Origin: Methanothermobacter sp. | GTDB lineage: Archaea > Methanobacteriota > Methanobacteria > Methanobacteriales > Methanothermobacteraceae | Assembly (NCBI RefSeq): GCF_030055425.1 | Contig: NZ_JASFYE010000004.1 | Location: 33,591-97,590 of the forward strand | Reading direction: 5' to 3' | DNA length: 64,000 nt | In this document: positions 1 to 64,000 of the stretch, in pieces | How positions within the stretch are numbered: the first letter of the stretch is position 1 | Layout: the number at the start of each line of letters is the position of its first letter | Notes under the pieces: model-generated | The model's database searches: none | The model's input: only the letters and a program-made list of their open reading frames with translations | What the model was told of the DNA's origin: nothing | Made by a program: the position numbers and the translations under genes

Positions 1-194
1 GCGCCCTTGTGCTACCATCAGGTTTCATACCCTGTAGCCTCAGATGCAGGGAGGCATGGGAGAGGAATCTCATAGCCTTTGCAGACATGGAGGAGTTTAA
101 GAGGATACTTGAACTTGAGGATGAACTCCGCATGAAGCTCCCGCATTTTCATCTGGCATATGATGAGTATTTTGAGAAGATAGTCCTTGATTGA
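1..194 (+). CDS. C-terminal fragment of an unrecognised protein
   Basis: The frame is open from the window edge to a TGA at 192-194, so this is the last ~64 residues of a gene that starts outside the window. The fragment has a Cys-x3-Cys pair (PCSLRC) followed by an acidic, amphipathic helical tail ending in EKIVLD. The Cys pair followed by a helix resembles methanogen DUF483-type proteins, but this is only an impression. The intergenic stretch after it (195-382) is AT-rich and holds the promoter and ribosome site of the next gene. Confidence 0.45.
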   Translation, partial: ALVLPSGFIPCSLRCREAWERNLIAFADMEEFKRILELEDELRMKLPHFHLAYDEYFEKIVLD

Positions 195-382
195 ATCTTT
201 TTTTGGCTTACCATATGAGAAATCATTTCATTTAAAACATGAATCAGGTATTACTTTTGATCCATCTCTTTTTTAAATTGTTCTTACTTAGAATATTTTA
301 ATTAAGATTTAAATAGAATCCCATCAAATTTCTTTACGATATTAAATCAGTAAATTATTAAAAATTTAAAGGAGGTGAAAAA

Positions 383-3300
383 ATGAAGAAGTTTCTGCTG
401 ATAGCACTTATTCTGCTCATTGTTTCAGTTCCATCAGTCTCAGCAGCAGACAACGACACCAACACAACAGAGTCAAAGATGCTGAAGGATACAAACATGG
501 TGGTGCTCCTCACAGGTTGCGTGGTGGGAACCGTCGACCCCATAATGAACGACGCATACCACAACGACCTCCTCCCCGCTGGATACAACTTCAGTCTGAA
601 AATATACACCATGGACACCTTCAACCTCAACTCAACGGCATCCAGCCAGTTCAAAAATGACGTGAAGAACGCAGATATATTCTTCCTCTTCACAAGACCT
701 GGTTACCCGGTGACAGGGATGAGCTATGGGACGGAATTCGATGCAGCAGTCGACTTCCAGGCCCTCGCAGCCAGCATGAAACCTGGGGCGCGAATATTCG
801 TCCTGGGCCCTGTAAAACCCAACGTGACAGGTGTTAATGTAACCAACCTTCCAGCCTATGGTCCGGTGGCAGCACCTGCACTCTCACGGGAGAACATAAA
901 GAGGACGCTCCTGGAGGTCCTGAGGCTCAGCGGGGCCGTTAACCTCACTGCAAACGACACAAAACTGGTACCTGGAATGCAGGACTTCCTCTACCATCCA
1001 CTGGCACCACGTGTTTACACAGACAGAGAATCCTACACAGAATGGTACATGAACACCACTCTCTATAAGTCAGGGGCCCCATGGGTGGGGGTTGCCATAC
1101 TGAACCGATACTACCTCTCGGGTAACATGGACGTCTATGAGACCCTCATACAGAAACTCGAGGCAAAGGGACTCAACGTGATACCCTACTTCTACTGTTC
1201 AGACCCCATAGGGGCCTCGAGGCGCTTCTTCATGGTCAACAACAGTTCGGTGATTGACGCCCTTGTTGCCTGTGTACAGTTCGGTTACTGGCCAGACAAC
1301 CAGACCATAACCTTCTTCACTGACCTCAACGTACCTGTTCAGGGCCCGCTCCCGGTGTTCCTGCAGACATCACTGGATGATTACATAAACAGCAGCAGAC
1401 AGCAGGGCCTCAGGGGCCTGGAGTACTACTGGCTTGCCATGTTTGAGATGCAGGGGAGGATAGAGCCGATCCTTATAGGTGGTAACAGGGTCTCTGACCC
1501 TGACCCGCTAACCGGGGTCACACTCAAGGAATACGTGGCCTATGAGCCGGGGGTAAACCAGCTGGTTGAGCGAACACTTGCCTGGGTGAATCTCCGGAAG
1601 AAGGTGAACAGTGACAAGAGGGTGGCCATCGTCTACTTTGACAGCACCCATGATGAGGGGATGCCGGCAACCAATGGCCTCAACCTCTACGGCAGTCTGA
1701 GCAACATACTCCTTGCAATGAGGGCAGCAGGTTACACCACTGGAAACGGAAATCTGACCCCCGAGTACATCTATGAACTCATAAACAGGGCTGGAAGAAA
1801 CCCCAGGAACATGACACAGTCAGAACTCCGGAAACTGGTTGAGGCTGGATGCATCACGGTGCCGGTTTCAGAGTACCTCAGGTGGTATTCAAAGCTCCCG
1901 GTAACCCTCAGGCGCCAGGTTGAGGCAATGTGGGGTCCGGCTCCAGGTAACATCATGGTCTATAACGGCAGCATTGTGATCCCCGGCTTCATGCTCGGCA
2001 ACATTTTTATGGGTCCGCAGCCGGTCTGGAGGTGGAACGGTACACTCAACAACGGCACACTACCACCGACACACCAGTTCATAGCCTTCTACCTCTGGCT
2101 TCAGAATGGATTCAGGGCAGACGCAGTGGTACACGTGGGGCAGCACGGGACACTGGAGCTGCTACCAGGCCATGTGAATGCCATGACAGAGGATGACTGG
2201 CCAAACACCCTCATAGGATCCATCCCCAACATACACCTCCTCAAGATGGAGGACCCCCTTGAGGCCGTTATAAACCCTGCCAAGAGGAGGGCATACGCCG
2301 TTACCATCTCATACCTCATACCACCGGTCATGAGGACTGAACTCTACGGCGTATACCAGGAACTTGCAGACCTCCTGGGATCCTACAGCACTGCAGAGGC
2401 ATCAGGGGATAGGGACAGGATGAACGTCCTGGAATCCCTCATAAGGGATGGTGTGAAGAGGGCTGGCCTCGAGGTGAGGCTCAACGTGAGTAACTCAACC
2501 CCCTTCAGTGTCCTCAGACTGAGACTTGAGGAGTACCTCCATGAGCTCACAGAGATCCTCATGCCCTACGGACTCCACACCTTCGGGGAGCTCCCTGACA
2601 GTGAAACCCTTGAGAGGTTCCTGGATGCAATCATATCCTTTGACCCTGCAAACAGGACGGCAAGGAGGGATGAGATAAGAAACCTGCTCATCATGAGCGC
2701 CAGCAACGAGATGGCATCACTCCTGAGGGCCCTCAACGGGGAATTCATACAGCCAGCTCCGGCGAGAAGTCCCATAATCAACCTTGCGGCGCTTCCAACA
2801 GGCCGGAACATGTACACCTTTGACCCATCATCCATCCCTGACCCCGCAGCGGTGGTAATGGGATCAAGGGCTGCAGAGGAGATGCTTAAACGCCACAGGG
2901 AGGCAAACGGTGGAAGGTACCCTGAAACCGTTGCCGTGGATATAGGTGACATTATATCAACCGGTGGACAGAGCATCGCAGCCATATTCTATTTCCTGGG
3001 TGTTAAACCGGTCTATGAGAGCGGAGCACTCATCGGGACAGAGATCATCCCACTCAGTGAACTTGGAAGGCCAAGGATCGACGTTGTGATAAGCGACTTC
3101 CACAACTTCCGAGGGGCAATCCCAGGGGCAATGGACGTCATAGACAATACAATTAAGAGGATAGCGAACCTCAACGAGTCATCTGAGATGAACTATGTGC
3201 GAAAACACTACCTTGCCCTCAGATCAGGCATCTACAGTGAACTGGTGGCCTCAGGAATGAACAGTTCAGCGGCCGATGCAATGGCTGACAGGCTTGCAAG

Positions 3301-4327
3301 GACCAGGATCTTTGGATTGCCACCTGGTGCAGACCCCCATGGTGCAGGTGTCGACAGGATACTCTGGTCACGGGATGACTGGACAGCCGAAGAGCTTGCA
3401 GAGACCTACCTCAGCTACTACTCGTATGCCTATGGAAGGGACCTCAACGGCCTCCAGAGCCCGAAACTCCTGGAGTCACTCCTTCGTACAGTTGACGCCA
3501 GCATGGTGATAATGCCCTACAGGGCACCCGGCGAGGGAACCTGCCTCTACAGGGTCTCGGTCACCGTGAACTTCATGGTTAACTACCTCACAGGGAGAAA
3601 CATAAACAGCTACATTGCAAAAACAGCCTACGGAACACCCATCATAAGGACCCTCCAGGAGTCAGCCTACGATGACCTTGCAGTGACACTCCTCAACCCC
3701 GCATGGATCCAGGGCAAACTGCGTGAGGGTCCATCTGGCAGCGCATCAATAGCACTGCAGGTGAGGGACCTCTTCATGAGTGATGCCCTCGTGGACGTGG
3801 CATCAGCCGATGTCTGGAGGAGGATTGCCGATACATTCCTCTTTGGCAGTTCTGTGAGGTCACAGATTGATGCATCAGCCCTCCAGATGATAGCACGCTA
3901 TGTGAGGCAGGCCCATACAAGGGGACTTGTATCCCTCTCAGGGGCCGAAGTTGCAGCAATATCCGAGATGCTGGGTGAGGGGACTTCCACAGAAACGGGT
4001 GGGGGTACCTCCACAGACACAGACCAGGGAAACAATCAGGGTTCGGATCATGGAACCACCGCAGGATCTCATGGAACCACAGGAAGAGGAGGAAGATCTC
4101 CAGGCACCCATGCAGGTGTTCCGGCACAGTCCTCTGCCTCAGAGTCAGGTTCATCATCCCCGGGGGTTGCAGGGGCATCAGAACAGAAACCTGGAAGTGC
4201 CTATGAGATCTCAACCCCACAGGCAGAGGAGAAATCAGGCAGCACACAGATCTACGCTGTTCTTGGCATACTTGGAATCTTCTGCCTTCTCGGAGTTGGC
4301 TACTACTTCGGACCCCTCAGAAAATAA
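383..4327 (+). CDS. Secreted, membrane-anchored CobN-like (cobaltochelatase/Mg-chelatase H family) protein
   Basis: This 1314-residue protein has an N-terminal signal peptide (residues 1-21, cleavage after VSA), then a complete CobN/BchH-type body. The family signature HVGQHGTLE lies at residues 584-592 and is followed by LLPGH; the later GLPPGADPHGAG region is also typical. A low-complexity Ser/Thr/Gly linker (about 1195-1275) leads to a single C-terminal transmembrane helix and a short basic tail, so the chelatase-like domain should face outside the cell. The ATG at 383 follows AAAGGAGGTG with good spacing. Cytoplasmic CobN inserts cobalt into a corrinoid with ATP-driven CobST; an exported copy cannot use ATP in that way, so its substrate is unknown (tetrapyrrole or metal binding is my inference). 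A paralogue closes the window at 61047-64000. Confidence 0.85.
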   Translation: MKKFLLIALILLIVSVPSVSAADNDTNTTESKMLKDTNMVVLLTGCVVGTVDPIMNDAYHNDLLPAGYNFSLKIYTMDTFNLNSTASSQFKNDVKNADIFFLFTRPGYPVTGMSYGTEFDAAVDFQALAASMKPGARIFVLGPVKPNVTGVNVTNLPAYGPVAAPALSRENIKRTLLEVLRLSGAVNLTANDTKLVPGMQDFLYHPLAPRVYTDRESYTEWYMNTTLYKSGAPWVGVAILNRYYLSGNMDVYETLIQKLEAKGLNVIPYFYCSDPIGASRRFFMVNNSSVIDALVACVQFGYWPDNQTITFFTDLNVPVQGPLPVFLQTSLDDYINSSRQQGLRGLEYYWLAMFEMQGRIEPILIGGNRVSDPDPLTGVTLKEYVAYEPGVNQLVERTLAWVNLRKKVNSDKRVAIVYFDSTHDEGMPATNGLNLYGSLSNILLAMRAAGYTTGNGNLTPEYIYELINRAGRNPRNMTQSELRKLVEAGCITVPVSEYLRWYSKLPVTLRRQVEAMWGPAPGNIMVYNGSIVIPGFMLGNIFMGPQPVWRWNGTLNNGTLPPTHQFIAFYLWLQNGFRADAVVHVGQHGTLELLPGHVNAMTEDDWPNTLIGSIPNIHLLKMEDPLEAVINPAKRRAYAVTISYLIPPVMRTELYGVYQELADLLGSYSTAEASGDRDRMNVLESLIRDGVKRAGLEVRLNVSNSTPFSVLRLRLEEYLHELTEILMPYGLHTFGELPDSETLERFLDAIISFDPANRTARRDEIRNLLIMSASNEMASLLRALNGEFIQPAPARSPIINLAALPTGRNMYTFDPSSIPDPAAVVMGSRAAEEMLKRHREANGGRYPETVAVDIGDIISTGGQSIAAIFYFLGVKPVYESGALIGTEIIPLSELGRPRIDVVISDFHNFRGAIPGAMDVIDNTIKRIANLNESSEMNYVRKHYLALRSGIYSELVASGMNSSAADAMADRLARTRIFGLPPGADPHGAGVDRILWSRDDWTAEELAETYLSYYSYAYGRDLNGLQSPKLLESLLRTVDASMVIMPYRAPGEGTCLYRVSVTVNFMVNYLTGRNINSYIAKTAYGTPIIRTLQESAYDDLAVTLLNPAWIQGKLREGPSGSASIALQVRDLFMSDALVDVASADVWRRIADTFLFGSSVRSQIDASALQMIARYVRQAHTRGLVSLSGAEVAAISEMLGEGTSTETGGGTSTDTDQGNNQGSDHGTTAGSHGTTGRGGRSPGTHAGVPAQSSASESGSSSPGVAGASEQKPGSAYEISTPQAEEKSGSTQIYAVLGILGIFCLLGVGYYFGPLRK

Positions 4328-4342
4328 TTTCATTCCCTTTTA

Positions 4343-4349
4343 TTTTTTT
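4343..4349 (+). terminator. Oligo-T terminator after the CobN-like gene
   Basis: A run of seven T residues begins 16 bases after the stop codon at 4325-4327, preceded by further T-rich sequence. Archaeal RNA polymerase terminates at oligo-T tracts. The stretch to 4513 carries no recognisable gene. Confidence 0.4.
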
Positions 4350-4513
4350 AACGTGTGACGATAATGGGTTTTTATCCTGTTTAACTCTGCTAATGGCTTT
4401 TTCATAATTCCAAAGATTTTTCAATAGTCCTAATACCTTTCCATGGATCCAGGGCTTCCAGAATTTATATTTAACATGAATTCTCCATTTACTTACATCA
4501 GGTTCCCTAGACT

Positions 4514-5113
4514 TCATCTTATCTTCCTGTAAATGTAGAGGAGAATCAGGGGGATGGCGATGAGTATGGCGTAATCCAGCGCATGGAAAACTGGCCTCAG
4601 TGAGGTCCATTCAGGACCAGGGAGATAACCTGAGTATGCAAGGACGAGGCACCATGGCAGGGAACCGGCGAATGTGTAGATAACGAATTTCTTCAGATCC
4701 ATCCTGGCTATACCTGCGGGGAGGGATATGAAGGTTCTGATAACCGGCAGCATCCTTGAGATGAGGACGGCCTCGTGTCCGTACCTTTCAAACCATTCAT
4801 CGGCCATCCTGAGTTTACTATCTGTTATCATGATGTAGGGGCCATACCTCTCCAGTAAGGGACGCCCTCCCCTGAGACCCGCAATATAGGCCAGAAGAGA
4901 ACCCAGAAGGTTACCCAGCGCACCCGCAATTACAACGCCAGTGAGGGTCAGATTCTACTGCCATGGTATGTATCCGCTGAAGGGGATTATAACCTCACTT
5001 GGAACTGGAATACAGGCACTTTCAAGGGCCATGAGAAAGACTATACCGGGATACCCGGTTTCCTCTATGAATCTGATCACAGAGTCTGTAAGGGTCATGG
5101 TTATATCAAGCAT
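4514..5113 (-). pseudogene. DedA-family membrane protein interrupted by an in-frame TAG
   Basis: Reading from the ATG at 5113 (or 5098) gives a continuous DedA/SNARE-associated-type protein of about 199 residues, including the typical early segment [20 protein letters not shown] and the later segment LISRMLPVIRTFISLPAG. The only interruption is a TAG codon at 4955-4957, after Pro-Trp-Gln and before Asn-Leu-Thr; the frame is unchanged on both sides. DedA proteins are polytopic membrane proteins linked to lipid flipping and membrane homeostasis. The segment after TAG could restart at the ATG at 4831, but would then lack the re-entrant N-terminal part. Either a nonsense mutation or a sequence error is likely; Methanothermobacter is not known to decode TAG as pyrrolysine. 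Confidence 0.75.
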
Positions 5114-5163
5114 GCTGACCCTTTCTATCATTGATTATATAATTTTTGGGGGATGTGGTTATT

Positions 5164-6087
5164 CTATGAAAACCTATGGAATAACTGTGGCCTGAAACCC
5201 AGTCCCAGCAGGATTTCCTTGTCCTCATCCTTTAATTTGTGCTCTGAAGTTGGGGGGACAGGTTTTCCGTCCCTTGCAAGTATCACTCCACCCTTCCGCT
5301 GGGCCCCCATGAATTTACCTGCATTTCCGTTCACTATGAGGTAACCGTCCCTCATATCTATGCCAGAGAAGTCATCACAGTCACCATCTATGATAACCGT
5401 GCCACCACTGAGGAGTGCACCTGTATTTTTACCGGCGTTACCATTCACCAGGACCGTCCCGCGCCTCATGAGTATCCCGGTTGATAGGTCCACGTCCCCG
5501 TTGTGGATCACCTCGGCGTCAACATCAAGCCTGGCGCAGAGGGTGTCCCTGATATGACCATCATCTATGAGCATCCTGCCGGGGGTGAATGTAAAATTAA
5601 CGGGTTTTTCGCCCCTGAGGCCCGATTTAAGGATGTCAGTTACTGATAGGAACTTCTTATATCCCCTCCTATCGGATTTAACCTCAACCACGTTCCCCAC
5701 AGGGTCCTTAACCTTCCCCTTTACATAAATTGTGCCTGAGACCATGCTGATACCCATACGGGTGTCCACGTCCCCCTCAACGGTCAGGACACCTGTATCC
5801 AGGGCGCCACCGGTCCCCCCGAAGTATGCAAGGTCCGCCCCCATGCTTGAAGCGAGCCTGTGGCCGGCATCCCCCCTCACAACCACCTCACCTCCACCCT
5901 TGAGGTGTTCAACAACATCCCTGAAGGTGCAGGATGTACCCGGGATCCTGTCCTCAGGGTCAAGCTTCTCACCCCTGTGCTGCCAGTGGAAGTTGTAGGT
6001 GAAATCTGCGATGCAGTCCACCGGCCCATCGGGTTCAAGTTCAATAACTTCCCTTTCATCCCTCCTCCTTCCAAAGAGTCCGAACAT
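5164..6087 (-). CDS. GXGXG (FwdC/GltS C-terminal type) beta-helix protein
   Basis: The 307-residue protein has a short basic N-terminus and then repeated glycine-rich strands such as GGTVIIDGDCDDFSG and GYLIVNGNAGKFMG, spaced by about 19-20 residues. This is the right-handed beta-helix (GXGXG) fold of formylmethanofuran dehydrogenase subunit C and of the C-terminal domain of glutamate synthase. No cofactor motif is visible, so a structural or scaffold role inside a larger complex is likely but unproven. It stands alone, not in an fwd/fmd cluster. The ATG at 6087 follows GAGGTGCTCTC. Confidence 0.75.
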   Translation of the reverse strand: MFGLFGRRRDEREVIELEPDGPVDCIADFTYNFHWQHRGEKLDPEDRIPGTSCTFRDVVEHLKGGGEVVVRGDAGHRLASSMGADLAYFGGTGGALDTGVLTVEGDVDTRMGISMVSGTIYVKGKVKDPVGNVVEVKSDRRGYKKFLSVTDILKSGLRGEKPVNFTFTPGRMLIDDGHIRDTLCARLDVDAEVIHNGDVDLSTGILMRRGTVLVNGNAGKNTGALLSGGTVIIDGDCDDFSGIDMRDGYLIVNGNAGKFMGAQRKGGVILARDGKPVPPTSEHKLKDEDKEILLGLGFRPQLFHRFS

Positions 6088-6120
6088 GAGAGCACCTCCA
6101 CATATTTATTACTCCAACCA

Positions 6121-6131
6121 CAGATTTATAT
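6121..6131 (+). promoter_or_regulatory. TATA box upstream of the triple repeat
   Basis: The sequence GATTTATATAC lies just before the 49-bp repeats. With the usual archaeal spacing the transcript would start near 6150, inside repeat copy 1, so the mRNA would carry copies 2 and 3 ahead of the gene at 6279. Confidence 0.4.
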
Positions 6132-6140
6132 ACCAATACA

Positions 6141-6284
6141 ATTAAGTTTCCTATGTTCTATCAATCAAGAGGATGGTAACTTGCCCATGATTAAGTTTCC
6201 TATGTTCTATCAATCAAGAGGATGGTAACTTGCCCATGATTAAGTTTCCTATGTTCTATCAATCAAGAGGATGGTAACTTGCCC
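6141..6284 (+). repeat. 49-bp tandem repeat, three copies, each with a ribosome site and TTG start
   Basis: Copies run 6141-6189, 6190-6238 and 6239-6284 (the last is cut short where the gene diverges). They are identical over their shared length. Each contains GAGG followed eight bases later by TTGCCC. In copies 1 and 2 the TTG opens a 16-codon frame ending in TAA, one base before the next TTG; in copy 3 the TTG at 6279 opens the downstream gene. The unit is not a multiple of three, which is why the copies do not fuse in frame. Confidence 0.95.
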
Positions 6285-6896
6285 GGTAAAATGGAGATAC
6301 TCAGAGCCCTATCCGAGCTGGGAGTGGATACAAGGTTTGTAAGTGTAACAGAGAGTGAGGTCCTCATAAACAACCTGCGGTTCTCAAGGTTCTCAAGGAG
6401 GAGGGAGGAGGAGTTCAGCTCAAGGTACCCTGAGATCAGGGTTGTAAGGTCAGGGGTCTTCCAGAGGATATGCTCAAGGGCATCCAGGGTCCTTGCATCA
6501 ACCCTGCGACCCAGGGTGGGTGTGAGGATCCAGGCCAAAGGTGAGATGGCCCATGCCCTCCATGTGATCCTCGAGCCCTACACAAGAAAGTACGGCATAA
6601 AAATCGGTGAAGGGGATGTCACAGCACTTCCAGCCACGCTGGACCATTCCATTGCAGCGGCACTTGAGGACATGGTGAGGGGTGAGCGTATAGGGTACCA
6701 TCACAGGTCAACACCCACGGTCATATACCCCCTCTCAACTGTACCTGCAGGGTGGATTGAGTCGTGGCTCGGCACTGAAATCACCATCACCAACAACCCA
6801 ACCGTGGCGGAGTTCATGGAGTTCTTCAATGATAATGTACCCCAGTTCAGGGATAAGATGCGGAAGTCCCTTGAGTTCATAGGGGGAAATGGTTGA
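6279..6896 (+). CDS. Conserved-looking hypothetical protein
   Basis: The 205-residue product is not recognised. It starts with a short helix-rich, Arg-rich segment (SRFSRRREEEFSSRYPE), and its centre has small mixed alpha/beta stretches including LPATLDHSIAAALEDMVRGE and a Trp-rich WIESWLGTE. There are no transmembrane segments or Cys clusters. The TTG at 6279 has a GAGG eight bases upstream; an ATG at 6291 is an alternative start with a poorer ribosome site. It stands alone between the FwdC-like gene and rfcL. Its initiation region is the third copy of a tandem repeat, so its translation may be affected by the two upstream minicistrons. Confidence 0.6.
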   Translation: MPGKMEILRALSELGVDTRFVSVTESEVLINNLRFSRFSRRREEEFSSRYPEIRVVRSGVFQRICSRASRVLASTLRPRVGVRIQAKGEMAHALHVILEPYTRKYGIKIGEGDVTALPATLDHSIAAALEDMVRGERIGYHHRSTPTVIYPLSTVPAGWIESWLGTEITITNNPTVAEFMEFFNDNVPQFRDKMRKSLEFIGGNG

Positions 6897-6986
6897 TTTT
6901 AATATCTTGCAGTTGCGTTCATGCCTGAAAAGAGGTTTATTGGGGGGATTTACAGGGAAAAATAAGGGGGTGAATTAATTCAATAA

Positions 6987-8399
6987 TCACCCTGAGAACT
7001 GGAAAAGTGAAGTCTGCTTCTCACGAGGTTTATCATAGTCTGAATCGGATCCTGAGGATTTATCATCACTGGATTCACTGATTTTACCTTTAGATGACTT
7101 TCTGTCCTTATCTGTGCTCCGGGACTTCTTCTTCTGGATGTAAAGTGGGCCGGTTTTATCAGACTTTTTACGTGTCTTCTTCGCTTTGGGAGCCTTTATC
7201 TTTCTTTTCCTGAACAGTTTAACCTCTTCGTCTGTGAGTTCAAGGAATTCCTTCATCTCATAGGCCATTTCATCGTTCTCGAATATTATCTCCAGGTAGG
7301 GGAACATTGAAATTGCAACCTTGGGTGATATGTGCATCCTCTCAGCCATCTTACCTGCAACACTGTCACGGAGGCTCCTCTGCTTGCGTGTTCTCCCGAG
7401 TAGCCTGAAGGAGGATGAACCTGTGTACCTGACGAATTTCCTGTAGGTCTTCTCCTTGGCGAGGGCGACACCGGGACCCATGAGATCAGAGGCGTAGCGC
7501 CAGTAGGTGTAGTTCCTGCTCCTCACAGCACGGCCAAAGAACATATCTGCATGTGATAGCATGTCATAGGCCCTGCTGATCTCATGGGGCTTTTCATATT
7601 CCCTTGGAACATTCTCTGCAATGAATTCAAGTACAAGTGTCGGGTCATCATCCACCCTCATGGCCTCCCTGATCTTTGAGAAGTCGCGGCTTTTCAGAAC
7701 TGCCCTCACGGCGTCGAAGAGATTGGACGTGGAATCCTTCTCACCCATGCTGAGGAGTTCCTCACCAACCCGCTCCTCACCACCGGCCACCGCCTCAAGG
7801 TCATTGATGGCAGAACGCAGATCCCCATGGGACCTCTTTGCAAGTTCCTTGAGGACATCATCGGGGCATTCGATACCCTCTGCCCGGCATATCCGTTTCA
7901 GGGCCGCGGCTATGGATGATGTGTGAACCTTCCTGATGTTTATGACCTTACACTTTGGTTTGATGCTCTGAAGTCTCTTGCTGTAGGGGTCATTGGCGGT
8001 TAACACAATCGGATGTTTGCTCTCCCTGAGTATCCTGTTTATGGCCTGGACACCGCCCCGGTCCTCGTTGCCGTGTATACCATCCACCTCGTCGAGGATG
8101 ATCAGTTTGAGGTCATGGTTGAAGAGGGAGTGGGTGGCTGACGCCTCACCGGCAGTCCTCATTATGGCATCCTGTGAGCGCTTGTCACTGGCATTGAGTT
8201 CAAGGGTGTCTGAGAACTCCCTACCTATTATGTGTGCTATGGTTGTCTTCCCGGTACCTGGCGGGCCCACAAGGAGGAGGGGGGGCTGGGGTTCGCCTGC
8301 CTTCCACCCCTTGATCCACTCCTTTATCTCGGCTATGGCCTTCTGGTTCCCGGCCACCTCATCAAAGGTTCTGGGCCGGTACTTCTCTGTCCATGACAT
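6987..8399 (-). CDS. rfcL: Replication factor C large subunit
   Basis: The clamp-loader large subunit opens the PCNA ring with the small subunit so that PCNA can be loaded on primed DNA. The 470-residue protein has the N-terminal RFC box ([15 protein letters not shown]), Walker [10 protein letters not shown] at 45-53, Walker B with DEVD at about 103-106, and sensor and collar regions. The last ~80 residues are Lys/Ser-rich and end in QTSLFQF, a PCNA-interacting (PIP) box. It lies 12 bases downstream of rfcS on the same strand, in the usual methanobacterial pair. Confidence 0.97.
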
Positions 8400-8411
8400 T
8401 GATCTACCCTC

Positions 8412-9365
8412 TCAATGTTCCAGGAACCTTGCCAGGAGGGCTTCAAGCTGTATCCTTGGGTTGGCGCCCTCCCTTATCCTGAAGTCGTACTCTCCAACAG
8501 CCTCTATGAGTTTTATGTACCTCTCCCCCTCAATGGATCCCTCCATTGCGAGCCTTGAGAGTTCCTGGTAGATCTGGGTGACCATGTCCTCGCCGCTTAT
8601 ACCCTGGAGGACCATGATCTCCCTGAGCATGTCCCTGGCCTCCATGAACTTCCCATCCAGGATGGTCATTATCATCTTCCTCACATCCTTTGGCCTGGCC
8701 CTTGAGACCACCTCGTAGATGCTGGATTCTGTTATCCTCTCACCCAGTGAGGCCGCTGACTGGAGGATGTTTATGGCCTTCCTGAGGTCACCCTCTGCAA
8801 AGTAGACCACCGTGTCAAGGGCCTGTGGCTCGTATTCCAGGCCCTCCTGCTCTGCGATGTACTCCAGGCGGCTTATTATGTGGCGGCCCTTGAGGGGGAG
8901 GAACCTGAAGATGGCGCACCTTGACTGTATCGGGTCTATGATCTTTGAGGAGTAGTTACAGGAGAGTATGAATGAGGAGGTCTTGGTGTACATCTCCATC
9001 TCCCTCCTGAGGGCGTGCTGGGCGTCCTTTGTCATGTTGTCAACCTCGTCAAGGAATATTATCCTGAAGGGCGCCCCCACAGGTTTCAGACGGCAGAAGT
9101 TCTTTATGCTGGTCCTCACGGTATCTATGCCCCTGGCGTCTGAGGCGTTCAGCTCCAGGAAGTTCTGCCTCCAGTACTCCCCGAGGATCTCCCTTGCAAG
9201 GGCAAGGGCCGTTGTTGTTTTACCAACACCTGCAGGGCCTGTGAACATGAGGTTCGGCATGCTCTTCTCTTCAACGTAGCGTTTGAGGCGTGGTATTATG
9301 TGTTCCTGGCCAACTATATCATCAAGTTTCTGTGGTCTGTACTTCTCTACCCAAGGTCCATTCAT
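8412..9365 (-). CDS. rfcS: Replication factor C small subunit
   Basis: This 317-residue AAA+ clamp-loader subunit has the RFC box at its start ([16 protein letters not shown]), Walker A GPAGVGKT at 43-50, a Walker B DEVD, and the SRC arginine-finger motif in [12 protein letters not shown]. Family knowledge: archaeal RFC is built from several small subunits and one large subunit. It is the promoter-proximal gene of the rfcS-rfcL pair; the ATG at 9365 follows a GGTGATC-type ribosome site. No gene is visible in the 137 bases between it and aroE. Confidence 0.97.
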
Positions 9366-9502
9366 AAGATCACCGGTAATGGTTAAGAATTATCTTTCAT
9401 AGGATCAGGATGGGGGTTAACATTTCTGGATAATGTGGTATATCCATCTTTCTGAGGAGGTTAATGGTTACCCATCCCCCGGCTGAAACATCCATGAGGG
9501 AG

Positions 9503-10351
9503 TTACACCCCATGGAGGGCATCAAGAAGGGCCTTTTCCATAACATCCAGGGGAGGCTCCCTCCCGGTCCATATCCTGAAGGCCTCAGCACCCTGATAGA
9601 GGAGCATCCTGAGACCTGAAACCGGAACAGCGCCTGCTGCCCTGGCCTCCCTCAGGAGGCATGTCTCCGGGGGATTGTAGACAAGGTCATATACAACGAG
9701 GCTCTCATGCATGAGCTCAGCTTTTACGAGGGGTTCATCGTCCATGTGGGGGTACATCCCGACGGGTGTTGTGTCTATGAGGATATCGGCCCCATCCAAA
9801 GAGCTTGGTATTAGTTCATAGCCACCATGTTTTACCATGATATCAAGGGCCCCCTTAATATCCTCTGCAAGGGCCCTGGCCCTTTCAGGGGTCCTGTTGA
9901 GTATGGTCACATCTGCCCCTTCCAGGACGAGCTGGAATGCGCAGGCCCTCGCAGCCCCACCGGCCCCGAGTATGATGACAGAGGACCCATTAACTGATGT
10001 GACCTCATTAAGGGCCCTCAGACAGCCAGAGGCGTCTGTATTGTATCCCCTTATGGTTTCCTCATCAAACTTCAGGGTGTTCACGGCCCCGATGAGGGAG
10101 GCTGTCTCATCAACCTTGTGGATGAGTTCAAGCACAGACTCCTTGTGGGGTATTGTGACGTTCACACCCCTCACGTTGAGGGCTCCGAGGCCCCGAACAG
10201 CTTCTTCAAGCCCTGATGGTTTCACAGGGAAGGGTACATAGGCCCAGTCCATTCCAAGGGCTTTGAACGCCGCGTTGTGCATCTGTGGTGAGAGGCTGTG
10301 GGTGAGGGGGTAACCTATTATTCCTGTGAGCTGTGTATTGCCGGTTATCAG
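9503..10351 (-). CDS. aroE: Shikimate dehydrogenase
   Basis: AroE reduces 3-dehydroshikimate to shikimate with NADPH in aromatic amino acid synthesis. The conserved substrate motif HSLSPQMHN, the VNVTIPHK catalytic-lysine motif, the NADP-binding GAGGAARA and the C-terminal MLLYQGAEAF segment are all present. The first ATG (10282) falls inside the HSLSPQMHN motif, so the real protein must start upstream. The upstream frame encodes ITGNTQLTGIIGYPLTHSLSPQ but contains no ATG, GTG or TTG before a stop; a CTG at 10351, preceded by GGTGG with good spacing, is the best start and gives 282 residues, normal for the family. A sequence error removing a canonical start is the alternative. Confidence 0.9.
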   Translation of the reverse strand: MITGNTQLTGIIGYPLTHSLSPQMHNAAFKALGMDWAYVPFPVKPSGLEEAVRGLGALNVRGVNVTIPHKESVLELIHKVDETASLIGAVNTLKFDEETIRGYNTDASGCLRALNEVTSVNGSSVIILGAGGAARACAFQLVLEGADVTILNRTPERARALAEDIKGALDIMVKHGGYELIPSSLDGADILIDTTPVGMYPHMDDEPLVKAELMHESLVVYDLVYNPPETCLLREARAAGAVPVSGLRMLLYQGAEAFRIWTGREPPLDVMEKALLDALHGV

Positions 10352-10440
10352 TTTATCACAACCACCATCCAGTTAATGGCCTGTTTCAGGCTTCATTTCA
10401 GAATTATTCCCATCTCTCAGTTTAACACCTTTTCCTCTGC

Positions 10441-10470
10441 AATATTTATTTATCATCAGCGATAAATATT
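10441..10470. promoter_or_regulatory. Nine-base inverted repeat in the aroE/HARP divergent spacer
   Basis: AATATTTAT at 10441-10449 is perfectly complemented by ATAAATATT at 10462-10470, with a 12-base spacer. The arms are TATA-like on both strands and lie about 40 bases before the HARP start and 90 before aroE, so the element is probably a pair of divergent promoters, possibly with an operator role. Confidence 0.45.
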
Positions 10471-10509
10471 GTTTCCATCAGTTACCCATATTGAAGGGGA
10501 GGGTGTGAC

Positions 10510-11172
10510 ATGCTTGCCAAGCAGAGATTTGTCCTTGATACAACGGCATTTACAGATAACCAGCTCCGGGAGATGCTGGGTGACGGTGACCTCAACAGGT
10601 CAGTGGATGCGATGCTGGATATCATTGCAAGGAGCAGGATAAAGCTCAACATAAGCTGTCACATGCCCCCCATAACCTACAAGGAATTCACCGACTACAT
10701 GACAAGGTATGAATGCCCCGAGGAGACCCTGGTGAAGGCCGAGACATGGATAGTCAAGAAGACACCCAACCGCTACGACACCCAGATACCCTCCCAGATA
10801 TTTTATGAATACGTCCATGATATAAGGGAGAGGATGAACAAGGGCCTCCGGATTTCAGAGACCCTCCTCTGGGAGGCCGGGATACAGTCCATAATCATGG
10901 CATCCCGTGGCGTTAATAAGATTGAAATCGAGGGTGAGGTGCTCGGGAAGGCCATAAAGGACCTCAGGAAGAAGTACCGTTCAGCCCTCAGGAAGGGAAC
11001 CCTTGACAGTGCCCCTGACCTTGACGTCCTCCTTCTTGCCAAGGAGCTCGGGGCAGGTGTTGTGGCTGCTGATGACGGTATAAGGGTCTGGGCAGAGCGC
11101 CTGGGACTGAGGTTCCTGAATGCCACATCCTTCCCCAAGATGCTCAAGGAATACCTTAAATATTATGAATGA
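10510..11172 (+). CDS. HARP: minimal protein-only RNase P (PIN domain, UPF0278 / RNA ligase partner family)
   Basis: The 220-residue protein matches the family first annotated as RNA ligase partner protein and later identified as homologues of Aquifex RNase P, which remove 5' leaders from tRNA precursors. The PIN active-site start FVLDTTAF (Asp10) and the later acidic cluster [12 protein letters not shown] plus [13 protein letters not shown] are visible. The ATG at 10510 follows GGGGAGGGTG. It is followed immediately by hisS, fitting a tRNA theme. Archaea normally also have RNA-based RNase P, so this enzyme is likely an accessory activity. Confidence 0.88.
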
Positions 11173-11221
11173 TGAATCTCCTATCATCCCCTTTATCATT
11201 TTTACTGGAGGAATTACTGCC

Positions 11222-12502
11222 ATGGATATATCAAGACCGCGAGGAACCAGAGATTTTCTTTTCGCTGAGATGAGAAACAGAAAAGAAGTTGAAAACGTAC
11301 TCAGAAGGACATTTGAGACCTACGGCTACCATGAGATCAAAACACCCATATTTGAGGACCTCAAACTCTTCACAGTGAAATCCGGTGAGGAGGTGGTGAA
11401 CCAGATCTACCACTTCACAGATAAGGGTGGCCGGGAACTTGCACTGAGGCCGGAACTCACAGCACCGGTGGCCAGGCTCTACATGAATGAGATGCAGCGT
11501 GAACCCAAACCGATAAAGATGTACTACTTCGGGAGCTGCTTCAGATATGAGAGGCCCCAGGCGGGCCGATTCAGGCAGTTCTGGCAGTTCGGCTGTGAAC
11601 TCATAGGTGGAACGTCACCGCTGGCAGAGGCAGAGGTCATAACCCTTGCAGCCGAGTCCCTCAGGAGGCTTGGACTCGAGGGTTTCGAGGTCCACGTCGG
11701 GCACCTTGGAATCCTCAGGGGCATCCTTGGCAGGGAGAAAATAGAGGATGAACTCCAGGACAGGATAATGGGCATAATAGATAAGGGTGACGTTGATGAA
11801 CTTGAATCCTGCCTTGACGGGGTTGAAATATCCCCCGAGAGCAGGGATCTCCTCATGAACCTCATAGGCACACAGGGGGGTCCCGGGGTACTTGATGATG
11901 TCAGGGGGCTCCTTGAGGGTTACCCGGAGTCCCTCAGGGCCCTTGATGAGTTCGCTGGACTTGTGGATACCCTCGAACACTTCGGTCTTGGGGAGTACCA
12001 TGTGAACCTTGGAATCGCAAGGGGACTTGACTACTACACCGGCGCAGTATTTGAGATCTATGTCCCCAGACTCGGCGCCCAGAGACAGATCTGTGGGGGC
12101 GGCACATACAACCTTGTTGAAACCTTTGGGGGCGAAAGGGTTGAATCAACGGGCTTCGCATTTGGCTTTGACCGCCTCATGAACGCCCTTGAAATGGACG
12201 AGGAAGACATGAGGATGGCTGACGTCTTTGTGATACCCATACATGAATCAACACTCCCTGAGGCGGTCAGGATCACACAGGAGATCAGAAGTGAGGGTAT
12301 AGCGGCTGACATGGACCTGGCAGGGAGAAAACTCCGAAAGGCACTTTCCTATGCCGATCACCTTGGTGCAAGGTTAGTGGTCCTAACAGGTGAAAGGGAC
12401 CTCCAGGAGGGTAAGGTCACATTGAGAAACATGGAGGACGCTTCACAGGAGGCTGTGGATAGGACTGAGGTTGTGGATAGGTTGAAGGAGATCCTGCTGT
12501 GA
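11222..12502 (+). CDS. hisS: Histidyl-tRNA synthetase
   Basis: This class II synthetase (426 residues) attaches histidine to tRNA-His. The N-terminal PRGTRDF, motif 2 region [20 protein letters not shown] and the histidine-specific [16 protein letters not shown] segment are clear, followed by a C-terminal anticodon-binding domain. The frame is open further upstream, overlapping the end of HARP, but the ATG at 11222 follows GGAGGAATTACTGCC and gives the family N-terminus [12 protein letters not shown], so the longer version is rejected. Spacing to HARP is about 50 bases. Confidence 0.96.
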
Positions 12503-12565
12503 ATAAGTCTCAGTTTAGGGTTGGTTGAATAATAAATAGAAGAATAAATCAAGGGAGATGTTAAC

Positions 12566-12952
12566 ATTTTAAATTTCAGACATAATATCAATGGCGAGGA
12601 CCTCATAATTGCAGTGGCACAGGACCACAGGACAGGAGAGGTCCTCATGGTGGCCTACATGAACCGTGAGGCCCTCGAAAGGACACTGGAGACAGGGCTG
12701 GCCCACTACTGGAGCACGTCCCGTGGGAAACTCTGGCTCAAGGGTGAGAGTTCTGGACACCTCCAGCGTGTTAAGGACGTCCTTGTGGACTGTGACGCCG
12801 ACGCAGTTGTGCTGAAGGTGGAACAGGAGGGAGGTGCCTGCCATACAGGTTACCGGTCCTGCTTCTACCGCAGCATTGATGGGGATGAACTCAGGGTCAG
12901 GGAGGACGCCGTAAGGGTCTTTGATCCTGATGAAATATATGGAGATGGTTAG
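12566..12952 (+). CDS. hisI: Phosphoribosyl-AMP cyclohydrolase
   Basis: HisI opens the purine ring of phosphoribosyl-AMP in histidine synthesis. Family motifs are present: [26 protein letters not shown], the metal-binding DCDADA and the [13 protein letters not shown] block. The first canonical start, GTG at 12614, would delete the conserved [14 protein letters not shown] stretch, which is encoded in frame upstream. No ATG, GTG or TTG exists between an in-frame TAA and that stretch; an ATT at 12566 has GGGAG eight bases upstream and is chosen as the likely start (128 residues). The next gene begins on the base after its TAG. Confidence 0.9.
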
Positions 12953-14785
12953 ATGAAGATCGTTCCAGATACAAGTGTTATAGTTGATGGGCGGATCACC
13001 GGCATAGTGCAGGAGGAGGAGTTCAGGGGCAGCGAGGTGATAGTGCCCGAGGCAGTTGTATCTGAACTTGAATACCAGGCCAACCGTGGAAGGGAAACCG
13101 GGTTCAATGGCCTTGAGGAGCTCAAGAACCTCCAGAAGCTCCACAAGGAGAACATAATATCAATGATCTTTGTAGGGCGCCGCCCCACAGTGGATGAGAT
13201 TTCACTCTCAAGGGGCGGTGAGATAGACGCCATGATAAGGGCAACTGCAAGGGAGTACGATGCGCTCCTCATAACCAGCGACAGGGTGCAGGCAGAGGTC
13301 GGGAAGGCCCAGGGGCTTGACGTGTTCTACATTAAACCCGAGGTCCTGGAATATGAGGAACTTGAGATAAGCAAGTACTTTGATGATTACACCATGTCGG
13401 TGCACCTCAAGGAGAACGTCGTGCCAATGGCCAAGAAGGGGCGGCCAGGGGAAATAAGGCTGGTTGAAATAGACAGCAAGCCACTAAAACATTCAGATAT
13501 AAACAGGATGGCCCGTGAGATAGTTGAAAGGGCCAAGAGCGACTTCAAAAGCTTCATTGAGATAGAGATGGAGGGTGCCACTGTTGTCCAGTTCAGGGAG
13601 TACAGGATATCAATAGCGAGGCCGCCCTTCTCAGAGGCCTTCGAGATAACCGCTGTGAGGCCGGTTGCCAGGGTATCCCTGGAGGACTACAGGCTCTCAG
13701 AGAGGCTGATTGATAGGCTGAGGGACACTGCCAAGGGCGTCCTCATAGCAGGGGCGCCCGGGGCAGGTAAGAGTACCTTTGCCCAGGCTGTGGCAGAGTT
13801 CTACAGCAGGGAGATGAGGGCTGTTGTGAAGACCATGGAGTCCCCCAGGGACCTCCAGGTGGGTGACGAGATAACCCAGTACGCACCCATCGAACGGGAT
13901 ATGCAGAAGACCGCCGACATACTGCTCCTTGTAAGGCCCGACTACACCATCTATGATGAACTCAGGAAGACCCGTGACTTCAGGATCTTCGCTGACATGA
14001 GGCTTGCGGGTGTGGGCATGGTTGGGGTTGTCCATGCCACAAGGCCCATAGATGCCATACAGAGGATCCTGGGCAGGGTGGAGCTTGGCGTGATACCCTC
14101 AGTGGTTGACACAACCATATTCATTGAGGACGGAGAGGTGAAGGCTGTCTACGATGTATCCCTCACCGTTAAGGTCCCGACGGGTATGCAGGAGGCAGAC
14201 CTTGCAAGGCCGGTCATAGAGATAAGGGACCTTGAGTCAGGGGAGCTCATGCATGAGATCTACACCTACGGTGAGCAGACGATAGTCATGGATGTCTCAA
14301 AGGCAGCCCCGGGGGGACGGAAACCATCTGCCCACAGGATAGCTGAGAGGGAAATCGAGAGGGAGTTCCGCAGGAGACTACCCGGCGCAAGGGTCAGGGT
14401 TGAACTTGAATCCGATGAAAGGGCAAAGGTCTGGATAGAGGAGAAGTACATCCCCCAGGTAATAGGCAAGAAGGGAAAGACCATCGAGGAGATCGAGAAG
14501 AACATCGGCATAAGCATCGGTGTTGAACCACTTGAGGAGAGGGAACTTGAGGAGACCGTTGAGGTTCCGGTGGAACTTGCAGGGAACTACGTGGTCCTCA
14601 ACTTCGGCAGGGATGCCGTGGGCGTGTCATTCGACATAATGGTTGAGGACGAGTACCTCTTCACAGCAACGGTGGGTAAGAAGGGCACCATAAAGCTCAG
14701 AAGGGACATAGAACTTGCAGATATAATCATGGAGGCAGTGAAGAACAACATACCTGTGAGGGCAAGGGTGCGGCCCGAGGCCTAG
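12953..14785 (+). CDS. PIN domain - secretion/PilT-type ATPase - KH domain protein
   Basis: The 610-residue protein starts with a PIN nuclease domain (Asp6 in VPDTSVIVDG, later acidic residues in GEIDAMI and LITSDRVQA), continues with a P-loop ATPase of the PilT/VirB11 type (Walker A GAPGAGKS at about 267-274) and ends with a KH RNA-binding domain containing VIGKKGKTIEEI near residue 503, plus a small beta domain. It belongs to the archaeal family typified by MJ1533. The fusion suggests ATP-driven RNA remodelling and cleavage; the substrate is unknown. The ATG abuts the hisI TAG directly, so the two genes are likely co-translated. Confidence 0.9.
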   Translation: MKIVPDTSVIVDGRITGIVQEEEFRGSEVIVPEAVVSELEYQANRGRETGFNGLEELKNLQKLHKENIISMIFVGRRPTVDEISLSRGGEIDAMIRATAREYDALLITSDRVQAEVGKAQGLDVFYIKPEVLEYEELEISKYFDDYTMSVHLKENVVPMAKKGRPGEIRLVEIDSKPLKHSDINRMAREIVERAKSDFKSFIEIEMEGATVVQFREYRISIARPPFSEAFEITAVRPVARVSLEDYRLSERLIDRLRDTAKGVLIAGAPGAGKSTFAQAVAEFYSREMRAVVKTMESPRDLQVGDEITQYAPIERDMQKTADILLLVRPDYTIYDELRKTRDFRIFADMRLAGVGMVGVVHATRPIDAIQRILGRVELGVIPSVVDTTIFIEDGEVKAVYDVSLTVKVPTGMQEADLARPVIEIRDLESGELMHEIYTYGEQTIVMDVSKAAPGGRKPSAHRIAEREIEREFRRRLPGARVRVELESDERAKVWIEEKYIPQVIGKKGKTIEEIEKNIGISIGVEPLEERELEETVEVPVELAGNYVVLNFGRDAVGVSFDIMVEDEYLFTATVGKKGTIKLRRDIELADIIMEAVKNNIPVRARVRPEA

Positions 14786-14794
14786 GTGATCTGG

Positions 14795-15541
14795 ATGAGG
14801 ATAGGTGTCTCAACACTTGCACTCTCCCCGCTTTCACTGGAGGAGATGCTCACCTGGATTGAGGATGCAGGGGCAGATTGCTGTGAGATAATCTACGAGT
14901 ACCCCCTGGATGACGTGGAGGTGGCTGACTCCTTCAGCCTTGATTTCACGGTGCATGCACCCATCTCGGACATAAACATAGCATCCCTCAACAGGGGGAT
15001 CAGGGAGGCGTCCATATCTGAGGTTAAATCCGCGGTTGACCTTGCAGTTGAACTGGACTCCGAGGTGGTTGTCGTGCACCCGGGCACTATCCCCTTCCTT
15101 GGAAGACCCCACAGTGACCTCATAGTTCAGCGGAACCTTGAATCGCTTTCAGTGATATCTGAATATGCAGAGGATAGAGGTGCCGGGATCTACCCTGAGA
15201 ACATGCCCCGCCTTGAGGGTCCCCTTCTAAGGGAACTTGAGGATCTCTGGCGGGTTGCAGAGGAACTTGAAATCCAGGTGACACTGGACGCTGCCCACGC
15301 AGCAACCATGGGTTACAGTGAAGGGGAGATGGTGTCCCCGAGGGTGGGACATGTCCACCTCTCCGACAACAACGGCGAAATTGACAGCCACGATGCCCTC
15401 GGCGATGGCTCACTGGATTTCAGGGCCATTATTGAAGGTTTAAGGGGGATCGGTTACAGGGGTATTCTCACGGTTGAGGTTAAAACACCTGGTGAGGTTG
15501 AGAGGAGTATTGAATTCCTCAGGAAGATTATTGATTGGTAA
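14795..15541 (+). CDS. Sugar phosphate isomerase/epimerase-like TIM barrel
   Basis: The 248-residue protein belongs to the xylose isomerase-like TIM-barrel superfamily (AP endonuclease 2 fold). Visible landmarks are the TVHAPI, VVVHPGTIPF, IYPENMPR, TLDAAHAATM, GHVHLSDN and LTVEVKTPGE strands, which place metal-binding His, Glu and Asp residues at the ends of barrel strands. The exact substrate cannot be told. The ATG at 14795 is preceded by GGTGATC; a GTG at 14786, immediately after the previous stop, is also possible. It lies in an operon between the PIN-KH ATPase and npdG. Confidence 0.78.
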   Translation: MRIGVSTLALSPLSLEEMLTWIEDAGADCCEIIYEYPLDDVEVADSFSLDFTVHAPISDINIASLNRGIREASISEVKSAVDLAVELDSEVVVVHPGTIPFLGRPHSDLIVQRNLESLSVISEYAEDRGAGIYPENMPRLEGPLLRELEDLWRVAEELEIQVTLDAAHAATMGYSEGEMVSPRVGHVHLSDNNGEIDSHDALGDGSLDFRAIIEGLRGIGYRGILTVEVKTPGEVERSIEFLRKIIDW

Positions 15542-15572
15542 TAATGTCTGAGAAGGGTAACATGGTGATATT

Positions 15573-16250
15573 ATGAAGATCGCAGTTCTTGGTGGAACAG
15601 GTGACCAGGGCCTTGGACTTGCCCTGAGACTTGCATTAGCAGGAGAAGAAATAATCATAGGTTCAAGGGACGCTGAAAAGGCTGTAAGTGCAGCTCAAAA
15701 GGTCCTTGAAATCGCTGGAAGAGATGACCTCAAGGTTAAAGGTGCCACAAATGCTGAGGCCGCTGAGGAGGCTGAGGTGGCAATCCTGACAGTGCCATTG
15801 CAGGCACAGATGGCCACACTGGGCTCAGTTAAGGAGGCAATTAAGGGCAAGGTGCTCATAGATGCCACTGTACCCATTGACAGCTGCCTCGGGGGCTCAG
15901 CTGTTAGGTACATTGACCTCTGGGATGGCTCAGCTGCCGAGAGGGCTGCAAGGTTCCTTGAGGATCAGGGCACAAGGGTCGTGGCGGCATTCAACAATAT
16001 AAGCGCATCAGCCCTCCTTGACATAACAGGACCTGTGGACTGTGACTGCCTCATTGCCTCAGACCACACTGATGCCCTTGATATTGCATCTGAACTCGCA
16101 GAGAAAATAGATGGTGTGAGGGCCATTGACTGCGGTGGCCTTGAGAATGCAAGGGTCATTGAGAAGATAACACCGCTGCTCATAAACCTCAACATCAAAA
16201 ACAGGATTAGGAATGCGGGTATAAGGATTACGAACCTGCCAGAAGGATAG
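15573..16250 (+). CDS. npdG: F420H2:NADP+ oxidoreductase
   Basis: This 225-residue enzyme moves hydride between reduced coenzyme F420 and NADP, supplying NADPH for biosynthesis. The dinucleotide-binding start MKIAVLGGTGDQGLGLALRLA and the F420-contacting segments FNNISASALLD and DCDCLIASD match the family, as does the length. The C-terminus NRIRNAGIRITNLPEG and its flanks are duplicated after the stop codon (see the 60-bp repeat). The ATG at 15573 follows GGTAACATGGTGATATT. Confidence 0.95.
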   Translation: MKIAVLGGTGDQGLGLALRLALAGEEIIIGSRDAEKAVSAAQKVLEIAGRDDLKVKGATNAEAAEEAEVAILTVPLQAQMATLGSVKEAIKGKVLIDATVPIDSCLGGSAVRYIDLWDGSAAERAARFLEDQGTRVVAAFNNISASALLDITGPVDCDCLIASDHTDALDIASELAEKIDGVRAIDCGGLENARVIEKITPLLINLNIKNRIRNAGIRITNLPEG

Positions 16251-16300
16251 AAGGTTAAAAACAGGATTAGGAATGCGGGTATAAGGATTACGAACCTGCC
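16197..16300 (+). repeat. 60-bp-period duplication of the npdG 3' end
   Basis: A 44-base segment at 16197-16240 is repeated without change at 16257-16300. The period of 60 keeps frame: after the npdG TAG (16248-16250) the second copy again encodes KVKNRIRNAGIRITNLPE and ends with TGA. The duplication therefore gives npdG two consecutive versions of its C-terminus, separated by a stop codon. Confidence 0.95.
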
Positions 16301-16341
16301 TGAATGATATAAATCTGATATAAATATATAAGTTGATTGCA

Positions 16342-16926
16342 ATGGAGATACTCAAAAACACTGTCCATAAGATAACTGAACATGCCATAAACGCCATTGA
16401 AAAGGTTGACGAGTCTGAACTTGAGGAGATGATAACCAGGATAATGGATGCCCGGGCCGTTTTCATTGTGGGCACTGGGAGGTCAGAGCTTGTTGGAAAG
16501 GCCTTTGCAATGAGGCTCATGCACCTCGGGTTCACGGTTTACGTTGTGGGAGACGTTACAACACCCGCAATAAGTGATGAGGACTGCCTGATTGCCATTT
16601 CAGGGTCAGGTGAAACAAAGACAGTCACACTTGCAGCCACCACATCAAAGTCTGTTGGGGCAACGGTCATAGCGGTAACCGCAACTCCCCAGTCAACACT
16701 GACAGAGCACAGCGACGTTGTAATATGCATACCAAGCAAGACAAAGGAGGCCTGGAAGTACTACACCTCCGGTGTTTTAAGGGGCGACTATGATGACCTC
16801 ACACCCATGGGCACACTATTTGAGGACAGCACACACCTCTTCTTGGATGGGCTCATAGCAGAGTTCATGGCGATCCTTGGAAAGAAGGAGAGGGACCTTA
16901 AGGAGAGGCATGCCATTATTGAGTAG
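16342..16926 (+). CDS. hxlB: 6-phospho-3-hexuloisomerase (SIS domain)
   Basis: The enzyme interconverts hexulose 6-phosphate and fructose 6-phosphate in the ribulose monophosphate route, which archaea use in reverse to make pentoses. The 194-residue protein has the SIS fold with FIVGTGRSELVGKAFAMRLMHLG, IAISGSGETKTV and a final ERHAIIE. The ATG at 16342 is chosen; a TTG at 16333 is in frame. TATA-like GATATAAAT stretches at 16307-16330 lie so close that the mRNA may be nearly leaderless. The partner hexulose-phosphate synthase is not in the window. Confidence 0.9.
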   Translation: MEILKNTVHKITEHAINAIEKVDESELEEMITRIMDARAVFIVGTGRSELVGKAFAMRLMHLGFTVYVVGDVTTPAISDEDCLIAISGSGETKTVTLAATTSKSVGATVIAVTATPQSTLTEHSDVVICIPSKTKEAWKYYTSGVLRGDYDDLTPMGTLFEDSTHLFLDGLIAEFMAILGKKERDLKERHAIIE

Positions 16927-17058
16927 GATTCTTCTCCTGGAGAAATCTTAAGGTTAAGGTTATCATTGCCTTATTCCATTTGCTGCCAGTCATGCGATAT
17001 GTAAAACGGAATATTCTGTGTCTAATTAATTTATGCCATAAACTAGAGGGGTTTATAG

Positions 17059-17565
17059 ATGGAGGGACAGCTGGGAGACGAGATTGTAACCATAAAACCG
17101 GACTCGGATGCAAGGAGGCTGCACGGCAAGAGCCACTACGGTAAACTCTATGAGGACAGGCTGCAGATTTCACTGATTGAGGCAGCGCACCTCATGGAGA
17201 GGGGTAAACTCACACTTAAGAGGGATGACGATGAGGTCTCAATGGAGGAGTTCATATCACTCCTGGCTGAGAAGGGCCTCTACAGCAAGTACCTGGTCTA
17301 CAGGGACCTGAGGAACAGGGGTTACATCGTCAAGACAGGCTTCAAGTACGGTGCAGAGTTCAGACTGTATGAGAGGGGAGGGGCCCCGGGCAGGACACAC
17401 TCAGCGTACCTTGTGAGGGTTATATCAGAGAATGACACCATCCATGCCCTGGACTTTTCAAGCTACGTCAGGGTGGCCCATGGGGTGAACAAGAAGCTCC
17501 TCCTGGCCTTCCTGGACGATGAGGAGGATGTAACCTACTACCTTGTTGACTGGATAAGACCATAG
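17059..17565 (+). CDS. endA: tRNA-splicing endonuclease
   Basis: EndA cuts introns out of archaeal tRNA precursors at bulge-helix-bulge sites. At 168 residues it is the homodimer/homotetramer type. The catalytic triad expected from the Methanocaldococcus enzyme is present with identical spacing: Tyr104, His114 (in THSAYLV) and Lys145 (in VNKKLLLAFLDD). The ATG at 17059 follows GAGGGGTTTATAG. The 132 bases before it hold no other gene. It is followed after 12 bases by trpS. Confidence 0.96.
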   Translation: MEGQLGDEIVTIKPDSDARRLHGKSHYGKLYEDRLQISLIEAAHLMERGKLTLKRDDDEVSMEEFISLLAEKGLYSKYLVYRDLRNRGYIVKTGFKYGAEFRLYERGGAPGRTHSAYLVRVISENDTIHALDFSSYVRVAHGVNKKLLLAFLDDEEDVTYYLVDWIRP

Positions 17566-17577
17566 CAGGTGATATGA

Positions 17578-18672
17578 TTGATAGACCCGTGGGGATCAGC
17601 AAACCTTGAATACATGGATCTTATTGAAAAATTCGGTGTAAGGCCATTCAGTGAAGTCCTTGAGGATGTACCTGAACCCAGCTGGCTCATGAGGAGGGGT
17701 ATAGTCTTCGGTCACAGGGACTACGACAGGATACTTGAGGCCATAAGGAGTGGCAGCGACTTTGCAGTGGTAACAGGGATGATGCCAAGCGGTAGAATGC
17801 ACATAGGCCACAAGATGATCGTGGATCAGCTCAGGTGGTACGATAAACTGGGTGCCGAGATATTCATACCCATAGCCGACATGGAGGCCTACTCGGCAAG
17901 GAGTATCGACTTTGAGACCTCAAGGAGGATAGCCATTGAGGAGTACATTGCAGGCTACATTGCACTGGGACTTGACCTCACAAAGGACAACATACACGTC
18001 TACCTCCAGTCAGAGAACCTCATGGTGGAGGACCTTGCCTATGTACTTGCAGGGAAGGTCAACTTCAATGAATTGAGGGCCATATATGGCTTCACAGGAT
18101 CAACAAGTATGGCCCACATGTACGCACCCATAATACAGGTGGCAGATATACTCCACCCCCAGCTTGAGGAGCTGGGCGGCCCAAAACCCACTGTTGTCCC
18201 CGTTGGGCCGGACCAGGACCCCCACATAAGGCTCACAAGGGACATAGCCGGGAGGTTCAGGGAGAAGTATGGCTTCATTCTACCATCATCAACCTATCAC
18301 AGGTTTATGGGTGGCCTCACCGGGGGTAAAATGTCAAGCAGCAGGCCAAAATCTGCCATATTCCTGAGTGATACCCCGGAGGAGGCTGAGGAGAAGATAA
18401 GGAATGCCAAGACAGGTGGAAGGGAGACCCTGAAGGAGCAGAGGGAACTTGGAGGCGTCCCCGAGGACTGCATAATCTATGAGACCCTACTCTACCACAT
18501 GTCTGACTCTGACCATGAACTTGAGGAGATCTATGAATCCTGCAGAAACGGTACACTTATGTGTGGTGAGTGCAAAAATAATACTGCAGAGTTCATAAGG
18601 AAGTTCTTTGAGGAACTTTCCAGGAAAAGAAAGAAGGCCCTTTCCACTGCGGGGAGGGTGCTTGAGGGGTAA
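17578..18672 (+). CDS. trpS: Tryptophanyl-tRNA synthetase
   Basis: This class I synthetase charges tRNA-Trp. The 364-residue product has the HIGH motif in [10 protein letters not shown], the KMSSS motif in GGKMSSSRP and the archaeal/eukaryal N-terminal start [16 protein letters not shown]. The TTG at 17578 is the start: GGTGATAT precedes it and the MIDPWG sequence is conserved. It overlaps nothing and is followed one base later by the SpoIIM-like gene. Confidence 0.96.
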
Positions 18673-18673
18673 A

Positions 18674-19306
18674 ATGAAGAAGGAAAAGTATGAGGGGACA
18701 CTGGCTTACCTTATGAGGAGCAATGAGACCTTCCTTCTGGCCTCAACCTTCCTGTTCCTCATATCCCTTTTTGCAGGATACGCTTTCTCAGGGGCCATCG
18801 AGCCGCTACTGAAGCCAATGATGGACGAATTCAGAAGGAGCATTGCGGAGGGTGAACTGAAGCTCTCAACAGTTTCTATATTCCTTCACAACCTCCAGGC
18901 CGCCCTGCTCATCTATGGGGGAGGCCTGCTTCTGGGGGTTTTCACGGCACTTTTCCTTATAATAAATGGCCTTTTCATAGGGTTCTTTGCTTCACAGGCC
19001 CCACTGGGGGACTTCATAATCCTGACGGCCCCCCATGGAATATTTGAGATTCCAGGGCTCATAATTGCAGGTGCGGCTGGTTTCAGGCTTGCAAGTTTCA
19101 CCTACCACTTCTTCAGCGATCTATTCACCGAGACATGGTACGGCTCCTTCATGGAAAGACTGGCTCATTTCTTTGAGAGGAACCAGGATGAACTTCAGGA
19201 GTCCCTCATGCTCCTTGGTATAGGGGTTCTGTTCCTTGTGGTGGCTGCATTCGTTGAGGCGAACCTGACACTGGGAATCTACAGCTACATAAAGGCATCA
19301 ATATAG
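18674..19306 (+). CDS. SpoIIM/DUF95 family membrane protein
   Basis: The 210-residue protein has about five hydrophobic helices and the family's APHGIFEIPGLIIAGAAGFRL block, which is highly characteristic of the stage II sporulation protein M / DUF95 family. In archaea the role is unknown; a membrane organising function is inferred from the family only. The ATG at 18674 is one base after the trpS stop and has GAGGGG upstream, so it is co-transcribed with trpS. Confidence 0.85.
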   Translation: MKKEKYEGTLAYLMRSNETFLLASTFLFLISLFAGYAFSGAIEPLLKPMMDEFRRSIAEGELKLSTVSIFLHNLQAALLIYGGGLLLGVFTALFLIINGLFIGFFASQAPLGDFIILTAPHGIFEIPGLIIAGAAGFRLASFTYHFFSDLFTETWYGSFMERLAHFFERNQDELQESLMLLGIGVLFLVVAAFVEANLTLGIYSYIKASI

Positions 19307-19353
19307 GTGGTGTCCAGGGAAGGGACACCCCCAAAATTTATTCTGATAATATT

Positions 19354-20571
19354 ATGGATGGTGACTATGTGATAAGGTGCATATCATGCGGTAAGGAGTA
19401 TGAACTAAACGAGATCATATACACCTGCAGTGAATGCGGGTCAGTGCTGGAGGTTGAATGTGAAGTCGAGGTTTCAAGGGACACATTCAGCTGCAGAAGG
19501 CAGAACATGTGGAAGTACAGGGAGTTCATGCCTGTGGACCCCTCAAGGATAGTGAGCCTTGATGAGGGTGGAACACCCTTTGTGAGGTGCGATAACATTG
19601 GCAGGGAACTCGGCATTGAACTATACGTGAAGGTGGAGGGCTCCAACCCCACAGGTAGCTTCAAGGACAGGGGTATGAGTGTCGGTATCACAAAGGCAGT
19701 TGAACTGGGTGTTGATACGGTGGGCTGTGCCTCAACCGGCAATACCTCCGCTTCCCTTGCAGCCTACGCAGCAAGGGCTGGTCTCGGTTGCGTGGTGCTC
19801 CTCCCTTCAGGTAAGGTTGCCCTTGGCAAACTTGCACAGGCAATGTTCCATGGTGCCCAGATCCTGTCTGTCAGGGGAAACTTCGATGAGGCCCTTGAGG
19901 CGGTAACGGAACTTGCCCTCATGGGGGAGCTCTACCTCCTCAACTCGGTTAACCCCTTCAGGCTTGAGGGGCAGAAGACCATAGGCTTTGAGATAGTGGA
20001 TGACCTTAGCTGGGAGTCCCCTGACCGTATCATACTCCCTGTTGGTAACGCAGGGAACATTTCGGCCATATGGAAGGGTATCTCAGAGTTCCACAGGGCA
20101 GGGTTCATTGAGGAGAGGCCAATGATGACGGGTATACAGGCAGAGGGTGCTGCACCTGTGGTTGAGGCTTTCAGGAAGGGTAAGATGGAGATTGACCCTG
20201 TTAAGAACCCTGAGACGGTTGCGACCGCCATAAGGATCGGGGCACCTGTGAGTTACCTCAAGGCCCTGAGGGCCATCTATGAGTCAGATGGATATGCCGA
20301 GACAGTGACCGATGAGGAGATACTATCTGCCCAGAAACTCCTTGCAAGGAGGGAGGGTATAGGTGTTGAACCGGCGTCTGCAGCATCCATAGCAGGCCTC
20401 CTGAAACTGGTGGATGGGGGTGTAATTGACAGGGGCGAGCGCGTGGTCTGCGTTGTAACAGGTCACGTACTTAAGGATCCTGACACCGCCATAAGGGCTT
20501 CAACAGAACCAGTCGAGGTTGAACCCGATATAAACCAGCTAAGGTCAGTTATAAGGAGAAAGAGGGCATAA
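19354..20571 (+). CDS. thrC: Threonine synthase
   Basis: ThrC converts O-phosphohomoserine to threonine with pyridoxal phosphate. The 405-residue protein starts with a rubredoxin-like Cys4 zinc ribbon (CISC, CSEC), has the PLP lysine in GSFKDRG (Lys104), the STGNTSASLAAYAARAG phosphate-binding region and a PVGNAGNI glycine loop. No leaderless start conflict is seen: the ATG at 19354 follows TATTCTGATAATATT, which is a weak ribosome site, so initiation may be leaderless. Confidence 0.95.
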   Translation: MDGDYVIRCISCGKEYELNEIIYTCSECGSVLEVECEVEVSRDTFSCRRQNMWKYREFMPVDPSRIVSLDEGGTPFVRCDNIGRELGIELYVKVEGSNPTGSFKDRGMSVGITKAVELGVDTVGCASTGNTSASLAAYAARAGLGCVVLLPSGKVALGKLAQAMFHGAQILSVRGNFDEALEAVTELALMGELYLLNSVNPFRLEGQKTIGFEIVDDLSWESPDRIILPVGNAGNISAIWKGISEFHRAGFIEERPMMTGIQAEGAAPVVEAFRKGKMEIDPVKNPETVATAIRIGAPVSYLKALRAIYESDGYAETVTDEEILSAQKLLARREGIGVEPASAASIAGLLKLVDGGVIDRGERVVCVVTGHVLKDPDTAIRASTEPVEVEPDINQLRSVIRRKRA

Positions 20572-20583
20572 TAGACATTTAAA

Positions 20584-20591
20584 TTTTTTTT
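20584..20591 (+). terminator. Oligo-T terminator after thrC
   Basis: Eight consecutive T residues lie 12 bases after the thrC stop, followed by further T tracts to about 20620. This fits archaeal oligo-T termination. The remainder of the spacer up to 20730 shows no gene. Confidence 0.5.
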
Positions 20592-20730
20592 CTGTTTTAA
20601 GTTTTTCTATTTTTCATTAGGACACTCTGAGGTTAATCTCTCACCCTACAGCCACTTGTGAATATACTGATTCTGTTTAGGTGCCACATGAACCAATCAA
20701 TGAGCCAGAGAGACCTTCAGATTAACGATA

Positions 20731-20741
20731 TATTTATATAG
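20731..20741 (+). promoter_or_regulatory. Histone gene TATA box
   Basis: TATTTATATAG lies 55 bases before the histone ATG, preceded by an AACGA purine-rich stretch in the BRE position. Transcription should start near 20762, leaving a short leader with GAGGTGG. Confidence 0.55.
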
Positions 20742-20785
20742 GATAATATGAATAGATTATATTACATAAAATGAGGTGGTTAATT

Positions 20786-20989
20786 ATGGAATTGCCAATA
20801 GCTCCAATTGGAAGAATAATAAAGAATGCCGGTGCAGAGAGGGTAAGTGATGATGCAAGGGAAGCCCTTGCAAAAGTCCTTGAAGCCAAAGGTGAAGAGA
20901 TCGCCCTGAATGCAGTTAAACTTGCAAAACATGCTGGAAGAAAAACTGTTAAGGCTTCTGACATTGAACTGGCAGCTAAGAGGATGTAA
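20786..20989 (+). CDS. hmtB: Archaeal histone (HMt type)
   Basis: This 67-residue histone-fold protein wraps DNA as dimers and tetramers. The sequence [24 protein letters not shown], the central helix and the C-terminal [18 protein letters not shown] are canonical HMf/HMt features. The ATG at 20786 is chosen over the upstream in-frame ATG at 20771 because GAGGTGG sits just before it and the family N-terminus MELPIAP starts there. Whether it is HMtA1, A2 or B cannot be settled from one copy; hmtB is the best guess. Confidence 0.95.
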
Positions 20990-21148
20990 TTCTCACATAC
21001 ATCCATCATTCATTCCCTTTTTGCCTGCGGCAAAACTTTATATGTGATGAGCCCACAATTTTATTTAATCCTTGTTTTCCTGGGTGTCTAACGGGATTAT
21101 CCGGGATTAATCTAAGTACGATTTCTGATGAAAATCTGTATCCAGCAA

Positions 21149-21159
21149 GTTTTATATAC
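21149..21159 (+). promoter_or_regulatory. Promoter region of the ribosomal/translation operon
   Basis: GTTTTATATAC lies 120 bases before the L7Ae start; a second TATA-like CATATAAAGG follows at 21166. Another CTTTATATG at about 21032 lies further up. The spacer 20990-21278 therefore holds promoters and a leader of roughly 90-100 bases, with no recognisable coding sequence. Confidence 0.45.
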
Positions 21160-21278
21160 AGAGAACATATAAAGGGTACTACCCACCTCATGTTAATCCA
21201 TAATTTGGATTAGTTGTCCAGATTGGTGTAATTACCGATGGATGGTAGAAAAACCAGATGAAAAAGGAGGTAAATAAC

Positions 21279-21650
21279 ATGGCAAAGGCAATATATGTGA
21301 AATTTGATGTACCAAAGGAACTGGCTGACAAGGCCGCAGAGGCACTTGAAATAGCCAGGGAAACAGGTAAGATATCAAAGGGTACAAACGAGGTTACCAA
21401 GGCAGTTGAAAGGGGAGTCGCACAGCTCGTACTTATAGCTGAGGACGTTGAACCAGCTGAAATCGTGGCTCACCTCCCACTCCTTGCAGAGGAAAAGGAA
21501 ATACCATACATATACCTTCCAACCAAGGATGAACTGGGTGCAGCCGCAGGTCTCAACGTCGGCACAGCATCAGCAGCCATAGTTGAAGCCGGCGACGCCG
21601 AGGACCTCATAAACGAAATAATAGAAAAGGTTGAAGAACTTAAAAAATAG
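21279..21650 (+). CDS. rpl7ae: Ribosomal protein L7Ae (kink-turn binding)
   Basis: L7Ae binds kink-turn RNA in the large ribosomal subunit, box C/D and H/ACA RNPs and RNase P. The 123-residue protein has the conserved [15 protein letters not shown]-binding motif, the LIAEDVEP loop and the [13 protein letters not shown] segment. The ATG at 21279 follows AAAAAGGAGGTAAATAAC; an earlier in-frame ATG at 21258 lies upstream of that ribosome site and is rejected. It heads the operon L7Ae-S28e-L24e-Ndk-aIF5B. The sizeable leader could allow L7Ae autoregulation, known in other archaea, but no clear kink-turn was found. Confidence 0.96.
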
Positions 21651-21701
21651 ATGAAAGGCAGAAAAAGCCTTTCACCTTCAATTTAATATAAAGGTGGTTT
21701 A

Positions 21702-21908
21702 ATGGAGGAAGCAACTCCAGCAGAGGTTATTGAGGTTCTGAAGAGAACCGGGATGACTGGAGAGGTAATGCAGGTCAAGTGCAGAATCCTTGATGGAAGA
21801 GATAAGGGAAGGATACTCACAAGGAACGTCATGGGTCCAATAAGGGAAGGCGATATCCTAATGCTCCTTGACACAATCAGAGAGGCAAAGGAAATCAGGA
21901 CCCCCTGA
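21702..21908 (+). CDS. rps28e: Ribosomal protein S28e
   Basis: This 68-residue small-subunit protein has an OB-fold with the family sequence [29 protein letters not shown] and the C-terminal [11 protein letters not shown]. It lies 51 bases after L7Ae and 18 before L24e, in the standard archaeal order. The ATG at 21702 follows AAAGGTGGTTTA. Confidence 0.96.
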
Positions 21909-21926
21909 TCAGGCAGGTGTTTGTAA

Positions 21927-22088
21927 ATGAGAGTCTGTTCATTCTGCCATGAAGAAATAGAGCCAGGTACAGGAAAGATGTACGTTAAGAAGGACGGCAC
22001 AATCTATTTCTTCTGCAGCAGCAAATGCGAGAAAAACATGATCAAACTGGGAAGGGTTCCAAGAAAAGTTAAATGGGTTAAAAAATGA
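21927..22088 (+). CDS. rpl24e: Ribosomal protein L24e
   Basis: A 53-residue zinc-ribbon ribosomal protein of the large subunit: [18 protein letters not shown] supplies the first Cys pair and [11 protein letters not shown] the second. It ends with a basic [10 protein letters not shown] tail. The ATG at 21927 has GGCAGGTG upstream. Its TGA overlaps the ndk start (ATGA at 22085-22088). Confidence 0.95.
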
Positions 22089-22540
22089 TGGAAAAAAGCT
22101 TTGTAATGCTAAAACCTGACGCAGTAAAGAGGCGCCTCGCAGGAAGGATAATATCCCGCTTCGAGGATAAGGGACTCAAGATAGTCGCCGCCAGGATGCT
22201 CCAGATCCCGGAAGACCTTGCAATGGAACACTACCAGGAACACAGGGAGAAACCATTCTTCGGGGACCTTGTGGACTACATAACATCAGCACCAGTCCTT
22301 GCAATGGTCATAGAGGGTAAGGACTGCATCTCCATCATAAGGAAGATGGTGGGAGCAACAAACCCCGCAGAGGCAGAACTTGGAACAATCAGGGGAGATT
22401 TCGCCCTTGAAACAGGTAGAAACATAATACATGCCTCAGATTCTCCAGAGTCAGCTGAGAGGGAGATTAAACTTTTCTTTAAGGAATCAGAAATTTGCAG
22501 CTATGAGATGCCTGATAGGGAAATGGTATACGAGGAATGA
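22085..22540 (+). CDS. ndk: Nucleoside diphosphate kinase
   Basis: Ndk transfers the gamma-phosphate between nucleoside triphosphates and diphosphates through a phosphohistidine. The 151-residue protein has the [11 protein letters not shown] start and the catalytic [16 protein letters not shown] motif. The first ATG overlaps the L24e stop codon; a second ATG follows at 22088. Its end overlaps aIF5B by four bases, showing tight translational coupling with the translation factor. Confidence 0.96.
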
Positions 22541-24339
22541 ACGCGGAGATTTCAATGAAGATCAGATCACCCATAGTTTCAGTACTCGGACATGTGGATC
22601 ACGGGAAAACCACCCTGCTTGACCATATAAGGGGCAGTGCAGTTGCCGCAAGGGAGGCGGGTGGTATAACCCAGCACATAGGGGCCACAGAGATACCCAT
22701 GGATGTCATTGAAAACATATGCGGAGATTTCCTTAAAAAATTCTCAATCAGGGAGACGCTGCCAGGACTCTTCTTCATAGATACCCCTGGACATGAAGCG
22801 TTCACAACCCTCCGTAAACGTGGAGGGGCCCTTGCAGACCTTGCAATACTCATCGTTGATATAAATGAGGGATTCAAGCCCCAGACACAGGAGGCCCTCA
22901 ACATCCTGAAGATGTACAGGACACCCTTTGTGGTGGCTGCAAACAAGATAGACAAGATCCACGGCTGGAGGGCCCATGAGGGCCGACCCTTCATGGAGAC
23001 CTTCAGCAAACAGGACATTCAGGTCCAGCAGAAACTGGACACAAAGGTCTATGAACTTGTGGGCAAACTCCACGAGGAGGGCTTTGAATCAGAGAGGTTC
23101 GACAGGGTAACCAACTTCGCCTCACAGGTCAGCATAATACCCATAAGTGCTGTTACCGGGGAGGGAATACCCGAACTCCTCACCATGCTCATGGGACTTG
23201 CGCAGCAGTACCTCCGGGAACAGCTGAAGATTGAGGAGGATTCCCCTGCCAGGGGGACCATCCTTGAGGTTAAGGAGGAGACAGGTCTCGGGATGACCAT
23301 TGACGCTGTTATCTATGACGGCATACTCCGTAAGAACGACACCATCGCCATGATGACATCAACGGATGTCATATCCACCAGGATAAGGTCCCTTCTCAAA
23401 CCCAGACCCCTCGAGGAGATGAGGGAGTCCAGAAAGAGGTTCCAGAAGGTGGACGAGGTGGTGGCTGCTGCAGGTATAAAGATCGTGGCACCTGACATCG
23501 ACGATGTAATGGCGGGCTCACCCCTCCGTGTGGTGACGGATCCAGAGAAGGTCAGAGAGGAGATACTCAGTGAAATAGAGGACATCAAGATAGACACCGA
23601 CGAGGCGGGTGTGGTTGTAAAGGCCGATACCCTGGGGTCCCTTGAAGCGGTGGTGAAGATACTGAGGGACATGGATGTCCCCATCAAGGTGGCTGACATC
23701 GGGGACGTTTCAAGGAGGGACGTTGTGAATGCAGGAATATCCCTCCAGGAGGACAGGGTCTACGGGGCCATAATAGCCTTCAACGTGAAGGTGATCCCAT
23801 CAGCGGCCCAGGAACTCAAGAACTCAGACATCAAACTCTTCCAGGGGAACGTCATCTACAGGCTCATGGAGGAATATGAGGAATGGGTCAGGGCCATTGA
23901 GGAAGAGAAGAAGAAAAAGTGGATGGATGCGATTATAAAACCTGCAAGCATAAGGCTCATCCCGAAACTTGTCTTCAGGCAGAGCAAGCCGGCAATTGGG
24001 GGTGTTGAGGTCCTTGCAGGTGTCATAAAGCAGGAGTACCCCCTCATGAACGAGGAAGGAGAAACTGTTGGTACCGTTGAGAGCATGCAGGATAAGGGTA
24101 AAAACCTCAAATCAGCATCACGCGGCCAGAAGGTTGCAATGGCAATCAAGGACGCCGTTTACGGGAAGACAATCAATGAGGGCGACACGCTCTACGTTGA
24201 CATACCCGAGAACCACTACAGAATACTCGTGGATGAACTTTCAGGGGATCTCACAGAGGAAGAACTTGATCTTCTGGAGAGGATAGCTGAGATCAAGAGG
24301 AAGAAGAATCCTGACTGGGGAATGAAGGCACCATTTTAA
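22537..24339 (+). CDS. infB: Translation initiation factor aIF5B (IF2-like)
   Basis: The GTPase promotes subunit joining and initiator tRNA placement. The 600-residue protein has G1 GHVDHGKTT near residue 20, G3 DTPGHEAF, G4 NKID and the later beta-barrel and C-terminal domains typical of archaeal/eukaryal eIF5B without the bacterial N-terminal extension. It overlaps ndk by ATGA. The next gene (S6e) begins 21 bases after its stop. Confidence 0.96.
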
Positions 24340-24360
24340 TTGAAGAAAGGAGGAGATATA

Positions 24361-24741
24361 TTGGCATTTAAGGTTGTGATTTCAGATAAGGAGAAGAGTG
24401 TCCAGATGGAGGTAGAACCATCAGAATCAAAGGCCCTCATTGGCCTCACAATAGGGGACGAATTCGATGGTTCAGTGATAGGCCTCAAGGGATACAGACT
24501 GAAAATCACAGGTGGAAGCGATAAGAACGGTTTCCCAATGAAGAAGACAGTACCAGGTGCAAGGAGAGTTAGAAGCCTTGTATCAGGTGGTGTGGGGTAC
24601 AAGCCTGCACGTAAGGGTGAAAGGAGAAGGAAAACATTCAGGGGAAACACTGTATCAGAGGACATAGTACAGATAAACACCGTGGTCATCCAAAAGGGTG
24701 AGAAGCCACTTGAAGAGCTCCTTGGCGCCGATGAGGAATAA
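24361..24741 (+). CDS. rps6e: Ribosomal protein S6e
   Basis: This 126-residue small-subunit protein shows the family core IGDEFDGSVIGLKGYRLKITGGSDKNGFPMKKTVPGARR in pieces and a basic GERRRKTFRGN. The start is a TTG at 24361, seven bases after GGAGG (24349-24353), giving MAFKVVISDKEKS. An earlier in-frame TTG at 24340 would put the ribosome site inside the gene and is rejected. Confidence 0.95.
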   Translation: MAFKVVISDKEKSVQMEVEPSESKALIGLTIGDEFDGSVIGLKGYRLKITGGSDKNGFPMKKTVPGARRVRSLVSGGVGYKPARKGERRRKTFRGNTVSEDIVQINTVVIQKGEKPLEELLGADEE

Positions 24742-24765
24742 TAAAAGATTTTATAGGTGTAATCC

Positions 24766-25992
24766 GTGAAAAATCAATCTGAAATAAACATTGGTCTTGT
24801 GGGGCACGTGGACCATGGTAAAACAACCCTTACAAAGGCCCTTTCAGGTGTCTGGACAGACACCCACAGTGAGGAAACCAAGAGGGGCATATCAATCCGT
24901 CTTGGCTACGCTGACATAACCTTCAGGAAGTGCTCCCAGTGTGAAGCCCCCATGTGCTACACAACCGCAGAGATCTGTGAGAGGTGCGGCACAGAGACCG
25001 AGCTTCTGAGAAAGGTATCCTTTGTGGATGCACCGGGACATGAAACACTCATGGCAACCATGCTCTCTGGAGCCGCCCTCATGGACGGCGCCATACTGGT
25101 AATAGCCGCCAATGAACCATGCCCCCAGCCCCAGACAAAGGAGCACCTCATGGCTCTGGATGTGATAGGGGTTAAGGATGTTATCGTTGTCCAGAACAAG
25201 ATAGATATAGTCTCCAGGGAAAGGGCCCTTGAGAGTTACAGGGAGATCAAGGAATTCGTGAAGGGCACATGTGCCGAGGATGCACCTATAATACCTGTAT
25301 CTGCACAGCAGGGCGCCAACATTGACATTCTCATTGAGACAATTGAGGAGAAAATCAAAACACCCGAAAGGGATGTTGATAAGCCTGCCAGGATGTACGT
25401 GGCCAGGTCCTTTGATATAAACAAGCCAGGGGTTGACCCTGAACACCTTGCAGGTGGAGTTATAGGAGGCTCACTTGTCCAGGGTAAATTCAGGGTCGGG
25501 GATGAGATAGAGATAAAACCCGGCATACAGGTTAAAAAGGACGGTAAACAGTCCTGGATGAGCCTCCACTCCACCATCACAGGCCTTGTGGCAGGGGGAG
25601 AGGAGATGGATGAGGTTGGTCCCGGGGGCCTTGTGGGTGTCGGAACCCTCCTTGACCCCTCACTGACCAAGGCAGACTCACTTTCAGGTTCAGTGGCCGG
25701 TGAACCCGGCACCCTGCCACCTGTGAGGCACTCCTTCACAATGGAGACCCACCTCCTTGAGAGGGTCGTGGGTACCAAGGAGGAGACCAAGGTGGAGCCC
25801 ATAAAGACAGGGGAGCCCCTGATGATAAACGTGGGTACCACAACCACCGTGGGTGTTGTTAAATCAGCGAGGGCTGATGACGCCGATGTCGTCCTGAAAC
25901 TACCCGCCTGCGCAGAGGAGGGTCAGAGGATAGCCCTATCAAGAAGGGTTGGAGCAAGATGGAGGCTGATAGGATATGGTATCATCAAATAG
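24766..25992 (+). CDS. eif2g: Translation initiation factor 2, gamma subunit
   Basis: aIF2-gamma is the GTPase core of the ternary complex that delivers initiator Met-tRNA. The 408-residue protein has [30 protein letters not shown] and a zinc knuckle (CSQC and CERC) typical of archaeal/eukaryal gamma subunits. The start is GTG at 24766 after ATAGGTGTAATCC. Its 3' end overlaps the frameshifted PIN gene that follows by 17 bases. Confidence 0.96.
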
Positions 25993-26370
25993 GGTGGTTA
26001 TAGACACCAATTTTTTATGATACCCCACCAGTTCAGGGTCGACATAGTCTCTGAGCTCCGGAGACTCTTCCCGACCCATGAGCTCCTTGTCCCATCCTTT
26101 GTGATAGGGGAACTTGAGGGTATAAGGAGGCATTCAGGTGGTGATGCAAGGATAGCCGCCTCCATTGGCCTTGCCCTTGCACGAAGGCCACCATTCAGGG
26201 TGGTTGATGAGAAACTCCATGAGGGCGAATCTGTTGACGACGCGCTTCTCAGGATCTCAGACGTGCTCTGTACTGCTGACCGGGAGCTCAGGGAAAGGGC
26301 GAGGTCACAGGGCATACCCGTGGTGTACCTGAGGCAGAAAAAATATCTTGCAGTTGATGGGCATATATAA
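25976..26370 (+). pseudogene. PIN-domain (Fcf1/UPF0129-like) protein gene broken by a one-base loss in a T run
   Basis: From ATG 25976 the frame reads [13 protein letters not shown], a canonical PIN start whose Asp is a catalytic metal ligand, and then hits TGA. The same protein continues one base out of frame as MIPHQFRVDIVSELRRLFP and runs to 26370 with the second PIN cluster LCTADRELRERARSQGIPVVYLRQKKYL. The switch point is a run of six T residues at 26011-26016; seven would restore a 131-residue protein. The family acts in RNA processing or as nuclease. Position between aIF2-gamma and ppa is conserved in methanogens by my recollection. A homopolymer sequence error is the simplest explanation; without the 5' part the catalytic Asp is lost. 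Confidence 0.75.
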
Positions 26371-26384
26371 ATAGGAGGTTTTTC

Positions 26385-26915
26385 ATGAATCTGTGGAAGG
26401 ATATTGAACCTGGACCATCAGTACCAGAGGTAGTGTATGCAGTTGTTGAAATACCCAGGGGTTCAAGGAACAAGTATGAATACCACAAGGACCTCGAGGC
26501 ATTCGCACTTGACAGGGTGCTTTACTCACCGGTATTCTATCCTGCAGAGTACGGTATAATACCCCGGACCCTCTACGATGACGGCGATCCCATGGACATC
26601 ATGGTACTCATGGATGAGCCAACATTTCCTGGATGCATCATAGAGTCAAGGCCCATAGGCCTTCTCAGGATGATAGATGGTGGGGACCAGGACGACAAGA
26701 TCCTGGCGGTGCCCGTGGAGGACCCCCACTACAGCGATGTTAATGATATATCAGACATACCCGAGCACATCCTGAAGGAGATAGCACACTTCTTCCAGGT
26801 CTACAAGAACCTTGAAGGTAAGGAGACAGAGATAATCGGATGGGAGGGCGCCGAAAAGGCACTTGAAGCCGTAAACCACTCCATAGAACTCTACAGAGAG
26901 AAATGTATGGAGTAA
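26385..26915 (+). CDS. ppa: Inorganic pyrophosphatase
   Basis: The family I soluble pyrophosphatase hydrolyses PPi released by biosynthesis. The 176-residue protein contains [34 protein letters not shown] (metal-binding Asp residues) and [14 protein letters not shown]. The ATG at 26385 follows AGGAGGTTTTTC. It sits between the PIN gene and rpo7 in the transcription-translation cluster. Confidence 0.96.
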
Positions 26916-26935
26916 TTCTTTAATGGGGGATCCCA

Positions 26936-27490
26936 TTGTATTATATAACAAAAATTGTTGATACAGTCAGAATACCTCCAGACCGCTTTGAGGAGCCACT
27001 GGAGGAGGTTGCCATAGAGGTTCTCAACGAAACCTACGTTGGAAGGATGGACAGGAACCTCGGCCAGATGATAACCGTAAAGGAAATAGAGGACATAGGA
27101 ATCGGAAAGGTCATAATGGGTGACGGCGCTGCCTACCATGAGGTGACATTCACAGCCCTCTTCTTCAAACCAGAACTCCATGAGATCGTTGAGGGCGAGG
27201 TAATAGAGATTGCAGAGTTCGGGGCATTCGTGCGCATTGGGCCGGTGGATGGTCTTGTGCACGTTTCACAGGTTACAGACGATTACATAACCTATGATGC
27301 CAAGAAGGGCTCCCTCACAGGTAAGGAGACAGGTAAACGCCTGGATGAGGGCGACCTTGTAAGGGCAAGGATAGTCGCCCTGAGCCTCAAGGGCCGGAGA
27401 GAGGGCGTGAAGGTTGGGCTCACCATGAGGCAGCCCGGTCTTGGTAAATTCGAATGGATTGAAGAAGAGAAGAGGAAGAGTAAAAAATGA
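26936..27490 (+). CDS. rpoE1: RNA polymerase subunit Rpo7 (RpoE')
   Basis: Rpo7 forms the RNA polymerase stalk with Rpo4 and contacts nascent RNA. The 184-residue protein has the N-terminal tip domain ([20 protein letters not shown]) and a C-terminal S1 domain ([27 protein letters not shown]). The start is TTG at 26936 after GGGGGATCCCA. The TGA overlaps the ATG of spt4. Confidence 0.95.
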
Positions 27491-27669
27491 CTGAGAAGGC
27501 ATGCACAAGGTGTAAGAGAATCACCAGCGACGAACGCTGCCCGGTCTGCAATGTTCCAGCATCCACCAACTGGAGCGGACTGCTCATAATCATAGATCCA
27601 GAGAAATCAGATATAGCCAGGGAACTGGATATAAAACTTCCTGGTGAATACGCACTGAGGGTCAGATAG
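27487..27669 (+). CDS. spt4: Transcription elongation factor Spt4 (RpoE'')
   Basis: This 60-residue zinc-ribbon protein pairs with Spt5 to increase RNA polymerase processivity. CTRC and CPVC supply zinc ligands, followed by [17 protein letters not shown], the Spt5-binding region. It overlaps rpo7 by four bases and its TAG overlaps the following GTG start by one base. Confidence 0.95.
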
Positions 27670-28157
27670 TGTACATTCTACCGGAAAAACTCAGGGCAGA
27701 GCTCAAGAAACCCCTTGGAGAGCTCCACGAATCCTTCAGAAACATTGACGTGGGGGATTCGTTTCTCATAACGGTTGGTGATGTCACAACACGCAATGCA
27801 CTGGAGCATGGCCTGAAACCGGACATCAGCATAATAGATAACAGGATCCAGAGAAGGGATTCTGACCATGAATTCAATGACACAGCAACCATCATCAGAT
27901 CTGCAAACCCGCCAGGCACCATAACAGAGGACCTCTGGAACTCCATCAAAAAGGCCATAGATGGGGCCAGAGCAGGTGAACGCTTCATGATAGTAGTTGA
28001 TGGAGAGGAGGACCTGGCTGTTTTACCATCAATCTTAATGGCCCCGGCAGACACTGTCATCCTTTATGGACAGCCAAATGAGGGTGTTGTGCTGGTGAGG
28101 GCCATCGAAACACGGAAAAGAGCTGAAGAACTCATAAAAAACTTTGAGGAGGCATAG
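27669..28157 (+). CDS. GTP-dependent dephospho-CoA kinase (DUF359)
   Basis: Archaeal DUF359 enzymes phosphorylate dephospho-CoA with GTP in the last step of CoA synthesis. The 162-residue protein has the family motifs VGDVTT, DISIIDNRIQRR, the ANPPGTI loop and VVDGEEDLAVLP. The GTG start shares its first base with the spt4 stop. Spt4-DUF359-S24e is a common archaeal order, which supports the call. Confidence 0.9.
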   Translation: MYILPEKLRAELKKPLGELHESFRNIDVGDSFLITVGDVTTRNALEHGLKPDISIIDNRIQRRDSDHEFNDTATIIRSANPPGTITEDLWNSIKKAIDGARAGERFMIVVDGEEDLAVLPSILMAPADTVILYGQPNEGVVLVRAIETRKRAEELIKNFEEA

Positions 28158-28158
28158 A

Positions 28159-28461
28159 ATGGAGATCAGAATAATCGAGGAAAAGGAAAACCCACTCTTA
28201 AACAGAAAGGAGATAAGGTTCGAATGCTTATATGAGGGTGAATCAACACCGAAGGTCCTTGATGTTAAGAACAAACTAGTCGCAATGCTCGACGCCGATA
28301 AGGACCTCCTTGTGGTCGATAAGATCGACCAGGGATTCGGCGAGCCAAGGGCCTCAGGGTACGCCAAGGTATATGATTCAATGGATAAACTCACCGAGAT
28401 AGAACCTGAACACGTCATAAAGAAGAACAAAGAGGCACAAGAGGAAGAGGAGGAGGAATAG
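28159..28461 (+). CDS. rps24e: Ribosomal protein S24e
   Basis: The 100-residue small-subunit protein starts MEIRIIEEKENPLLNRKEI and has the family VVDKIDQGFGEPRASGYAKVY block and an acidic C-terminus. The ATG at 28159 follows GAGGAGGCATAGA; a longer upstream frame is rejected because the ribosome site lies inside it. One base separates it from the previous stop, and S27ae follows immediately. Confidence 0.95.
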   Translation: MEIRIIEEKENPLLNRKEIRFECLYEGESTPKVLDVKNKLVAMLDADKDLLVVDKIDQGFGEPRASGYAKVYDSMDKLTEIEPEHVIKKNKEAQEEEEEE

Positions 28462-28617
28462 ATGAAGAAGTTCGAACTCTACGAGGTAAAGGGGGATAAA
28501 CTCGTAAGGAAGAACCCCTTCTGTGTGAGATGCTCAAACGGTGTCTTCATGGCTGACCATGGGGACAGGTACGCCTGCGGTAAGTGCGGATACACCGAAT
28601 GGAAAAACAGGGAATAG
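28462..28617 (+). CDS. rps27ae: Ribosomal protein S27ae
   Basis: A 51-residue zinc-ribbon small-subunit protein, with CVRC and CGKC pairs and the ending GYTEWKNRE. In eukaryotes this protein is fused to ubiquitin; here it stands alone. It directly abuts the S24e stop codon and ends nine bases before argH. Confidence 0.95.
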
Positions 28618-28625
28618 GTGGAAAC

Positions 28626-30035
28626 TTGAACCTGAGGGCTGGCAGATTAAAGAGGGGTATGGAGGATGAGGCAGCGGAGTTCACCTCATCCCTAACATTC
28701 GACCACCACATATTCGAGGCGGATGTTGAATGTAACATTGCACACACAACCATGCTGGCCCATGAGGGTATAATACCTGAGGAAGTGGCGGATAAGATCA
28801 TAGAAGCCCTTGAAACCCTGAGGGAGGAGGGGTTCGAGGCCCTTGACATGGACCCTTCGGTGGAGGATATCCACATGGCTGTTGAGAACTACGTGACAGC
28901 CAGGATAGGCGAGGAAGCAGGGTTCATGCACACAGGTAAATCCAGGAACGATCAGGTTGCAACTGACCTCCGCCTGGCCCTGAGGGAGAAGATAAAAGTA
29001 ATCAGCCACGAACTCCTTGATTTTATTGATAGGATAGCTGAAATGGCACTTGAGCACACAGGGACTGTCATGGTTGGTTACACCCACCTCCAGCATGCCC
29101 AGCCAACAACCCTTGCCCACCACCTCATGGCCTATGCCCACTCCCTCAAGAGGGACTATGAGAGGCTCCAGGACACCCTGAAGAGGGTTGACATCAACCC
29201 GCTGGGTTCTGCAGCCATGACAACCACAACCTTCCCGATAAACAGGGAACTCACAACGGAGCTTCTGGGGTTCTCTGATTACATGAGGAACTCCATGGAC
29301 GCGGTGAGTGCAAGGGACTTCATAGCGGAGGCAGTCTTTGACCTCTCAGTGCTGGCGGTGAACCTCAGCAGGATCTCAGAGGAGATGATACTCTGGAGCA
29401 CCTACGAGTTTGGCATGATAGAGATCCCTGATGAATTCTCATCAACATCATCGATAATGCCCCAGAAGAAGAACCCTGACGTGGCCGAGATAGCCCGGGC
29501 AAAGACCTCCACGGTCCATGGGGCACTATTCTCTGTACTTGGAATCATGAAGGCCCTCCCCTACACCTACAACAGGGACCTCCAGGAGATCACACCCCAC
29601 CTCTGGAGGGCCACGGACACGGCACTGTCAATGATCCGTGTCGTGAGGGGAATGCTCCTGGGCATCAGGGTTAACCGGGAGCGGGCACTTGAACTTGCAG
29701 GGGCCAACTTTGCAACAGCAACGGACCTTGCAGATATCCTTGTCAGGGAGCGCGGCGTACCCTTCAGGGTGGCCCACAGGATAGTTGGAAGGCTGGTCAC
29801 AAGGGCCATTGCCGATGGACTCGGGCCCTCTGACATAGATTCAGAGTACCTTGATGAGGTCAGCCTCGAGGTCACCGGGAGGAGACTTGAACTTGACCAG
29901 GAACTTGTGAGAAGGGCCCTTGATCCACTTGAGAATGTCAGGATGAGGATGGTTCCAGGCGGACCGGCACCTGAGATGGTCAGGGCGGCCATTGATGAAA
30001 TCAGAGCCTTTGTGGAGTCCGAAAGGACAGATTAA
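28626..30035 (+). CDS. argH: Argininosuccinate lyase
   Basis: ArgH splits argininosuccinate to arginine and fumarate. The 469-residue protein contains the fumarase/aspartase signature [24 protein letters not shown] and [14 protein letters not shown]. The start is TTG at 28626, giving [15 protein letters not shown], with GGTGG just upstream. An earlier in-frame ATG inside rps27ae is rejected because it predates the ribosome site. Confidence 0.95.
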
Positions 30036-30036
30036 T

Positions 30037-30134
30037 GGTTATTTTTTCTCACCGGTCAGAAATTTCATATATCGGAGTCTGAGATGGGCTTTTAAGGGTT
30101 ATTTTTTTCTACTGGGCAGAAATTTTATATATCA
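30037..30134 (+). repeat. Imperfect direct repeat after argH, period about 60
   Basis: The ~37-base segment at 30037-30073 (GGTTATTTTTTCTCACCGGTC onward to CATATATC) recurs with a few changes at 30097-30134 (ending TATATATC). Each copy holds a T6-T7 run, able to terminate argH transcription, and a TATA-like CATATATC/TATATATC. The second copy probably supplies the promoter for the small membrane protein at 30156. Confidence 0.75.
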
Positions 30135-30155
30135 TTTTTGACATATAATTATTAC

Positions 30156-30296
30156 ATGAAATCTGAAACTGAAACAAGGGTTGTTGGACTTCTGGCGGTA
30201 CTCATCGGTATACTGATGATAATATACCCGCAGCTTGTGGGGTATCTGGTTGGTGTGTTCCTCATAGCCTACGGTCTTCTAAAGATATTCAGTTAG
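30156..30296 (+). CDS. Small membrane protein (DUF3096-like)
   Basis: The 46-residue product MKSETETRVVGLLAVLIG... has a short charged start and two closely spaced hydrophobic helices separated by YPQLVG, ending in LLKIFS. This hairpin pattern resembles DUF3096-type small proteins. It has no clear ribosome site; the TATA-like sequence about 28 bases upstream suggests a leaderless mRNA. Function unknown. Confidence 0.6.
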   Translation: MKSETETRVVGLLAVLIGILMIIYPQLVGYLVGVFLIAYGLLKIFS

Positions 30297-30297
30297 T

Positions 30298-31311
30298 TCA
30301 CCGGGAGCCGCAGATACTCCATACGAGTTCCAGGGCCTCACCGGGTTCAAGAACACCGGCACGGGTCTCCCTGAGGACCCTCTGGATTGAGTAGCGCATC
30401 ATATGTGGATACCTGCGGTGAACCTCCCCCAGGAGTGGACAGCCAAACCCTGAAGAGGCTCTGAGGCCATAAGGGGATACAGCGGACCTCAGCTCCTGCT
30501 TTGAGGCTGCAAAGAGTGCCGGTAGATTAACACGGAGGATATCATCGCGCACCTGGAGGGAACCGTATCCTGTTGAGAGGAGATCACCGAATATCACAGT
30601 ATCAATTCCCTCATTCTTTATTTTCTCCATGATGACTTCCTCAATCATGGATGAGCACCTGCCGCAGGGGTGGAACCTCCCCTCGAGGGCATCCCTCTGA
30701 AGTTCACTGAGGTCCATCTTGATGTACTGGTGCCTCACTCCAAGGGAAGTGGTGAGTTCATCCACAGCCCTCCTGACGTGCCCTGGAAGTATTATGGTGC
30801 CGGGGTCAGCGGTGAATGCGGCAGGTTTTAAACCAAGTTTAACGGCCGCTATGAGTGAGAATGAACTGTCAGTACCCCCTGATAGTGCCACAGCAGTGTC
30901 GGGCTCTCTGATGCTGTGCTGGGGTGCACTGTCACTTTCTGTGAGAAAGTCAAGTCCCGCAGGGTATTCAAGCCGTTTCCTCAGCGGTTCCTCCAGGAGG
31001 GAGAGCACCCTGAAGGATCCCCTGAGTTCAGCCAGTCGCTCAAGTGCAAATTTAACCCGTTCCCTCCTCATGATGAGGTCGATCTCTGATTCAACATGGA
31101 TCCTGCTGATACCAAGTCTCTCCCGTAGCCTGCCCACAACCCATCCACCCTTCCCTATTATGATGGACTTATCAGAACGGTCAGGTGCGACTATGAGGAG
31201 TTCATCCCTTTCCCCATTGAATATGGCCTCGGCTATCCGTACCTCTGTATCCTCATGGCCTATCTCGAATCTGACCTCCCTTATGAGAACAGCAAGTTCA
31301 TCTGTATCCAT
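30298..31311 (-). CDS. KH domain - PP-loop ATPase fusion (TtuA/TilS-type superfamily)
   Basis: The 337-residue protein starts with a KH-like RNA-binding domain (DKSIIIGKGGWVVGRLRERLGI at about 66-88) and continues with a PP-loop domain: SGGTDSSFSL binds ATP pyrophosphate, followed by HPCGRCSSMI and the late GFGCPLLGEVH. PP-loop enzymes adenylate and thiolate or otherwise modify RNA bases; the Cys-x2-Cys plus late Cys recalls sulfur-transfer or Fe-S-bearing TtuA/NcsA. I infer a tRNA modification enzyme with unknown target. The ATG at 31311 follows GGGGAGGATTCT; a longer frame to 31416 is rejected. Confidence 0.78.
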   Translation of the reverse strand: MDTDELAVLIREVRFEIGHEDTEVRIAEAIFNGERDELLIVAPDRSDKSIIIGKGGWVVGRLRERLGISRIHVESEIDLIMRRERVKFALERLAELRGSFRVLSLLEEPLRKRLEYPAGLDFLTESDSAPQHSIREPDTAVALSGGTDSSFSLIAAVKLGLKPAAFTADPGTIILPGHVRRAVDELTTSLGVRHQYIKMDLSELQRDALEGRFHPCGRCSSMIEEVIMEKIKNEGIDTVIFGDLLSTGYGSLQVRDDILRVNLPALFAASKQELRSAVSPYGLRASSGFGCPLLGEVHRRYPHMMRYSIQRVLRETRAGVLEPGEALELVWSICGSR

Positions 31312-31501
31312 AGAATCCTCCCCTGAATTATTCACCTGAAATGAAGTACCTTTTTTATGGTCTGATGAAATGATAGATGGTCTGCATGAAGTAAAGTATA
31401 TTATAGATACGGCCAATATTTAATATAAAGAGTGAATATGGATTTCATCTTCAGGCAGTACCTGAACTTTAATAAAACCGTGTTGGGGGATGCATAGGCA
31501 A

Positions 31502-32110
31502 ATGCCAAACATCAAAAGCCTTCTTTTCGGTGATCAGGAAAAAGAATGGGGTTATAAAAGGGAAAGTGAGAATATAATAGTTGGTTATGGTTACAAGAAG
31601 TTCAGTAAACCCCCTGTTATAGGTAAAAACCCTCTCCTGCGCTCAAACACCGTGATATACAATGATGTTACCATAGGTGATAACCTCAGAACCGGCCACA
31701 ACGTCCTCATAAGGGAGAAGACGACCATAGGTGATGATGTACTTATCGGTACAAACACTGTCATTGAGGGCCACTCAAAGATAGGGAGCAATGTAAGCAT
31801 CCAGTCAAATGTGTATCTGCCAAAGAACAGTTACATAGAGGATAACGTCTTCATAGGGCCCTGTGCCTGTTTCACCAACGACCGTTACCCCATAAGGGTC
31901 AAGTACAAACTGAGGGGCCCCATAATAAGGCAGGGGGCATCCATAGGTGCAAACTCCACCTTCCTCTCCAGGATCGAGGTGGGTGAGGGTGCAATGGTGG
32001 CGGCAGGTGCGGTTGTAACAAGGAACGTGCCCCCATGGTCACTGGCAATCGGTGCACCCGCCCGTATAAAGGCGCTTCCTGCCAAGCTTAGGGTTCCCAA
32101 CAATATTTAG
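31502..32110 (+). CDS. Left-handed beta-helix acetyltransferase (WbpD/WlbB-like)
   Basis: The 202-residue protein is built of hexapeptide repeats ([20 protein letters not shown] and so on) and ends with [24 protein letters not shown], typical of sugar N-acetyltransferases. WbpD-like enzymes acetylate UDP-linked amino sugars, and in a pseudomurein-walled methanogen a role in wall or glycan precursors is plausible. ATG 31502 is chosen because GGGGGATG lies about ten bases upstream; ATG 31490 is too close to that site. Confidence 0.8.
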
Positions 32111-32170
32111 TTGATTTTTCTGTATTAGTTAGATTTTCCAGTCTGCAGTGACCTTTACTGATTGAATGAG

Positions 32171-32626
32171 CTATTCTCTTCTGTAGAGCCCCACTATCCT
32201 TGCCTCAGCCAGTACATGGCCCTCCATTGCCTCGAGGACGTCCTCCTTGCCTGTGCCTGGTTCAAGGTCCAGCATGGTGTCAAGGGCGTAGAGCCTGAAG
32301 AAGTACCTGTGCACACCGGATGGGGGGCAGGGGCCCCTGTAGCCTATGGTTCCAGAGTCGTTGTAGCCCTGGACTGAGCCATCAGGTAGCCTTTCCATGT
32401 CTGGAACATTCTCGTCAAGGCCCCTGGAGTCTGGGGGTATGTTGAATATCACCCAGTGGGTCCAGACCTTTGTTGGGGCATCGGGGTCATCGCATATGAG
32501 GGCAAGGGACCGGGCCTCTGGAGGGACGCCATCCCATTCCAGGGGTGGCGATATGTTTTCACCATCACACGTGTACCTTGAGGGTATTCTTCCGCCATCA
32601 TTGAATGCACGGGTCTTGAGGTTCAT
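32171..32626 (-). CDS. PEBP family protein (YbhB/YbcL type)
   Basis: The 151-residue protein matches the phosphatidylethanolamine-binding/Raf kinase inhibitor-like family of prokaryotes: YTCDGENISPPLEW, ICDDPDAPTKVWTHWVIFNIP and YRGPCPPSGVHRYFFRLYALD form the ligand pocket. Its physiological ligand in archaea is unknown. The ATG at 32626 follows TTAGGTGATACC. It is divergent from the ATPase gene at 32672. Confidence 0.88.
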   Translation of the reverse strand: MNLKTRAFNDGGRIPSRYTCDGENISPPLEWDGVPPEARSLALICDDPDAPTKVWTHWVIFNIPPDSRGLDENVPDMERLPDGSVQGYNDSGTIGYRGPCPPSGVHRYFFRLYALDTMLDLEPGTGKEDVLEAMEGHVLAEARIVGLYRRE

Positions 32627-32671
32627 GGTATCACCTAACAGATTATATGTTTCCTGTCATTAATTATTATT

Positions 32672-33412
32672 ATGGACTACAAGGTGAACTCGGCATCTGA
32701 TAACAGTGTCTTCGTTGAGACTGAGTCCTACAGAAGGCTCCTTGAAGCCCTTGAGGTCCTCAGGGATTGCCGCGGGAACATACTCCATGTTGTGGGCGCC
32801 CCAGGGACAGGTAAATCAGCCAACCTCTACAGGGGTATCCAGGAGGTGGGGCTTGATGTATATGAGGTGCCGTGTAACCTTGAGTCAGCGGATGTGGACG
32901 CAGATTATGTGTTCAGGCACCTCTTGGATGAGATGAAGGCGGAGCTCGGTGCAGATAACAGGGGGGATCTTTACAGGAAACTTGGTGAATTTGATGCTGT
33001 GGTCTTTGCTGACAGGTTCCATGACAGCCACGATTTCTCAGAGTTCACGGGTTTCAGTCAGTGGACAGCCACGGCGGGATCTGAAACACTGAAGTTCTAC
33101 CTCAGATGCATCCATGAGTACATAAGAAACAGGGGGGCATTTGGGAACATGAACATAATCTTCCAGACAGCCTGGAGGTTCTACTTCAGGGGTAAAAAGC
33201 TGGACATCTTCACCGACATACCCATCCTCTCATCAGTGCTCTTCCACTCCCTCAGGATCCTCTTCACGGCTGTGAGGATAGATTACACCGTAACTGAAAC
33301 CTTAAATATAATAAAGGCCCATTCAGGTGCTGATGAGGAAGAGATAAGGCGTTACATAGAATTATATGGGTGCAGACCAAGAACCCTTCTGGAGAAGATG
33401 AGATCATGCTGA
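32672..33412 (+). CDS. Small P-loop ATPase of unknown role
   Basis: The 246-residue protein has Walker A GAPGTGKSANL near residue 45 and resembles a stripped archaeal AAA/STAND-type ATPase; a Walker B-like VVFADRF follows but lacks the usual DE. The C-terminal part is helical (IKAHSGADEEEIRRYIELYG), like a winged-helix lid. A TATA-like GATTATATG about 30 bases upstream and no ribosome site suggest a leaderless mRNA. It overlaps the following UbiA gene by seven bases, so the pair is an operon. Confidence 0.65.
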   Translation: MDYKVNSASDNSVFVETESYRRLLEALEVLRDCRGNILHVVGAPGTGKSANLYRGIQEVGLDVYEVPCNLESADVDADYVFRHLLDEMKAELGADNRGDLYRKLGEFDAVVFADRFHDSHDFSEFTGFSQWTATAGSETLKFYLRCIHEYIRNRGAFGNMNIIFQTAWRFYFRGKKLDIFTDIPILSSVLFHSLRILFTAVRIDYTVTETLNIIKAHSGADEEEIRRYIELYGCRPRTLLEKMRSC

Positions 33413-34188
33413 GTACACTCCTGCGTTCAACGAGAATGAGCTGGTGTGCCAAGAACATCCACATGTACCTTCTGGCACTCACCTATGCCTCAGATGCAGA
33501 CCCCATCAGATTCATTTCAGGACTCTTCACCGTGACGCTCCTCTGGGGGGCTCTCTATTCACTTAACGACTTCACTGACATTGAAACTGACAGGAACGAC
33601 CGCATGAAAAGGGGAAGACCCTTCATAGAGAACCATGTTGAGCCCAGAGAGGTCATGCTTTTTATAGGCGTCCTTCTCGTAGTGTCCACCGTGGTGGCAT
33701 ATATCATCCAGCCGGTATTCTGCCTCCTACTCCTTCTCATGGTCCTCAACCAGTTCATCTATACACTCCCACCCCTCAGACTGAAGGACACACCGCTTGC
33801 ACCACTTGCAAGTACCGCTACAAACACTGTTCTGAGGCTGGCATCCGCCTCTGTCCTCCTGGGGGGTATTCTCACTGTCCCGGTCCCGGTCTATGTTTTA
33901 ATGTACCTTGCAGGTATGGGCACATACCTCATGTACAAGGAGAGAAAGGCCCCTACAACCCTGGTTTCTGTCCTGTTCTGTGTCCTCCTTGCCTGGAGTT
34001 ACACTGGAGGTTACATCAGCATGCTGCAGATCCTCCTTGTAATAGTCCCGCCATTCATAGCCACGGTACCACTTTATCTGTCCAACTTCACAGAAAGGGA
34101 GCGGATGGTGGAGGTGGCTGATCTGATTTACCACAGGGTTCTTGTGGCATTCTACCTGGTATGCATAGCGGTGCTTCTTGTGGGTTAG
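33406..34188 (+). CDS. UbiA-family prenyltransferase
   Basis: The 260-residue protein has seven to eight hydrophobic helices and the first aspartate-rich motif NDFTDIETDRNDRMKRGRP, which binds prenyl diphosphate through Mg2+. The second Asp motif is weak (SNFTERERMVEVAD), so substrate preference is uncertain. UbiA members in methanogens include digeranylgeranylglyceryl phosphate synthase, but this divergent sequence need not be it. It starts at ATG 33406 inside the end of the ATPase gene. Confidence 0.75.
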   Translation: MLSTLLRSTRMSWCAKNIHMYLLALTYASDADPIRFISGLFTVTLLWGALYSLNDFTDIETDRNDRMKRGRPFIENHVEPREVMLFIGVLLVVSTVVAYIIQPVFCLLLLLMVLNQFIYTLPPLRLKDTPLAPLASTATNTVLRLASASVLLGGILTVPVPVYVLMYLAGMGTYLMYKERKAPTTLVSVLFCVLLAWSYTGGYISMLQILLVIVPPFIATVPLYLSNFTERERMVEVADLIYHRVLVAFYLVCIAVLLVG

Positions 34189-34323
34189 GATGCTCTTCAG
34201 ATTTTCTTTTTAGAGTGGAGAATTCTAAAAAATCAGATCAGATAAGTTTAACTAAATTTTCTAGAAATAGATTAAAAGGATAGGTTTCAGTTGATGGGTT
34301 CTTCACTGACTCAAAATATAAAA

Positions 34324-35508
34324 TTAGAAGAGTTTGCCCAGTTTAATGAGGGCCTTTGGCGAGACCTTTATGAGCTTCTTAACAAGTTCTGTGGTGCTCA
34401 CCTTCTCAAACTCAACATCCTGGAATGCCTCTGCGATTGAATCGAGTTCACTGTCACTGAGTGTAAGCATGTAGTCCTTGACCTTGAGGTACCTGTCTAT
34501 CTCCTTCCCGATCTCCTCACGGCAGAGCCTCTCGTATTCACTGAGCCTCTTTTTGCTGACATCACCCTCACTGACCGCTGCAGCAGCAACCCTTCCTGCC
34601 AGCATACCACCGGTCATACCGCTTATTATACCACCACCTGTGAGGGGGTTCACCTGACCTGCAGCGTCCCCCACAACCATGAGGCTGTCTGCCACAAGTT
34701 CCTTTGGCATTCCACCAACCGGATCCCCACCTATGTTGAGTTCAACAGGCTGGGCGTTCCTTGTTGCCGGGCATGACTCAACGAATTCAAGCAGGTGCTC
34801 ATAGGCGCTCTTATCGGTCTCTGTTGAGAGAACACCCAGGCCCACGTTGGCGATGTCATCACCCTTTGGGAAGATCCAGGCGTATCCACCGGGGGCCACG
34901 CTTCCAAAGTAGAATTCGATGCAGTTATTGTCCTCCATCTCCACTCCGACCATCTCGAACTGGGCCGCTGACTCCATGTCCTTGGGCCTTGTGGCTGTGT
35001 TTAGGCCGGCCCACCTTGCAACCCTTGACTCGGGGCCGTCGGCTGCAATAACTATCCTGGCCTTTATCTCAAACTCCCTGCCCATGCACTCTGCGCTGAC
35101 AAGGTATCCATCTTCGGTCTTCTCCATACCGGTTGCAAGGGTCTTCACCATGATCCGTGAACCTGCCCTCGCGGCGTCCATTGCCATGTGCTTGTCAAAG
35201 ACCTTCCTCTCAAGTATGTATCCTGCCTCTGGCAGCTCCACCTTATCTGAGGTCAGCCATACATCTGTGCCATTGGGGGAGACCAGACGCACACCATCAA
35301 GTTTCTTTGTGATCCAGCGGGGGTCTGGCTCTATCCCCAGGGACTCGAGGCCCCCAACAGAGACCCCCTCGGCGCACCTCTTTGGGGCCCCTATCTCTGA
35401 TTTCTTGTCAATGAGGAGTACACTTGCACCGCCCATGGCGGCGTGTTTTGCTGCTGTTGAACCGGCTGGTCCAGCGCCAATCACAAGGACATCAACTTCA
35501 GTCACCAT
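34324..35508 (-). CDS. Digeranylgeranylglycerophospholipid reductase (geranylgeranyl reductase)
   Basis: GGR hydrogenates the double bonds of archaeal isoprenoid lipid chains. The 394-residue flavoprotein has the FAD-binding VLVIGAGPAGSTAAKHAA, the CAEGV motif in KRCAEGVSVGGL, the YxWxFP signature in GYAWIFPKG and the GDAAGQVNPLTGGGI motif. Start ATG 35508 has AGGTGAT upstream; a GTG at 35517 overlapping the ferredoxin stop is possible. It follows directly on the ferredoxin gene, its likely electron donor. Confidence 0.93.
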   Translation of the reverse strand: MVTEVDVLVIGAGPAGSTAAKHAAMGGASVLLIDKKSEIGAPKRCAEGVSVGGLESLGIEPDPRWITKKLDGVRLVSPNGTDVWLTSDKVELPEAGYILERKVFDKHMAMDAARAGSRIMVKTLATGMEKTEDGYLVSAECMGREFEIKARIVIAADGPESRVARWAGLNTATRPKDMESAAQFEMVGVEMEDNNCIEFYFGSVAPGGYAWIFPKGDDIANVGLGVLSTETDKSAYEHLLEFVESCPATRNAQPVELNIGGDPVGGMPKELVADSLMVVGDAAGQVNPLTGGGIISGMTGGMLAGRVAAAAVSEGDVSKKRLSEYERLCREEIGKEIDRYLKVKDYMLTLSDSELDSIAEAFQDVEFEKVSTTELVKKLIKVSPKALIKLGKLF

Positions 35509-35513
35509 GTCAA

Positions 35514-35675
35514 TCACCTCTCAAGGGCCCTAACAGGGCACACCTGTATGCATATGTTGCATTCCCTACACTGATCCTCTGAAAATTTCAGGGAATTCTC
35601 CCTGACCTCTATGAGGTTCCGTGGGCACACACCTGCACATTCCCCACAGAACATACACCATTCCTTCACCTTCAT
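35514..35675 (-). CDS. 2[4Fe-4S] ferredoxin, partner of geranylgeranyl reductase
   Basis: The 53-residue protein has two cluster motifs, CMFCGECAGVCP and CRECNICIQVCP, and little else. Its TGA lies within the ribosome-site region of the geranylgeranyl reductase gene, so the two are transcribed together. In Methanosarcina a neighbouring ferredoxin is required for full activity of this reductase, which supports the pairing here. Start ATG 35675 gives MKVKEWCMFC; the longer frame to 35708 has no family support. Confidence 0.9.
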   Translation of the reverse strand: MKVKEWCMFCGECAGVCPRNLIEVRENSLKFSEDQCRECNICIQVCPVRALER

Positions 35676-35739
35676 GGTTATCAACCTAAAATCAATTCTA
35701 CAGATCATGAATCTTTAATCATGCGGGTGTTTATACTTT

Positions 35740-35838
35740 GGGGAGGAAGTATATATATAGTTCCCAAAAACCAGTAAACCCCTACAGTGAAAGGGAACCA
35801 TTCACGGGGAGGAAGTATATATATAGTTCCCAAAAACC
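35740..35838. repeat. Two 33-bp copies, period 66, each with a TATA box
   Basis: An identical 33-base segment occurs at 35740-35772 and 35806-35838. Its core reads AGTATATATATAGTTCCC on the plus strand, and CTATATATATACTT on the minus strand is a strong archaeal TATA box. It lies upstream of the minus-strand ferredoxin-reductase operon, so this is probably a duplicated promoter giving two start sites 66 bases apart. The spacer also contains AAGGGAACC, complementary to the GGTTCCC-like part of the copies. Confidence 0.9.
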
Positions 35839-35966
35839 CTGACCTGGCCGCCACATGGCCACCACGCATAGTTCCTGATCTTTCAACGGCCACCTATATA
35901 TGTTGATGGGCTCCGGGATAAATTATAAATCATATCCATGACAACAATTATTAAGGGAGGTTGAAT

Positions 35967-36464
35967 ATGAAGAAAATTTTATTTCTGTTTCTTGTGGCCG
36001 CAACGGTCCTTGTATCTGGTTGTGTGAGTGAGGAGCCCCAGTATAAGAGCTTCTCTGACGGAAAACTGAACTTCACATATCCCGCATCATGGGAGACCCT
36101 TGACCCTGCAGGGGCCCAGGGGGCCTTCAAGAAGGAGGTGGGAATCTCCAAGGATGTCATAGTTTACCTTGGTAACAGCACCTCAGAGCTTGCAGTTGCA
36201 GAGGTAAGTGCAGGCGCAGGTTACTACCTGAAGGATCCTGAAACCGTCAGGAAGGAGATGGCCAGCAATGAGGGTGTTGTATCATCCAGCATAATAAAGG
36301 TCGCCGGGCGTAACGCAGCAATGGTGAAGGCCACCGATTCAACGACTCAGACGGTTTTTGTGTACCTGAAACTCAACAGGACAAGCGGCTATGCATTCAT
36401 GTACAGCGGACCAAAGAATGACGCAACATTTGACTCCATACTTGAGACTGTGAAGTTAGAGTGA
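35967..36464 (+). CDS. Lipoprotein with PsbP-like domain
   Basis: The 165-residue protein has a lipoprotein signal with lipobox VSGC (Cys20), so it should be tethered to the outer face of the membrane. The body (FSDGKLNFTYPASWETLDP...) looks like the PsbP/DUF1795-type small alpha/beta domain found in many methanogen lipoproteins. ATG 35967 follows GGGAGG by six bases. A TATA-rich region shared with the divergent ferredoxin operon lies upstream. Role unknown. Confidence 0.75.
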   Translation: MKKILFLFLVAATVLVSGCVSEEPQYKSFSDGKLNFTYPASWETLDPAGAQGAFKKEVGISKDVIVYLGNSTSELAVAEVSAGAGYYLKDPETVRKEMASNEGVVSSSIIKVAGRNAAMVKATDSTTQTVFVYLKLNRTSGYAFMYSGPKNDATFDSILETVKLE

Positions 36465-36483
36465 TCCCCGCTGGGATTCCTCC

Positions 36484-36490
36484 TTTTTTT
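36484..36490 (+). terminator. Oligo-T terminator after the lipoprotein gene
   Basis: Seven T residues lie 20 bases past the lipoprotein stop and just before the converging sulfite reductase gene ends (36499). Confidence 0.4.
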
Positions 36491-36498
36491 ATTCCTTC

Positions 36499-38577
36499 TC
36501 ACTGGTTATGTGATCTCTCCTTTAGGAGCCCCCTCACCTCACCCATGAACTTTTCTTCACCGACACGTTTCATGGTTGACGCGAGCCTCTCCCTCTGCGG
36601 CTTACTGGCATACCTGGTGTAGACCCTGATAACAGCGTCTATGTATTCCAGTATCTCATCAACAGTGTCAACACGGGTCTTTATACCCTCAACCAGTTCT
36701 CTACCAGCCTTACCGCCTATGTAGATTATGTAACCCTCTTCACGGGCACTCCTTGCAGTGTGTGGGCACTCCCTTATGCATTTACCGCAGCCCACACAGA
36801 GGTCATGGTTGGTGTAGGATGTCTCACCACGCACGCTGATGGCCTCCACCTTGCAGACCTCGAAGCACCTGCCGCAGCCGTTACAGATTTCCTCAACCGT
36901 CTCAGGGAACTCAACACCCGCGACACCCACATCGTGGATCTGGGGCCTCATGCACCTGTTTGGACAGCCACTCACCGCTATCTTGAACTTGTAGGGTGCT
37001 GGCATCTCCCTGAACCTATCCTCTATGGCACTGCAGATTGCTGTGGTGTCTATGATCCCGCTGCCACAGTTCTCCTTACCTGGACAGGCAAGTGTGGCCC
37101 TTACAAGGGGACCCTCTGAGCCTGTGAGGAGCCCTGCGGAGTTGAGTTCAGCAACGGCGTCCTCAACGTCAAAGCCACTCACATCGTGGAGCTCATAGGA
37201 TCCCCTGTTGGTGACCTTGATTCGTGCACCGTATTTTTCGGCGATCCTCACAAGTTCCTTCACCTCTGAAGGGCTGTACCAGCCTGATGGCCGGGCCCTG
37301 ACCCTTATGAAGTAGGTACCATCGGCCCTCCTGGATACGCCAGGGTAATCTGAGGTCCAGTAGAAGGAGATGTATTCACCACTCTTTCTCCTTCTCTCAA
37401 GTTCCCTCTGGAATCTTCTGAGTTTCAGGTCCCTCATCTTCTCTATTTTTGCGGTGTCTGCACCCTCCCTGAGTTCAACTGCACCGGCTATTTCAGCGCC
37501 CCTCCTGGTTCTCACTATGATGGTTGAGTAGCCCTCTGGGCTTCCAGCGGAGCCCACAGAGACGTCTGCAAGGCGAGCGTCAAAGTCCCTGCAGGATCTG
37601 CAGCCCTCTGAGATCCTGATGTCCCTGAGGTTCAGGGTTTCCCTCCTATCACCAAGGTCAACCTCAAGTTTACCCCTCCGGATGCTGAATTTTTCAACGT
37701 CCTCCATTCTGATACCATTTTCCCTCAGCACCTTTCTGAGGTCGCCATACTCGAATTTCTCGGTGCAGAAGAGGCCTATAAGGTAACGTATCTCGGGGAG
37801 TTTCACGGGTTTACCCTTTCTTCCAAGTTCCAGGTCATGCTTTGCAAGGTAGGGGAAGTACTGGAGTTTCCTGAGGCCGTTTATCTGGCAGGGAAGCCCA
37901 ACAACTGCCACCCTTTCAATTTCAAGGTCTCCGGCTGTTCTCAGTGCTTCAAGGGTGGATATGCTGTACTTTGACCCGCTTGTTTCCTCAAGGTCCTCTG
38001 CGGTCTGTACAAGGAGTGATACAGGTTTCCAGTGTTCGTCACCCACGACTATGGCGCCGTCGATTTCACCCTTCTCAAGGAGGTGCCTGAGGAATGATGT
38101 CACCACGCCACCGTCCTGGCCCCTGACGGGTCCCCTTCCATGGTAGACTTTCTCCTGGAACTTCTCCCTTATGCTGATCTGGTAACCGTCTGAGGAGACC
38201 CTGGGGCATACCTCGAAGCACATACCGTGGCCGTTTCTGAGGCACTCCTCCCGGAGCTCTGGGCGTCCGTCGAAGGATATGATGTTGTTGGGGCATATAA
38301 CGGCACAGGTACCGCACCTTGCGCAGATTCCTGACTCCACGATCTTTCCAGGTTTCCATTTCCTCTCTGAGGGGTACATCTCTGCTATTTTCTCTGCTGG
38401 GCCCATCCTCTCCAGGGCCTCGGCTATCACCTCCTTGGTGACATCGGTTTTTCTTGATGCGGCTATTGCCTCTGCACTGTCAAGTATGTGGGTTTTGAGT
38501 TCACGGGCAACCTCCTCCCTTTCCTCTGGGGGTAGTCTAAGGGTCGCCCTTTCTATGAATTCATCAAGTTTATTCAT
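36499..38577 (-). CDS. fsr: F420-dependent sulfite reductase with an N-terminal HAAS-like helical domain
   Basis: Fsr reduces sulfite to sulfide with F420H2. The 692-residue protein has, after an unusual N-terminal helical domain (1 to about 72; LPPEEREEVARELKTHIL, then ALERMGPAEKIAEMYP), ferredoxin-type clusters (CARCGTCAVICP), an FrhB/FpoF-like F420-oxidising domain, and a siroheme sulfite reductase domain with the coupled cluster and siroheme motifs CPGKENC and SGCPNRC. An inserted ferredoxin pair (CNGCGRCFEVCK, CVGCGKCIRECP) follows. The N-terminal part resembles the HAAS/permease-prefix domains found next to PadR regulators, and a padR gene is indeed directly upstream, overlapping by four bases (ATGA). 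Such a fusion is not a standard Fsr architecture. Confidence 0.88.
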   Translation of the reverse strand: MNKLDEFIERATLRLPPEEREEVARELKTHILDSAEAIAASRKTDVTKEVIAEALERMGPAEKIAEMYPSERKWKPGKIVESGICARCGTCAVICPNNIISFDGRPELREECLRNGHGMCFEVCPRVSSDGYQISIREKFQEKVYHGRGPVRGQDGGVVTSFLRHLLEKGEIDGAIVVGDEHWKPVSLLVQTAEDLEETSGSKYSISTLEALRTAGDLEIERVAVVGLPCQINGLRKLQYFPYLAKHDLELGRKGKPVKLPEIRYLIGLFCTEKFEYGDLRKVLRENGIRMEDVEKFSIRRGKLEVDLGDRRETLNLRDIRISEGCRSCRDFDARLADVSVGSAGSPEGYSTIIVRTRRGAEIAGAVELREGADTAKIEKMRDLKLRRFQRELERRRKSGEYISFYWTSDYPGVSRRADGTYFIRVRARPSGWYSPSEVKELVRIAEKYGARIKVTNRGSYELHDVSGFDVEDAVAELNSAGLLTGSEGPLVRATLACPGKENCGSGIIDTTAICSAIEDRFREMPAPYKFKIAVSGCPNRCMRPQIHDVGVAGVEFPETVEEICNGCGRCFEVCKVEAISVRGETSYTNHDLCVGCGKCIRECPHTARSAREEGYIIYIGGKAGRELVEGIKTRVDTVDEILEYIDAVIRVYTRYASKPQRERLASTMKRVGEEKFMGEVRGLLKERSHNQ

Positions 38578-38915
38578 TGATATTCCTCCATTGTGGTTTC
38601 AATTTCATTGAGGGCCTGGTTCACTGCCCTGAAAAATTCAAGCCATTTTTTTCTGACCTTCTTACCGTAATCGGTGATTCTGTAATATTTTCTGGGCCTT
38701 GCCTCACCTGTCATCCACGTGCTTTTGAGGATTCCCTCCCCCTCGAGTCTCCTCAGAAGTGGGTAGATGGTTCCCTCCTCGACCCTGAACCCTGATTCTT
38801 TGAGTTTTTTCACGATTTCATAGCCGTAAAGTTCCCTTTCAAGGAGGCAGACCACTGCGAGCTGTATGGCCCCGCGCCTGATTTCCTTTTCGAATCTTTC
38901 ACATATGCCACCCAT
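38574..38915 (-). CDS. PadR-family transcriptional regulator
   Basis: The 113-residue protein is a short (class II-like) PadR regulator: the winged helix contains LYGYEIVKKLKESGFRVEEGTIYPLLRRLEGEGIL and TGEARPRKYYRITDYGKKV, followed by one dimerising helix. It is the first gene of a two-gene operon with the sulfite reductase and lies just downstream of a 31-bp dyad that overlaps the expected transcription start, so autorepression is likely. The ATG at 38915 follows GAGGGTCATGAG. The inducing ligand is unknown; sulfite is an obvious candidate. Confidence 0.92.
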   Translation of the reverse strand: MGGICERFEKEIRRGAIQLAVVCLLERELYGYEIVKKLKESGFRVEEGTIYPLLRRLEGEGILKSTWMTGEARPRKYYRITDYGKKVRKKWLEFFRAVNQALNEIETTMEEYQ

Positions 38916-38932
38916 CTCATGACCCTCATATT

Positions 38933-38963
38933 ACACAGTTATGTGTTGTGCACATTACTGTGT
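38933..38963. promoter_or_regulatory. 31-bp dyad operator of the padR-fsr operon
   Basis: Arms ACACAGT-T-ATGTG (38933-38945) and CACAT-T-ACTGTGT (38951-38963) are complementary at 12 of 13 positions around a five-base centre. The inner ATGTG/CACAT halves resemble PadR-type sites. On the minus strand it follows the TATA box at 38972-38981 and covers the likely transcription start, the standard place for an archaeal repressor. Confidence 0.75.
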
Positions 38964-38971
38964 GGTAAACA

Positions 38972-38981
38972 GTATATAATC
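38972..38981 (-). promoter_or_regulatory. TATA box of the padR-fsr operon
   Basis: On the minus strand the sequence reads ATTATATACT, about 57 bases before the padR ATG. The start of transcription would fall at about 38950, in the middle of the dyad. The rest of the spacer to 39172 contains only AT-rich sequence and the promoter region of the histidine kinase. Confidence 0.6.
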
Positions 38982-39172
38982 TTTGTGTCCTCACCTTACA
39001 CAGGTGAATCGGATCAGGGGTCAGGGATAACCGGACACCTGTAACAGATAAAATGACTCTTTTTGTTCATTGCCATGATGAATGCGGTTTCAGGGATTTA
39101 ATAACCACATTTTTATTGTTTTTTCAAAAAATTTTTATGTTTAACCTCCTCAGATAGGTATGAGGTGTTCAG

Positions 39173-40828
39173 ATGGAGTTTGTTCCCTCCAAAAAGGATA
39201 TGAAAATGAAAAATACTGTGCCCCATCTGATGGGGTTCTTTCTGATTCTCTTCTCATCCGTGGCACTCCTCATGATGGCTGGAGGTGGATGGTCTCCCGA
39301 GGACCTCCCCACCCTCCACATGTCTCTTGTGCTGCTTGGTGCATCGATAATTCTCGCCGGCTTCTCCCACAGAAGAACAGCACTTTCCCTATCCATCATG
39401 ATAATCCCACTCCAGTTCATTCAATTTGCGGGATTTCAGGGTCTGCATACAGTTTTACCTGTATCATTGCTGGTGGCCTATTCGCTCAGCCTGATTCTCC
39501 TTATCCGCAGACACTACCATGCCGGGCAGACACTGGCATACATCACAGGGATCATAGCCTATGCCCTGGTGATGACCCACCTCACAGGTGTGGTGGAGGT
39601 TGTTGAGGCACTCAGGGTGGACCCCATCATTTCAGCTGAGCTCCTCATGGCCGCTGTGGGGTTACTGGGCCTCTATCCCCAGAGGGGAGTCACTGAACCA
39701 CTCTTCTCAGGGATGATGGGGGGATACACGGCACGGGTGCTCCTTGCAACCATGCTCACAGCCATAACGGTCACAGGAATCCTGATCCTGAGGGGCCGGG
39801 ACCAGCTGCCATTCCCTGCAGAGATATTCCTCCTTTCACTGACAGTTGCGCTCATCATAGTTACCATAACCTTCACAGCCTACAGGCTCAACACAGTTGA
39901 CCATGAACGCATCATGAATGAAAGGGGGCTCAGGAGGGCACGCAGATTCTTCAGGGATGTGGTTGAGAACCTTGAGGAGGCCGTTGCAGTCATCGATGAA
40001 GACGGCAATCCACTGCACCTCAACAGGGCAATGAAGAAACTTGGAATTGACTTCAGGTCCATTCATGATAGGTTCATGGATGCCAGGGCGCCCTCATACA
40101 TCAGGAGCCTTAAAGCGGGGGATAGAAACTTCACCGGCTGGTACATTCCCCTGGATGAAGGGGCAATAATCTCCCTCACAGACATAACAGACCTCATGAG
40201 GACACAGGAGGAACTCCAGCGGAACATCATGGAGAAGGATGCGCTGCTCCGGGAACTCCATCACAGGGTGAAGAATAACCTCCAGATCATCCTTAGCCTC
40301 ATAAACATGCAGATGAGATCCGCAAGTGGAGATGCAAGGAAGGCTCTCGTCCGGACATCAACCAGAGTCCAGACCCTGGCAGCCATCCATGAATCCGTTT
40401 ATGGGCTGGGGAGCCTGGCAGAGGTGAAGATGCATGAGTGCATAGGGAGGATAGCAGAGAACCTCAGATCAGTATTTGATGCAGTGGATGTTGAATTCCA
40501 CATAGACGCCCGGCATGTCTTCAACGTTGAGACAGCAATGCCACTGGCCCTCATAGTAAATGAACTGGTATCCAACTCCATTCAGCATGCATTTCCTGAA
40601 GGTAGAGGCACCGTGAAGGTTGAAATCAGCAGAATGAACTCAGAGTACTGTCTGAGGGTAGTGGATGATGGTGTGGGGTTTTCAGGTGAAAAGAGGATGG
40701 GCCTCCAACTTGCACTGAACCTCGCCAGGCAGATAGAGGGAGACCTGAGGATACTCCTCAGGGAGGATGGAGGGGGTACAGAGGTCACGGTACCCTTCAG
40801 GGAGCTTCACTACAGGAGGAGACTTTAA
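39173..40828 (+). CDS. Membrane sensor histidine kinase (HisKA_2 type)
   Basis: The 551-residue protein has six to eight N-terminal hydrophobic helices (to about residue 240), a PAS-like domain (VVENLEEAVAVIDEDGNPLHLNRAM), then a HisKA_2 phosphoacceptor LLRELHHRVKNNLQIILSLINMQM and a HATPase domain with NELVSNSIQHAFPEGRG, VVDDGVGF and GMGLQLALNLARQIEGD-like boxes. It therefore autophosphorylates on His in response to a membrane or intramembrane signal. No response regulator lies next to it. ATG 39173 follows GAGGTGTTCAG. Confidence 0.9.
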   Translation: MEFVPSKKDMKMKNTVPHLMGFFLILFSSVALLMMAGGGWSPEDLPTLHMSLVLLGASIILAGFSHRRTALSLSIMIIPLQFIQFAGFQGLHTVLPVSLLVAYSLSLILLIRRHYHAGQTLAYITGIIAYALVMTHLTGVVEVVEALRVDPIISAELLMAAVGLLGLYPQRGVTEPLFSGMMGGYTARVLLATMLTAITVTGILILRGRDQLPFPAEIFLLSLTVALIIVTITFTAYRLNTVDHERIMNERGLRRARRFFRDVVENLEEAVAVIDEDGNPLHLNRAMKKLGIDFRSIHDRFMDARAPSYIRSLKAGDRNFTGWYIPLDEGAIISLTDITDLMRTQEELQRNIMEKDALLRELHHRVKNNLQIILSLINMQMRSASGDARKALVRTSTRVQTLAAIHESVYGLGSLAEVKMHECIGRIAENLRSVFDAVDVEFHIDARHVFNVETAMPLALIVNELVSNSIQHAFPEGRGTVKVEISRMNSEYCLRVVDDGVGFSGEKRMGLQLALNLARQIEGDLRILLREDGGGTEVTVPFRELHYRRRL

Positions 40829-40911
40829 TAGGTGTGCTCTGTAACATGGAGCCCATTTACCTCCTGAGGATTATAAATGTGTCCTGCAACATAACATGGC
40901 AGGGGATTCAT

Positions 40912-41501
40912 ATGCACGTCTATATTCTCTTTACACATCCATCCAGGAAGTCCTTTTCAGGGGAGTCCTTGAGGCATTTACAGAGGGCCTCAGTGAAGCC
41001 GGGCACACATATGAGATCGGGGACCTCTACAGGATGAACTTCAGGCCGGAGCTGAGTCAGGAGGAGTACCTCAGGGAGATCAGCCAGGACGCGGGGTCAC
41101 CCTTACCAGGGGATGTTATGGAGGAGCATGAGAAGATCGGGAGGGCCGATGTCCTTGCGTTCATCTATCCCCTCTGGTGGAGTGACTGCCCCGCGAAACT
41201 CAAGGGATGGTTTGACCGGGGCTGGACCTACGGGTACGCCTACTTCTATGAGGATGGAGAGCGGGGTACTAGGATCGACATTGAAAAGGCTGTGGTGCTC
41301 TGCTCTGCAGGTCACACAGAGGAACACCTTGAGGGTACAGGCATTGCAGAGAGCATGCGCAGTGTCATGTTAGGCGACAGGCTGCTCGGGGTTGGTGTTG
41401 GGAGTGTCACCATGGAGATCCCTGGGGGTATGGTGCCAGGGGATGACTCCAGGAGGGAGATAAACCTTATGAGGGCCCGCAGTCCAGGGAGGAACCTCTA
41501 A
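40912..41501 (+). pseudogene. Flavodoxin-fold NAD(P)H:quinone reductase-like gene with a one-base frameshift
   Basis: From ATG 40912 the frame reads MHVYILFTHPSRKSFSGE, the FMN phosphate-binding start of the NQO1/MdaB/KefG family. It then shifts: the family sequence VLEAFTEGLSEAGHTYEIGDLY continues one base out of frame and runs to 41501 through IFVYPLWWSDCPAKLKGWFDRG-like landmarks (IYPLWWSDCPAKLKGWFDR). Adding one G near 40961-40966 would give an intact 196-residue protein. Intact relatives reduce quinones or flavins with NAD(P)H. A sequence error is quite possible. Confidence 0.75.
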
Positions 41502-41713
41502 GGAAAGTATTTCATTTTAATGGGGTAATCTGACCGTGATTATCCGATCTTTCAAACCAGGAATTAGACCCCCCAGACACATCTATGGATGGAGTTATAA
41601 GATCAGACGTAAGTATAGTAATACACATCTCATGCTATTCTGACATTAAATAATATTTAATTATTTATACCTCATACACAGATTAAAGGGTGTCACAGAT
41701 CAGGGGTGATACC

Positions 41714-42142
41714 ATGACCACAATGACCAGGATAAGCATGTCTCTTCCAAGTAAACTTCTTGAGGAGTTTGATGAGATACTGAGGAACCGTGGATACCAG
41801 TCAAGGTCCAAGGGTATAAGGGATGCCATAAAGGACTACATTGTCAGGTACAGGTGGATGAATGAGATGGAGGGTGAGAGGACAGGGATAGTCTCGGTGA
41901 TCTACAACCACCACACAGGGGCAATGGAGGAAATAGCCGACATACAGCACCACTACAGGGAGTACATAGACGCTGTCATGAGGGTTCATCTCACAGAAAA
42001 ACATCGCCTTGAGGTCCTCGTGGTGAGGGGTGATGTTGCAGAGATACGTGAACTCACAGAGAGGATGATGGGTCTACGGGGAGTTGAACACGTGAGACTC
42101 ACCAGTGTCTCAGCTGAAGAGGAGGTGGAATATGAGAGGTAA
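41714..42142 (+). CDS. NikR-like ribbon-helix-helix regulator lacking two nickel ligands
   Basis: The 142-residue protein has the NikR arrangement: a ribbon-helix-helix start (RISMSLPSKLLEEFDEIL, YQSRSKGIRDAI) and a C-terminal ACT-like domain. Aligned with known NikR proteins, the high-affinity nickel site keeps His79 (IQHHY) and His92 (VH), but the third His is Arg90 and the Cys is Arg98 (KHRLE). Classical nickel sensing is therefore doubtful; another metal or none may be used. ATG 41714 follows GGGGTGATACC. The 210 bases upstream are very AT-rich with a TAAATAA...TTATTTA dyad at about 41648. Confidence 0.85.
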   Translation: MTTMTRISMSLPSKLLEEFDEILRNRGYQSRSKGIRDAIKDYIVRYRWMNEMEGERTGIVSVIYNHHTGAMEEIADIQHHYREYIDAVMRVHLTEKHRLEVLVVRGDVAEIRELTERMMGLRGVEHVRLTSVSAEEEVEYER

Positions 42143-42425
42143 CTGGTGAAACATAGAAACCGGATGATTGTAGATGAAGTATAATTATAGATTTACTCGT
42201 CGTTACTGAATAGAAATGCAGTATTCATGTGTATCAGCGGATATGAGTGCTAGGAGGTTAAGAGTATGTTTATTGTGTTTTAGACCCTATGATTCAATGT
42301 TCCACAGGTCCTATGAACTTAACGGTTTTTACTAAGTCTCAGCCATTTCAAATCCAAAAACATAACTAGAATCAAAATGCAGAAATTATACATATAACTA
42401 AATAATTGAACTTTTAATTAAGGGG

Positions 42426-44203
42426 ATGTTGGGAGTGTCAGTTGATCCAAGTTACGTCAAGAGTGTGGATGATCTTCTAAGGGGAATTGAAAATGGAGAA
42501 TATGCAATCCCGCTCTTCCAGAGGAAGTTTGAGTGGCAACCTCAAATGGTATCTGAACTTATAGTTTCTATATTACAGGATTACTACACGGGCCTTCTTC
42601 TTTTCTGGGAACTGCCCGATGAGTTTTCAATGGGGGAGTGGGATCCTATATGGGGGGCCAGAAAACCTGAGAAGCCATCTATAATGGTTCTTGATGGTCA
42701 GCAGAGATTATCATCCCTATATTATGCCATTTACAGTCCAGAAAAGAAGTTCCCAAATAGGAATACCTATTACCGTTTTTTCATTGATATAGCGAGGTAT
42801 CTTGAGGGTGACTACGAAGAAGCAGTCTACTATGAGTATTCCAGGCGATACATGTCATTGCAGGAGATAAAGGAGAGGAAGGAAACATGGATAGAAAACA
42901 ACAGATTCCCGCTTTCGCTCTTACAGGATAGGAAGTTTCTGAATTCAGAATTCAATGAATGGTTAACTTCATACACAAAAAATTTTGTGGATCCTGAGGA
43001 AATTAAAGCTTTCTTGAAACACGCGATAAAATAGCTAAAATAAGAAACATCCTTGATTACGGTTTTATAACCCATACACTTGGTAAGGAAAGAGAACTGC
43101 CAGATATATGTGAGATATTCGCCAGGATAAATCAGAAGGGAATGAGGCTATCAACATTTGACCTCATGAATGCCTTTCTGTTTCCACGTGGCATTCATCT
43201 GAGAGAAATCTGGGAACAGAATGATAGGCTGGAAATTAAACGGATACACCCAAAAATGGGAGAATATCTCCTTAAAACAGTTTCACTCTACAAACAGGAC
43301 TACTGTTCCTCGAAATATATTTACTATCTTGTCCCAGGACATCAGATAAAAAAGAGGGATGAACAGAAAAAAGTCGCAATAGTAAAAGATAAGGAAGAAT
43401 TCATGGAATTATGGAATAAATCATACAGATATACAGCTAAAGCTGTTGAAAGGATAAAAAATACAGGTAAAAATGATTTTGGCGCGATAAAAGATATATT
43501 TATACCAAACACAACAATGATCCCTGTGATGGCAGCCATTCTCTGGACGTATGATGAACTGGGTACTAATAAGATAAGTGAGAGGAAATTCAATGAGACC
43601 CTTTCCAGATGGTTCTGGTCTGCGGTTATCCTTGAAAGCTACAGCGGATCATCAGACAGTATAATGTCAGAGGATTACAGGGACTTTAAGAAATGGTTTG
43701 ATAAAAAAGACGAATCGGTTATCAGAAGGATAAGAAATATAAGTCCTGAACGGATAGACAAACTGGATTTCAGAAACATAAAGATGGGGTCAGCGCTTTA
43801 TAAAGGCATCATGTGTTTACTTGCGCTGAATGGCGTCAGGGATTTCTTTACAGGAAGAACAATTGATACCGGGACCTACAGGGCTGAGAAGGTACATGAC
43901 CACCACATATTTCCAAAGAACATCAAAAACCTGCCAGAATCATCCCTCTTTAAATCCACGCGTGATTGCATACTCAACAAGACCCTCATTCTGGATGAGA
44001 CAAATGAAAAAATAAATCACAGAAGACCATCGGAATACCTCAGAAAAATAGATCTCGATGAAAGTCAGTTGAGAGAGGTCATGAATACACACTTCATTTC
44101 AGAGAGGGCAATGCAATACCTTCTAGATGATGATTATGATAACTTTATTCTGGAGAGGGAGCGGACGATTAAAGAAAGGCTCAAGGAACTCTTAGGTCTA
44201 TAA
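42426..44203 (+). pseudogene. GmrSD-like DUF262/DUF1524 endonuclease gene split by a one-base frameshift
   Basis: The first part (to about 43010) is a DUF262 domain with LFQRKFEWQ and the DGQQRLSSLYYAIY nucleotide-dependent motif; the second part continues it as RDKIAKIRNILDYGF...INQKGMRLSTFDLMNA and ends in a DUF1524 HNH nuclease with VHDHHIFPKNI and NKTLILDETNEKI. The frames join if one T is added at 43010-43012, restoring 592 residues. This is the domain order of GmrSD, a type IV restriction enzyme that attacks modified phage DNA. Codon use is clearly more AT-rich than the neighbours, suggesting transfer. The 283-base spacer upstream has a TATA-like ATTATACATATAA at about 42386 and no gene. 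Confidence 0.85.
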
Positions 44204-44223
44204 AATTGATGTGGTGGTGATGA

Positions 44224-44334
44224 ATGACGGTTCCTGAGGAGGCAAAGGATATCTCTGCATGCTGCTGTACAGTTGGAATTTTGTTTCTCATGTGCCTGGC
44301 GATATCCCTCTTTCTCACCCTGCTCCTCACATGA
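44224..44334 (+). CDS. Cys-rich single-helix micropeptide
   Basis: A 36-residue frame starts at ATG 44224 after a strong GGTGGTGATGA ribosome site, 20 bases past the endonuclease gene. The product MTVPEEAKDISACCCTVGIL and on has a triple Cys and one membrane helix. The strength of the ribosome site argues for translation. No family is recognised; co-transcription with the endonuclease is possible. Confidence 0.5.
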   Translation: MTVPEEAKDISACCCTVGILFLMCLAISLFLTLLLT

Positions 44335-44353
44335 TGGAAAGGAGCACGTCAGA

Positions 44354-44878
44354 TCACTCTATCTTCATCCCACATAAAGTCCCTGATGGTGTTAATAGGT
44401 TACCCCTGGCTGTTAAACCAAAGGAGGCTATATCCTCAGGGTAGTATCCATCCTCAAATGCCCAATCTGTTGTTTTAAAGTAGGCGGTTTCTCCTGGTCT
44501 CAGAGTCTTTACCGTGGATGAATTGGTGAAGAGCGGAGCCATTCCAAGGGCGATGACCTCTCCATCTGAGTTATAGCCCTTGACCCATACATAGTCCAGT
44601 AGGAGTGTGGCCCTGTACCTGTTCTGGACCACCCCCTCCACCACGTAGCCTCCGCTGGGATCAACCAGTACTGTGTAGTTGAGCACCTCTGCCTGGACAT
44701 CCCCCATGTGGAGGTTGTAGAAATAGGATGACCCATCGCTGTGACCCATCATGAACATCAAGAACCCCCATATTATGATGAGGGATACCACTATACCTGC
44801 CTTTGTGAAGGTCCCCCTCCTCCTCCACCAGCGCATGAAAAAGTTTCCATTATTTTCTTCACGGAAATCCTCAGCCAT
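44354..44878 (-). CDS. Membrane-anchored FxLYD-like domain protein, copy A
   Basis: The 174-residue protein has a basic cytoplasmic start (MRWWRRRGTFTKAG), one membrane helix and an external beta domain (EVLNYTVLVDPSGGYVVEGVVQNRY, VKGYNSDGEVIALG, LRPGETAYFKTT), the pattern of FxLYD domains. The ATG at 44878 follows AAAGGTGATCTGA. The next gene upstream, 14 bases away, encodes a paralogue, so the pair arose by tandem duplication and is probably one operon. Role unknown. Confidence 0.72.
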   Translation of the reverse strand: MAEDFREENNGNFFMRWWRRRGTFTKAGIVVSLIIIWGFLMFMMGHSDGSSYFYNLHMGDVQAEVLNYTVLVDPSGGYVVEGVVQNRYRATLLLDYVWVKGYNSDGEVIALGMAPLFTNSSTVKTLRPGETAYFKTTDWAFEDGYYPEDIASFGLTARGNLLTPSGTLCGMKIE

Positions 44879-44891
44879 TCAGATCACCTTT

Positions 44892-45377
44892 CTATGCCCA
44901 TGCATAGCCGGAACATTCTGTTTTAATCCCAATGAGGATATCATCGGGGCTGTAACCCTCAAAGATGGGGCAATCTCCCCTGAACTTCACCTTCTCCCCC
45001 GGCCTTATTTCCCCTGAACCGGTTATGAATAGGGGGGCGTACAGTACCATTTCACCACTGGAGTTAAATCCCTTCACTTCCAGGCTTGGGTTGAGCAGTA
45101 TGGGTTTATCATAGTTGTTCTGGATTTCCCCCTGGATCTCATATAACCCATCCTGGCCCTTCTGGATTGTGTAGTTCACAATGTTCACCTGGAAGGAGTC
45201 CTTTTCGTATTCTATGGCTCCAGCAAGACCCTTATCGTAACCATAGGAATATAAGGCGGCGGACCAGATGATCACCCCAAGGACGATGATGGAGGCCCTT
45301 GTGAGTGGTCCCCTGCGGTTCCACCAGCCGGCAAACTTTCCAGTTTTCCTATCACTACCATTGGAATCCATCGACAT
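44892..45377 (-). CDS. Membrane-anchored FxLYD-like domain protein, copy B
   Basis: This 161-residue paralogue of copy A has the same plan: WWNRRGPLTRASI, one helix, then IVNYTIQKGQDGLYEIQGEIQNNY, VKGFNSSGEMVLY and IRPGEKVKFRGD. Cys residues near the end (GDCP, TECSGY) could form an external disulfide. The ATG at 45377 follows ATAAGGTGGTTAA. An AT-rich promoter region (about 45415-45445) lies upstream. Confidence 0.72.
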   Translation of the reverse strand: MSMDSNGSDRKTGKFAGWWNRRGPLTRASIIVLGVIIWSAALYSYGYDKGLAGAIEYEKDSFQVNIVNYTIQKGQDGLYEIQGEIQNNYDKPILLNPSLEVKGFNSSGEMVLYAPLFITGSGEIRPGEKVKFRGDCPIFEGYSPDDILIGIKTECSGYAWA

Positions 45378-45568
45378 TTAACCACCTTATAACTGAACAG
45401 TAATAGTATTGAATCATATAATTTAAATTTTTATATTTTTATTTCATCATTAAAACTTAACATGGCAAATAAAAATCTGTGATTGGAGGACGGTTATGGT
45501 CCCTGGAGAGCTGACCTGCGTAATAGTTCTCTATTACGAAGTTAATCCCCTGGCCGGTACCTTATATA

Positions 45569-45700
45569 TGATGTGATTCAGAATTATCAAGTGGAACCAT
45601 GATGGGTATTGACGACCAGAAAATGGAAAAACTTTGATGTGATTCAGAATTATCAAGTGGAACCATGATGGGTATTGACGACCAGAAAATGGAAAAACTT
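45569..45700 (+). repeat. Perfect 66-bp tandem duplication across the MNT gene start
   Basis: Copies at 45569-45634 and 45635-45700 are identical. Each includes the leader, the ATGATG start and the first 12 codons of the nucleotidyltransferase. In copy 1 the frame ends at a TGA formed at the junction, giving a 12-residue peptide (45599-45637); copy 2 opens into the full gene. A TATA-like CTTATATATG (45561-45570) lies immediately before copy 1. Confidence 0.97.
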
Positions 45701-46093
45701 GTGGAAGTTCTGGAAAAAAGGGATGAGGTCAGCATTGCATACCTCTTTGGCTCCACTGCAAGGGGGGATAAGGGACCCCTCGGGGACTTTGACATCGGTG
45801 TTCTCCTGAAGGAACCCCTGAAGGGATACGATGACCTCAATTTTCAGCTGGAACTCATAGATGAACTTGTATCAGCACTCCGAACAGACAGGGTGGACCT
45901 TGTCATAATGAACCGGGCGCCACTTTCCCTGAATTACAGCATAATCAGGGATGGAATAGTCCTGAAGGACAGTGAGGAGGAGAGGGTGAGGTTCGAGGGA
46001 CGTATCATGTCAGAGTACCTTGATAGAAGGTACCATAACGACAGGCACACCAGACTGGCGCTCAGGATGATGGCAAGTGAGGGTTTGAAGTGA
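45665..46093 (+). CDS. mntA: MNT-domain nucleotidyltransferase antitoxin
   Basis: The 142-residue protein has the minimal nucleotidyltransferase signature GSTARGDKGPLGDFDIGVLL (GSx10DxD) and the third Asp in VDLVIM. In HepT-MntA modules this enzyme AMPylates and silences the HEPN RNase encoded next door. It overlaps hepT by four bases. The first 12 codons and leader are duplicated upstream, so ribosomes starting at the first copy make only a short peptide, which may reduce antitoxin output. Confidence 0.88.
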   Translation: MMGIDDQKMEKLVEVLEKRDEVSIAYLFGSTARGDKGPLGDFDIGVLLKEPLKGYDDLNFQLELIDELVSALRTDRVDLVIMNRAPLSLNYSIIRDGIVLKDSEEERVRFEGRIMSEYLDRRYHNDRHTRLALRMMASEGLK

Positions 46094-46512
46094 AGGATGA
46101 GGTACTATCGAAACTCGAGAAACTCCGGGAGTACCTGGGGATACTCAGGAATTACAGATCACATTCACTTGAGGACCTTAAAAAGGACGTCACCCTCAGG
46201 GGGGCAGTTGAAAGGTACCTTGAGGTTTCCATAGAGTGCTGTCTGGATATCGGTGAGATGATCATATCATGGGAGAGGGCGAGAAAACCTGAGACATACA
46301 GGGAGGTCATAGAGATACTTGGAGAAATAGGGGTTCTTCCAGGGGATTTTGCAGATAAATTTGCACCAGCAGCTGGTTTCAGGAACATACTGGTTCATAT
46401 GTATGCGGAAATAGATGTTGAGAGGGTTTATCTCTACCTTCAACGGGACCTGGAGGATATAGAGAAGTTTGCTGTATTTGTTGCCAGGTATCTGGAGGAA
46501 CTGTCTGATTAA
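46090..46512 (+). CDS. hepT: HepT-type HEPN RNase toxin (DUF86)
   Basis: The 140-residue all-helical protein has the HEPN active-site motif Rx4HxY as RNILVHMY near residue 98-105. Such toxins cleave RNA until tri-AMPylated by the paired MNT enzyme. The GTG start at 46090 is embedded in the mntA stop region and has GAGGG six bases upstream. No mutation of the active-site residues is seen, so the toxin should be functional. Confidence 0.88.
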   Translation: MKDEVLSKLEKLREYLGILRNYRSHSLEDLKKDVTLRGAVERYLEVSIECCLDIGEMIISWERARKPETYREVIEILGEIGVLPGDFADKFAPAAGFRNILVHMYAEIDVERVYLYLQRDLEDIEKFAVFVARYLEELSD

Positions 46513-46649
46513 GCATACCCTTATTTGTTATCTGGAGGATCAGTTAACCTTCTCTTCAAAATTATTTAGCCATATCATATTATCTATTTCCATCATTTAA
46601 AATTTTCAGCTTGCTTTTTTGAAAAAACCTTTAACCAGATCAAACCATA

Positions 46650-46674
46650 GTATATATATGCACATTCAATGTGC
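46650..46674 (+). promoter_or_regulatory. TATA box and GCACAT dyad before the surface protein gene
   Basis: GTATATATATG ends at 46660 and is followed at once by GCACAT-TCA-ATGTGC (46660-46674), a perfect six-base dyad between TATA box and the start site region. This is a typical operator position. The 46513-46649 spacer shows no gene. Confidence 0.5.
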
Positions 46675-46694
46675 AGATAGCAGGAGATAGGTAA

Positions 46695-49315
46695 ATGATA
46701 AAACATCTGTATGTAATAGCTGCCATTGCAGTGCTCCTCATTTTATCAGGAACCGCCTCTGCAGCTGACATCTATGTCAACGCCACCGGGGGGTCCGATG
46801 ATAATGATGGGCTCTCATGGGCGGCTGCCAAGGCAACCATTGGAAACGCGACCCTCTCCGCGGCCTCAGGTGACAGGATCTGGCTCGCAGATGGTGAATA
46901 CAGGGGTGATGGTAACAGGAACGTAGTGATAGACAGGAACCTCACCATCACCGGCCAGTCAACCACCGGCACGGTGATAGACTGCGAGGCAATGGGCAGG
47001 GCCTTCAATGTGTCCTCCGGCGCGGTCCTGGTCCTCAGGAACCTCACAGTGAGGAATGGCAGTGCATTTGAGGGCGGGGCGGTGATGAACCATGGCGAGC
47101 TCCAGGTGGAAAACTGCCTACTAATGAGCAACACCGCCGCTGGGGGCGGCGCCATCTACAGTGACGGTACAGTGAAACTGGCTGAAAGCCACCTCATGGA
47201 GAACAGCGCAGAGGATGGTGGTGCAGTATACAGTAAGGGGGTCCTTGAGGTTACAGAATCAACCTTCAATGAGAATGAGGCCTTGGGGTGTGGGGGGTCC
47301 ATATACAGCGCCCCATACTCATCCCTTAACATCAGGGACTCATCATTTGCCCTTGGCCATGCAGAAGCGGGCGGCGCGATTTACACCGGGGGAGATACAG
47401 TCATATGCGACTCCACCATTGCAATGAACACCGCAGACAGCAATGGCGGCGGGTTATATGTGTGGGTAGCTGACGGCACGGAGATCACGGTTACCGTGAC
47501 CGGCTCCATGTTCATGTACAACACCGCACGCTATGGTGGGGGTATTTCGGCACTAAGAACCACTGACGATTCATCCCTGAATTTAGAGGTCTCAGACTCA
47601 CCTTTCAGGTCAAACCTTGCAGATTACGGTGCAGGTATCCTTGCTGAAAACGTTAACGCCAGGGTATCAGGGTGCACCTTTGAGGGGAACATCGCAGGGG
47701 AACATGGCGGGGCAATCAGGAACAATTATGGGAATCTGACAGTTAGCAGGAGCACATTCACAGATAACAGTGCAGGCTTTGCCGGTGGAGGTATAAGCAA
47801 TGTCATGGCAGTCCTGGCAGATATCACAGAGTCCACGTTCACAGGTAACCTTGCAGAGACATGGGGGCAGGGATCAGCGGTCCTCAGCTACTTCACCATT
47901 ACAAGGATCAGCTTCTGCCGCATCCTGAACAACCCTGGCGCCGATGTGTTCTGTGAGGACGGCCCTGGGGTGGATGCCAGGTTCAACTGGTGGGGGTCCA
48001 GCACACCGGACTTCACGGAACTCACAGCGGGTGACGTTACTGCAACGCCATGGATCGTCCTTACACTGGTTGCAGATCCAGCGGCTGTTGCTGCAGGGGG
48101 CACCTCACTCATAACAGCCGACCTGAGGCATGACACTGACGGCGGATACCATGACACGTTCTTCGTCCCCTACACAGGTAATGTGGACTTTTCGGCCACC
48201 GCAGGAGCATCGAGGATGCTGTGATGTCCCATGGAACTGCAAGCTCAACACTAACAGGTCTGGCAGCACCGGGTAAAGTGACGGTGACAGCAACCCTTGA
48301 CTCTGAAAGCGCCCCAGTGGATGTGGATGTCCTCAAGGTTCCATCATCCATCACAGTGCAGGACTCTGAAACTGTTGAGGGTGATGCATTCAATTTAAGG
48401 GCGCTTTTAATTGCACAGAACCCAATCCCAGGTAAGGTCATCATTTTCAGGATAGATGGGGTTCACATGGGAAGTTCAACCACCGATTCCGAGGGATGGG
48501 CAACCCTCAACCTTCCAGGCATATTCCCGCCGGGTCTCTACAATGTGACTGCAGAGTTTCAGGGTGATGAACTCCTCAGTAACAGTTCATCCAGGGCAGA
48601 CCTCAGGGTCCTCAGGAAGGCGGCATTTGAACTCTCAAACCTCACTGTGGGCCCACTCTCCGGTACTGTTCCCCTCAGGATCAGCGTCTCTGCCAGGGTC
48701 AGGAATACAGGTGAGGCCCCGGGTGATTACCGTGCCGAGTTACTTGTAAATTCGGTTCCGGTTGCGTCAACGGTAATCTCACTTGCTGCTGGTGAATCAG
48801 GGGATGTGAGGTTCAACTACACCATAACCAGGGATGGTGTGTACATGGTGACAGTGGGGGGCCTTCCTGCAAGGACGGTTACGGTTAAATCCCAGGGTTT
48901 AACTGTTAAACAGATTGCAGCCGCCGCCCTGAGTGTGAGGAACCACTATGCACGCTACCGTAAACTACCAGCATCTGTCACAATTGCATCAAAGAGGTAC
49001 TCAATGGCCCAGTTCCTGGATTTACTTGCACGCGCCACGGTACAGCTCAACTCAGGAAACCAGAATCCACTGAAACCACGGGCCGTTGGATACCTTGGTA
49101 GCACAGGCAACTGGAGGTCAGGTAAGCTCTCAAGGCCAGCCTACGTGTCAGTGGCAGTAAGTATCAGGAACTTCATAAACAGCCAGGGAAGGGCACCCAG
49201 GTACGCCTCAACATCCTATGGGCAGGTGAGCTTCGTTGGCCTTGTATACATATACAGCAGGGTAATTGCGTTCTACGGTGCAAACGGCAGGCTACCGGGG
49301 GATATAACAATTTAA
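46695..49315 (+). pseudogene. Secreted beta-helix surface protein with pseudomurein-binding repeats, split by a one-base frameshift
   Basis: A signal peptide (ending SGTASA) is followed by a right-handed beta-helix with repeated GGAI/GGAV turns (FEGGAVMNHG, AGGGAIYSDG, EDGGAVYSKG, AGGAIYTGG), like polymorphic outer-membrane protein repeats, then Ig-like domains (GKVTVTATLDSE; GKVIIFRIDGVH) and a C-terminal region with two pseudomurein-binding repeats (YRKLPASVTIASKRYSMAQFL, QGRAPRYASTSYGQVSFVGL). Frames meet at about 48204-48207: adding one base gives GSIEDAVMSHGTASSTL and a single 873-residue protein. It should be a wall-attached adhesin; a sequencing error may explain the break. Confidence 0.82.
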
Positions 49316-49347
49316 AACTCTTTTATTTATTTTCTGTCTTAATTCAT

Positions 49348-49773
49348 TTATTCTAGGGTCTCAAGGATTTTCCTGATCTTTTCGGTGAATTCATGGAAAT
49401 CCCGGAGGTGTTCCCTGAGGATCCTGAATGTTATACGGTCGTCTATCTTACCATACCTGTGGACCACGATGTTTCTGAATCCCCTCATTGCCTTTACCTT
49501 CCTGAAGGTTTCCTCGTCTATTGTCCCGGCTCCAAGGAGGTTCTCAAGCACATCACCATCTGATCCGGGGACACCGAGTTTCAGGTCGGAGTTGAGGATG
49601 GAACATATGTCAAAGACATTTTCAACAGCAAACTCAAGCCTCCTGTACATTCCATCCCTTACAAGTCCAAGGCCCTGGAACTCCTCAAATGTTTCAGGAA
49701 GGTTATCTTCTATGAGATTCACGCTTTCCTCAATCTCACTTATCTTCGTGAGTATGATGGCCTTTCTTATCAT
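49348..49773 (-). CDS. HepT-type HEPN RNase toxin, second module
   Basis: The 141-residue protein has the HEPN motif as RNIVVHRYG and the DUF86 helical pattern (FAVENVFDICSILNSDLKLG). It follows the MNT gene, with ATG 49773 five bases after GAGGTGA; a GTG at 49782 overlapping the MNT stop is an alternative. It is only distantly like the HepT at 46090, so this is an independent module, not a recent duplicate. Confidence 0.87.
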   Translation of the reverse strand: MIRKAIILTKISEIEESVNLIEDNLPETFEEFQGLGLVRDGMYRRLEFAVENVFDICSILNSDLKLGVPGSDGDVLENLLGAGTIDEETFRKVKAMRGFRNIVVHRYGKIDDRITFRILREHLRDFHEFTEKIRKILETLE

Positions 49774-49778
49774 GATAT

Positions 49779-50168
49779 TCACCTCATGGGGGCCAGGCCG
49801 ATGTAATCATAGAAGCGGTGTTTGAAGTCATCGAACTCCTTAATGGTCTCCCATGCAATGTCATGGAGGAACCCCTCACTGTCACAGTATACGACCTCAC
49901 CCCTTAGTACCTGGATCCTCACATAGAGTGGGAGCTGCTGGAATATCTGGACATCGAATATTTCATCCACCTCACAGAGGACCCTCAGCCTGAAATCCGC
50001 TGCCTCATCAGGGGTTCCATCATAGTACACTGCAAGGTCTATATCAGACCAACCCTCCCCCCTGAGGGCTGAGCCATAGAGTATTATGAACCTGACCCTC
50101 TCAGCGTCCTCGAAACCCATGATCACACGGAGGAACTCATCAATGCGGGTTCTGATAGATTCATCCAT
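49779..50168 (-). CDS. MNT-domain nucleotidyltransferase antitoxin, second module
   Basis: The 129-residue protein has GSALRGEGWSDIDLAVYY as the nucleotidyltransferase signature and VQIFQQLPLYVRIQVLRGEVVY downstream, typical of MntA partners of HepT. ATG 50168 is chosen because the sequence before it is non-conserved; a TATA-like AAGATATATG about 28 bases upstream suggests a leaderless mRNA. The same TATA region can serve the divergent small gene at 50208. Confidence 0.83.
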   Translation of the reverse strand: MDESIRTRIDEFLRVIMGFEDAERVRFIILYGSALRGEGWSDIDLAVYYDGTPDEAADFRLRVLCEVDEIFDVQIFQQLPLYVRIQVLRGEVVYCDSEGFLHDIAWETIKEFDDFKHRFYDYIGLAPMR

Positions 50169-50207
50169 ATGGTTACTATGATCCTCATATATCTTAAATT
50201 GCTGGTC

Positions 50208-50443
50208 ATGTACTTTCACAGCCAGATTAATAATGCTGCTGAAATGATCAGATCCATGTTCAGAGGGCCAGTGAGGCAAAGTGGGAACTCAAATCTACCG
50301 TCCTGAATATCGGTGAGGCTGTCGTGGCTGGACTCATGGCACCGGTACATGCTATGGTGAAGATAGGTGAATTCACAGGCAAGCTGTCTGGTGGAGACCC
50401 GGACGTGGAGTCCATCTGGCGTGAGATGAAGGGTAAAGGATAA
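50208..50443 (+). pseudogene. Possible small gene with a one-base frameshift, function unknown
   Basis: From ATG 50208 the frame gives MYFHSQINNAAEMIRSM and then, one base out of frame near 50257-50262, continues as QRASEAKWELKSTVLNIGEAVVAGLMAPVHAMVKIGEFTGKLSGGDPDVESIWREMKGKG to a TAA at 50441-50443 (written here only as landmarks). The downstream part has good codon character. With one base added the product is 78 residues, with a hydrophobic central helix. No family is recognised, and the gene could instead be an old fragment. Confidence 0.35.
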
Positions 50444-50478
50444 GTATCATCAGGGCCAAGAGAATTACAGTGGTTTCC

Positions 50479-50904
50479 ATGACAGAGGCAGATTTTAAGG
50501 ATTTCTATGATGTGCTGGTTGAGAACCTTGAGTCCTTCAACGGGGAATACGCATCCTTCATAGACCATGGCCCGAAACTCTTCAAGCTCCTCGCGGACTT
50601 TCTGGGCTATGAGCACCTCAAGAGCCAGCTCAAACTCAAAATAAGCGCGGCAATAGCCTACTATGTTGTACCCATGGATGTAATCCCCGAGACGGTCTAC
50701 GGTGCCTACGGGTACATTGACGATATCTTCATAACAGCCTACGTCATAAGGATCCTGGCGGACGTCTATGGCTACGAGTTCCTCTCAGAGTACTGGGAGG
50801 GAGAGGAAGACCTTGAGGAGGTTGTTGAACTCTGCTATGAGAGGTCAAAGGAGGTCCTCAGGGAGAAGACAACCGATGTGCTGGAATATGTGGGTTTGAT
50901 CTGA
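50479..50904 (+). CDS. DUF1232 (YkvA-like) protein
   Basis: The 141-residue protein contains the DUF1232 signature AAIAYYVVPMDVIPE followed by GYIDDIFITAYVIRIL. DUF1232 proteins are small helical, membrane-associated proteins of unknown role. ATG 50479 is used; GTG 50470 is in frame. It converges on the zinc/winged-helix gene, with only a base between the stops. Confidence 0.8.
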   Translation: MTEADFKDFYDVLVENLESFNGEYASFIDHGPKLFKLLADFLGYEHLKSQLKLKISAAIAYYVVPMDVIPETVYGAYGYIDDIFITAYVIRILADVYGYEFLSEYWEGEEDLEEVVELCYERSKEVLREKTTDVLEYVGLI

Positions 50905-52986
50905 TCAGCTGTTTTCCCGGACTCTGTTCTCCCAGTTCATGGCCTCAAGGACCCCAAGGATGTCATCAAGTGATTCCTTCTCTACAGTCAGTTCAATGAG
51001 TAGTTCAAAACACTCATCATTCCTCAGTATCATGCACTTCTTCATTGATGGTAGGAGGTCCCCCAGTTCATTCATGGTATCCATGAGACCATTACCACTC
51101 ACAAGTCCGTTCATCATGAGGTTGAGGCTTTCACCGGTGGGGTTTATGTAGATTATCTCCTTTCTGTGGGTAGTGTCCTCTGAGGTGACAGGTTCTGCTG
51201 TTATTTCTTGTTCTATTCCTGTAACCGGGGTTTCTTCTTGCTTCACAGTCAGTGTGTCCAGGGTTTCTTCAGCACCTGATCCATGGTACCGGAGGTAGAG
51301 CTCCTCAATTTCAGGTTTGTGTTTAAGAATGAATCCCTCGGGGCCCTCCTCAATGAGGTCATGCTCCTGAAGGGTCCAGATCCCGGCATCCAGGGTCCCG
51401 GGCTCATCAAAGTGTTCAGCCAGGTCCTCCCTTCTGAAGGGCCCTTCACCCACGACCTCCCTCATGTCCCTGAATATGTCCCATGCCAGTATCCGGTCAT
51501 AGCATTCCCGGCACTCATCCCGTTTTCCGTCGATTGTACTGTAGAAGCTGGATTTCTTGAGTTTTCTGCCGCATATTGGGCAGGTTCTGATCATATCTGA
51601 TTCTGTAACAAGTTCCCCTTCGCCATAGGCCTCGTGGAAGGCTCTGAGTTCCTCGTCCGGTTTAAGTGTGTAGGTTTCGAAGGCCGGGTTGCTCTCGATG
51701 AGGTCAAAATCCTGCAGCAGCCAGATATGGCCAGTGATCATAACCCTCTCATCCTCATTTTCTATGATGTCGTCAACAGCAAATTCAACGCCTGGTTCAA
51801 CAAGCTTTCTTATCTCAGCGAGGGCATCTGCAGCGCAGCGCCTCCTTGAGCATTCCCTGCACATGGGGGAGGTTCCATCGGATGAATTGAATTCTGTGGC
51901 GGGCTTCACCTCCCCGCACACTGAGCACTCCAGTTCACCCTCCTCAGGGGCCGCAGTGCTTTCGGTCTGGGCTGGCTCATCCTGTACTGATCTGAGCCTT
52001 TTAAGCTCCACGTTCTCTATGATGAACTCCTGGACCTCCTCTTCGGGTTTTAACCTGTAGTTACCTGAGTCCCCGTCCTGCTCAAGGAGGTTGAACTCTT
52101 CGAGTATCCAGATCATGGCTGTGAATTGTGTCCTGTCCACGTCATCCATCCCGGCTGTGTAAACGGCAACGTTAATCTCATCACCGGCTTCAAAAATTGT
52201 GAGGATCCTTTCAAGGGATTCAAGGGCATAGAGTCTCCTTGAGCATTCCCTGCAGATACCCTGGGACCTCTCAGTTTCGGTTTCAAGTTCTTTCCTGCAT
52301 CCAGAACAGAGTTCAAGGCTACTGACGGGTACTTCAGGTAATAAATCTTTTCGCTGATGGGATTCTACCGCTGGAGCTTCTTCATCTATTGGCTGATCCG
52401 TTTCCTCCGTTCTGGTGGGGGGCACGGGTTCATTCTCCAGTATCCCCGTTTTCAGGGCTTCGGGGTTACCATCAGATCCGGCTTCATGGGTCCGGAGGTC
52501 ATCATTCAGGTTTTCAGGATGAGGTTCATCCCTGGCTGAATCATGAGATTCGTTCATGGATTCTTCAGATCTCACTGTGGTCCTGAGAAGTGATTCGGCT
52601 GCAGATTTGAAGCCCAGGTTGAGTTCCATGAAGTCATCGCATTTTTCAGATAACACGTAAAGGGTTCTGAAGCCGTTGAATCCCTGATTCTTTATGAACC
52701 CGTTCCCTTCACTGCTGACATGCTTCTTTATGAATCCCTCCCTTAGGAGAATCCAGAATAGCAAGGAGCCGAGTTCCTCCTCATCCTTAAAGTCATCGAA
52801 GTTGAAGGGTTCCCTTGCCTGAAGTGTTTCAATGGCCTTTAAAATTCGATATTTATCGTAGCATTCCCTGCAGACGCCCAGGTTCTCAGGGCTGCAGTTT
52901 TCACAGGATGAAGAAGATGATTCACTGCCGCAGGACAGGCATAAAAGTTTATCTGATTCTCTACAGCAGAGGACGCAGTTATTCAT
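50905..52986 (-). CDS. Four-module zinc-ribbon / winged-helix protein, unknown function
   Basis: The 693-residue protein repeats one module four times: a Cys4 zinc site (Cys-x2-Cys then CRECSRR or CRECYDR), a helix, and a winged-helix-like segment ending in a W-I-L-x-E/Q-x-D/F-L-I-E motif (FTAMIWILEEFNLLE, ITGHIWLLQDFDLIE, DAGIWTLQEHDLIE). The first module (CLSCG...CENC...CREC) is divergent and followed by a long acidic linker. A separate C-terminal domain of about 90 residues carries YINPTGESLNLMMNGLVSG. It looks like a nucleic-acid-binding scaffold. ATG 52986 follows GAGGGGAG. It is divergent from the EVE-BrxD-BrxHI operon. Confidence 0.75.
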   Translation of the reverse strand: MNNCVLCCRESDKLLCLSCGSESSSSSCENCSPENLGVCRECYDKYRILKAIETLQAREPFNFDDFKDEEELGSLLFWILLREGFIKKHVSSEGNGFIKNQGFNGFRTLYVLSEKCDDFMELNLGFKSAAESLLRTTVRSEESMNESHDSARDEPHPENLNDDLRTHEAGSDGNPEALKTGILENEPVPPTRTEETDQPIDEEAPAVESHQRKDLLPEVPVSSLELCSGCRKELETETERSQGICRECSRRLYALESLERILTIFEAGDEINVAVYTAGMDDVDRTQFTAMIWILEEFNLLEQDGDSGNYRLKPEEEVQEFIIENVELKRLRSVQDEPAQTESTAAPEEGELECSVCGEVKPATEFNSSDGTSPMCRECSRRRCAADALAEIRKLVEPGVEFAVDDIIENEDERVMITGHIWLLQDFDLIESNPAFETYTLKPDEELRAFHEAYGEGELVTESDMIRTCPICGRKLKKSSFYSTIDGKRDECRECYDRILAWDIFRDMREVVGEGPFRREDLAEHFDEPGTLDAGIWTLQEHDLIEEGPEGFILKHKPEIEELYLRYHGSGAEETLDTLTVKQEETPVTGIEQEITAEPVTSEDTTHRKEIIYINPTGESLNLMMNGLVSGNGLMDTMNELGDLLPSMKKCMILRNDECFELLIELTVEKESLDDILGVLEAMNWENRVRENS

Positions 52987-53129
52987 ATGGCATACTCCCC
53001 TCAATACAGTATAATTTAATGTTTTTACAGCTACTTAAATCATTAACATTTACAGGGTTATAAAAAAATTTATCTATCAATTTTTAGAAACATTTAAATG
53101 ACTTTAATGCCATAAAAGGGGGTTTTTAC

Positions 53130-53900
53130 ATAATAAAACAGAAAAGGCTGGTCCCCAGGGGTAAGTCCAGATACTGGCTTCACAGAATAGATGATGATGT
53201 CCTTGAAGATATATCCAAGAACCTCGTGATTGGCTCCGTGAGGAAGAGGGGTAAACTTATAAATGAAATCCGATCAGGTGACAGGATATTCCTCTTCAAG
53301 CCGATCCCCCTCAATGGTCGGAGGACACTCTCATTTGTTGCATACACCATGGTTGAAAGTGTGTACAGTGACCCGGAAACCCTCTATGATTACTATGAAT
53401 CCCCCCGGAAGCTGAAGCTCAAGGGTATAAAGTTCTTCAACCCCCCCATACCATTAGTTAAATTCAAGGATAAACTTGTTTCCTTTGATTCTAAAAAATG
53501 GTCATCAGCAACGAAATCTGAGTACAGAAAGATAGATGAGGCTGATTTCAGGACCATAAGGTCCAGGGCAAAGTTCATAGAGAAATTCCCCGCCTACCTT
53601 GAGGAGGTATCCTTCAGCATGGATGAATTCATTCTGAACTCCATCATGGGCCTCCACAGCATGCTCAGAAAGGCCGATGGCCGGAAGCAGATGGAGATAA
53701 AATCCTTCATAAAGCTCCTTGATGAATTCATCCAGTCCTACGGGATTAACAAATCATATGATGAACTCGAGGAATTCTACTCAATCAACGCCTGGAGGAC
53801 CGGTATAAAACACTACCCTTCACGGGATCCTGAGAGGATAGTAACACTCTACAACAGCAGAGGGGCTGGAAGAGACTTTGGATTGATATCCCTGGAATAG
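53130..53900 (+). CDS. EVE/PUA-like domain protein, first gene of the BrxD-BrxHI operon
   Basis: The coding frame starts well before its first canonical codon (GTG 53226): upstream it encodes KSRYWLHRIDDDVLEDISKN, which together with NEIRSGDRIFLF and the later WSSATKSEYRKIDEADF gives the pattern of EVE/PUA-like modified-base-binding domains (Tyr-Trp start, GD turn). No ATG, GTG or TTG is found upstream; an ATA at 53130, seven bases after AGGGGG, is the best start (256 residues). The C-terminal third is helical. It ends ten bases before brxD. EVE domains often sense modified bases in defence systems; the fold call is moderate. Confidence 0.6.
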   Translation: MIKQKRLVPRGKSRYWLHRIDDDVLEDISKNLVIGSVRKRGKLINEIRSGDRIFLFKPIPLNGRRTLSFVAYTMVESVYSDPETLYDYYESPRKLKLKGIKFFNPPIPLVKFKDKLVSFDSKKWSSATKSEYRKIDEADFRTIRSRAKFIEKFPAYLEEVSFSMDEFILNSIMGLHSMLRKADGRKQMEIKSFIKLLDEFIQSYGINKSYDELEEFYSINAWRTGIKHYPSRDPERIVTLYNSRGAGRDFGLISLE

Positions 53901-53910
53901 GAGGCTTAAT

Positions 53911-55152
53911 ATGAATGCAGAGAGTATCATAAATGCCCTTAAAAATGGCAACGTCCCCCCGGAGGGGGTGGGCGAGATATGTGTCGGGCGTGAAAGGGAA
54001 CTGGAGGAGTTCGACAAGATATTCGGTAAGGTTAAGGATGGGGCCGCGGTAACAAGGTTCCTCAACGGTGAATTCGGGTCGGGGAAGTCCTTTTTCCTGA
54101 AACTTCTTGAGGAGAGGGCCCTTGCAGACAACTTCGTCGTCGCCAAGGTAACACTCAGCAGGGACGTCCCCTTCAACAAGTTCGAGGTCGTCTACAGGAG
54201 CATCGTCGCCTCGCTCCGCTGCAAGACAGGCACATCCCTCGAGCACATAATTGAAAAGTGGACCACACAGCTCCGCATGATGGCCCTAAGGGAAACCACG
54301 GACCCCTACCAGCAGGAGAGGATAGTGATAGACAACATAAACAATGACCTCAAGGAGGTCCGTAAACACGCCACAACCTTCGCTGCTGCAATAGAGAACT
54401 ACTACAAGCTCTCTGCACGGGGTGACCAGGAGACAGCAAAGTATGCAATGGCCTGGCTCAGCGGTGAGAAGAACATACCCTACACCATAAAGAGGCAGTT
54501 CGGTGTCAAGGGTGACATTGACCGGGAAAACGCCTTCAAGTACCTTGAGGCCCTCTCCTCATTCCTCAGGGCACTCAACTACTCAGGGCTCATAATACTC
54601 ATAGACGAGGCAGAGCACATAATGACCCTACACACAAAGAAGCTGAGGGACACAGCCTACGACTACATGAGGTTCATATACGATGAGTGCAGCCTCGGCA
54701 GATTCCACAACACCCTCTTCATATTCGCAGGGACCCCCGAGTTCTTTGAGGACCCCAAGATGGGTGTGCCATCCTACACCGCACTGAATGAGAGGATAGA
54801 GGACGTCCTCAACACGGAATTCAAGGACCTCAGAAAACCCATAATAAGGCTTGACGGCTTCAAGAAGGACAACCTCATGGAGCTGTCAGATCGCCTCATA
54901 AGTATGCACGAGGAGGTCTACGAGTGGGAGGCTAAACCTGTCAGGGAGTCCCTTGAGGGTATAATAGCAAGGCATGAGGCCAACGCGGAACTCACAGGTT
55001 ACATTTCACCGAGAAACTTTGTTAAATCATTCATAAGTGTCCTTGATGTTGTCCAGCAGAACCCTGAACTCCGAAGCGAGGAGGAGATCCTTGACCTCTT
55101 TGAGGAGAAGGAGATGGAGTTTGAGGAGTTCGAGGACGAGGACTGGGTTTAG
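53911..55152 (+). CDS. brxD: BrxD-like ATPase (DUF2791)
   Basis: The 413-residue protein matches the DUF2791 P-loop family, which contains BREX proteins BrxC and BrxD. It has ICVGRERELEEFDKIF at the start, Walker A GEFGSGKS at about 53-60 and Walker B LIDEAEHI (Asp232, Glu233), and an acidic C-terminal tail. In type 2/6 BREX the gene lies with the Lhr-like helicase brxHI, as here (15 bases apart). No methylase, PglZ or BrxC is in the window, so this is a stand-alone BrxD-BrxHI unit. ATG 53911 follows AGGAGGCTTAAT. Confidence 0.85.
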   Translation: MNAESIINALKNGNVPPEGVGEICVGRERELEEFDKIFGKVKDGAAVTRFLNGEFGSGKSFFLKLLEERALADNFVVAKVTLSRDVPFNKFEVVYRSIVASLRCKTGTSLEHIIEKWTTQLRMMALRETTDPYQQERIVIDNINNDLKEVRKHATTFAAAIENYYKLSARGDQETAKYAMAWLSGEKNIPYTIKRQFGVKGDIDRENAFKYLEALSSFLRALNYSGLIILIDEAEHIMTLHTKKLRDTAYDYMRFIYDECSLGRFHNTLFIFAGTPEFFEDPKMGVPSYTALNERIEDVLNTEFKDLRKPIIRLDGFKKDNLMELSDRLISMHEEVYEWEAKPVRESLEGIIARHEANAELTGYISPRNFVKSFISVLDVVQQNPELRSEEEILDLFEEKEMEFEEFEDEDWV

Positions 55153-55167
55153 TCAGGGTGTACTCTG

Positions 55168-57300
55168 ATGTCCTCCGAATCACTCAACCCCCGCCTCAGG
55201 CACTTCCTCGCCAACAGGCTCGGCTGGAGGAGGCTGAGGGACGTGCAGAAATCCGCCCTTGAAGCCATAGGTAGGGGGGAGGACACCCTCATAGTTGCAC
55301 CCACAGCCTCTGGTAAGACCGAGGCCGCCATGATACCCGTCTTCAACTCCATACTCACAGAGGGCCTCCCACCGGTCAGCCTGCTCTATGTCTCACCCCT
55401 CAAGGCACTCATAAATGACATGCACAGCAGACTGGAGTACTGGGGCAACCACTTCAACCTTGAGGTCATGAAGTGGCACGGGGATGTCCCGCCGGACACC
55501 AAGCGGAGGTTCATCAGGAACCCCGCGGACATCCTCCTCATAACACCAGAGTCCCTTGAGGTCATCATGGTGAACAGGAGCCGGGATGAGAGGGAGAGGA
55601 TCTTCAGGAACCTCCGCTACATCATAGTGGATGAGATCCACTACTTCATAGAGTCAGACAGGGGTGTCCAGCTGAACTCCCTCCTGGCAAGGCTTGAGAG
55701 GTACACCGATGTGAGGCCCCAGAGGATAGGGCTCTCTGCAACGGTTGGAAACCCCGAAGATGTCCTTGAGTGGATGAGCCCCTCGGGGGTTGTTGTAAAG
55801 GAGAACTCTGATAGGAGACTCCAGTACAGGATATTCTCTGGTGGAGAGGCGGGGGTCATTGATGTTTTAAGGAGGTTAACCGGCAGGAAGGTCCTCATCT
55901 TCGTCCCATCACGGAGGGAGGCTGAGAAGTACTACAACATCATAAGAAGGTGTCTGGATGTGGACGTCTTCATACACCACTCCTCCCTGAACAGGGAGTC
56001 AAGGGAGGAGGCAGAGGAGAAATTCAAATCCATCTCAGCGGCCTTCATGGTGAGCACCAGTACACTGGAGCTTGGTATAGATGTGGGTGACATCGACGTG
56101 GTGGTGCACCTGCGGAGCCCAACAACCGTGAACCAGTTCCTCCAGAGGACCGGGCGGAGCGGCAGGAGGAGCGGCAACCAGAGGACCATCATATTCCATG
56201 AGGGTGAGGTACTCCTCGCCCTCTCGGTTGTCTCACTGGCACTTTCAGGTAAACTTGAGATGCTCAGGATACCCGGAAGGCCCCTTGACATATACTTCCA
56301 CCAGATCCTGAGCTCGGTGTTTGAGATTGAAAAACCGGGGCCCGCAGAGATATACAGGGGCCTTGGGAGGGCCCATGTGTTCTCTGATATAAGTCAAGGG
56401 GACTTCAGGCACCTACTTGACTTCATGGGTGAGAGTGACTTTATAAGGAAACATGGAAGCTACCTCTACCATGGCTTCAACTTTGAGAAGGTCTTCGGTA
56501 AGATGAACTTCCTTGAGTTCTACTCTGTGTTCTACCCCACCTATGAGTTCACTGTTAAGCACGGAACAAAGACCATAGGAACCCTTGACGCATTCTTCGC
56601 TGTAAAATACCTTGAGGAGGGCAGGGGATTTGTGCTTGGTGGTGAAAACTGGATTGTGAGGGAGATAGACCATGAAAAATTCATAGTTAAGGTTAAGCCC
56701 TGCTCAAGGAATGCCAGTATACCTGACTGGAGTGGTGGCGGTGCCCCGGTGAGCTTTGAGGTTGCAAGGCACGCCTATGACATCCTCCTTGGAAACTTCA
56801 ACCGGGACCTCCTCAGGTGGCTGGATGACGCATCAAGGGAGAGGGTCCTATCTGCGATGGCAAGGGCCTCTGCCGCAGGTTTAACCAGGGATGTTATCCC
56901 TGTGAGTGTCGGTTCTGATGTGGAGATCCACACCTTTGGAGGGGAGAGGGTTAACGGCCTCATCTCAGATATATTCAGAATGGAGCATGATGCATACATG
57001 GTCAGGGATGATGCCTTCGCAGCGCGCTTCAGGGCAAAGGTCGACTATGATGATGTGGCTTCCACTCTGAAGGAGATCCCATCCATCATCTCTGAGGAGG
57101 ACTTCCCCCTCAGGCTCCATGACAGGCTTGACAGGATGGTTAAGAACAAGTTCATAGAGCACCTCCCTGAGGATGTGGCGGCCCATATTAAGTACAGCCT
57201 CCTCTACAGGCCGGATGAGCTCATGGGGCTGCTTGAGGCCAGCAGACCTGTTGAGGTGGAGGGTTTCAGGATTCAGGTTTTTCATGGTTCTGAGAAATAG
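55168..57300 (+). CDS. brxHI: Lhr-like superfamily 2 helicase (BrxHI type)
   Basis: The 710-residue protein is a DExH helicase: Walker A APTASGKT at 44-51, DEIH at 155-158, SAT as GLSATVG, motif Va region TSTLELGIDVGDIDVV and motif VI QRTGRSGRRSG. Lhr-core and C-terminal winged-helix-like regions follow. It is the last gene of the operon after brxD. The partner gene is the main reason to call it BrxHI and not ordinary cellular Lhr. Its product should translocate on single-stranded nucleic acid using ATP. ATG 55195 is an alternative start not supported by a better site. Confidence 0.88.
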   Translation: MSSESLNPRLRHFLANRLGWRRLRDVQKSALEAIGRGEDTLIVAPTASGKTEAAMIPVFNSILTEGLPPVSLLYVSPLKALINDMHSRLEYWGNHFNLEVMKWHGDVPPDTKRRFIRNPADILLITPESLEVIMVNRSRDERERIFRNLRYIIVDEIHYFIESDRGVQLNSLLARLERYTDVRPQRIGLSATVGNPEDVLEWMSPSGVVVKENSDRRLQYRIFSGGEAGVIDVLRRLTGRKVLIFVPSRREAEKYYNIIRRCLDVDVFIHHSSLNRESREEAEEKFKSISAAFMVSTSTLELGIDVGDIDVVVHLRSPTTVNQFLQRTGRSGRRSGNQRTIIFHEGEVLLALSVVSLALSGKLEMLRIPGRPLDIYFHQILSSVFEIEKPGPAEIYRGLGRAHVFSDISQGDFRHLLDFMGESDFIRKHGSYLYHGFNFEKVFGKMNFLEFYSVFYPTYEFTVKHGTKTIGTLDAFFAVKYLEEGRGFVLGGENWIVREIDHEKFIVKVKPCSRNASIPDWSGGGAPVSFEVARHAYDILLGNFNRDLLRWLDDASRERVLSAMARASAAGLTRDVIPVSVGSDVEIHTFGGERVNGLISDIFRMEHDAYMVRDDAFAARFRAKVDYDDVASTLKEIPSIISEEDFPLRLHDRLDRMVKNKFIEHLPEDVAAHIKYSLLYRPDELMGLLEASRPVEVEGFRIQVFHGSEK

Positions 57301-57304
57301 ACAT

Positions 57305-57556
57305 TCATGTTCTTTTTCTGGAATTCATGAGCTTCATGAATTCTGGATATGTGAGCTCAGCCTGTTTAAGAATTGATTTCAGGGTTCCGGGGGCGATTTC
57401 ATCATGAAGAGGTATGATCACAATGAGTTTCTTCCCATTTTCATCTATCTTTTTGAGTTTCACATGACTACCCTTTCCTCCAGAATACGTAAATCCCTCT
57501 TTCTGGAGGATCTTACAGAGCTTCACTCCTGACAGTTTTCCTTTTTTGCCAGCCAT
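57305..57556 (-). CDS. hicA: HicA mRNA interferase toxin
   Basis: The 83-residue protein is a dsRNA-binding-domain-like toxin with the active-site His in YSGGKGSHVKLKK and the family end VIIPLHDEIAPGTLKSILKQA. HicA cleaves mRNA when unopposed by HicB. Its ATG at 57556 lies inside hicB, with a 44-base overlap in another frame. It converges on the BrxHI gene, four bases apart. Confidence 0.9.
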   Translation of the reverse strand: MAGKKGKLSGVKLCKILQKEGFTYSGGKGSHVKLKKIDENGKKLIVIIPLHDEIAPGTLKSILKQAELTYPEFMKLMNSRKRT

Positions 57557-57794
57557 CTATCTTAACGCTCACATGTTCCTCTTTTTCAGGTACAGTGTAA
57601 CTGCTTATAAGGTCCTGATACATTTCAAGAACATCCTCGTCGCTAAGGAAGAGTTCAAGCGCCTCCCGAATGTTCTCAAGAGCAATTTCTTTGCTGCTGC
57701 CCTGACTGGCTATGTTGAAGGGCTCACATATCGCCACGAACAGGTTTCCCTCTTTTTCAATCTTTACTGGAAGCTCAAGTTTAACTGAGGTCAT
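57513..57794 (-). CDS. hicB: HicB antitoxin
   Basis: The 93-residue protein has the HicB partial RNase H-like fold: VKIEKEGNLFVAICEPFNIASQGSSKEIALENIREALELF. No DNA-binding domain is seen at its C-terminus, so regulation may be done otherwise or in complex. It is the upstream gene of the pair, the reverse of the common hicA-hicB order, and overlaps hicA by 44 bases. Confidence 0.88.
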   Translation of the reverse strand: MTSVKLELPVKIEKEGNLFVAICEPFNIASQGSSKEIALENIREALELFLSDEDVLEMYQDLISSYTVPEKEEHVSVKIDGWQKRKTVRSEAL

Positions 57795-57868
57795 CAGATC
57801 TCACCTGCAGTTCACAGATAACTATTTCTGCATTATTTGATATGACTTGATGGCTTAATATACATTTA

Positions 57869-57908
57869 TGTTGCAGCTGCAACAGTTGCCATGACAACAT
57901 TTATATGG
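57869..57908 (+). promoter_or_regulatory. Palindromic operator and TATA box of the marR-MATE operon
   Basis: TGTTGCAGCTGCAACA (57869-57884) is a perfect 16-bp palindrome. It is followed by GTTG-CCATGA-CAAC (57885-57898) and then the TATA box ATTTATATGG (57899-57908). Such adjacent dyads directly upstream of TATA are the expected place for MarR autoregulation. Confidence 0.75.
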
Positions 57909-57952
57909 TGCCATCCAGATAACTTCAGTATCAGAACACTGGGGATGAAGTG

Positions 57953-58408
57953 ATGATCGACAGCGACATACCCTTCAGGGGGCTCCTATCCATAATACTC
58001 AGAAGCCACCGCGTATTTGTGGCAAGGGAGTTATCCAGCCTGAAACTCACAGACGCCCAGGTGGCCTGCCTCTTCAGGATCCACAGGCAACCGGGTGTTA
58101 CACAGGATGAACTCTCCTGGTTCTTCCAGGTGGACAAGGGCACCATAGCCAGGATCACAAGGCGCCTGGAGGAGCGGGGACTCATCATGAGAAAACAGGA
58201 CCCCCGAAACAGGAGGAGGTACATGCTGAGCCTCACAGCTCAGGGGGAGGAACTGATACCCCTCATAAGGGAGGTTGAGGACAGGTGGACTGACCTCCTA
58301 TTTGAGAACCTCACAGATGAGGAGAGGGATACCCTAATGGAATTGTGCAGGAGACTCGCAGAGGATGCAATGAAGATAAGGGGCGTGGAAGATGACAGAG
58401 GGCGTTAA
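57953..58408 (+). CDS. MarR-family transcriptional regulator
   Basis: The 151-residue protein has the MarR winged helix: LTDAQVACLFRIHRQPGVTQDELSWFFQVDKGTIARITRRLEERGLIMRKQDPRNRRRYMLSLTAQG in outline, with the DPRNRR wing tip. MarR proteins usually repress an efflux gene and let go on binding a small toxic ligand, and a MATE exporter overlaps it by 17 bases. ATG 57953 is chosen; GTG 57950 is one codon earlier. The palindrome upstream is its likely operator. Confidence 0.92.
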   Translation: MIDSDIPFRGLLSIILRSHRVFVARELSSLKLTDAQVACLFRIHRQPGVTQDELSWFFQVDKGTIARITRRLEERGLIMRKQDPRNRRRYMLSLTAQGEELIPLIREVEDRWTDLLFENLTDEERDTLMELCRRLAEDAMKIRGVEDDRGR

Positions 58409-59744
58409 GATAATGAGGGGGGACCCGAGGAGGGCCCTCCTGAAACTCTCAGGGCCGATGATAATCGCGATGCTCCTCACATCCATCTACAACCTGGTGG
58501 ACGCGGTATGGGTGGCTGGCCTCGGTGGAGAGGCACTGGCAGCCATAGGTTTCGTGACACCCCTCTACATGGTACTCGTGGGGCTATCCAATGGCCTCGG
58601 GGCCGGGGCGGCATCATCGGTCTCAAGGTACCTTGGTGCAGGTGACACCGAGGGCGTCAACAACAGCGCAACCCACACGGTCATAATAACAGCAGCTGCT
58701 TCAGTTGTGATCACAGTGGTCCTTGAACTCCTCCTCGGCGACATACTCCTCTCCCTGGGGGCAGGGGAGGCACTCGAACCCGCGTTCCAGTACGGTAGCG
58801 TGGTATTCGCGGGTACCATATTCACACTCTTCACAGGGGCCGCCTACGGGATACTCAGATCCGAGGGTGATGCGAAGAGGCCAATGTATGCCATGGGCCT
58901 CTCAGCGGTCCTCAACATGGTCCTCGACCCCCTCCTCATATACACGGCGGGGTGGGGTATAGCAGGTGCGGCCTGGGCCACGGTGATATCCCAGTTTGCG
59001 ATTTCAGTCGTTGTACTCTACTGGTTCCTGGGTGGGGGGACCTACACCTCCATCGGGATGAAGCACTTCAGACCCGACCGTGGGGTTGCCCTCTCAATAC
59101 TCTCTGTGACATTACCTGCCAGTGCAGAGTTCTTTGTCATGTCCCTCGTAACAGCGGTACTCAACGGGATACTCACAGCCGTCGGGGGTACCAGTGCAGT
59201 TGCGGTGTACTCGGCGGGGTGGAGGATAGTCATGCTGGCCATCGTACCTGTGATATCAGTTGCAACGGCCCTTGTGAGTGTCTCAGGGGTTGCCTATGGT
59301 TCAAGGAACTTCAGAAACCTTGAGGTGGTCCACGGTTACTCCATAAGGCTGGGGCTTGTGATAGCCGCTGCCACGGCACTCCTCACATTCGTACTTGCCC
59401 CCTGGATCTCATGGGTATTCTCGTACTCCCAGGCCTCTGCGGACCTGGCACCAAGGATAACCCTGTTCCTGAGGGTTATCTGCCTCTTCTACCTCTTCCT
59501 ACCACCGGGTATAATGTCAGGTTCCATCTTCCAGGGGGCCGGGAGGGGGCTCACATCCCTCGCACTCTCGGCTATAAGGCAGGTCCTCCTGGTGGCGGTA
59601 TTCGCCTACCTCCTCGGTGTGATCCTGGGATTCGGTGAGGTTGGTGTCTGGTGGGGTGTGGTTGCAGGTGACATCGGGGGAAGCCTCATAGCCTACCTCT
59701 GGGCAAGGCTATTCATAGGGAGGCTCAGGAGGTACGGGGACTGA
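58392..59744 (+). CDS. MATE family multidrug exporter
   Basis: The 450-residue protein has twelve hydrophobic segments and MATE landmarks: LSGPMIIAMLLTSIYNLVDAVWVAGLGGEALAAIGF at the start and the second half repeating it with LPASAEFFVMSL. MATE proteins export drugs and metabolites in exchange for Na+ or H+. It overlaps the marR gene and is surely under its control. An alternative ATG lies at 58413. Confidence 0.92.
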   Translation: MTEGVKIMRGDPRRALLKLSGPMIIAMLLTSIYNLVDAVWVAGLGGEALAAIGFVTPLYMVLVGLSNGLGAGAASSVSRYLGAGDTEGVNNSATHTVIITAAASVVITVVLELLLGDILLSLGAGEALEPAFQYGSVVFAGTIFTLFTGAAYGILRSEGDAKRPMYAMGLSAVLNMVLDPLLIYTAGWGIAGAAWATVISQFAISVVVLYWFLGGGTYTSIGMKHFRPDRGVALSILSVTLPASAEFFVMSLVTAVLNGILTAVGGTSAVAVYSAGWRIVMLAIVPVISVATALVSVSGVAYGSRNFRNLEVVHGYSIRLGLVIAAATALLTFVLAPWISWVFSYSQASADLAPRITLFLRVICLFYLFLPPGIMSGSIFQGAGRGLTSLALSAIRQVLLVAVFAYLLGVILGFGEVGVWWGVVAGDIGGSLIAYLWARLFIGRLRRYGD

Positions 59745-59801
59745 TCTTCCCTTTATGAACACATCATGCTATGTGGTCATGGGTCTGGCATCAAGCATCT
59801 T

Positions 59802-60107
59802 CTAGGGCTGCTGCCCCTTGGAGTTGGGGGACCTGATTTTCCCGAAGGTCCTCTCGTATTCCTTAACCTGCTCCATGAGCCACACTGCAAGTTCCTTCGC
59901 TGTTTCCGGTGACATCCTCACCTCATTCTCCACGACACGGCAGGCACTGATCTTCGATATTTCTGTTTCCTCGTCCCTGGGGAATAGCTCCTCAGAGAAG
60001 AGAAGGACGCGGAATTCATTTGATGAAAACCCCCCAAGGGCACCTGTTATGTAGATGGTATTGAGTTCTGAGGATATCACAATGGGGACTTCAACCACAT
60101 TTCCCAC
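59802..60107 (-). CDS. DUF3467-like protein
   Basis: The 101-residue protein reads VVEVPIVISSELNTIYITGALGGFSSNEFRVLLFSEE and ends NEVRMSPETAKELAVWLMEQVKEYERTFGKI, the arrangement of DUF3467 proteins (short beta sheet, then one helix). Function unknown. It is one base downstream of the winged-helix gene, so the two form an operon. Confidence 0.7.
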   Translation of the reverse strand: MGNVVEVPIVISSELNTIYITGALGGFSSNEFRVLLFSEELFPRDEETEISKISACRVVENEVRMSPETAKELAVWLMEQVKEYERTFGKIRSPNSKGQQP

Positions 60108-60108
60108 C

Positions 60109-60507
60109 CTAGCCGGTTGATGAGATGGTCAGTGTGTGTTTTCCTGACTCATTAAGGCTGTAATGTGCAGGGGACATTCTTCCGGCAGTTGTCCCCATGG
60201 GTTCTTCATTCATTTTCCCTGTAATCTCATCGATTTTCCTGATATACTCCTCACTTTCAAGGATTGCAAGGCATACGACCCTTCTATCGTCCATCTTCAG
60301 TCTGTAGGCTGCAGCCTTTCCCTCCCTTTTTTCAAGTAATCCAATCTCCATGAGTTCATTCACATGGTTGTAGACGGTCTTTTCGGTCGCGTCAATCATC
60401 CTTGCGATCTCCGGGACCTTCAGGTAGTGGCCCCAGTTTTCCAGGAGCTCCTCAAGTATGGATACTCTGTTTGTATCCCCGAATATTTCCCTGAGCACAC
60501 AGGTCAC
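60109..60507 (-). CDS. Winged-helix transcriptional regulator (ArsR-like)
   Basis: The 132-residue protein has a winged-helix domain with FGDTNRVSILEELLENWGHYLKVPEIARMIDATEKTVYNHVNELMEIGLLEKREGKAAAYRL in outline. It lacks the metal-binding Cys residues of ArsR sensors. The C-terminal 40 residues are low-complexity. It starts at GTG 60507 (or GTG 60498). It is divergent from the HTH gene at 60688, with a very AT-rich spacer. Confidence 0.75.
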   Translation of the reverse strand: MTCVLREIFGDTNRVSILEELLENWGHYLKVPEIARMIDATEKTVYNHVNELMEIGLLEKREGKAAAYRLKMDDRRVVCLAILESEEYIRKIDEITGKMNEEPMGTTAGRMSPAHYSLNESGKHTLTISSTG

Positions 60508-60687
60508 TGAAAATCACCTTCAGTAATTTATTTTCAATTTATCATTCACTACACATATATCACAGGATTTACGTATAAATTTATCTAATTCACTGAAATT
60601 AAGATTCACAAATGCATACGATAATATATATACATATTGAATTATGATAGCAGTCCTCATGGATGAGGTTGAGCTGATTATAGATTA

Positions 60688-60969
60688 ATGGATCCTGCTG
60701 AAAGGGAGGTCATGACCGTTGTGGGCCGTATAGGTGGATCCGCCAACAAGAACTTCACAAGACAGACAATCAGGAAGAAGCTGAGGGATGATACACTTCC
60801 TGAGGCCGATAGGGCAATTGATTCACTGAGGAGAAAGGGTCTTATAAGGTATTACAGAAAACCAGACAATTTTGCAACTACAAAGCTGGGTTTTCTGGTT
60901 GCAAGGAGACTTAAAGAAGAATTTCAGAGGCGAAACTTTCCGGATATGCGTATTCTGCTGCTATTCTAA
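60688..60969 (+). CDS. Small winged-helix protein
   Basis: The 93-residue protein (EREVMTVVGRIGGSANKNFTRQTIRKKLRDD, then AIDSLRRKGLIRYYRKPDNFATTKLGFLVARRL) is a single winged-helix domain, probably DNA-binding. Its start codon overlaps the stop of a nine-codon frame (60659-60688, MDEVELIID) in a TAATG junction; a TATA-like ATATATATACAT at 60624-60635 puts the transcript start near that small frame, so translation may be coupled to it. Confidence 0.6.
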   Translation: MDPAEREVMTVVGRIGGSANKNFTRQTIRKKLRDDTLPEADRAIDSLRRKGLIRYYRKPDNFATTKLGFLVARRLKEEFQRRNFPDMRILLLF

Positions 60970-60981
60970 AAAAATAAATTG

Positions 60982-60996
60982 GGGGTAGTTTACCCC
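60982..60996 (-). terminator. Stem-loop plus T-run terminator for the second CobN-like gene
   Basis: GGGGTA and TACCCC form a six-base stem with a three-base loop. On the minus strand it is followed by an AATTTATTTTTTTAG run, the form of an intrinsic terminator, located about 50 bases after the stop codon of the CobN-like gene. Confidence 0.55.
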
Positions 60997-61046
60997 TCCA
61001 CGCCCTAGCATCATCTGTGAACTCTCCGATCGCCCTGACTGTGGGA

Positions 61047-64000
61047 TCAGTTGATCCTTCGTCCACTGAGGAAGTAACCTGCAGCAAGGAGTGCCACTAT
61101 TGCAACTACACCTGTAAGTGCGTATAGTGGCATCTGGGATGTTTCAGAATTTCCCTGCGATGATGCAGAAACCTCATAGGCCCTTGCGTTACTTTTACCG
61201 GCCTCTGTTGAGATTGTCGTGGAGGATGTTGAATCTCCCCTTGAGTATGGGTTTCCTGAGGACGTATCTGAGGTCTTACTTCCGAAAACACCTGGAGATG
61301 AACCTTCCTGCGTGGAATGTCCCCCAGCACCGGTGGAGGGTACTCCGTCGGATGGTATGCTCTCACTCCAGGTGGCGGCCATTGTATGCCTGAACTTCTC
61401 AATGGCGGCACTGTTGAGTGTTGAAAGACTCACTATCCACCGGTTAAGCACTATGTTGGCGCAGGTGTGATGGCAGCAGACCACCCCATACTGGTTCACC
61501 ATGGTGATGTATTCATTGGCAAGGTAGGCCTTAACGTCAGCTGATGGTGACCAGTAACCCTTACGCACTGTTTCAAGGAGCCTGGCAGCGATGGAAGCCC
61601 TTGCGTAGGGGTTTGATGTGCCAAAGAATTCCCTGAGGCCCAGGCCATAGCTGTCCCTCATGTAGATGCTGTACACCCTGTCCCAGTCAGACTGTGATAC
61701 AAGTTCTGGGTTTGTGATCTGCCACATCCAGAGGTTCTCCACGAATGCGTCCATGTACCTTGCACCGTCGTAACCGGCCTTCATCATTCCCTCAAGCCAT
61801 CTGGGGTTGAAGTACCTGGTTGTGAGGTCCCTTGAAAGGAACTGTTCCATTGGCTCTATCCTGGCATCGGCCCTGAGATTATTTATGTACATCGCCGGTT
61901 TTACGCCTGAAACCCTTTCAACTGCCATGCTGAGACCACCAAAGTAGGCAGCCACCATGGGGTGTTCCAGTGCCCCGTAGAGGTTTGAGCTCCTGCTGAA
62001 CATTGCCACGCAGACATCCCTGAGGTTCTCCCTGAACACTGATGGCACCCTGACCCCTGTGATGTTGGCGCCGTATGCAGCTGAGACTCTCTCAAGGTAG
62101 AAGTCGGCAAGCTGGGTTCTGTTGCTCCACGTGTCACTAGCGGGTATCGCCTCCTGTAGGCCAGGTGAATATGCACCGGGTTCCTCAGAGAATATCCTGA
62201 GAAGTGAAAGTTTCCTAGCATCATCTTGGCTGTAACCATCCAGCCGAAGTTTCCTGTAGATAGCCTCGGAGTTATCCCTTACGTAATTGGGGGTGTCACT
62301 GGCCTCTGCTGCGAGTTTAACGGCTCTGTCAAGCAGTGATATTATGTCCATATGGAGGTCCCTGTAGAGTCCGGATGTAACCATCATGACATCGATGCGT
62401 GGCCTTGTGAGGTTTCTCATGAGCTCAACATCCTTGACCCTTCCCCTTGAGTCCCATATCGGTTTAACACCCATGAGGTAGAGTATCTCTGCCTCCATGA
62501 CGCCCTGGTGTCTCATGGTTTCAGAGGCCCAGAGGACATGGGCGACCTTTGATGGGTAGGCTCCGTGCTCCCTGAGGTAATTCGAGAGGAAGCTGTCCAC
62601 GAGTTTCACTGCGGTCTCCCATGCGGTCCTTGTGGGTATGATTCTTGAGTCGAATGGATACGGGTTTCTTCCAGTGGGGAGTGCATCGGGGTTCCTTATG
62701 GGGTCACCCCGGGGTCCTGGTGTTATGTATCCACCTTCAAGGGCGTTGAGTATGGATGTTACCTCAGCTGTGCATCCGCGGATCCTCTGGGCGTAGTCCA
62801 CTGCAAGGTTGAGGTACCCGGTTATAGTTGCATTCACACTGCCTGTCACCCTAATCTGGGCCTCCTCGGGGGTGCGGTTATTCAGGACAACCTCCCTCAG
62901 GAGTTTCTCAGTCAGGGAATCATCCATGCCAGGTAGCATTGCAATGAGGAGCTGTATGAGTTCACTGCCTTCAGGGGCCCTTCCAAGGACATGGGGGCCA
63001 TAGGGTATGTAGCTCTTTCTGATGTTATCCAGGTATGCTGTGACCTTTGAGAGGAATTCCTCAAAGCTTCCCCCGGTATAGTTGAAACCGATTGCTCTGC
63101 TCTGATTTATTATTGTGTCCATGTAGCCTGCTCTGAGCGTTCCGTCAACGGTTTCCCTGTAGAGTTTTATGTTTTCATAGAGTTCTGAGAGGTTTCCGTA
63201 GAGTCCGGAGGGTATAAGTACAGGGGTCATGAAGTTTATGATCAGCATGCTGGCCCTTCTCCTGTCAAAGATTGCCGGGGCGTCCATGGGTAGCACATGG
63301 ATTATGGGCATATCCTGGAGGAGGACAGCGCCCCAGTCTCTGCTTGAGAGTCCCTCCTGTTTTCCTGGCATGAGAGGGACAAGACTGAACACTGAAAGTA
63401 TGGCGTCTGCACTGTAGACCCTCCTAATCCACCAGTAGAATGCAAGGAGGTTATGGGTGGGTGGGAGTTTCCCTGTGCTGTAGAGCGTGTTGTTATCCTG
63501 CAGCCAGCCCCAGACAGGTTCAGGGGCAAGAAGGATGTTCCCGAACTGCAGGGTGGGTATGACGATGTATTTCCCTGTGCTGTTCCTGTAGACCATCATG
63601 TTACCTGGTGCCGGGCCCCAGGCCTCTGTGACCTCCCTCTGCATGCTTGGGGGAAGTTCACTGAACCATTTCAGGTACTCGGCCTCGGGTATCAGCGTGA
63701 CCTGACCTGATTTCACTCGCCTTTCAAGTTCACCAAGCGCCCATGTGCCGATGTTGCTTCCAAGTTCTGCCATTAACCGTGCAAGTTCCGTTTCAGAGGG
63801 TAAAGTACTGTTACCAAGGTTGTAGCCACGGTTCCCCATTTCCCTGAGTATCCCTGCTATGCTTGCCTGGGCGTTGAGATAGTAATCGATGTCAGCCCCA
63901 ACATTGGCCTTGCCTCCTCCTTCACTGTAGTATGTAATCACAATCCTCCTGCTGTCCAGTTCTGGGAGTTGAGTGTCGCGCCCCTTGAGAGGACTATGGC
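61047..64000 (-). CDS. Second CobN-like surface protein, motif lost, 5' end outside the window
   Basis: The frame is open to the right edge (it includes LDSRRIVITYYSEGGGKANVGADIDYY), so the N-terminus and any signal peptide are missing. About 984 residues are visible: a CobN/BchH-type body, a Ser/Thr-rich linker and a C-terminal transmembrane helix with basic tail (PLYALTGVVAIVALLAAGYF). It parallels the protein at 383-4327 throughout, but where that has HVGQHGTLELLPG this has SVFSLVPLMPG, so the signature His residues and Glu are lost. A chelatase reaction using them is not possible; a binding or structural role is likely. Confidence 0.85.
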   Translation of the reverse strand, partial: HSPLKGRDTQLPELDSRRIVITYYSEGGGKANVGADIDYYLNAQASIAGILREMGNRGYNLGNSTLPSETELARLMAELGSNIGTWALGELERRVKSGQVTLIPEAEYLKWFSELPPSMQREVTEAWGPAPGNMMVYRNSTGKYIVIPTLQFGNILLAPEPVWGWLQDNNTLYSTGKLPPTHNLLAFYWWIRRVYSADAILSVFSLVPLMPGKQEGLSSRDWGAVLLQDMPIIHVLPMDAPAIFDRRRASMLIINFMTPVLIPSGLYGNLSELYENIKLYRETVDGTLRAGYMDTIINQSRAIGFNYTGGSFEEFLSKVTAYLDNIRKSYIPYGPHVLGRAPEGSELIQLLIAMLPGMDDSLTEKLLREVVLNNRTPEEAQIRVTGSVNATITGYLNLAVDYAQRIRGCTAEVTSILNALEGGYITPGPRGDPIRNPDALPTGRNPYPFDSRIIPTRTAWETAVKLVDSFLSNYLREHGAYPSKVAHVLWASETMRHQGVMEAEILYLMGVKPIWDSRGRVKDVELMRNLTRPRIDVMMVTSGLYRDLHMDIISLLDRAVKLAAEASDTPNYVRDNSEAIYRKLRLDGYSQDDARKLSLLRIFSEEPGAYSPGLQEAIPASDTWSNRTQLADFYLERVSAAYGANITGVRVPSVFRENLRDVCVAMFSRSSNLYGALEHPMVAAYFGGLSMAVERVSGVKPAMYINNLRADARIEPMEQFLSRDLTTRYFNPRWLEGMMKAGYDGARYMDAFVENLWMWQITNPELVSQSDWDRVYSIYMRDSYGLGLREFFGTSNPYARASIAARLLETVRKGYWSPSADVKAYLANEYITMVNQYGVVCCHHTCANIVLNRWIVSLSTLNSAAIEKFRHTMAATWSESIPSDGVPSTGAGGHSTQEGSSPGVFGSKTSDTSSGNPYSRGDSTSSTTISTEAGKSNARAYEVSASSQGNSETSQMPLYALTGVVAIVALLAAGYFLSGRRIN

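Follow-up and report, generated by a model that had tools for sequence, protein, structure and literature searches.

An F420-dependent sulfite reductase with an N-terminal HAAS domain beside padR in Methanothermobacter: a candidate enzymatic sensor for a HAAS–PadR dyad

Introduction

Sulfite is toxic, and the F420-dependent sulfite reductase (Fsr) destroys it. In the Methanothermobacter DNA analysed here (the window, meaning the whole stretch of 64,000 nucleotides), the fsr gene adjoins a padR gene and encodes an N-terminal extension that a sequence-only reading had likened to the HAAS-type domains found beside PadR regulators. The locus raises the question of whether a metabolic enzyme may itself report its state to its own repressor, or titrate it, as that reading proposed.

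The HAAS–PadR dyad is proposed to signal in the manner of a two-component system (PMC11237479; PMC12419801). The HAAS fusions described are to membrane, Toastrack and pentapeptide-repeat proteins (PMC11237479) and to VanZ (PMC12419801). In the literature searched, neither a HAAS fusion to a metabolic enzyme nor direct biochemical proof of the dyad, including of a contact that alters DNA binding, was found. MTH280, the counterpart of MTBMA_c07290, is annotated as the F420-dependent sulfite reductase of Methanothermobacter, and both species studied can use sulfite as a sulfur source (PMC3087415). MTH280 is probably the orthologue of the gene described here; a HAAS domain and a padR neighbour go unmentioned in the Fsr literature searched, including that on MTH280.

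The padR–fsr locus

36499..38577, minus strand: HAAS-Fsr gene, 692 aa (open reading frame, Pfam, match to the Methanocaldococcus jannaschii Fsr structure 7np8)
38574..38915, minus strand: padR of the HAAS-linked type, 113 aa (PF03551, E=3.4e-22)
38585..38589, minus strand: GGAGG, the ribosome-binding site for fsr as read from the sequence, inside the end of padR

The four-base overlap of padR and fsr that had been noted is indeed there, as a shared ATGA at 38574–38577 on the minus strand. Upstream of the pair lies a divergent sensor-kinase-like gene and downstream a convergent gene for a small lipoprotein-like product, so that a two-gene operon of padR and fsr is the simplest reading. Translation from an internal M67, close to where the Methanococcales proteins begin, would yield an Fsr free of HAAS, but is unlikely because a good upstream ribosome-binding site is missing. 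A spurious gene fusion is ruled out, since the HAAS-Fsr reading frame is kept across six species.

Further features of the window were recorded alongside. A geranylgeranyl-reductase-like flavoprotein gene overlaps a small ferredoxin gene (34324–35708); the two likely encode a reductase of archaeal lipids and the ferredoxin that supplies its electrons, judging by sequence resemblance. Between the ferredoxin gene (35514–35708) and the lipoprotein-like gene (35961), two identical copies of a 33-bp repeat lie 66 bp apart at 35740–35838, each with the near-palindrome GGAAGTATATATATAGTTCC. Tandem repeats occur at 6141–6284 (49-bp unit, 2.9 copies) and 45569–45700 (66-bp unit, 2.0 copies), both 100% identical, and at 16197–16309 (60-bp unit, 1.9 copies, 96%).

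The enzyme core

38179..38346, minus strand: N-terminal 2×[4Fe-4S] ferredoxin domain, residues 78–133 (Pfam, 7np8 match)
37438..38124, minus strand: F420H2-oxidase (FrhB-like) domain, residues 152–380 (PF04422, PF04432)
36532..37326, minus strand: sulfite reductase domain with inserted ferredoxin, residues 418–682 (PF03460, PF01077, Fer4)

Residues 73–687 match the M. jannaschii Fsr (7np8) with 983 bits and the Methanothermococcus Fsr with 954 bits, and the predicted structure model matches both solved structures. Pfam finds FrhB_N/C, NIR_SIR_ferr and NIR_SIR, and the order of ferredoxin, FrhB-like domain and sulfite reductase with inserted ferredoxin is that of Group I Fsr. Sulfite is bound in the M. 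jannaschii enzyme by Arg355, Arg423, Lys460 and Lys462 (PMC10229431); this set recurs in the window protein as R425, R493, K530 and K532, and Arg388 of the M. jannaschii enzyme as R458, at an offset of 70. By these marks the enzyme is a Group I, sulfite-type Fsr, apparently intact, and the first identification as an F420-dependent sulfite reductase holds for a standard core.

The N-terminal HAAS domain

38362..38577, minus strand: HAAS domain, residues 1–72 (PF22564 match, AlphaFold helices)
38395..38403, minus strand: GxP-equivalent motif G59-P60-A61, degenerate in the window (orthologue alignment)

The HAAS profile PF22564 matches residues 10–66 with E=4.1e-10 and 40.3 bits, against a curated cut-off of 27 bits, which confirms the view of residues 1–72 as a HAAS-type domain; of the Pfam families in question, the match is to PF22564, and PF08006/DUF1700 itself gave none. 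Only seven matches above the cut-off occur among 152 Methanobacteriota genomes, namely the N-termini of six Methanothermobacter Fsr proteins (38–51 bits) and a membrane protein of one further genome, G150 (58 bits). Among unrelated sequences the best score is 17.6 bits, so far below these values that a chance match is excluded. Direct BLAST and profile comparison of the window domain with that of G150 was weak, and the homology therefore rests on the Pfam profile. A search of PDB sequences with the domain brought up no solved relative, and Foldseek with the domain alone gave no significant match in the PDB, its best hits being insignificant histone-fold pieces.

HAAS domains consist of three helices, the third kinked at a conserved GxP, which is the proposed site of the PadR groove (PMC11237479). 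AlphaFold places helices at residues 3–12, 17–41, 48–58 and 61–67 (pLDDT about 80), a predicted three-helix arrangement in which G59-P60 interrupts the last helix. Four of the six orthologues (G004–G007) have an intact GxP, as GSP or GPP, and G001 and the window protein read GPA; the intact form is confined to padR-bearing species. Judged by the profile match, the identification of the N-terminal extension as a HAAS domain is solid, as is its pairing with padR.

Coupling of HAAS and padR across genomes

In all six species padR adjoins the HAAS-Fsr gene with the ATGA overlap, and each of the seven HAAS genes of the 152 genomes has padR as a neighbour. The proposed HAAS–padR neighbourhood thus holds in every species with HAAS. 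The pair in G150 is an ordinary padR and HAAS membrane protein pair with the same gene order and overlap as padR–fsr. With a profile built from the six fsr-linked PadRs, the PadR paired with HAAS in G150 reaches 73 bits, and none of 17 further PadRs from the phylum exceeds 43. By this score the fsr-linked PadR is of the HAAS-linked type; tree support for the grouping is weak (72/35). The six HAAS-Fsr fusions form one clade (support 99/99), and the association with padR therefore counts as a single event in evolution, represented by six genomes.

Beside every other Fsr gene whose flanks were read, padR is absent, save for a weak candidate at locus L125. There, just downstream of a HAAS-less Methanopyri Fsr, the opposite strand carries a PadR-like open reading frame (about 7003–7389, E=8e-4). 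In both congeners that lack a full fsr, G002 and G003, this padR is missing as well. Both genes are lost in G002. In G003 a deletion (L075, G003:C1:285000-297000, around 5835) has taken out padR together with the promoter and residues 1–522 of Fsr, joining the neighbouring kinase gene to an fsr remnant from residue 523 onward. No HAAS protein was found in the 14 genomes behind the other loci; HAAS fusions to other enzymes may exist outside Methanobacteriota, where the survey covered 14 genomes.

Promoter and putative operator

38973..38979, minus strand: TTATATA, the TATA box of the padR–fsr operon (kept in the six-species upstream alignment)
38933..38963, no strand assigned: 31-bp dyad, putative PadR operator, 12/15 pairs, reading ACACAGTaATGTGcacaaCACATaACTGTGT on the minus strand

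The dyad ACACAGTAATGTGCACAACACATAACTGTGT starts nine bases after TTATATA. Its pairing of 12/15 was reached by 18 of 2000 Markov shuffles, and a search with its first 24 bases, allowing up to three mismatches, found it to be unique in the genome. It is retained in G005 (26 of 31 bases) and G006 (22 of 31), as in none of 200 shuffles, in upstream DNA that has otherwise largely diverged and much of which cannot be aligned. Upstream of padR-less fsr genes, no comparably strong match to the dyad was found (best 19/31). Lying where transcription is expected to start, the dyad points to repression, and the padR–fsr operon is probably repressed by its own product through this putative operator.

Extensions without padR

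The sequence-only reading would have been refuted by a similar extension in all Fsr proteins that have no PadR neighbour. The survey of Fsr N-termini gave a divided answer: a degenerate, homologous extension does occur without padR, but not in all Fsr, and its HAAS signature is lost. In rumen-type Methanobrevibacter and kin, Fsr has about 70 extra N-terminal residues and no padR beside its gene; in all, 17 Fsr proteins without adjacent padR keep an extension. The extensions of subgroups B and C are homologous to HAAS (hhalign 91–97%); that of subgroup D is linked through B (88%), with 14% in direct comparison to HAAS. None of the six padR-less B/C extensions scanned has a Pfam HAAS match, against six of six orthologues with padR; the padR-less extensions have lost the GxP and gained indels. 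An extension common to all Fsr is ruled out, for it is missing in Methanococcales, Methanothermus and the clade of G123, G132, G133 and G134. Two Methanobrevibacter genomes (sp. 87.7, G008, and a relative, G018) carry two divergent Fsr copies each (L060 and L061; L054 and L055); these fall into different subgroups of the Fsr tree, and both have the extension without adjacent padR.

Among padR-bearing species, HAAS differs at 19/73 and the core at 168/616 positions (ratio 0.95), against 240/570 in the extension and 898/4920 in the core without padR (ratio 2.31, eight largely independent pairs), a difference of z=4.1 in a contrast that is also one of thermophiles and mesophiles. The dN ratios agree, being about 1.1 in deep padR-bearing pairs and mostly 1.8–3 without padR, with one exception among padR-bearing species, the shallow comparison of G007 with its sisters (1.8–2.3). 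As judged from these rates, HAAS appears to be under the same constraint as the enzyme core only next to padR, as binding to PadR predicts, and the faster change elsewhere is what the loss of a binding partner predicts. In most pairs of padR-less extensions dN nevertheless stays below dS. Survival of the extension without padR under such constraint implies that the domain does not serve PadR solely and that some function remains.

Placing every extension-bearing Fsr in a single clade gives a marginal fit (p-AU 0.046), and a clade that includes the short clade as a loss is allowed (p-AU 0.28). One fusion, followed by loss of padR and of the domain, is a possible history in the light of these trees.

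Regulatory model and its alternatives

From this coupling we infer signalling from the enzyme to PadR. PadR would block initiation by binding the dyad at 38933–38963; Fsr, as a cytosolic tetramer, would dock PadR through its HAAS domain; and the substrate or redox state of Fsr would alter how HAAS is presented. PadR could be kept off the DNA, with HAAS as an anti-repressor, or, less likely, be aided onto it, and the level of Fsr would track the sulfite load. Fsr would occupy the place that a membrane sensor holds in other HAAS systems. In Listeria, LftR represses lieAB with or without LftS, a DUF1048 protein (PMC4517056), and the DUF1048 family is counted as HAAS (PMC11237479). By analogy, PadR probably represses alone, and HAAS would be more likely to relieve repression than to aid it. 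An autoregulated operon with Fsr as the sensor arm of a HAAS–PadR dyad is, on balance, probable. The complete chain, in which the catalytic state of Fsr sets the presentation of HAAS and thereby the occupancy by PadR of its own operator, with the sensor arm decaying in place in mesophiles that have no padR, is more tentative and may well not hold in full. Counted against Fsr as the sensor are the decay of the window GxP to GPA, repression by LftR without LftS, and the extensions kept without padR, by which the domain may have another role.

HAAS might instead bind PadR by copy number only, new Fsr titrating PadR or PadR capping Fsr, with no catalytic or redox read-out and the sulfite signal routed otherwise. 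Overlapping, translationally coupled genes would yield near 1:1 synthesis, and in the predicted structure HAAS appears as a separate unit followed by the poorly predicted residues 71–128. The low model confidence there is uninformative on coupling either way, and HAAS is elsewhere described as fused to sensor modules (PMC11237479). This explanation has a low probability. Similarly unlikely, and given slightly less weight, is a HAAS-derived structural add-on serving assembly, stability or cofactor loading, with PadR alone controlling the operon through a ligand of its own. Its persistence in the 17 padR-less proteins, still with some constraint, and the LftS-independent repression by LftR (PMC4517056) would suit such a role. 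Against it, the padR-less extension changes at 2.3 times the rate of the core, has acquired indels and has lost the GxP, and the Methanococcales Fsr works as a tetramer without any extension.

That a generic three-helix extension merely happens to adjoin padR is very improbable. Three-helix folds are common, and the domain has neither a significant Foldseek match in the PDB nor a solved sequence relative; yet the six Pfam matches reach 38–51 bits where the background in 152 genomes does not exceed 17.6, and the coupling to a HAAS-type PadR is strict. Fsr as the sensor arm of the dyad is the reading preferred here.

Comparison with known systems

The Group I Fsr proteins of M. jannaschii and Methanothermococcus (7np8, 7npa; PMC10229431) are 63–66% identical to the window protein over residues 73–687 and share its domains and sulfite-binding residues. 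They differ in that they begin at the ferredoxin domain, without HAAS, and no padR is adjacent in the Methanococcales loci read. With the HAAS–PadR dyad (PMC11237479) the locus shares an N-terminal HAAS, an adjacent, overlapping, stand-alone padR and, in the predicted structure, a helix break at the GxP-equivalent site. The partners in that dyad are membrane, Toastrack and pentapeptide proteins, whereas here the partner is a soluble siroheme and flavin enzyme.

A dyad with a cytosolic enzyme in the sensor role, which we infer for Fsr, would be a new form. The HAAS–PadR dyad has been put forward as an alternative to two-component signalling. Its mechanism would become directly testable in vitro in a heat-stable, soluble pair of proteins that has a single operator and a defined substrate. 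If the model is true, this archaeal circuit signals in one step, with a soluble redox enzyme as its direct sensor.

The glutamine synthetase of Bacillus is a trigger enzyme that acts on TnrA and GlnR. The two cases would share the principle of a metabolic enzyme that signals its own state to a transcription factor, but in Fsr the contact would use a dedicated, fused signalling domain.

Follow-up and report, generated by a model that had tools for sequence, protein, structure and literature searches.

BrxD, the ATPase that accompanies the helicase BrxHI in some BREX systems, has been proposed to load the helicase, and BREX type 2 has been reported to be absent from archaea (PMC12839542). A corresponding pair, SngB and SngC, is part of Shango, a system whose first gene encodes a TerB protein and for which protection against phages has been shown experimentally (PMC10250203). 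EVE domains have been described in two other settings. In archaea, they occur with a DUF499 (ORC/Cdc6-like) ATPase, a methylase and a SWI2/SNF2 helicase-nuclease (PMC7641849), in what have been called ‘BREX-related’ systems (PMC12839542), and they are used in modification-dependent restriction, for example in VcaM4I and EVE-McrB (PMC7897488, PMC7641849). Here, we describe a Methanothermobacter locus in which genes for a DUF1232 protein, a zinc-ribbon repeat protein, an EVE protein, an ORC/Cdc6-like ATPase and an Lhr-like helicase form a conserved, recurrent unit. It is probably a multi-gene antiviral system of the Methanobacteriales; a role in defence is suggested by the gene context and by analogy with the tested anti-phage activity of Shango. 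A preliminary description of this DNA had put forward a candidate uncharacterised defence system, and this is still the best reading.

The locus is found on contig 4 of a genome of 1.67 Mb that is 99.8% complete, within a stretch of 64,000 nucleotides that was analysed as a whole (the window), and is made up of the following parts:

50479-50904, plus strand: DUF1232 protein P0004 (c4), predicted to be all-helical (PF06803, 1.7e-9)
50905-52986, minus strand: zinc-ribbon/winged-helix tandem-repeat protein P0005 (c3), with CxxC...CxxC ribbons followed by winged-helix units
52987-53129, no strand: divergent intergenic region with a promoter-like element and a Shine-Dalgarno sequence (alignment of 7 genomes; duplex energy)
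53130-53900, plus strand: EVE-domain protein P0001 with a conserved C-terminal helical extension and a candidate ATA start
53169-53570, plus strand: EVE/YTH-like domain, residues 14-147 of P0001 (PRK00809, 2p5d, fold match)
53911-55152, plus strand: BrxD/SngB-like AAA+ ATPase P0002 with Walker A and B motifs (PF10923, PADLOC)
55168-57300, plus strand: BrxHI/SngC-like superfamily 2 (Lhr-type) helicase P0003 (PADLOC, DEAD, WH_Lhr)

The unit had been described as the last three genes, separated by 10 and 15 bases. The trio stands, with coordinates and gaps as claimed, but its two partners had been missed, and the genes at 50479-50904 and 50905-52986 belong to it too. These two are convergent and directly abut each other. 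For the zinc-ribbon gene the open reading frame list gives a TTG start at 53004, and an ATG at 52986 follows a Shine-Dalgarno-like GGGGAG. The five-gene unit encodes no recognisable nuclease or methylase, and no toxin.

For the second and third proteins of the trio, the earlier assignments as a DUF2791 ATPase with intact Walker motifs and a Lhr-type BrxHI helicase are borne out. P0002 matches the Pfam family PF10923 (BrxC_BrxD) at 7.1e-105, and both Walker A (GEFGSGKS) and Walker B (LIILIDEAEH) can be read in its sequence, while P0003 matches DEAD (1.2e-38), Helicase_C and the Lhr winged-helix model WH_Lhr (1.3e-7). In PADLOC the two proteins match BrxD (1.6e-81) and BrxHI (2.3e-162), and more weakly the Shango proteins SngB (4.7e-73) and SngC (9.5e-133). 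Phage records searched with the helicase gave two partial matches only. By PADLOC homology the locus has both a BrxD and a BrxHI, yet the ATPase scores below the NCBIfam BrxD cut-off (270 versus 350) and falls outside the BREX clade. It likewise has an SngB and an SngC, yet these fall outside the Shango clade, and in place of the TerB-domain SngA there is the EVE protein P0001. The ATPase tree (31 rows) and the helicase tree (29 rows) each resolve into an EVE-associated, a BREX and a Shango clade; the EVE-associated clade is supported at 98/99 and 100/100, respectively, in trees that contain long branches and take four Shango and five BREX systems as outgroups. Within this small outgroup sample, the ATPase and helicase are a well-supported third lineage beside BREX and Shango. 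Hence, the BREX comparison first made for this DNA is right about homology and too narrow as the only comparison, given that the same pair also defines Shango and that the trees place it outside both.

The strong profile matches to BrxD/BrxHI and SngB/SngC would also fit a remnant or a member of BREX or Shango, in which the ATPase-helicase pair still works with core genes elsewhere, and one genome (G142) has a pglZ gene at a separate locus on another contig. We consider this very unlikely, given that the Methanothermobacter genome itself has no PglZ (PF08665) and that G142 is the exception among 23 genomes searched, the remaining 22 of which carry none. The genome has a single PF10923 gene, that of the trio, and no second BrxC/PglY-type ATPase; it has no methylase at the level of PglX, for which the best match is 24.6 bits to a 958-aa frame on another contig. 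The absence of pglZ, brxC and pglX and the recurrence of the locus without pglZ both bear out the preliminary description, and a dispersed PglZ elsewhere in the genome was not found. The EVE and DUF1232 families show no profile similarity to four SngA (TerB) proteins, which leaves either of them as a TerB relative unsupported, and the clades are separate. As a separate observation, a Deinococcus plasmid (L131:981-8915) carries genes for a leucine-rich-repeat-variant protein, an unknown protein, a BrxD-like ATPase and a helicase together with an HNH gene, and is yet another partner set for the BrxD-like ATPase and helicase pair.

The first protein of the trio is EVE/PUA-like, as had been suggested. 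P0001 matches the UPF0310/EVE subfamily PRK00809 of NCBIfam over residues 14-147 (4.1e-9), at a score of 36 bits that is far below the cut-off of 139, and has no match to the Pfam EVE model at E<=1. A profile of 20 members of its family finds 2p5d (2.4e-15) and 1wmm (PH1033; 1.1e-6) in the PDB, and an AlphaFold2 model (pLDDT 87.6) has 2p5d and PH1033 as its best folds (Foldseek 4.5e-9; TM approximately 0.77 on the target), with YTH domains next. By profile and predicted structure, P0001 has the EVE/YTH fold; it is a divergent EVE relative, recognised by profile and fold only, that does not reach the curated family cut-off. A scan of the genome collection with the single P0001 sequence gave no matches, the family alignment found members in Methanobacteriales and on one Spirochaetales-labelled contig, and a search of plasmid sequences with P0001 gave no match. 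Two loci (L041 and L042) have an EVE protein with an N-terminal extension, in which a winged-helix profile finds nothing with default filters and gives, with all filters off, a weak match of 3e-4 over 20 sequences with high bias; a winged helix of the zinc-ribbon type is thus only suggested. In a further locus (L043:8028-9533) two tandem EVE units lie within one frame.

RNA binding is also known for EVE and YTH relatives. An RNA-directed system, in which the EVE protein reads modified RNA and the helicase remodels invader or host RNA or RNA:DNA hybrids, is nonetheless a distinctly unlikely alternative, as the DNA of invaders is considered to be the target of BREX and Shango, and both winged-helix repeats and an ORC-like ATPase are in keeping with DNA as the substrate. 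In its favour, YTH domains, the nearest fold beyond the UPF0310 proteins, bind m6A RNA (PMC7641849).

The start of the EVE gene had been placed at 53130. The codon there is ATA, and no ATG, GTG or TTG precedes the conserved core. Among 19 EVE loci with a readable 5′ end, 11, including all seven of the genus, lack ATG, GTG and TTG between the preceding in-frame stop and the YW(I/L)H core. GGGGG or a similar sequence lies upstream of ATA or ATT in these loci, mostly at a spacing of approximately 7 bases; in the window, a Shine-Dalgarno GGGGG at 53118-53122 stands 7 bases ahead of ATA 53130, with a duplex energy of approximately -10.3 for an assumed archaeal 16S tail. In several further EVE loci the ribosome site points to ATA or ATT despite an ATG elsewhere, and one (L037) offers a clear ATG that has a ribosome site. 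At the same loci, ATG, GTG or TTG is available at every start of the ATPase, helicase, DUF1232 and zinc-ribbon genes. Upstream of the EVE ATA, single-base indels distinguish the relatives, and downstream of it the protein is conserved; the intergenic region also holds a conserved A-rich/TTTATCTA promoter-like element. A start at GTG 53226 was rejected, as the EVE domain would then lack its first strand and helix. The probable start of the EVE gene is thus ATA or ATT, preceded by a strong ribosome-binding site; the sequence comparison is strong evidence for this, not proof. Such a start would keep the amount of EVE protein low and, if real, would be a conserved non-AUG (AUA/AUU) initiation in an archaeal gene.

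The two partners emerged from clustering of the neighbours in 20 trio loci, with a zinc-ribbon-family protein of 477-2207 aa in 16 and a DUF1232 protein of approximately 140 aa in 13. The former consists of zinc ribbons and winged helices in tandem array; the winged-helix profile matches this family, one protein near a DUF1232 gene elsewhere and nothing else, and other family members have AP2-like or helix-turn-helix-like repeats. A search with the window’s copy finds the zinc-ribbon protein in 17 of 152 genomes of the phylum, 16 of which are trio genomes, all with the gene at the trio locus, while the sole non-trio genome has its copy on a 4.4 kb contig (Fisher test for co-occurrence with the trio, p approximately 2e-16, which is overstated because the genomes are related). 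The protein was not found in three loci (L036, L037 and L046), two of which begin near a contig end, and in L039, which lacks the separate helicase, a helicase domain is fused to the zinc-ribbon protein.

The DUF1232 fold gives nothing significant against the PDB, and our literature search found no paper on DUF1232 in defence and none on DUF2791. Genes for DUF1232 proteins are present in 34 genomes and missing from several trio loci, and away from the trio they lie beside a UvrD-PD(D/E)XK protein or other helicases, which makes DUF1232 a shared accessory that is not specific to the trio system. The second DUF1232 gene of this genome, on contig 5 (G000; L077:8578-11782), stands in tandem with a UvrD helicase-PD(D/E)XK nuclease gene. 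By size and position the pair recurs in relatives (L078-L081, L083 and L084), and it is possibly a separate two-gene defence module. Two further loci (L087:3058-13455 and L088) have genes for a DUF1232 protein, a large protein that is weakly zinc-ribbon-like, an AAA_23/SMC-like ATPase and a ResIII helicase, possibly another uncharacterised defence set.

Among the 152 genomes surveyed in the phylum, a clear EVE-family gene and an ATPase gene were each found in 22, and both are intact in 21, where they are adjacent in every case (21 of 21); in G126 the EVE gene runs off the contig end and in G148 the ATPase gene is reduced to its 3′ part. The trio is conserved and adjacent in approximately 20 loci of 7 genera, in counts that come from related genomes and are not independent events; relatives from the same taxonomic order are Methanobrevibacter and similar genera. 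Comparison with four relatives of the genus gives dN/dS values of approximately 0.03-0.12 for the EVE and ATPase genes and of no more than 0.06 for DUF1232. The helicase has 0.10-0.22 and the zinc-ribbon protein 0.15-0.43; the latter has the highest value of the five in 3 of 4 comparisons and is the fastest-evolving of them. Within the genus the locus is intact in 7 of 8 genomes, and in 7 its neighbours include the same MarR and MATE genes, which indicates mostly vertical inheritance, unlike the mobility typical of defence islands. The relative G148 is approximately 99% identical to the window over a shared 5 kb on one side and lacks the counterpart of window positions 49835-54817, with deletion of the DUF1232, zinc-ribbon and EVE genes and the 5′ part of the ATPase gene. 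In their place is 1.3 kb with DprA-like and phosphoribosyltransferase-like genes (L136:9211-10610), possibly a swap of defence genes.

Stable synteny in the genus and strong purifying selection on the EVE and ATPase genes would suit a housekeeping role in DNA repair or replication restart, in which the EVE protein reads damaged or modified bases and the ORC-like loader places the Lhr-type helicase there, and Lhr-type helicases are known to act in repair. We regard this as unlikely, as the locus has a patchy distribution (21 of 152 genomes of the phylum), a near-identical relative manages without it after its deletion and has a DprA/PRTase module instead, the zinc-ribbon partner evolves fast and varies in size, and parts of BREX and Shango are its nearest relatives. 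As to the one contig labelled Spirochaetales (L107/L151; L151:1-19331), the EVE trio is accompanied there by genes for an HSDR_N protein and a type III restriction-like pair, as well as by a DUF1232-SNF2 pair of the methanogen type, and a binning error is as likely as transfer.

The surroundings of the locus had been called rich in toxin and restriction genes. This comes down to two MNT-HepT toxin-antitoxin pairs to its left (window 45665-46512 and 49348-50279) and a short gene (42426-43034, 202 aa) that has the GmrSD N-terminal domain only and is perhaps a truncated type IV restriction gene; the two large genes between the MNT-HepT pairs are surface-protein-like (pseudomurein-binding, Big, CARDB) and not defence genes. 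GmrSD-type proteins are found near the locus in the window and in two relatives, and a PglX/type IIG-like gene is found near it in L045.

Returning to the antiviral reading, the zinc-ribbon/winged-helix repeat protein would recognise invading DNA by sequence or structure, and the EVE protein may recognise a modified base in it. As had been suggested, EVE might also take the place of self-marking by methylation, in a locus that has no dedicated methylase. The ORC-like ATPase would then load or activate the helicase on the recognised DNA, where unwinding or translocation could block replication of the invader or expose its DNA to host nucleases. We offer tentatively, and with more doubt than confidence, the fuller proposal of a new antiviral type, at present known only from Methanobacteriales and one contig of a Spirochaetales bin. 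In it, a rapidly diversifying array of zinc ribbons and winged helices would act with EVE as the base-reader to guide the ORC-like loader and the Lhr helicase to invading DNA, with neither methylase nor nuclease, and an AUA/AUU start would limit EVE. In methanogens, the system would moreover be one that works without a methylase.

Among known systems, VcaM4I and EVE-McrB restriction likewise use EVE as a probable reader of modified DNA, but the present locus has no nuclease or McrB GTPase. In the archaeal EVE-DUF499 systems, EVE is likewise accompanied by an ORC-like ATPase and a helicase, but with other ATPase and helicase families and with an added methylase and nuclease. BREX types 2 and 6 have the BrxD-BrxHI pair in the same order, whereas PglZ, a second ATPase of the BrxC/PglY type and PglX are missing here. 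Shango likewise consists of three tightly packed genes, in which a variable first gene is followed by the same ATPase and helicase, again in that order, but its first gene is TerB (SngA) and not EVE, its proteins form separate clades, and the present locus is archaeal with additional zinc-ribbon and DUF1232 genes. These comparisons point to the BrxD-BrxHI (SngB-SngC) pair as a portable machine common to several immune systems that differ in their partner for recognition, with PglZ and others serving BREX, TerB serving Shango, and EVE with a zinc-ribbon array serving here. Comparison of the three could reveal the role of the pair itself, for BREX type 2 and Shango alike.
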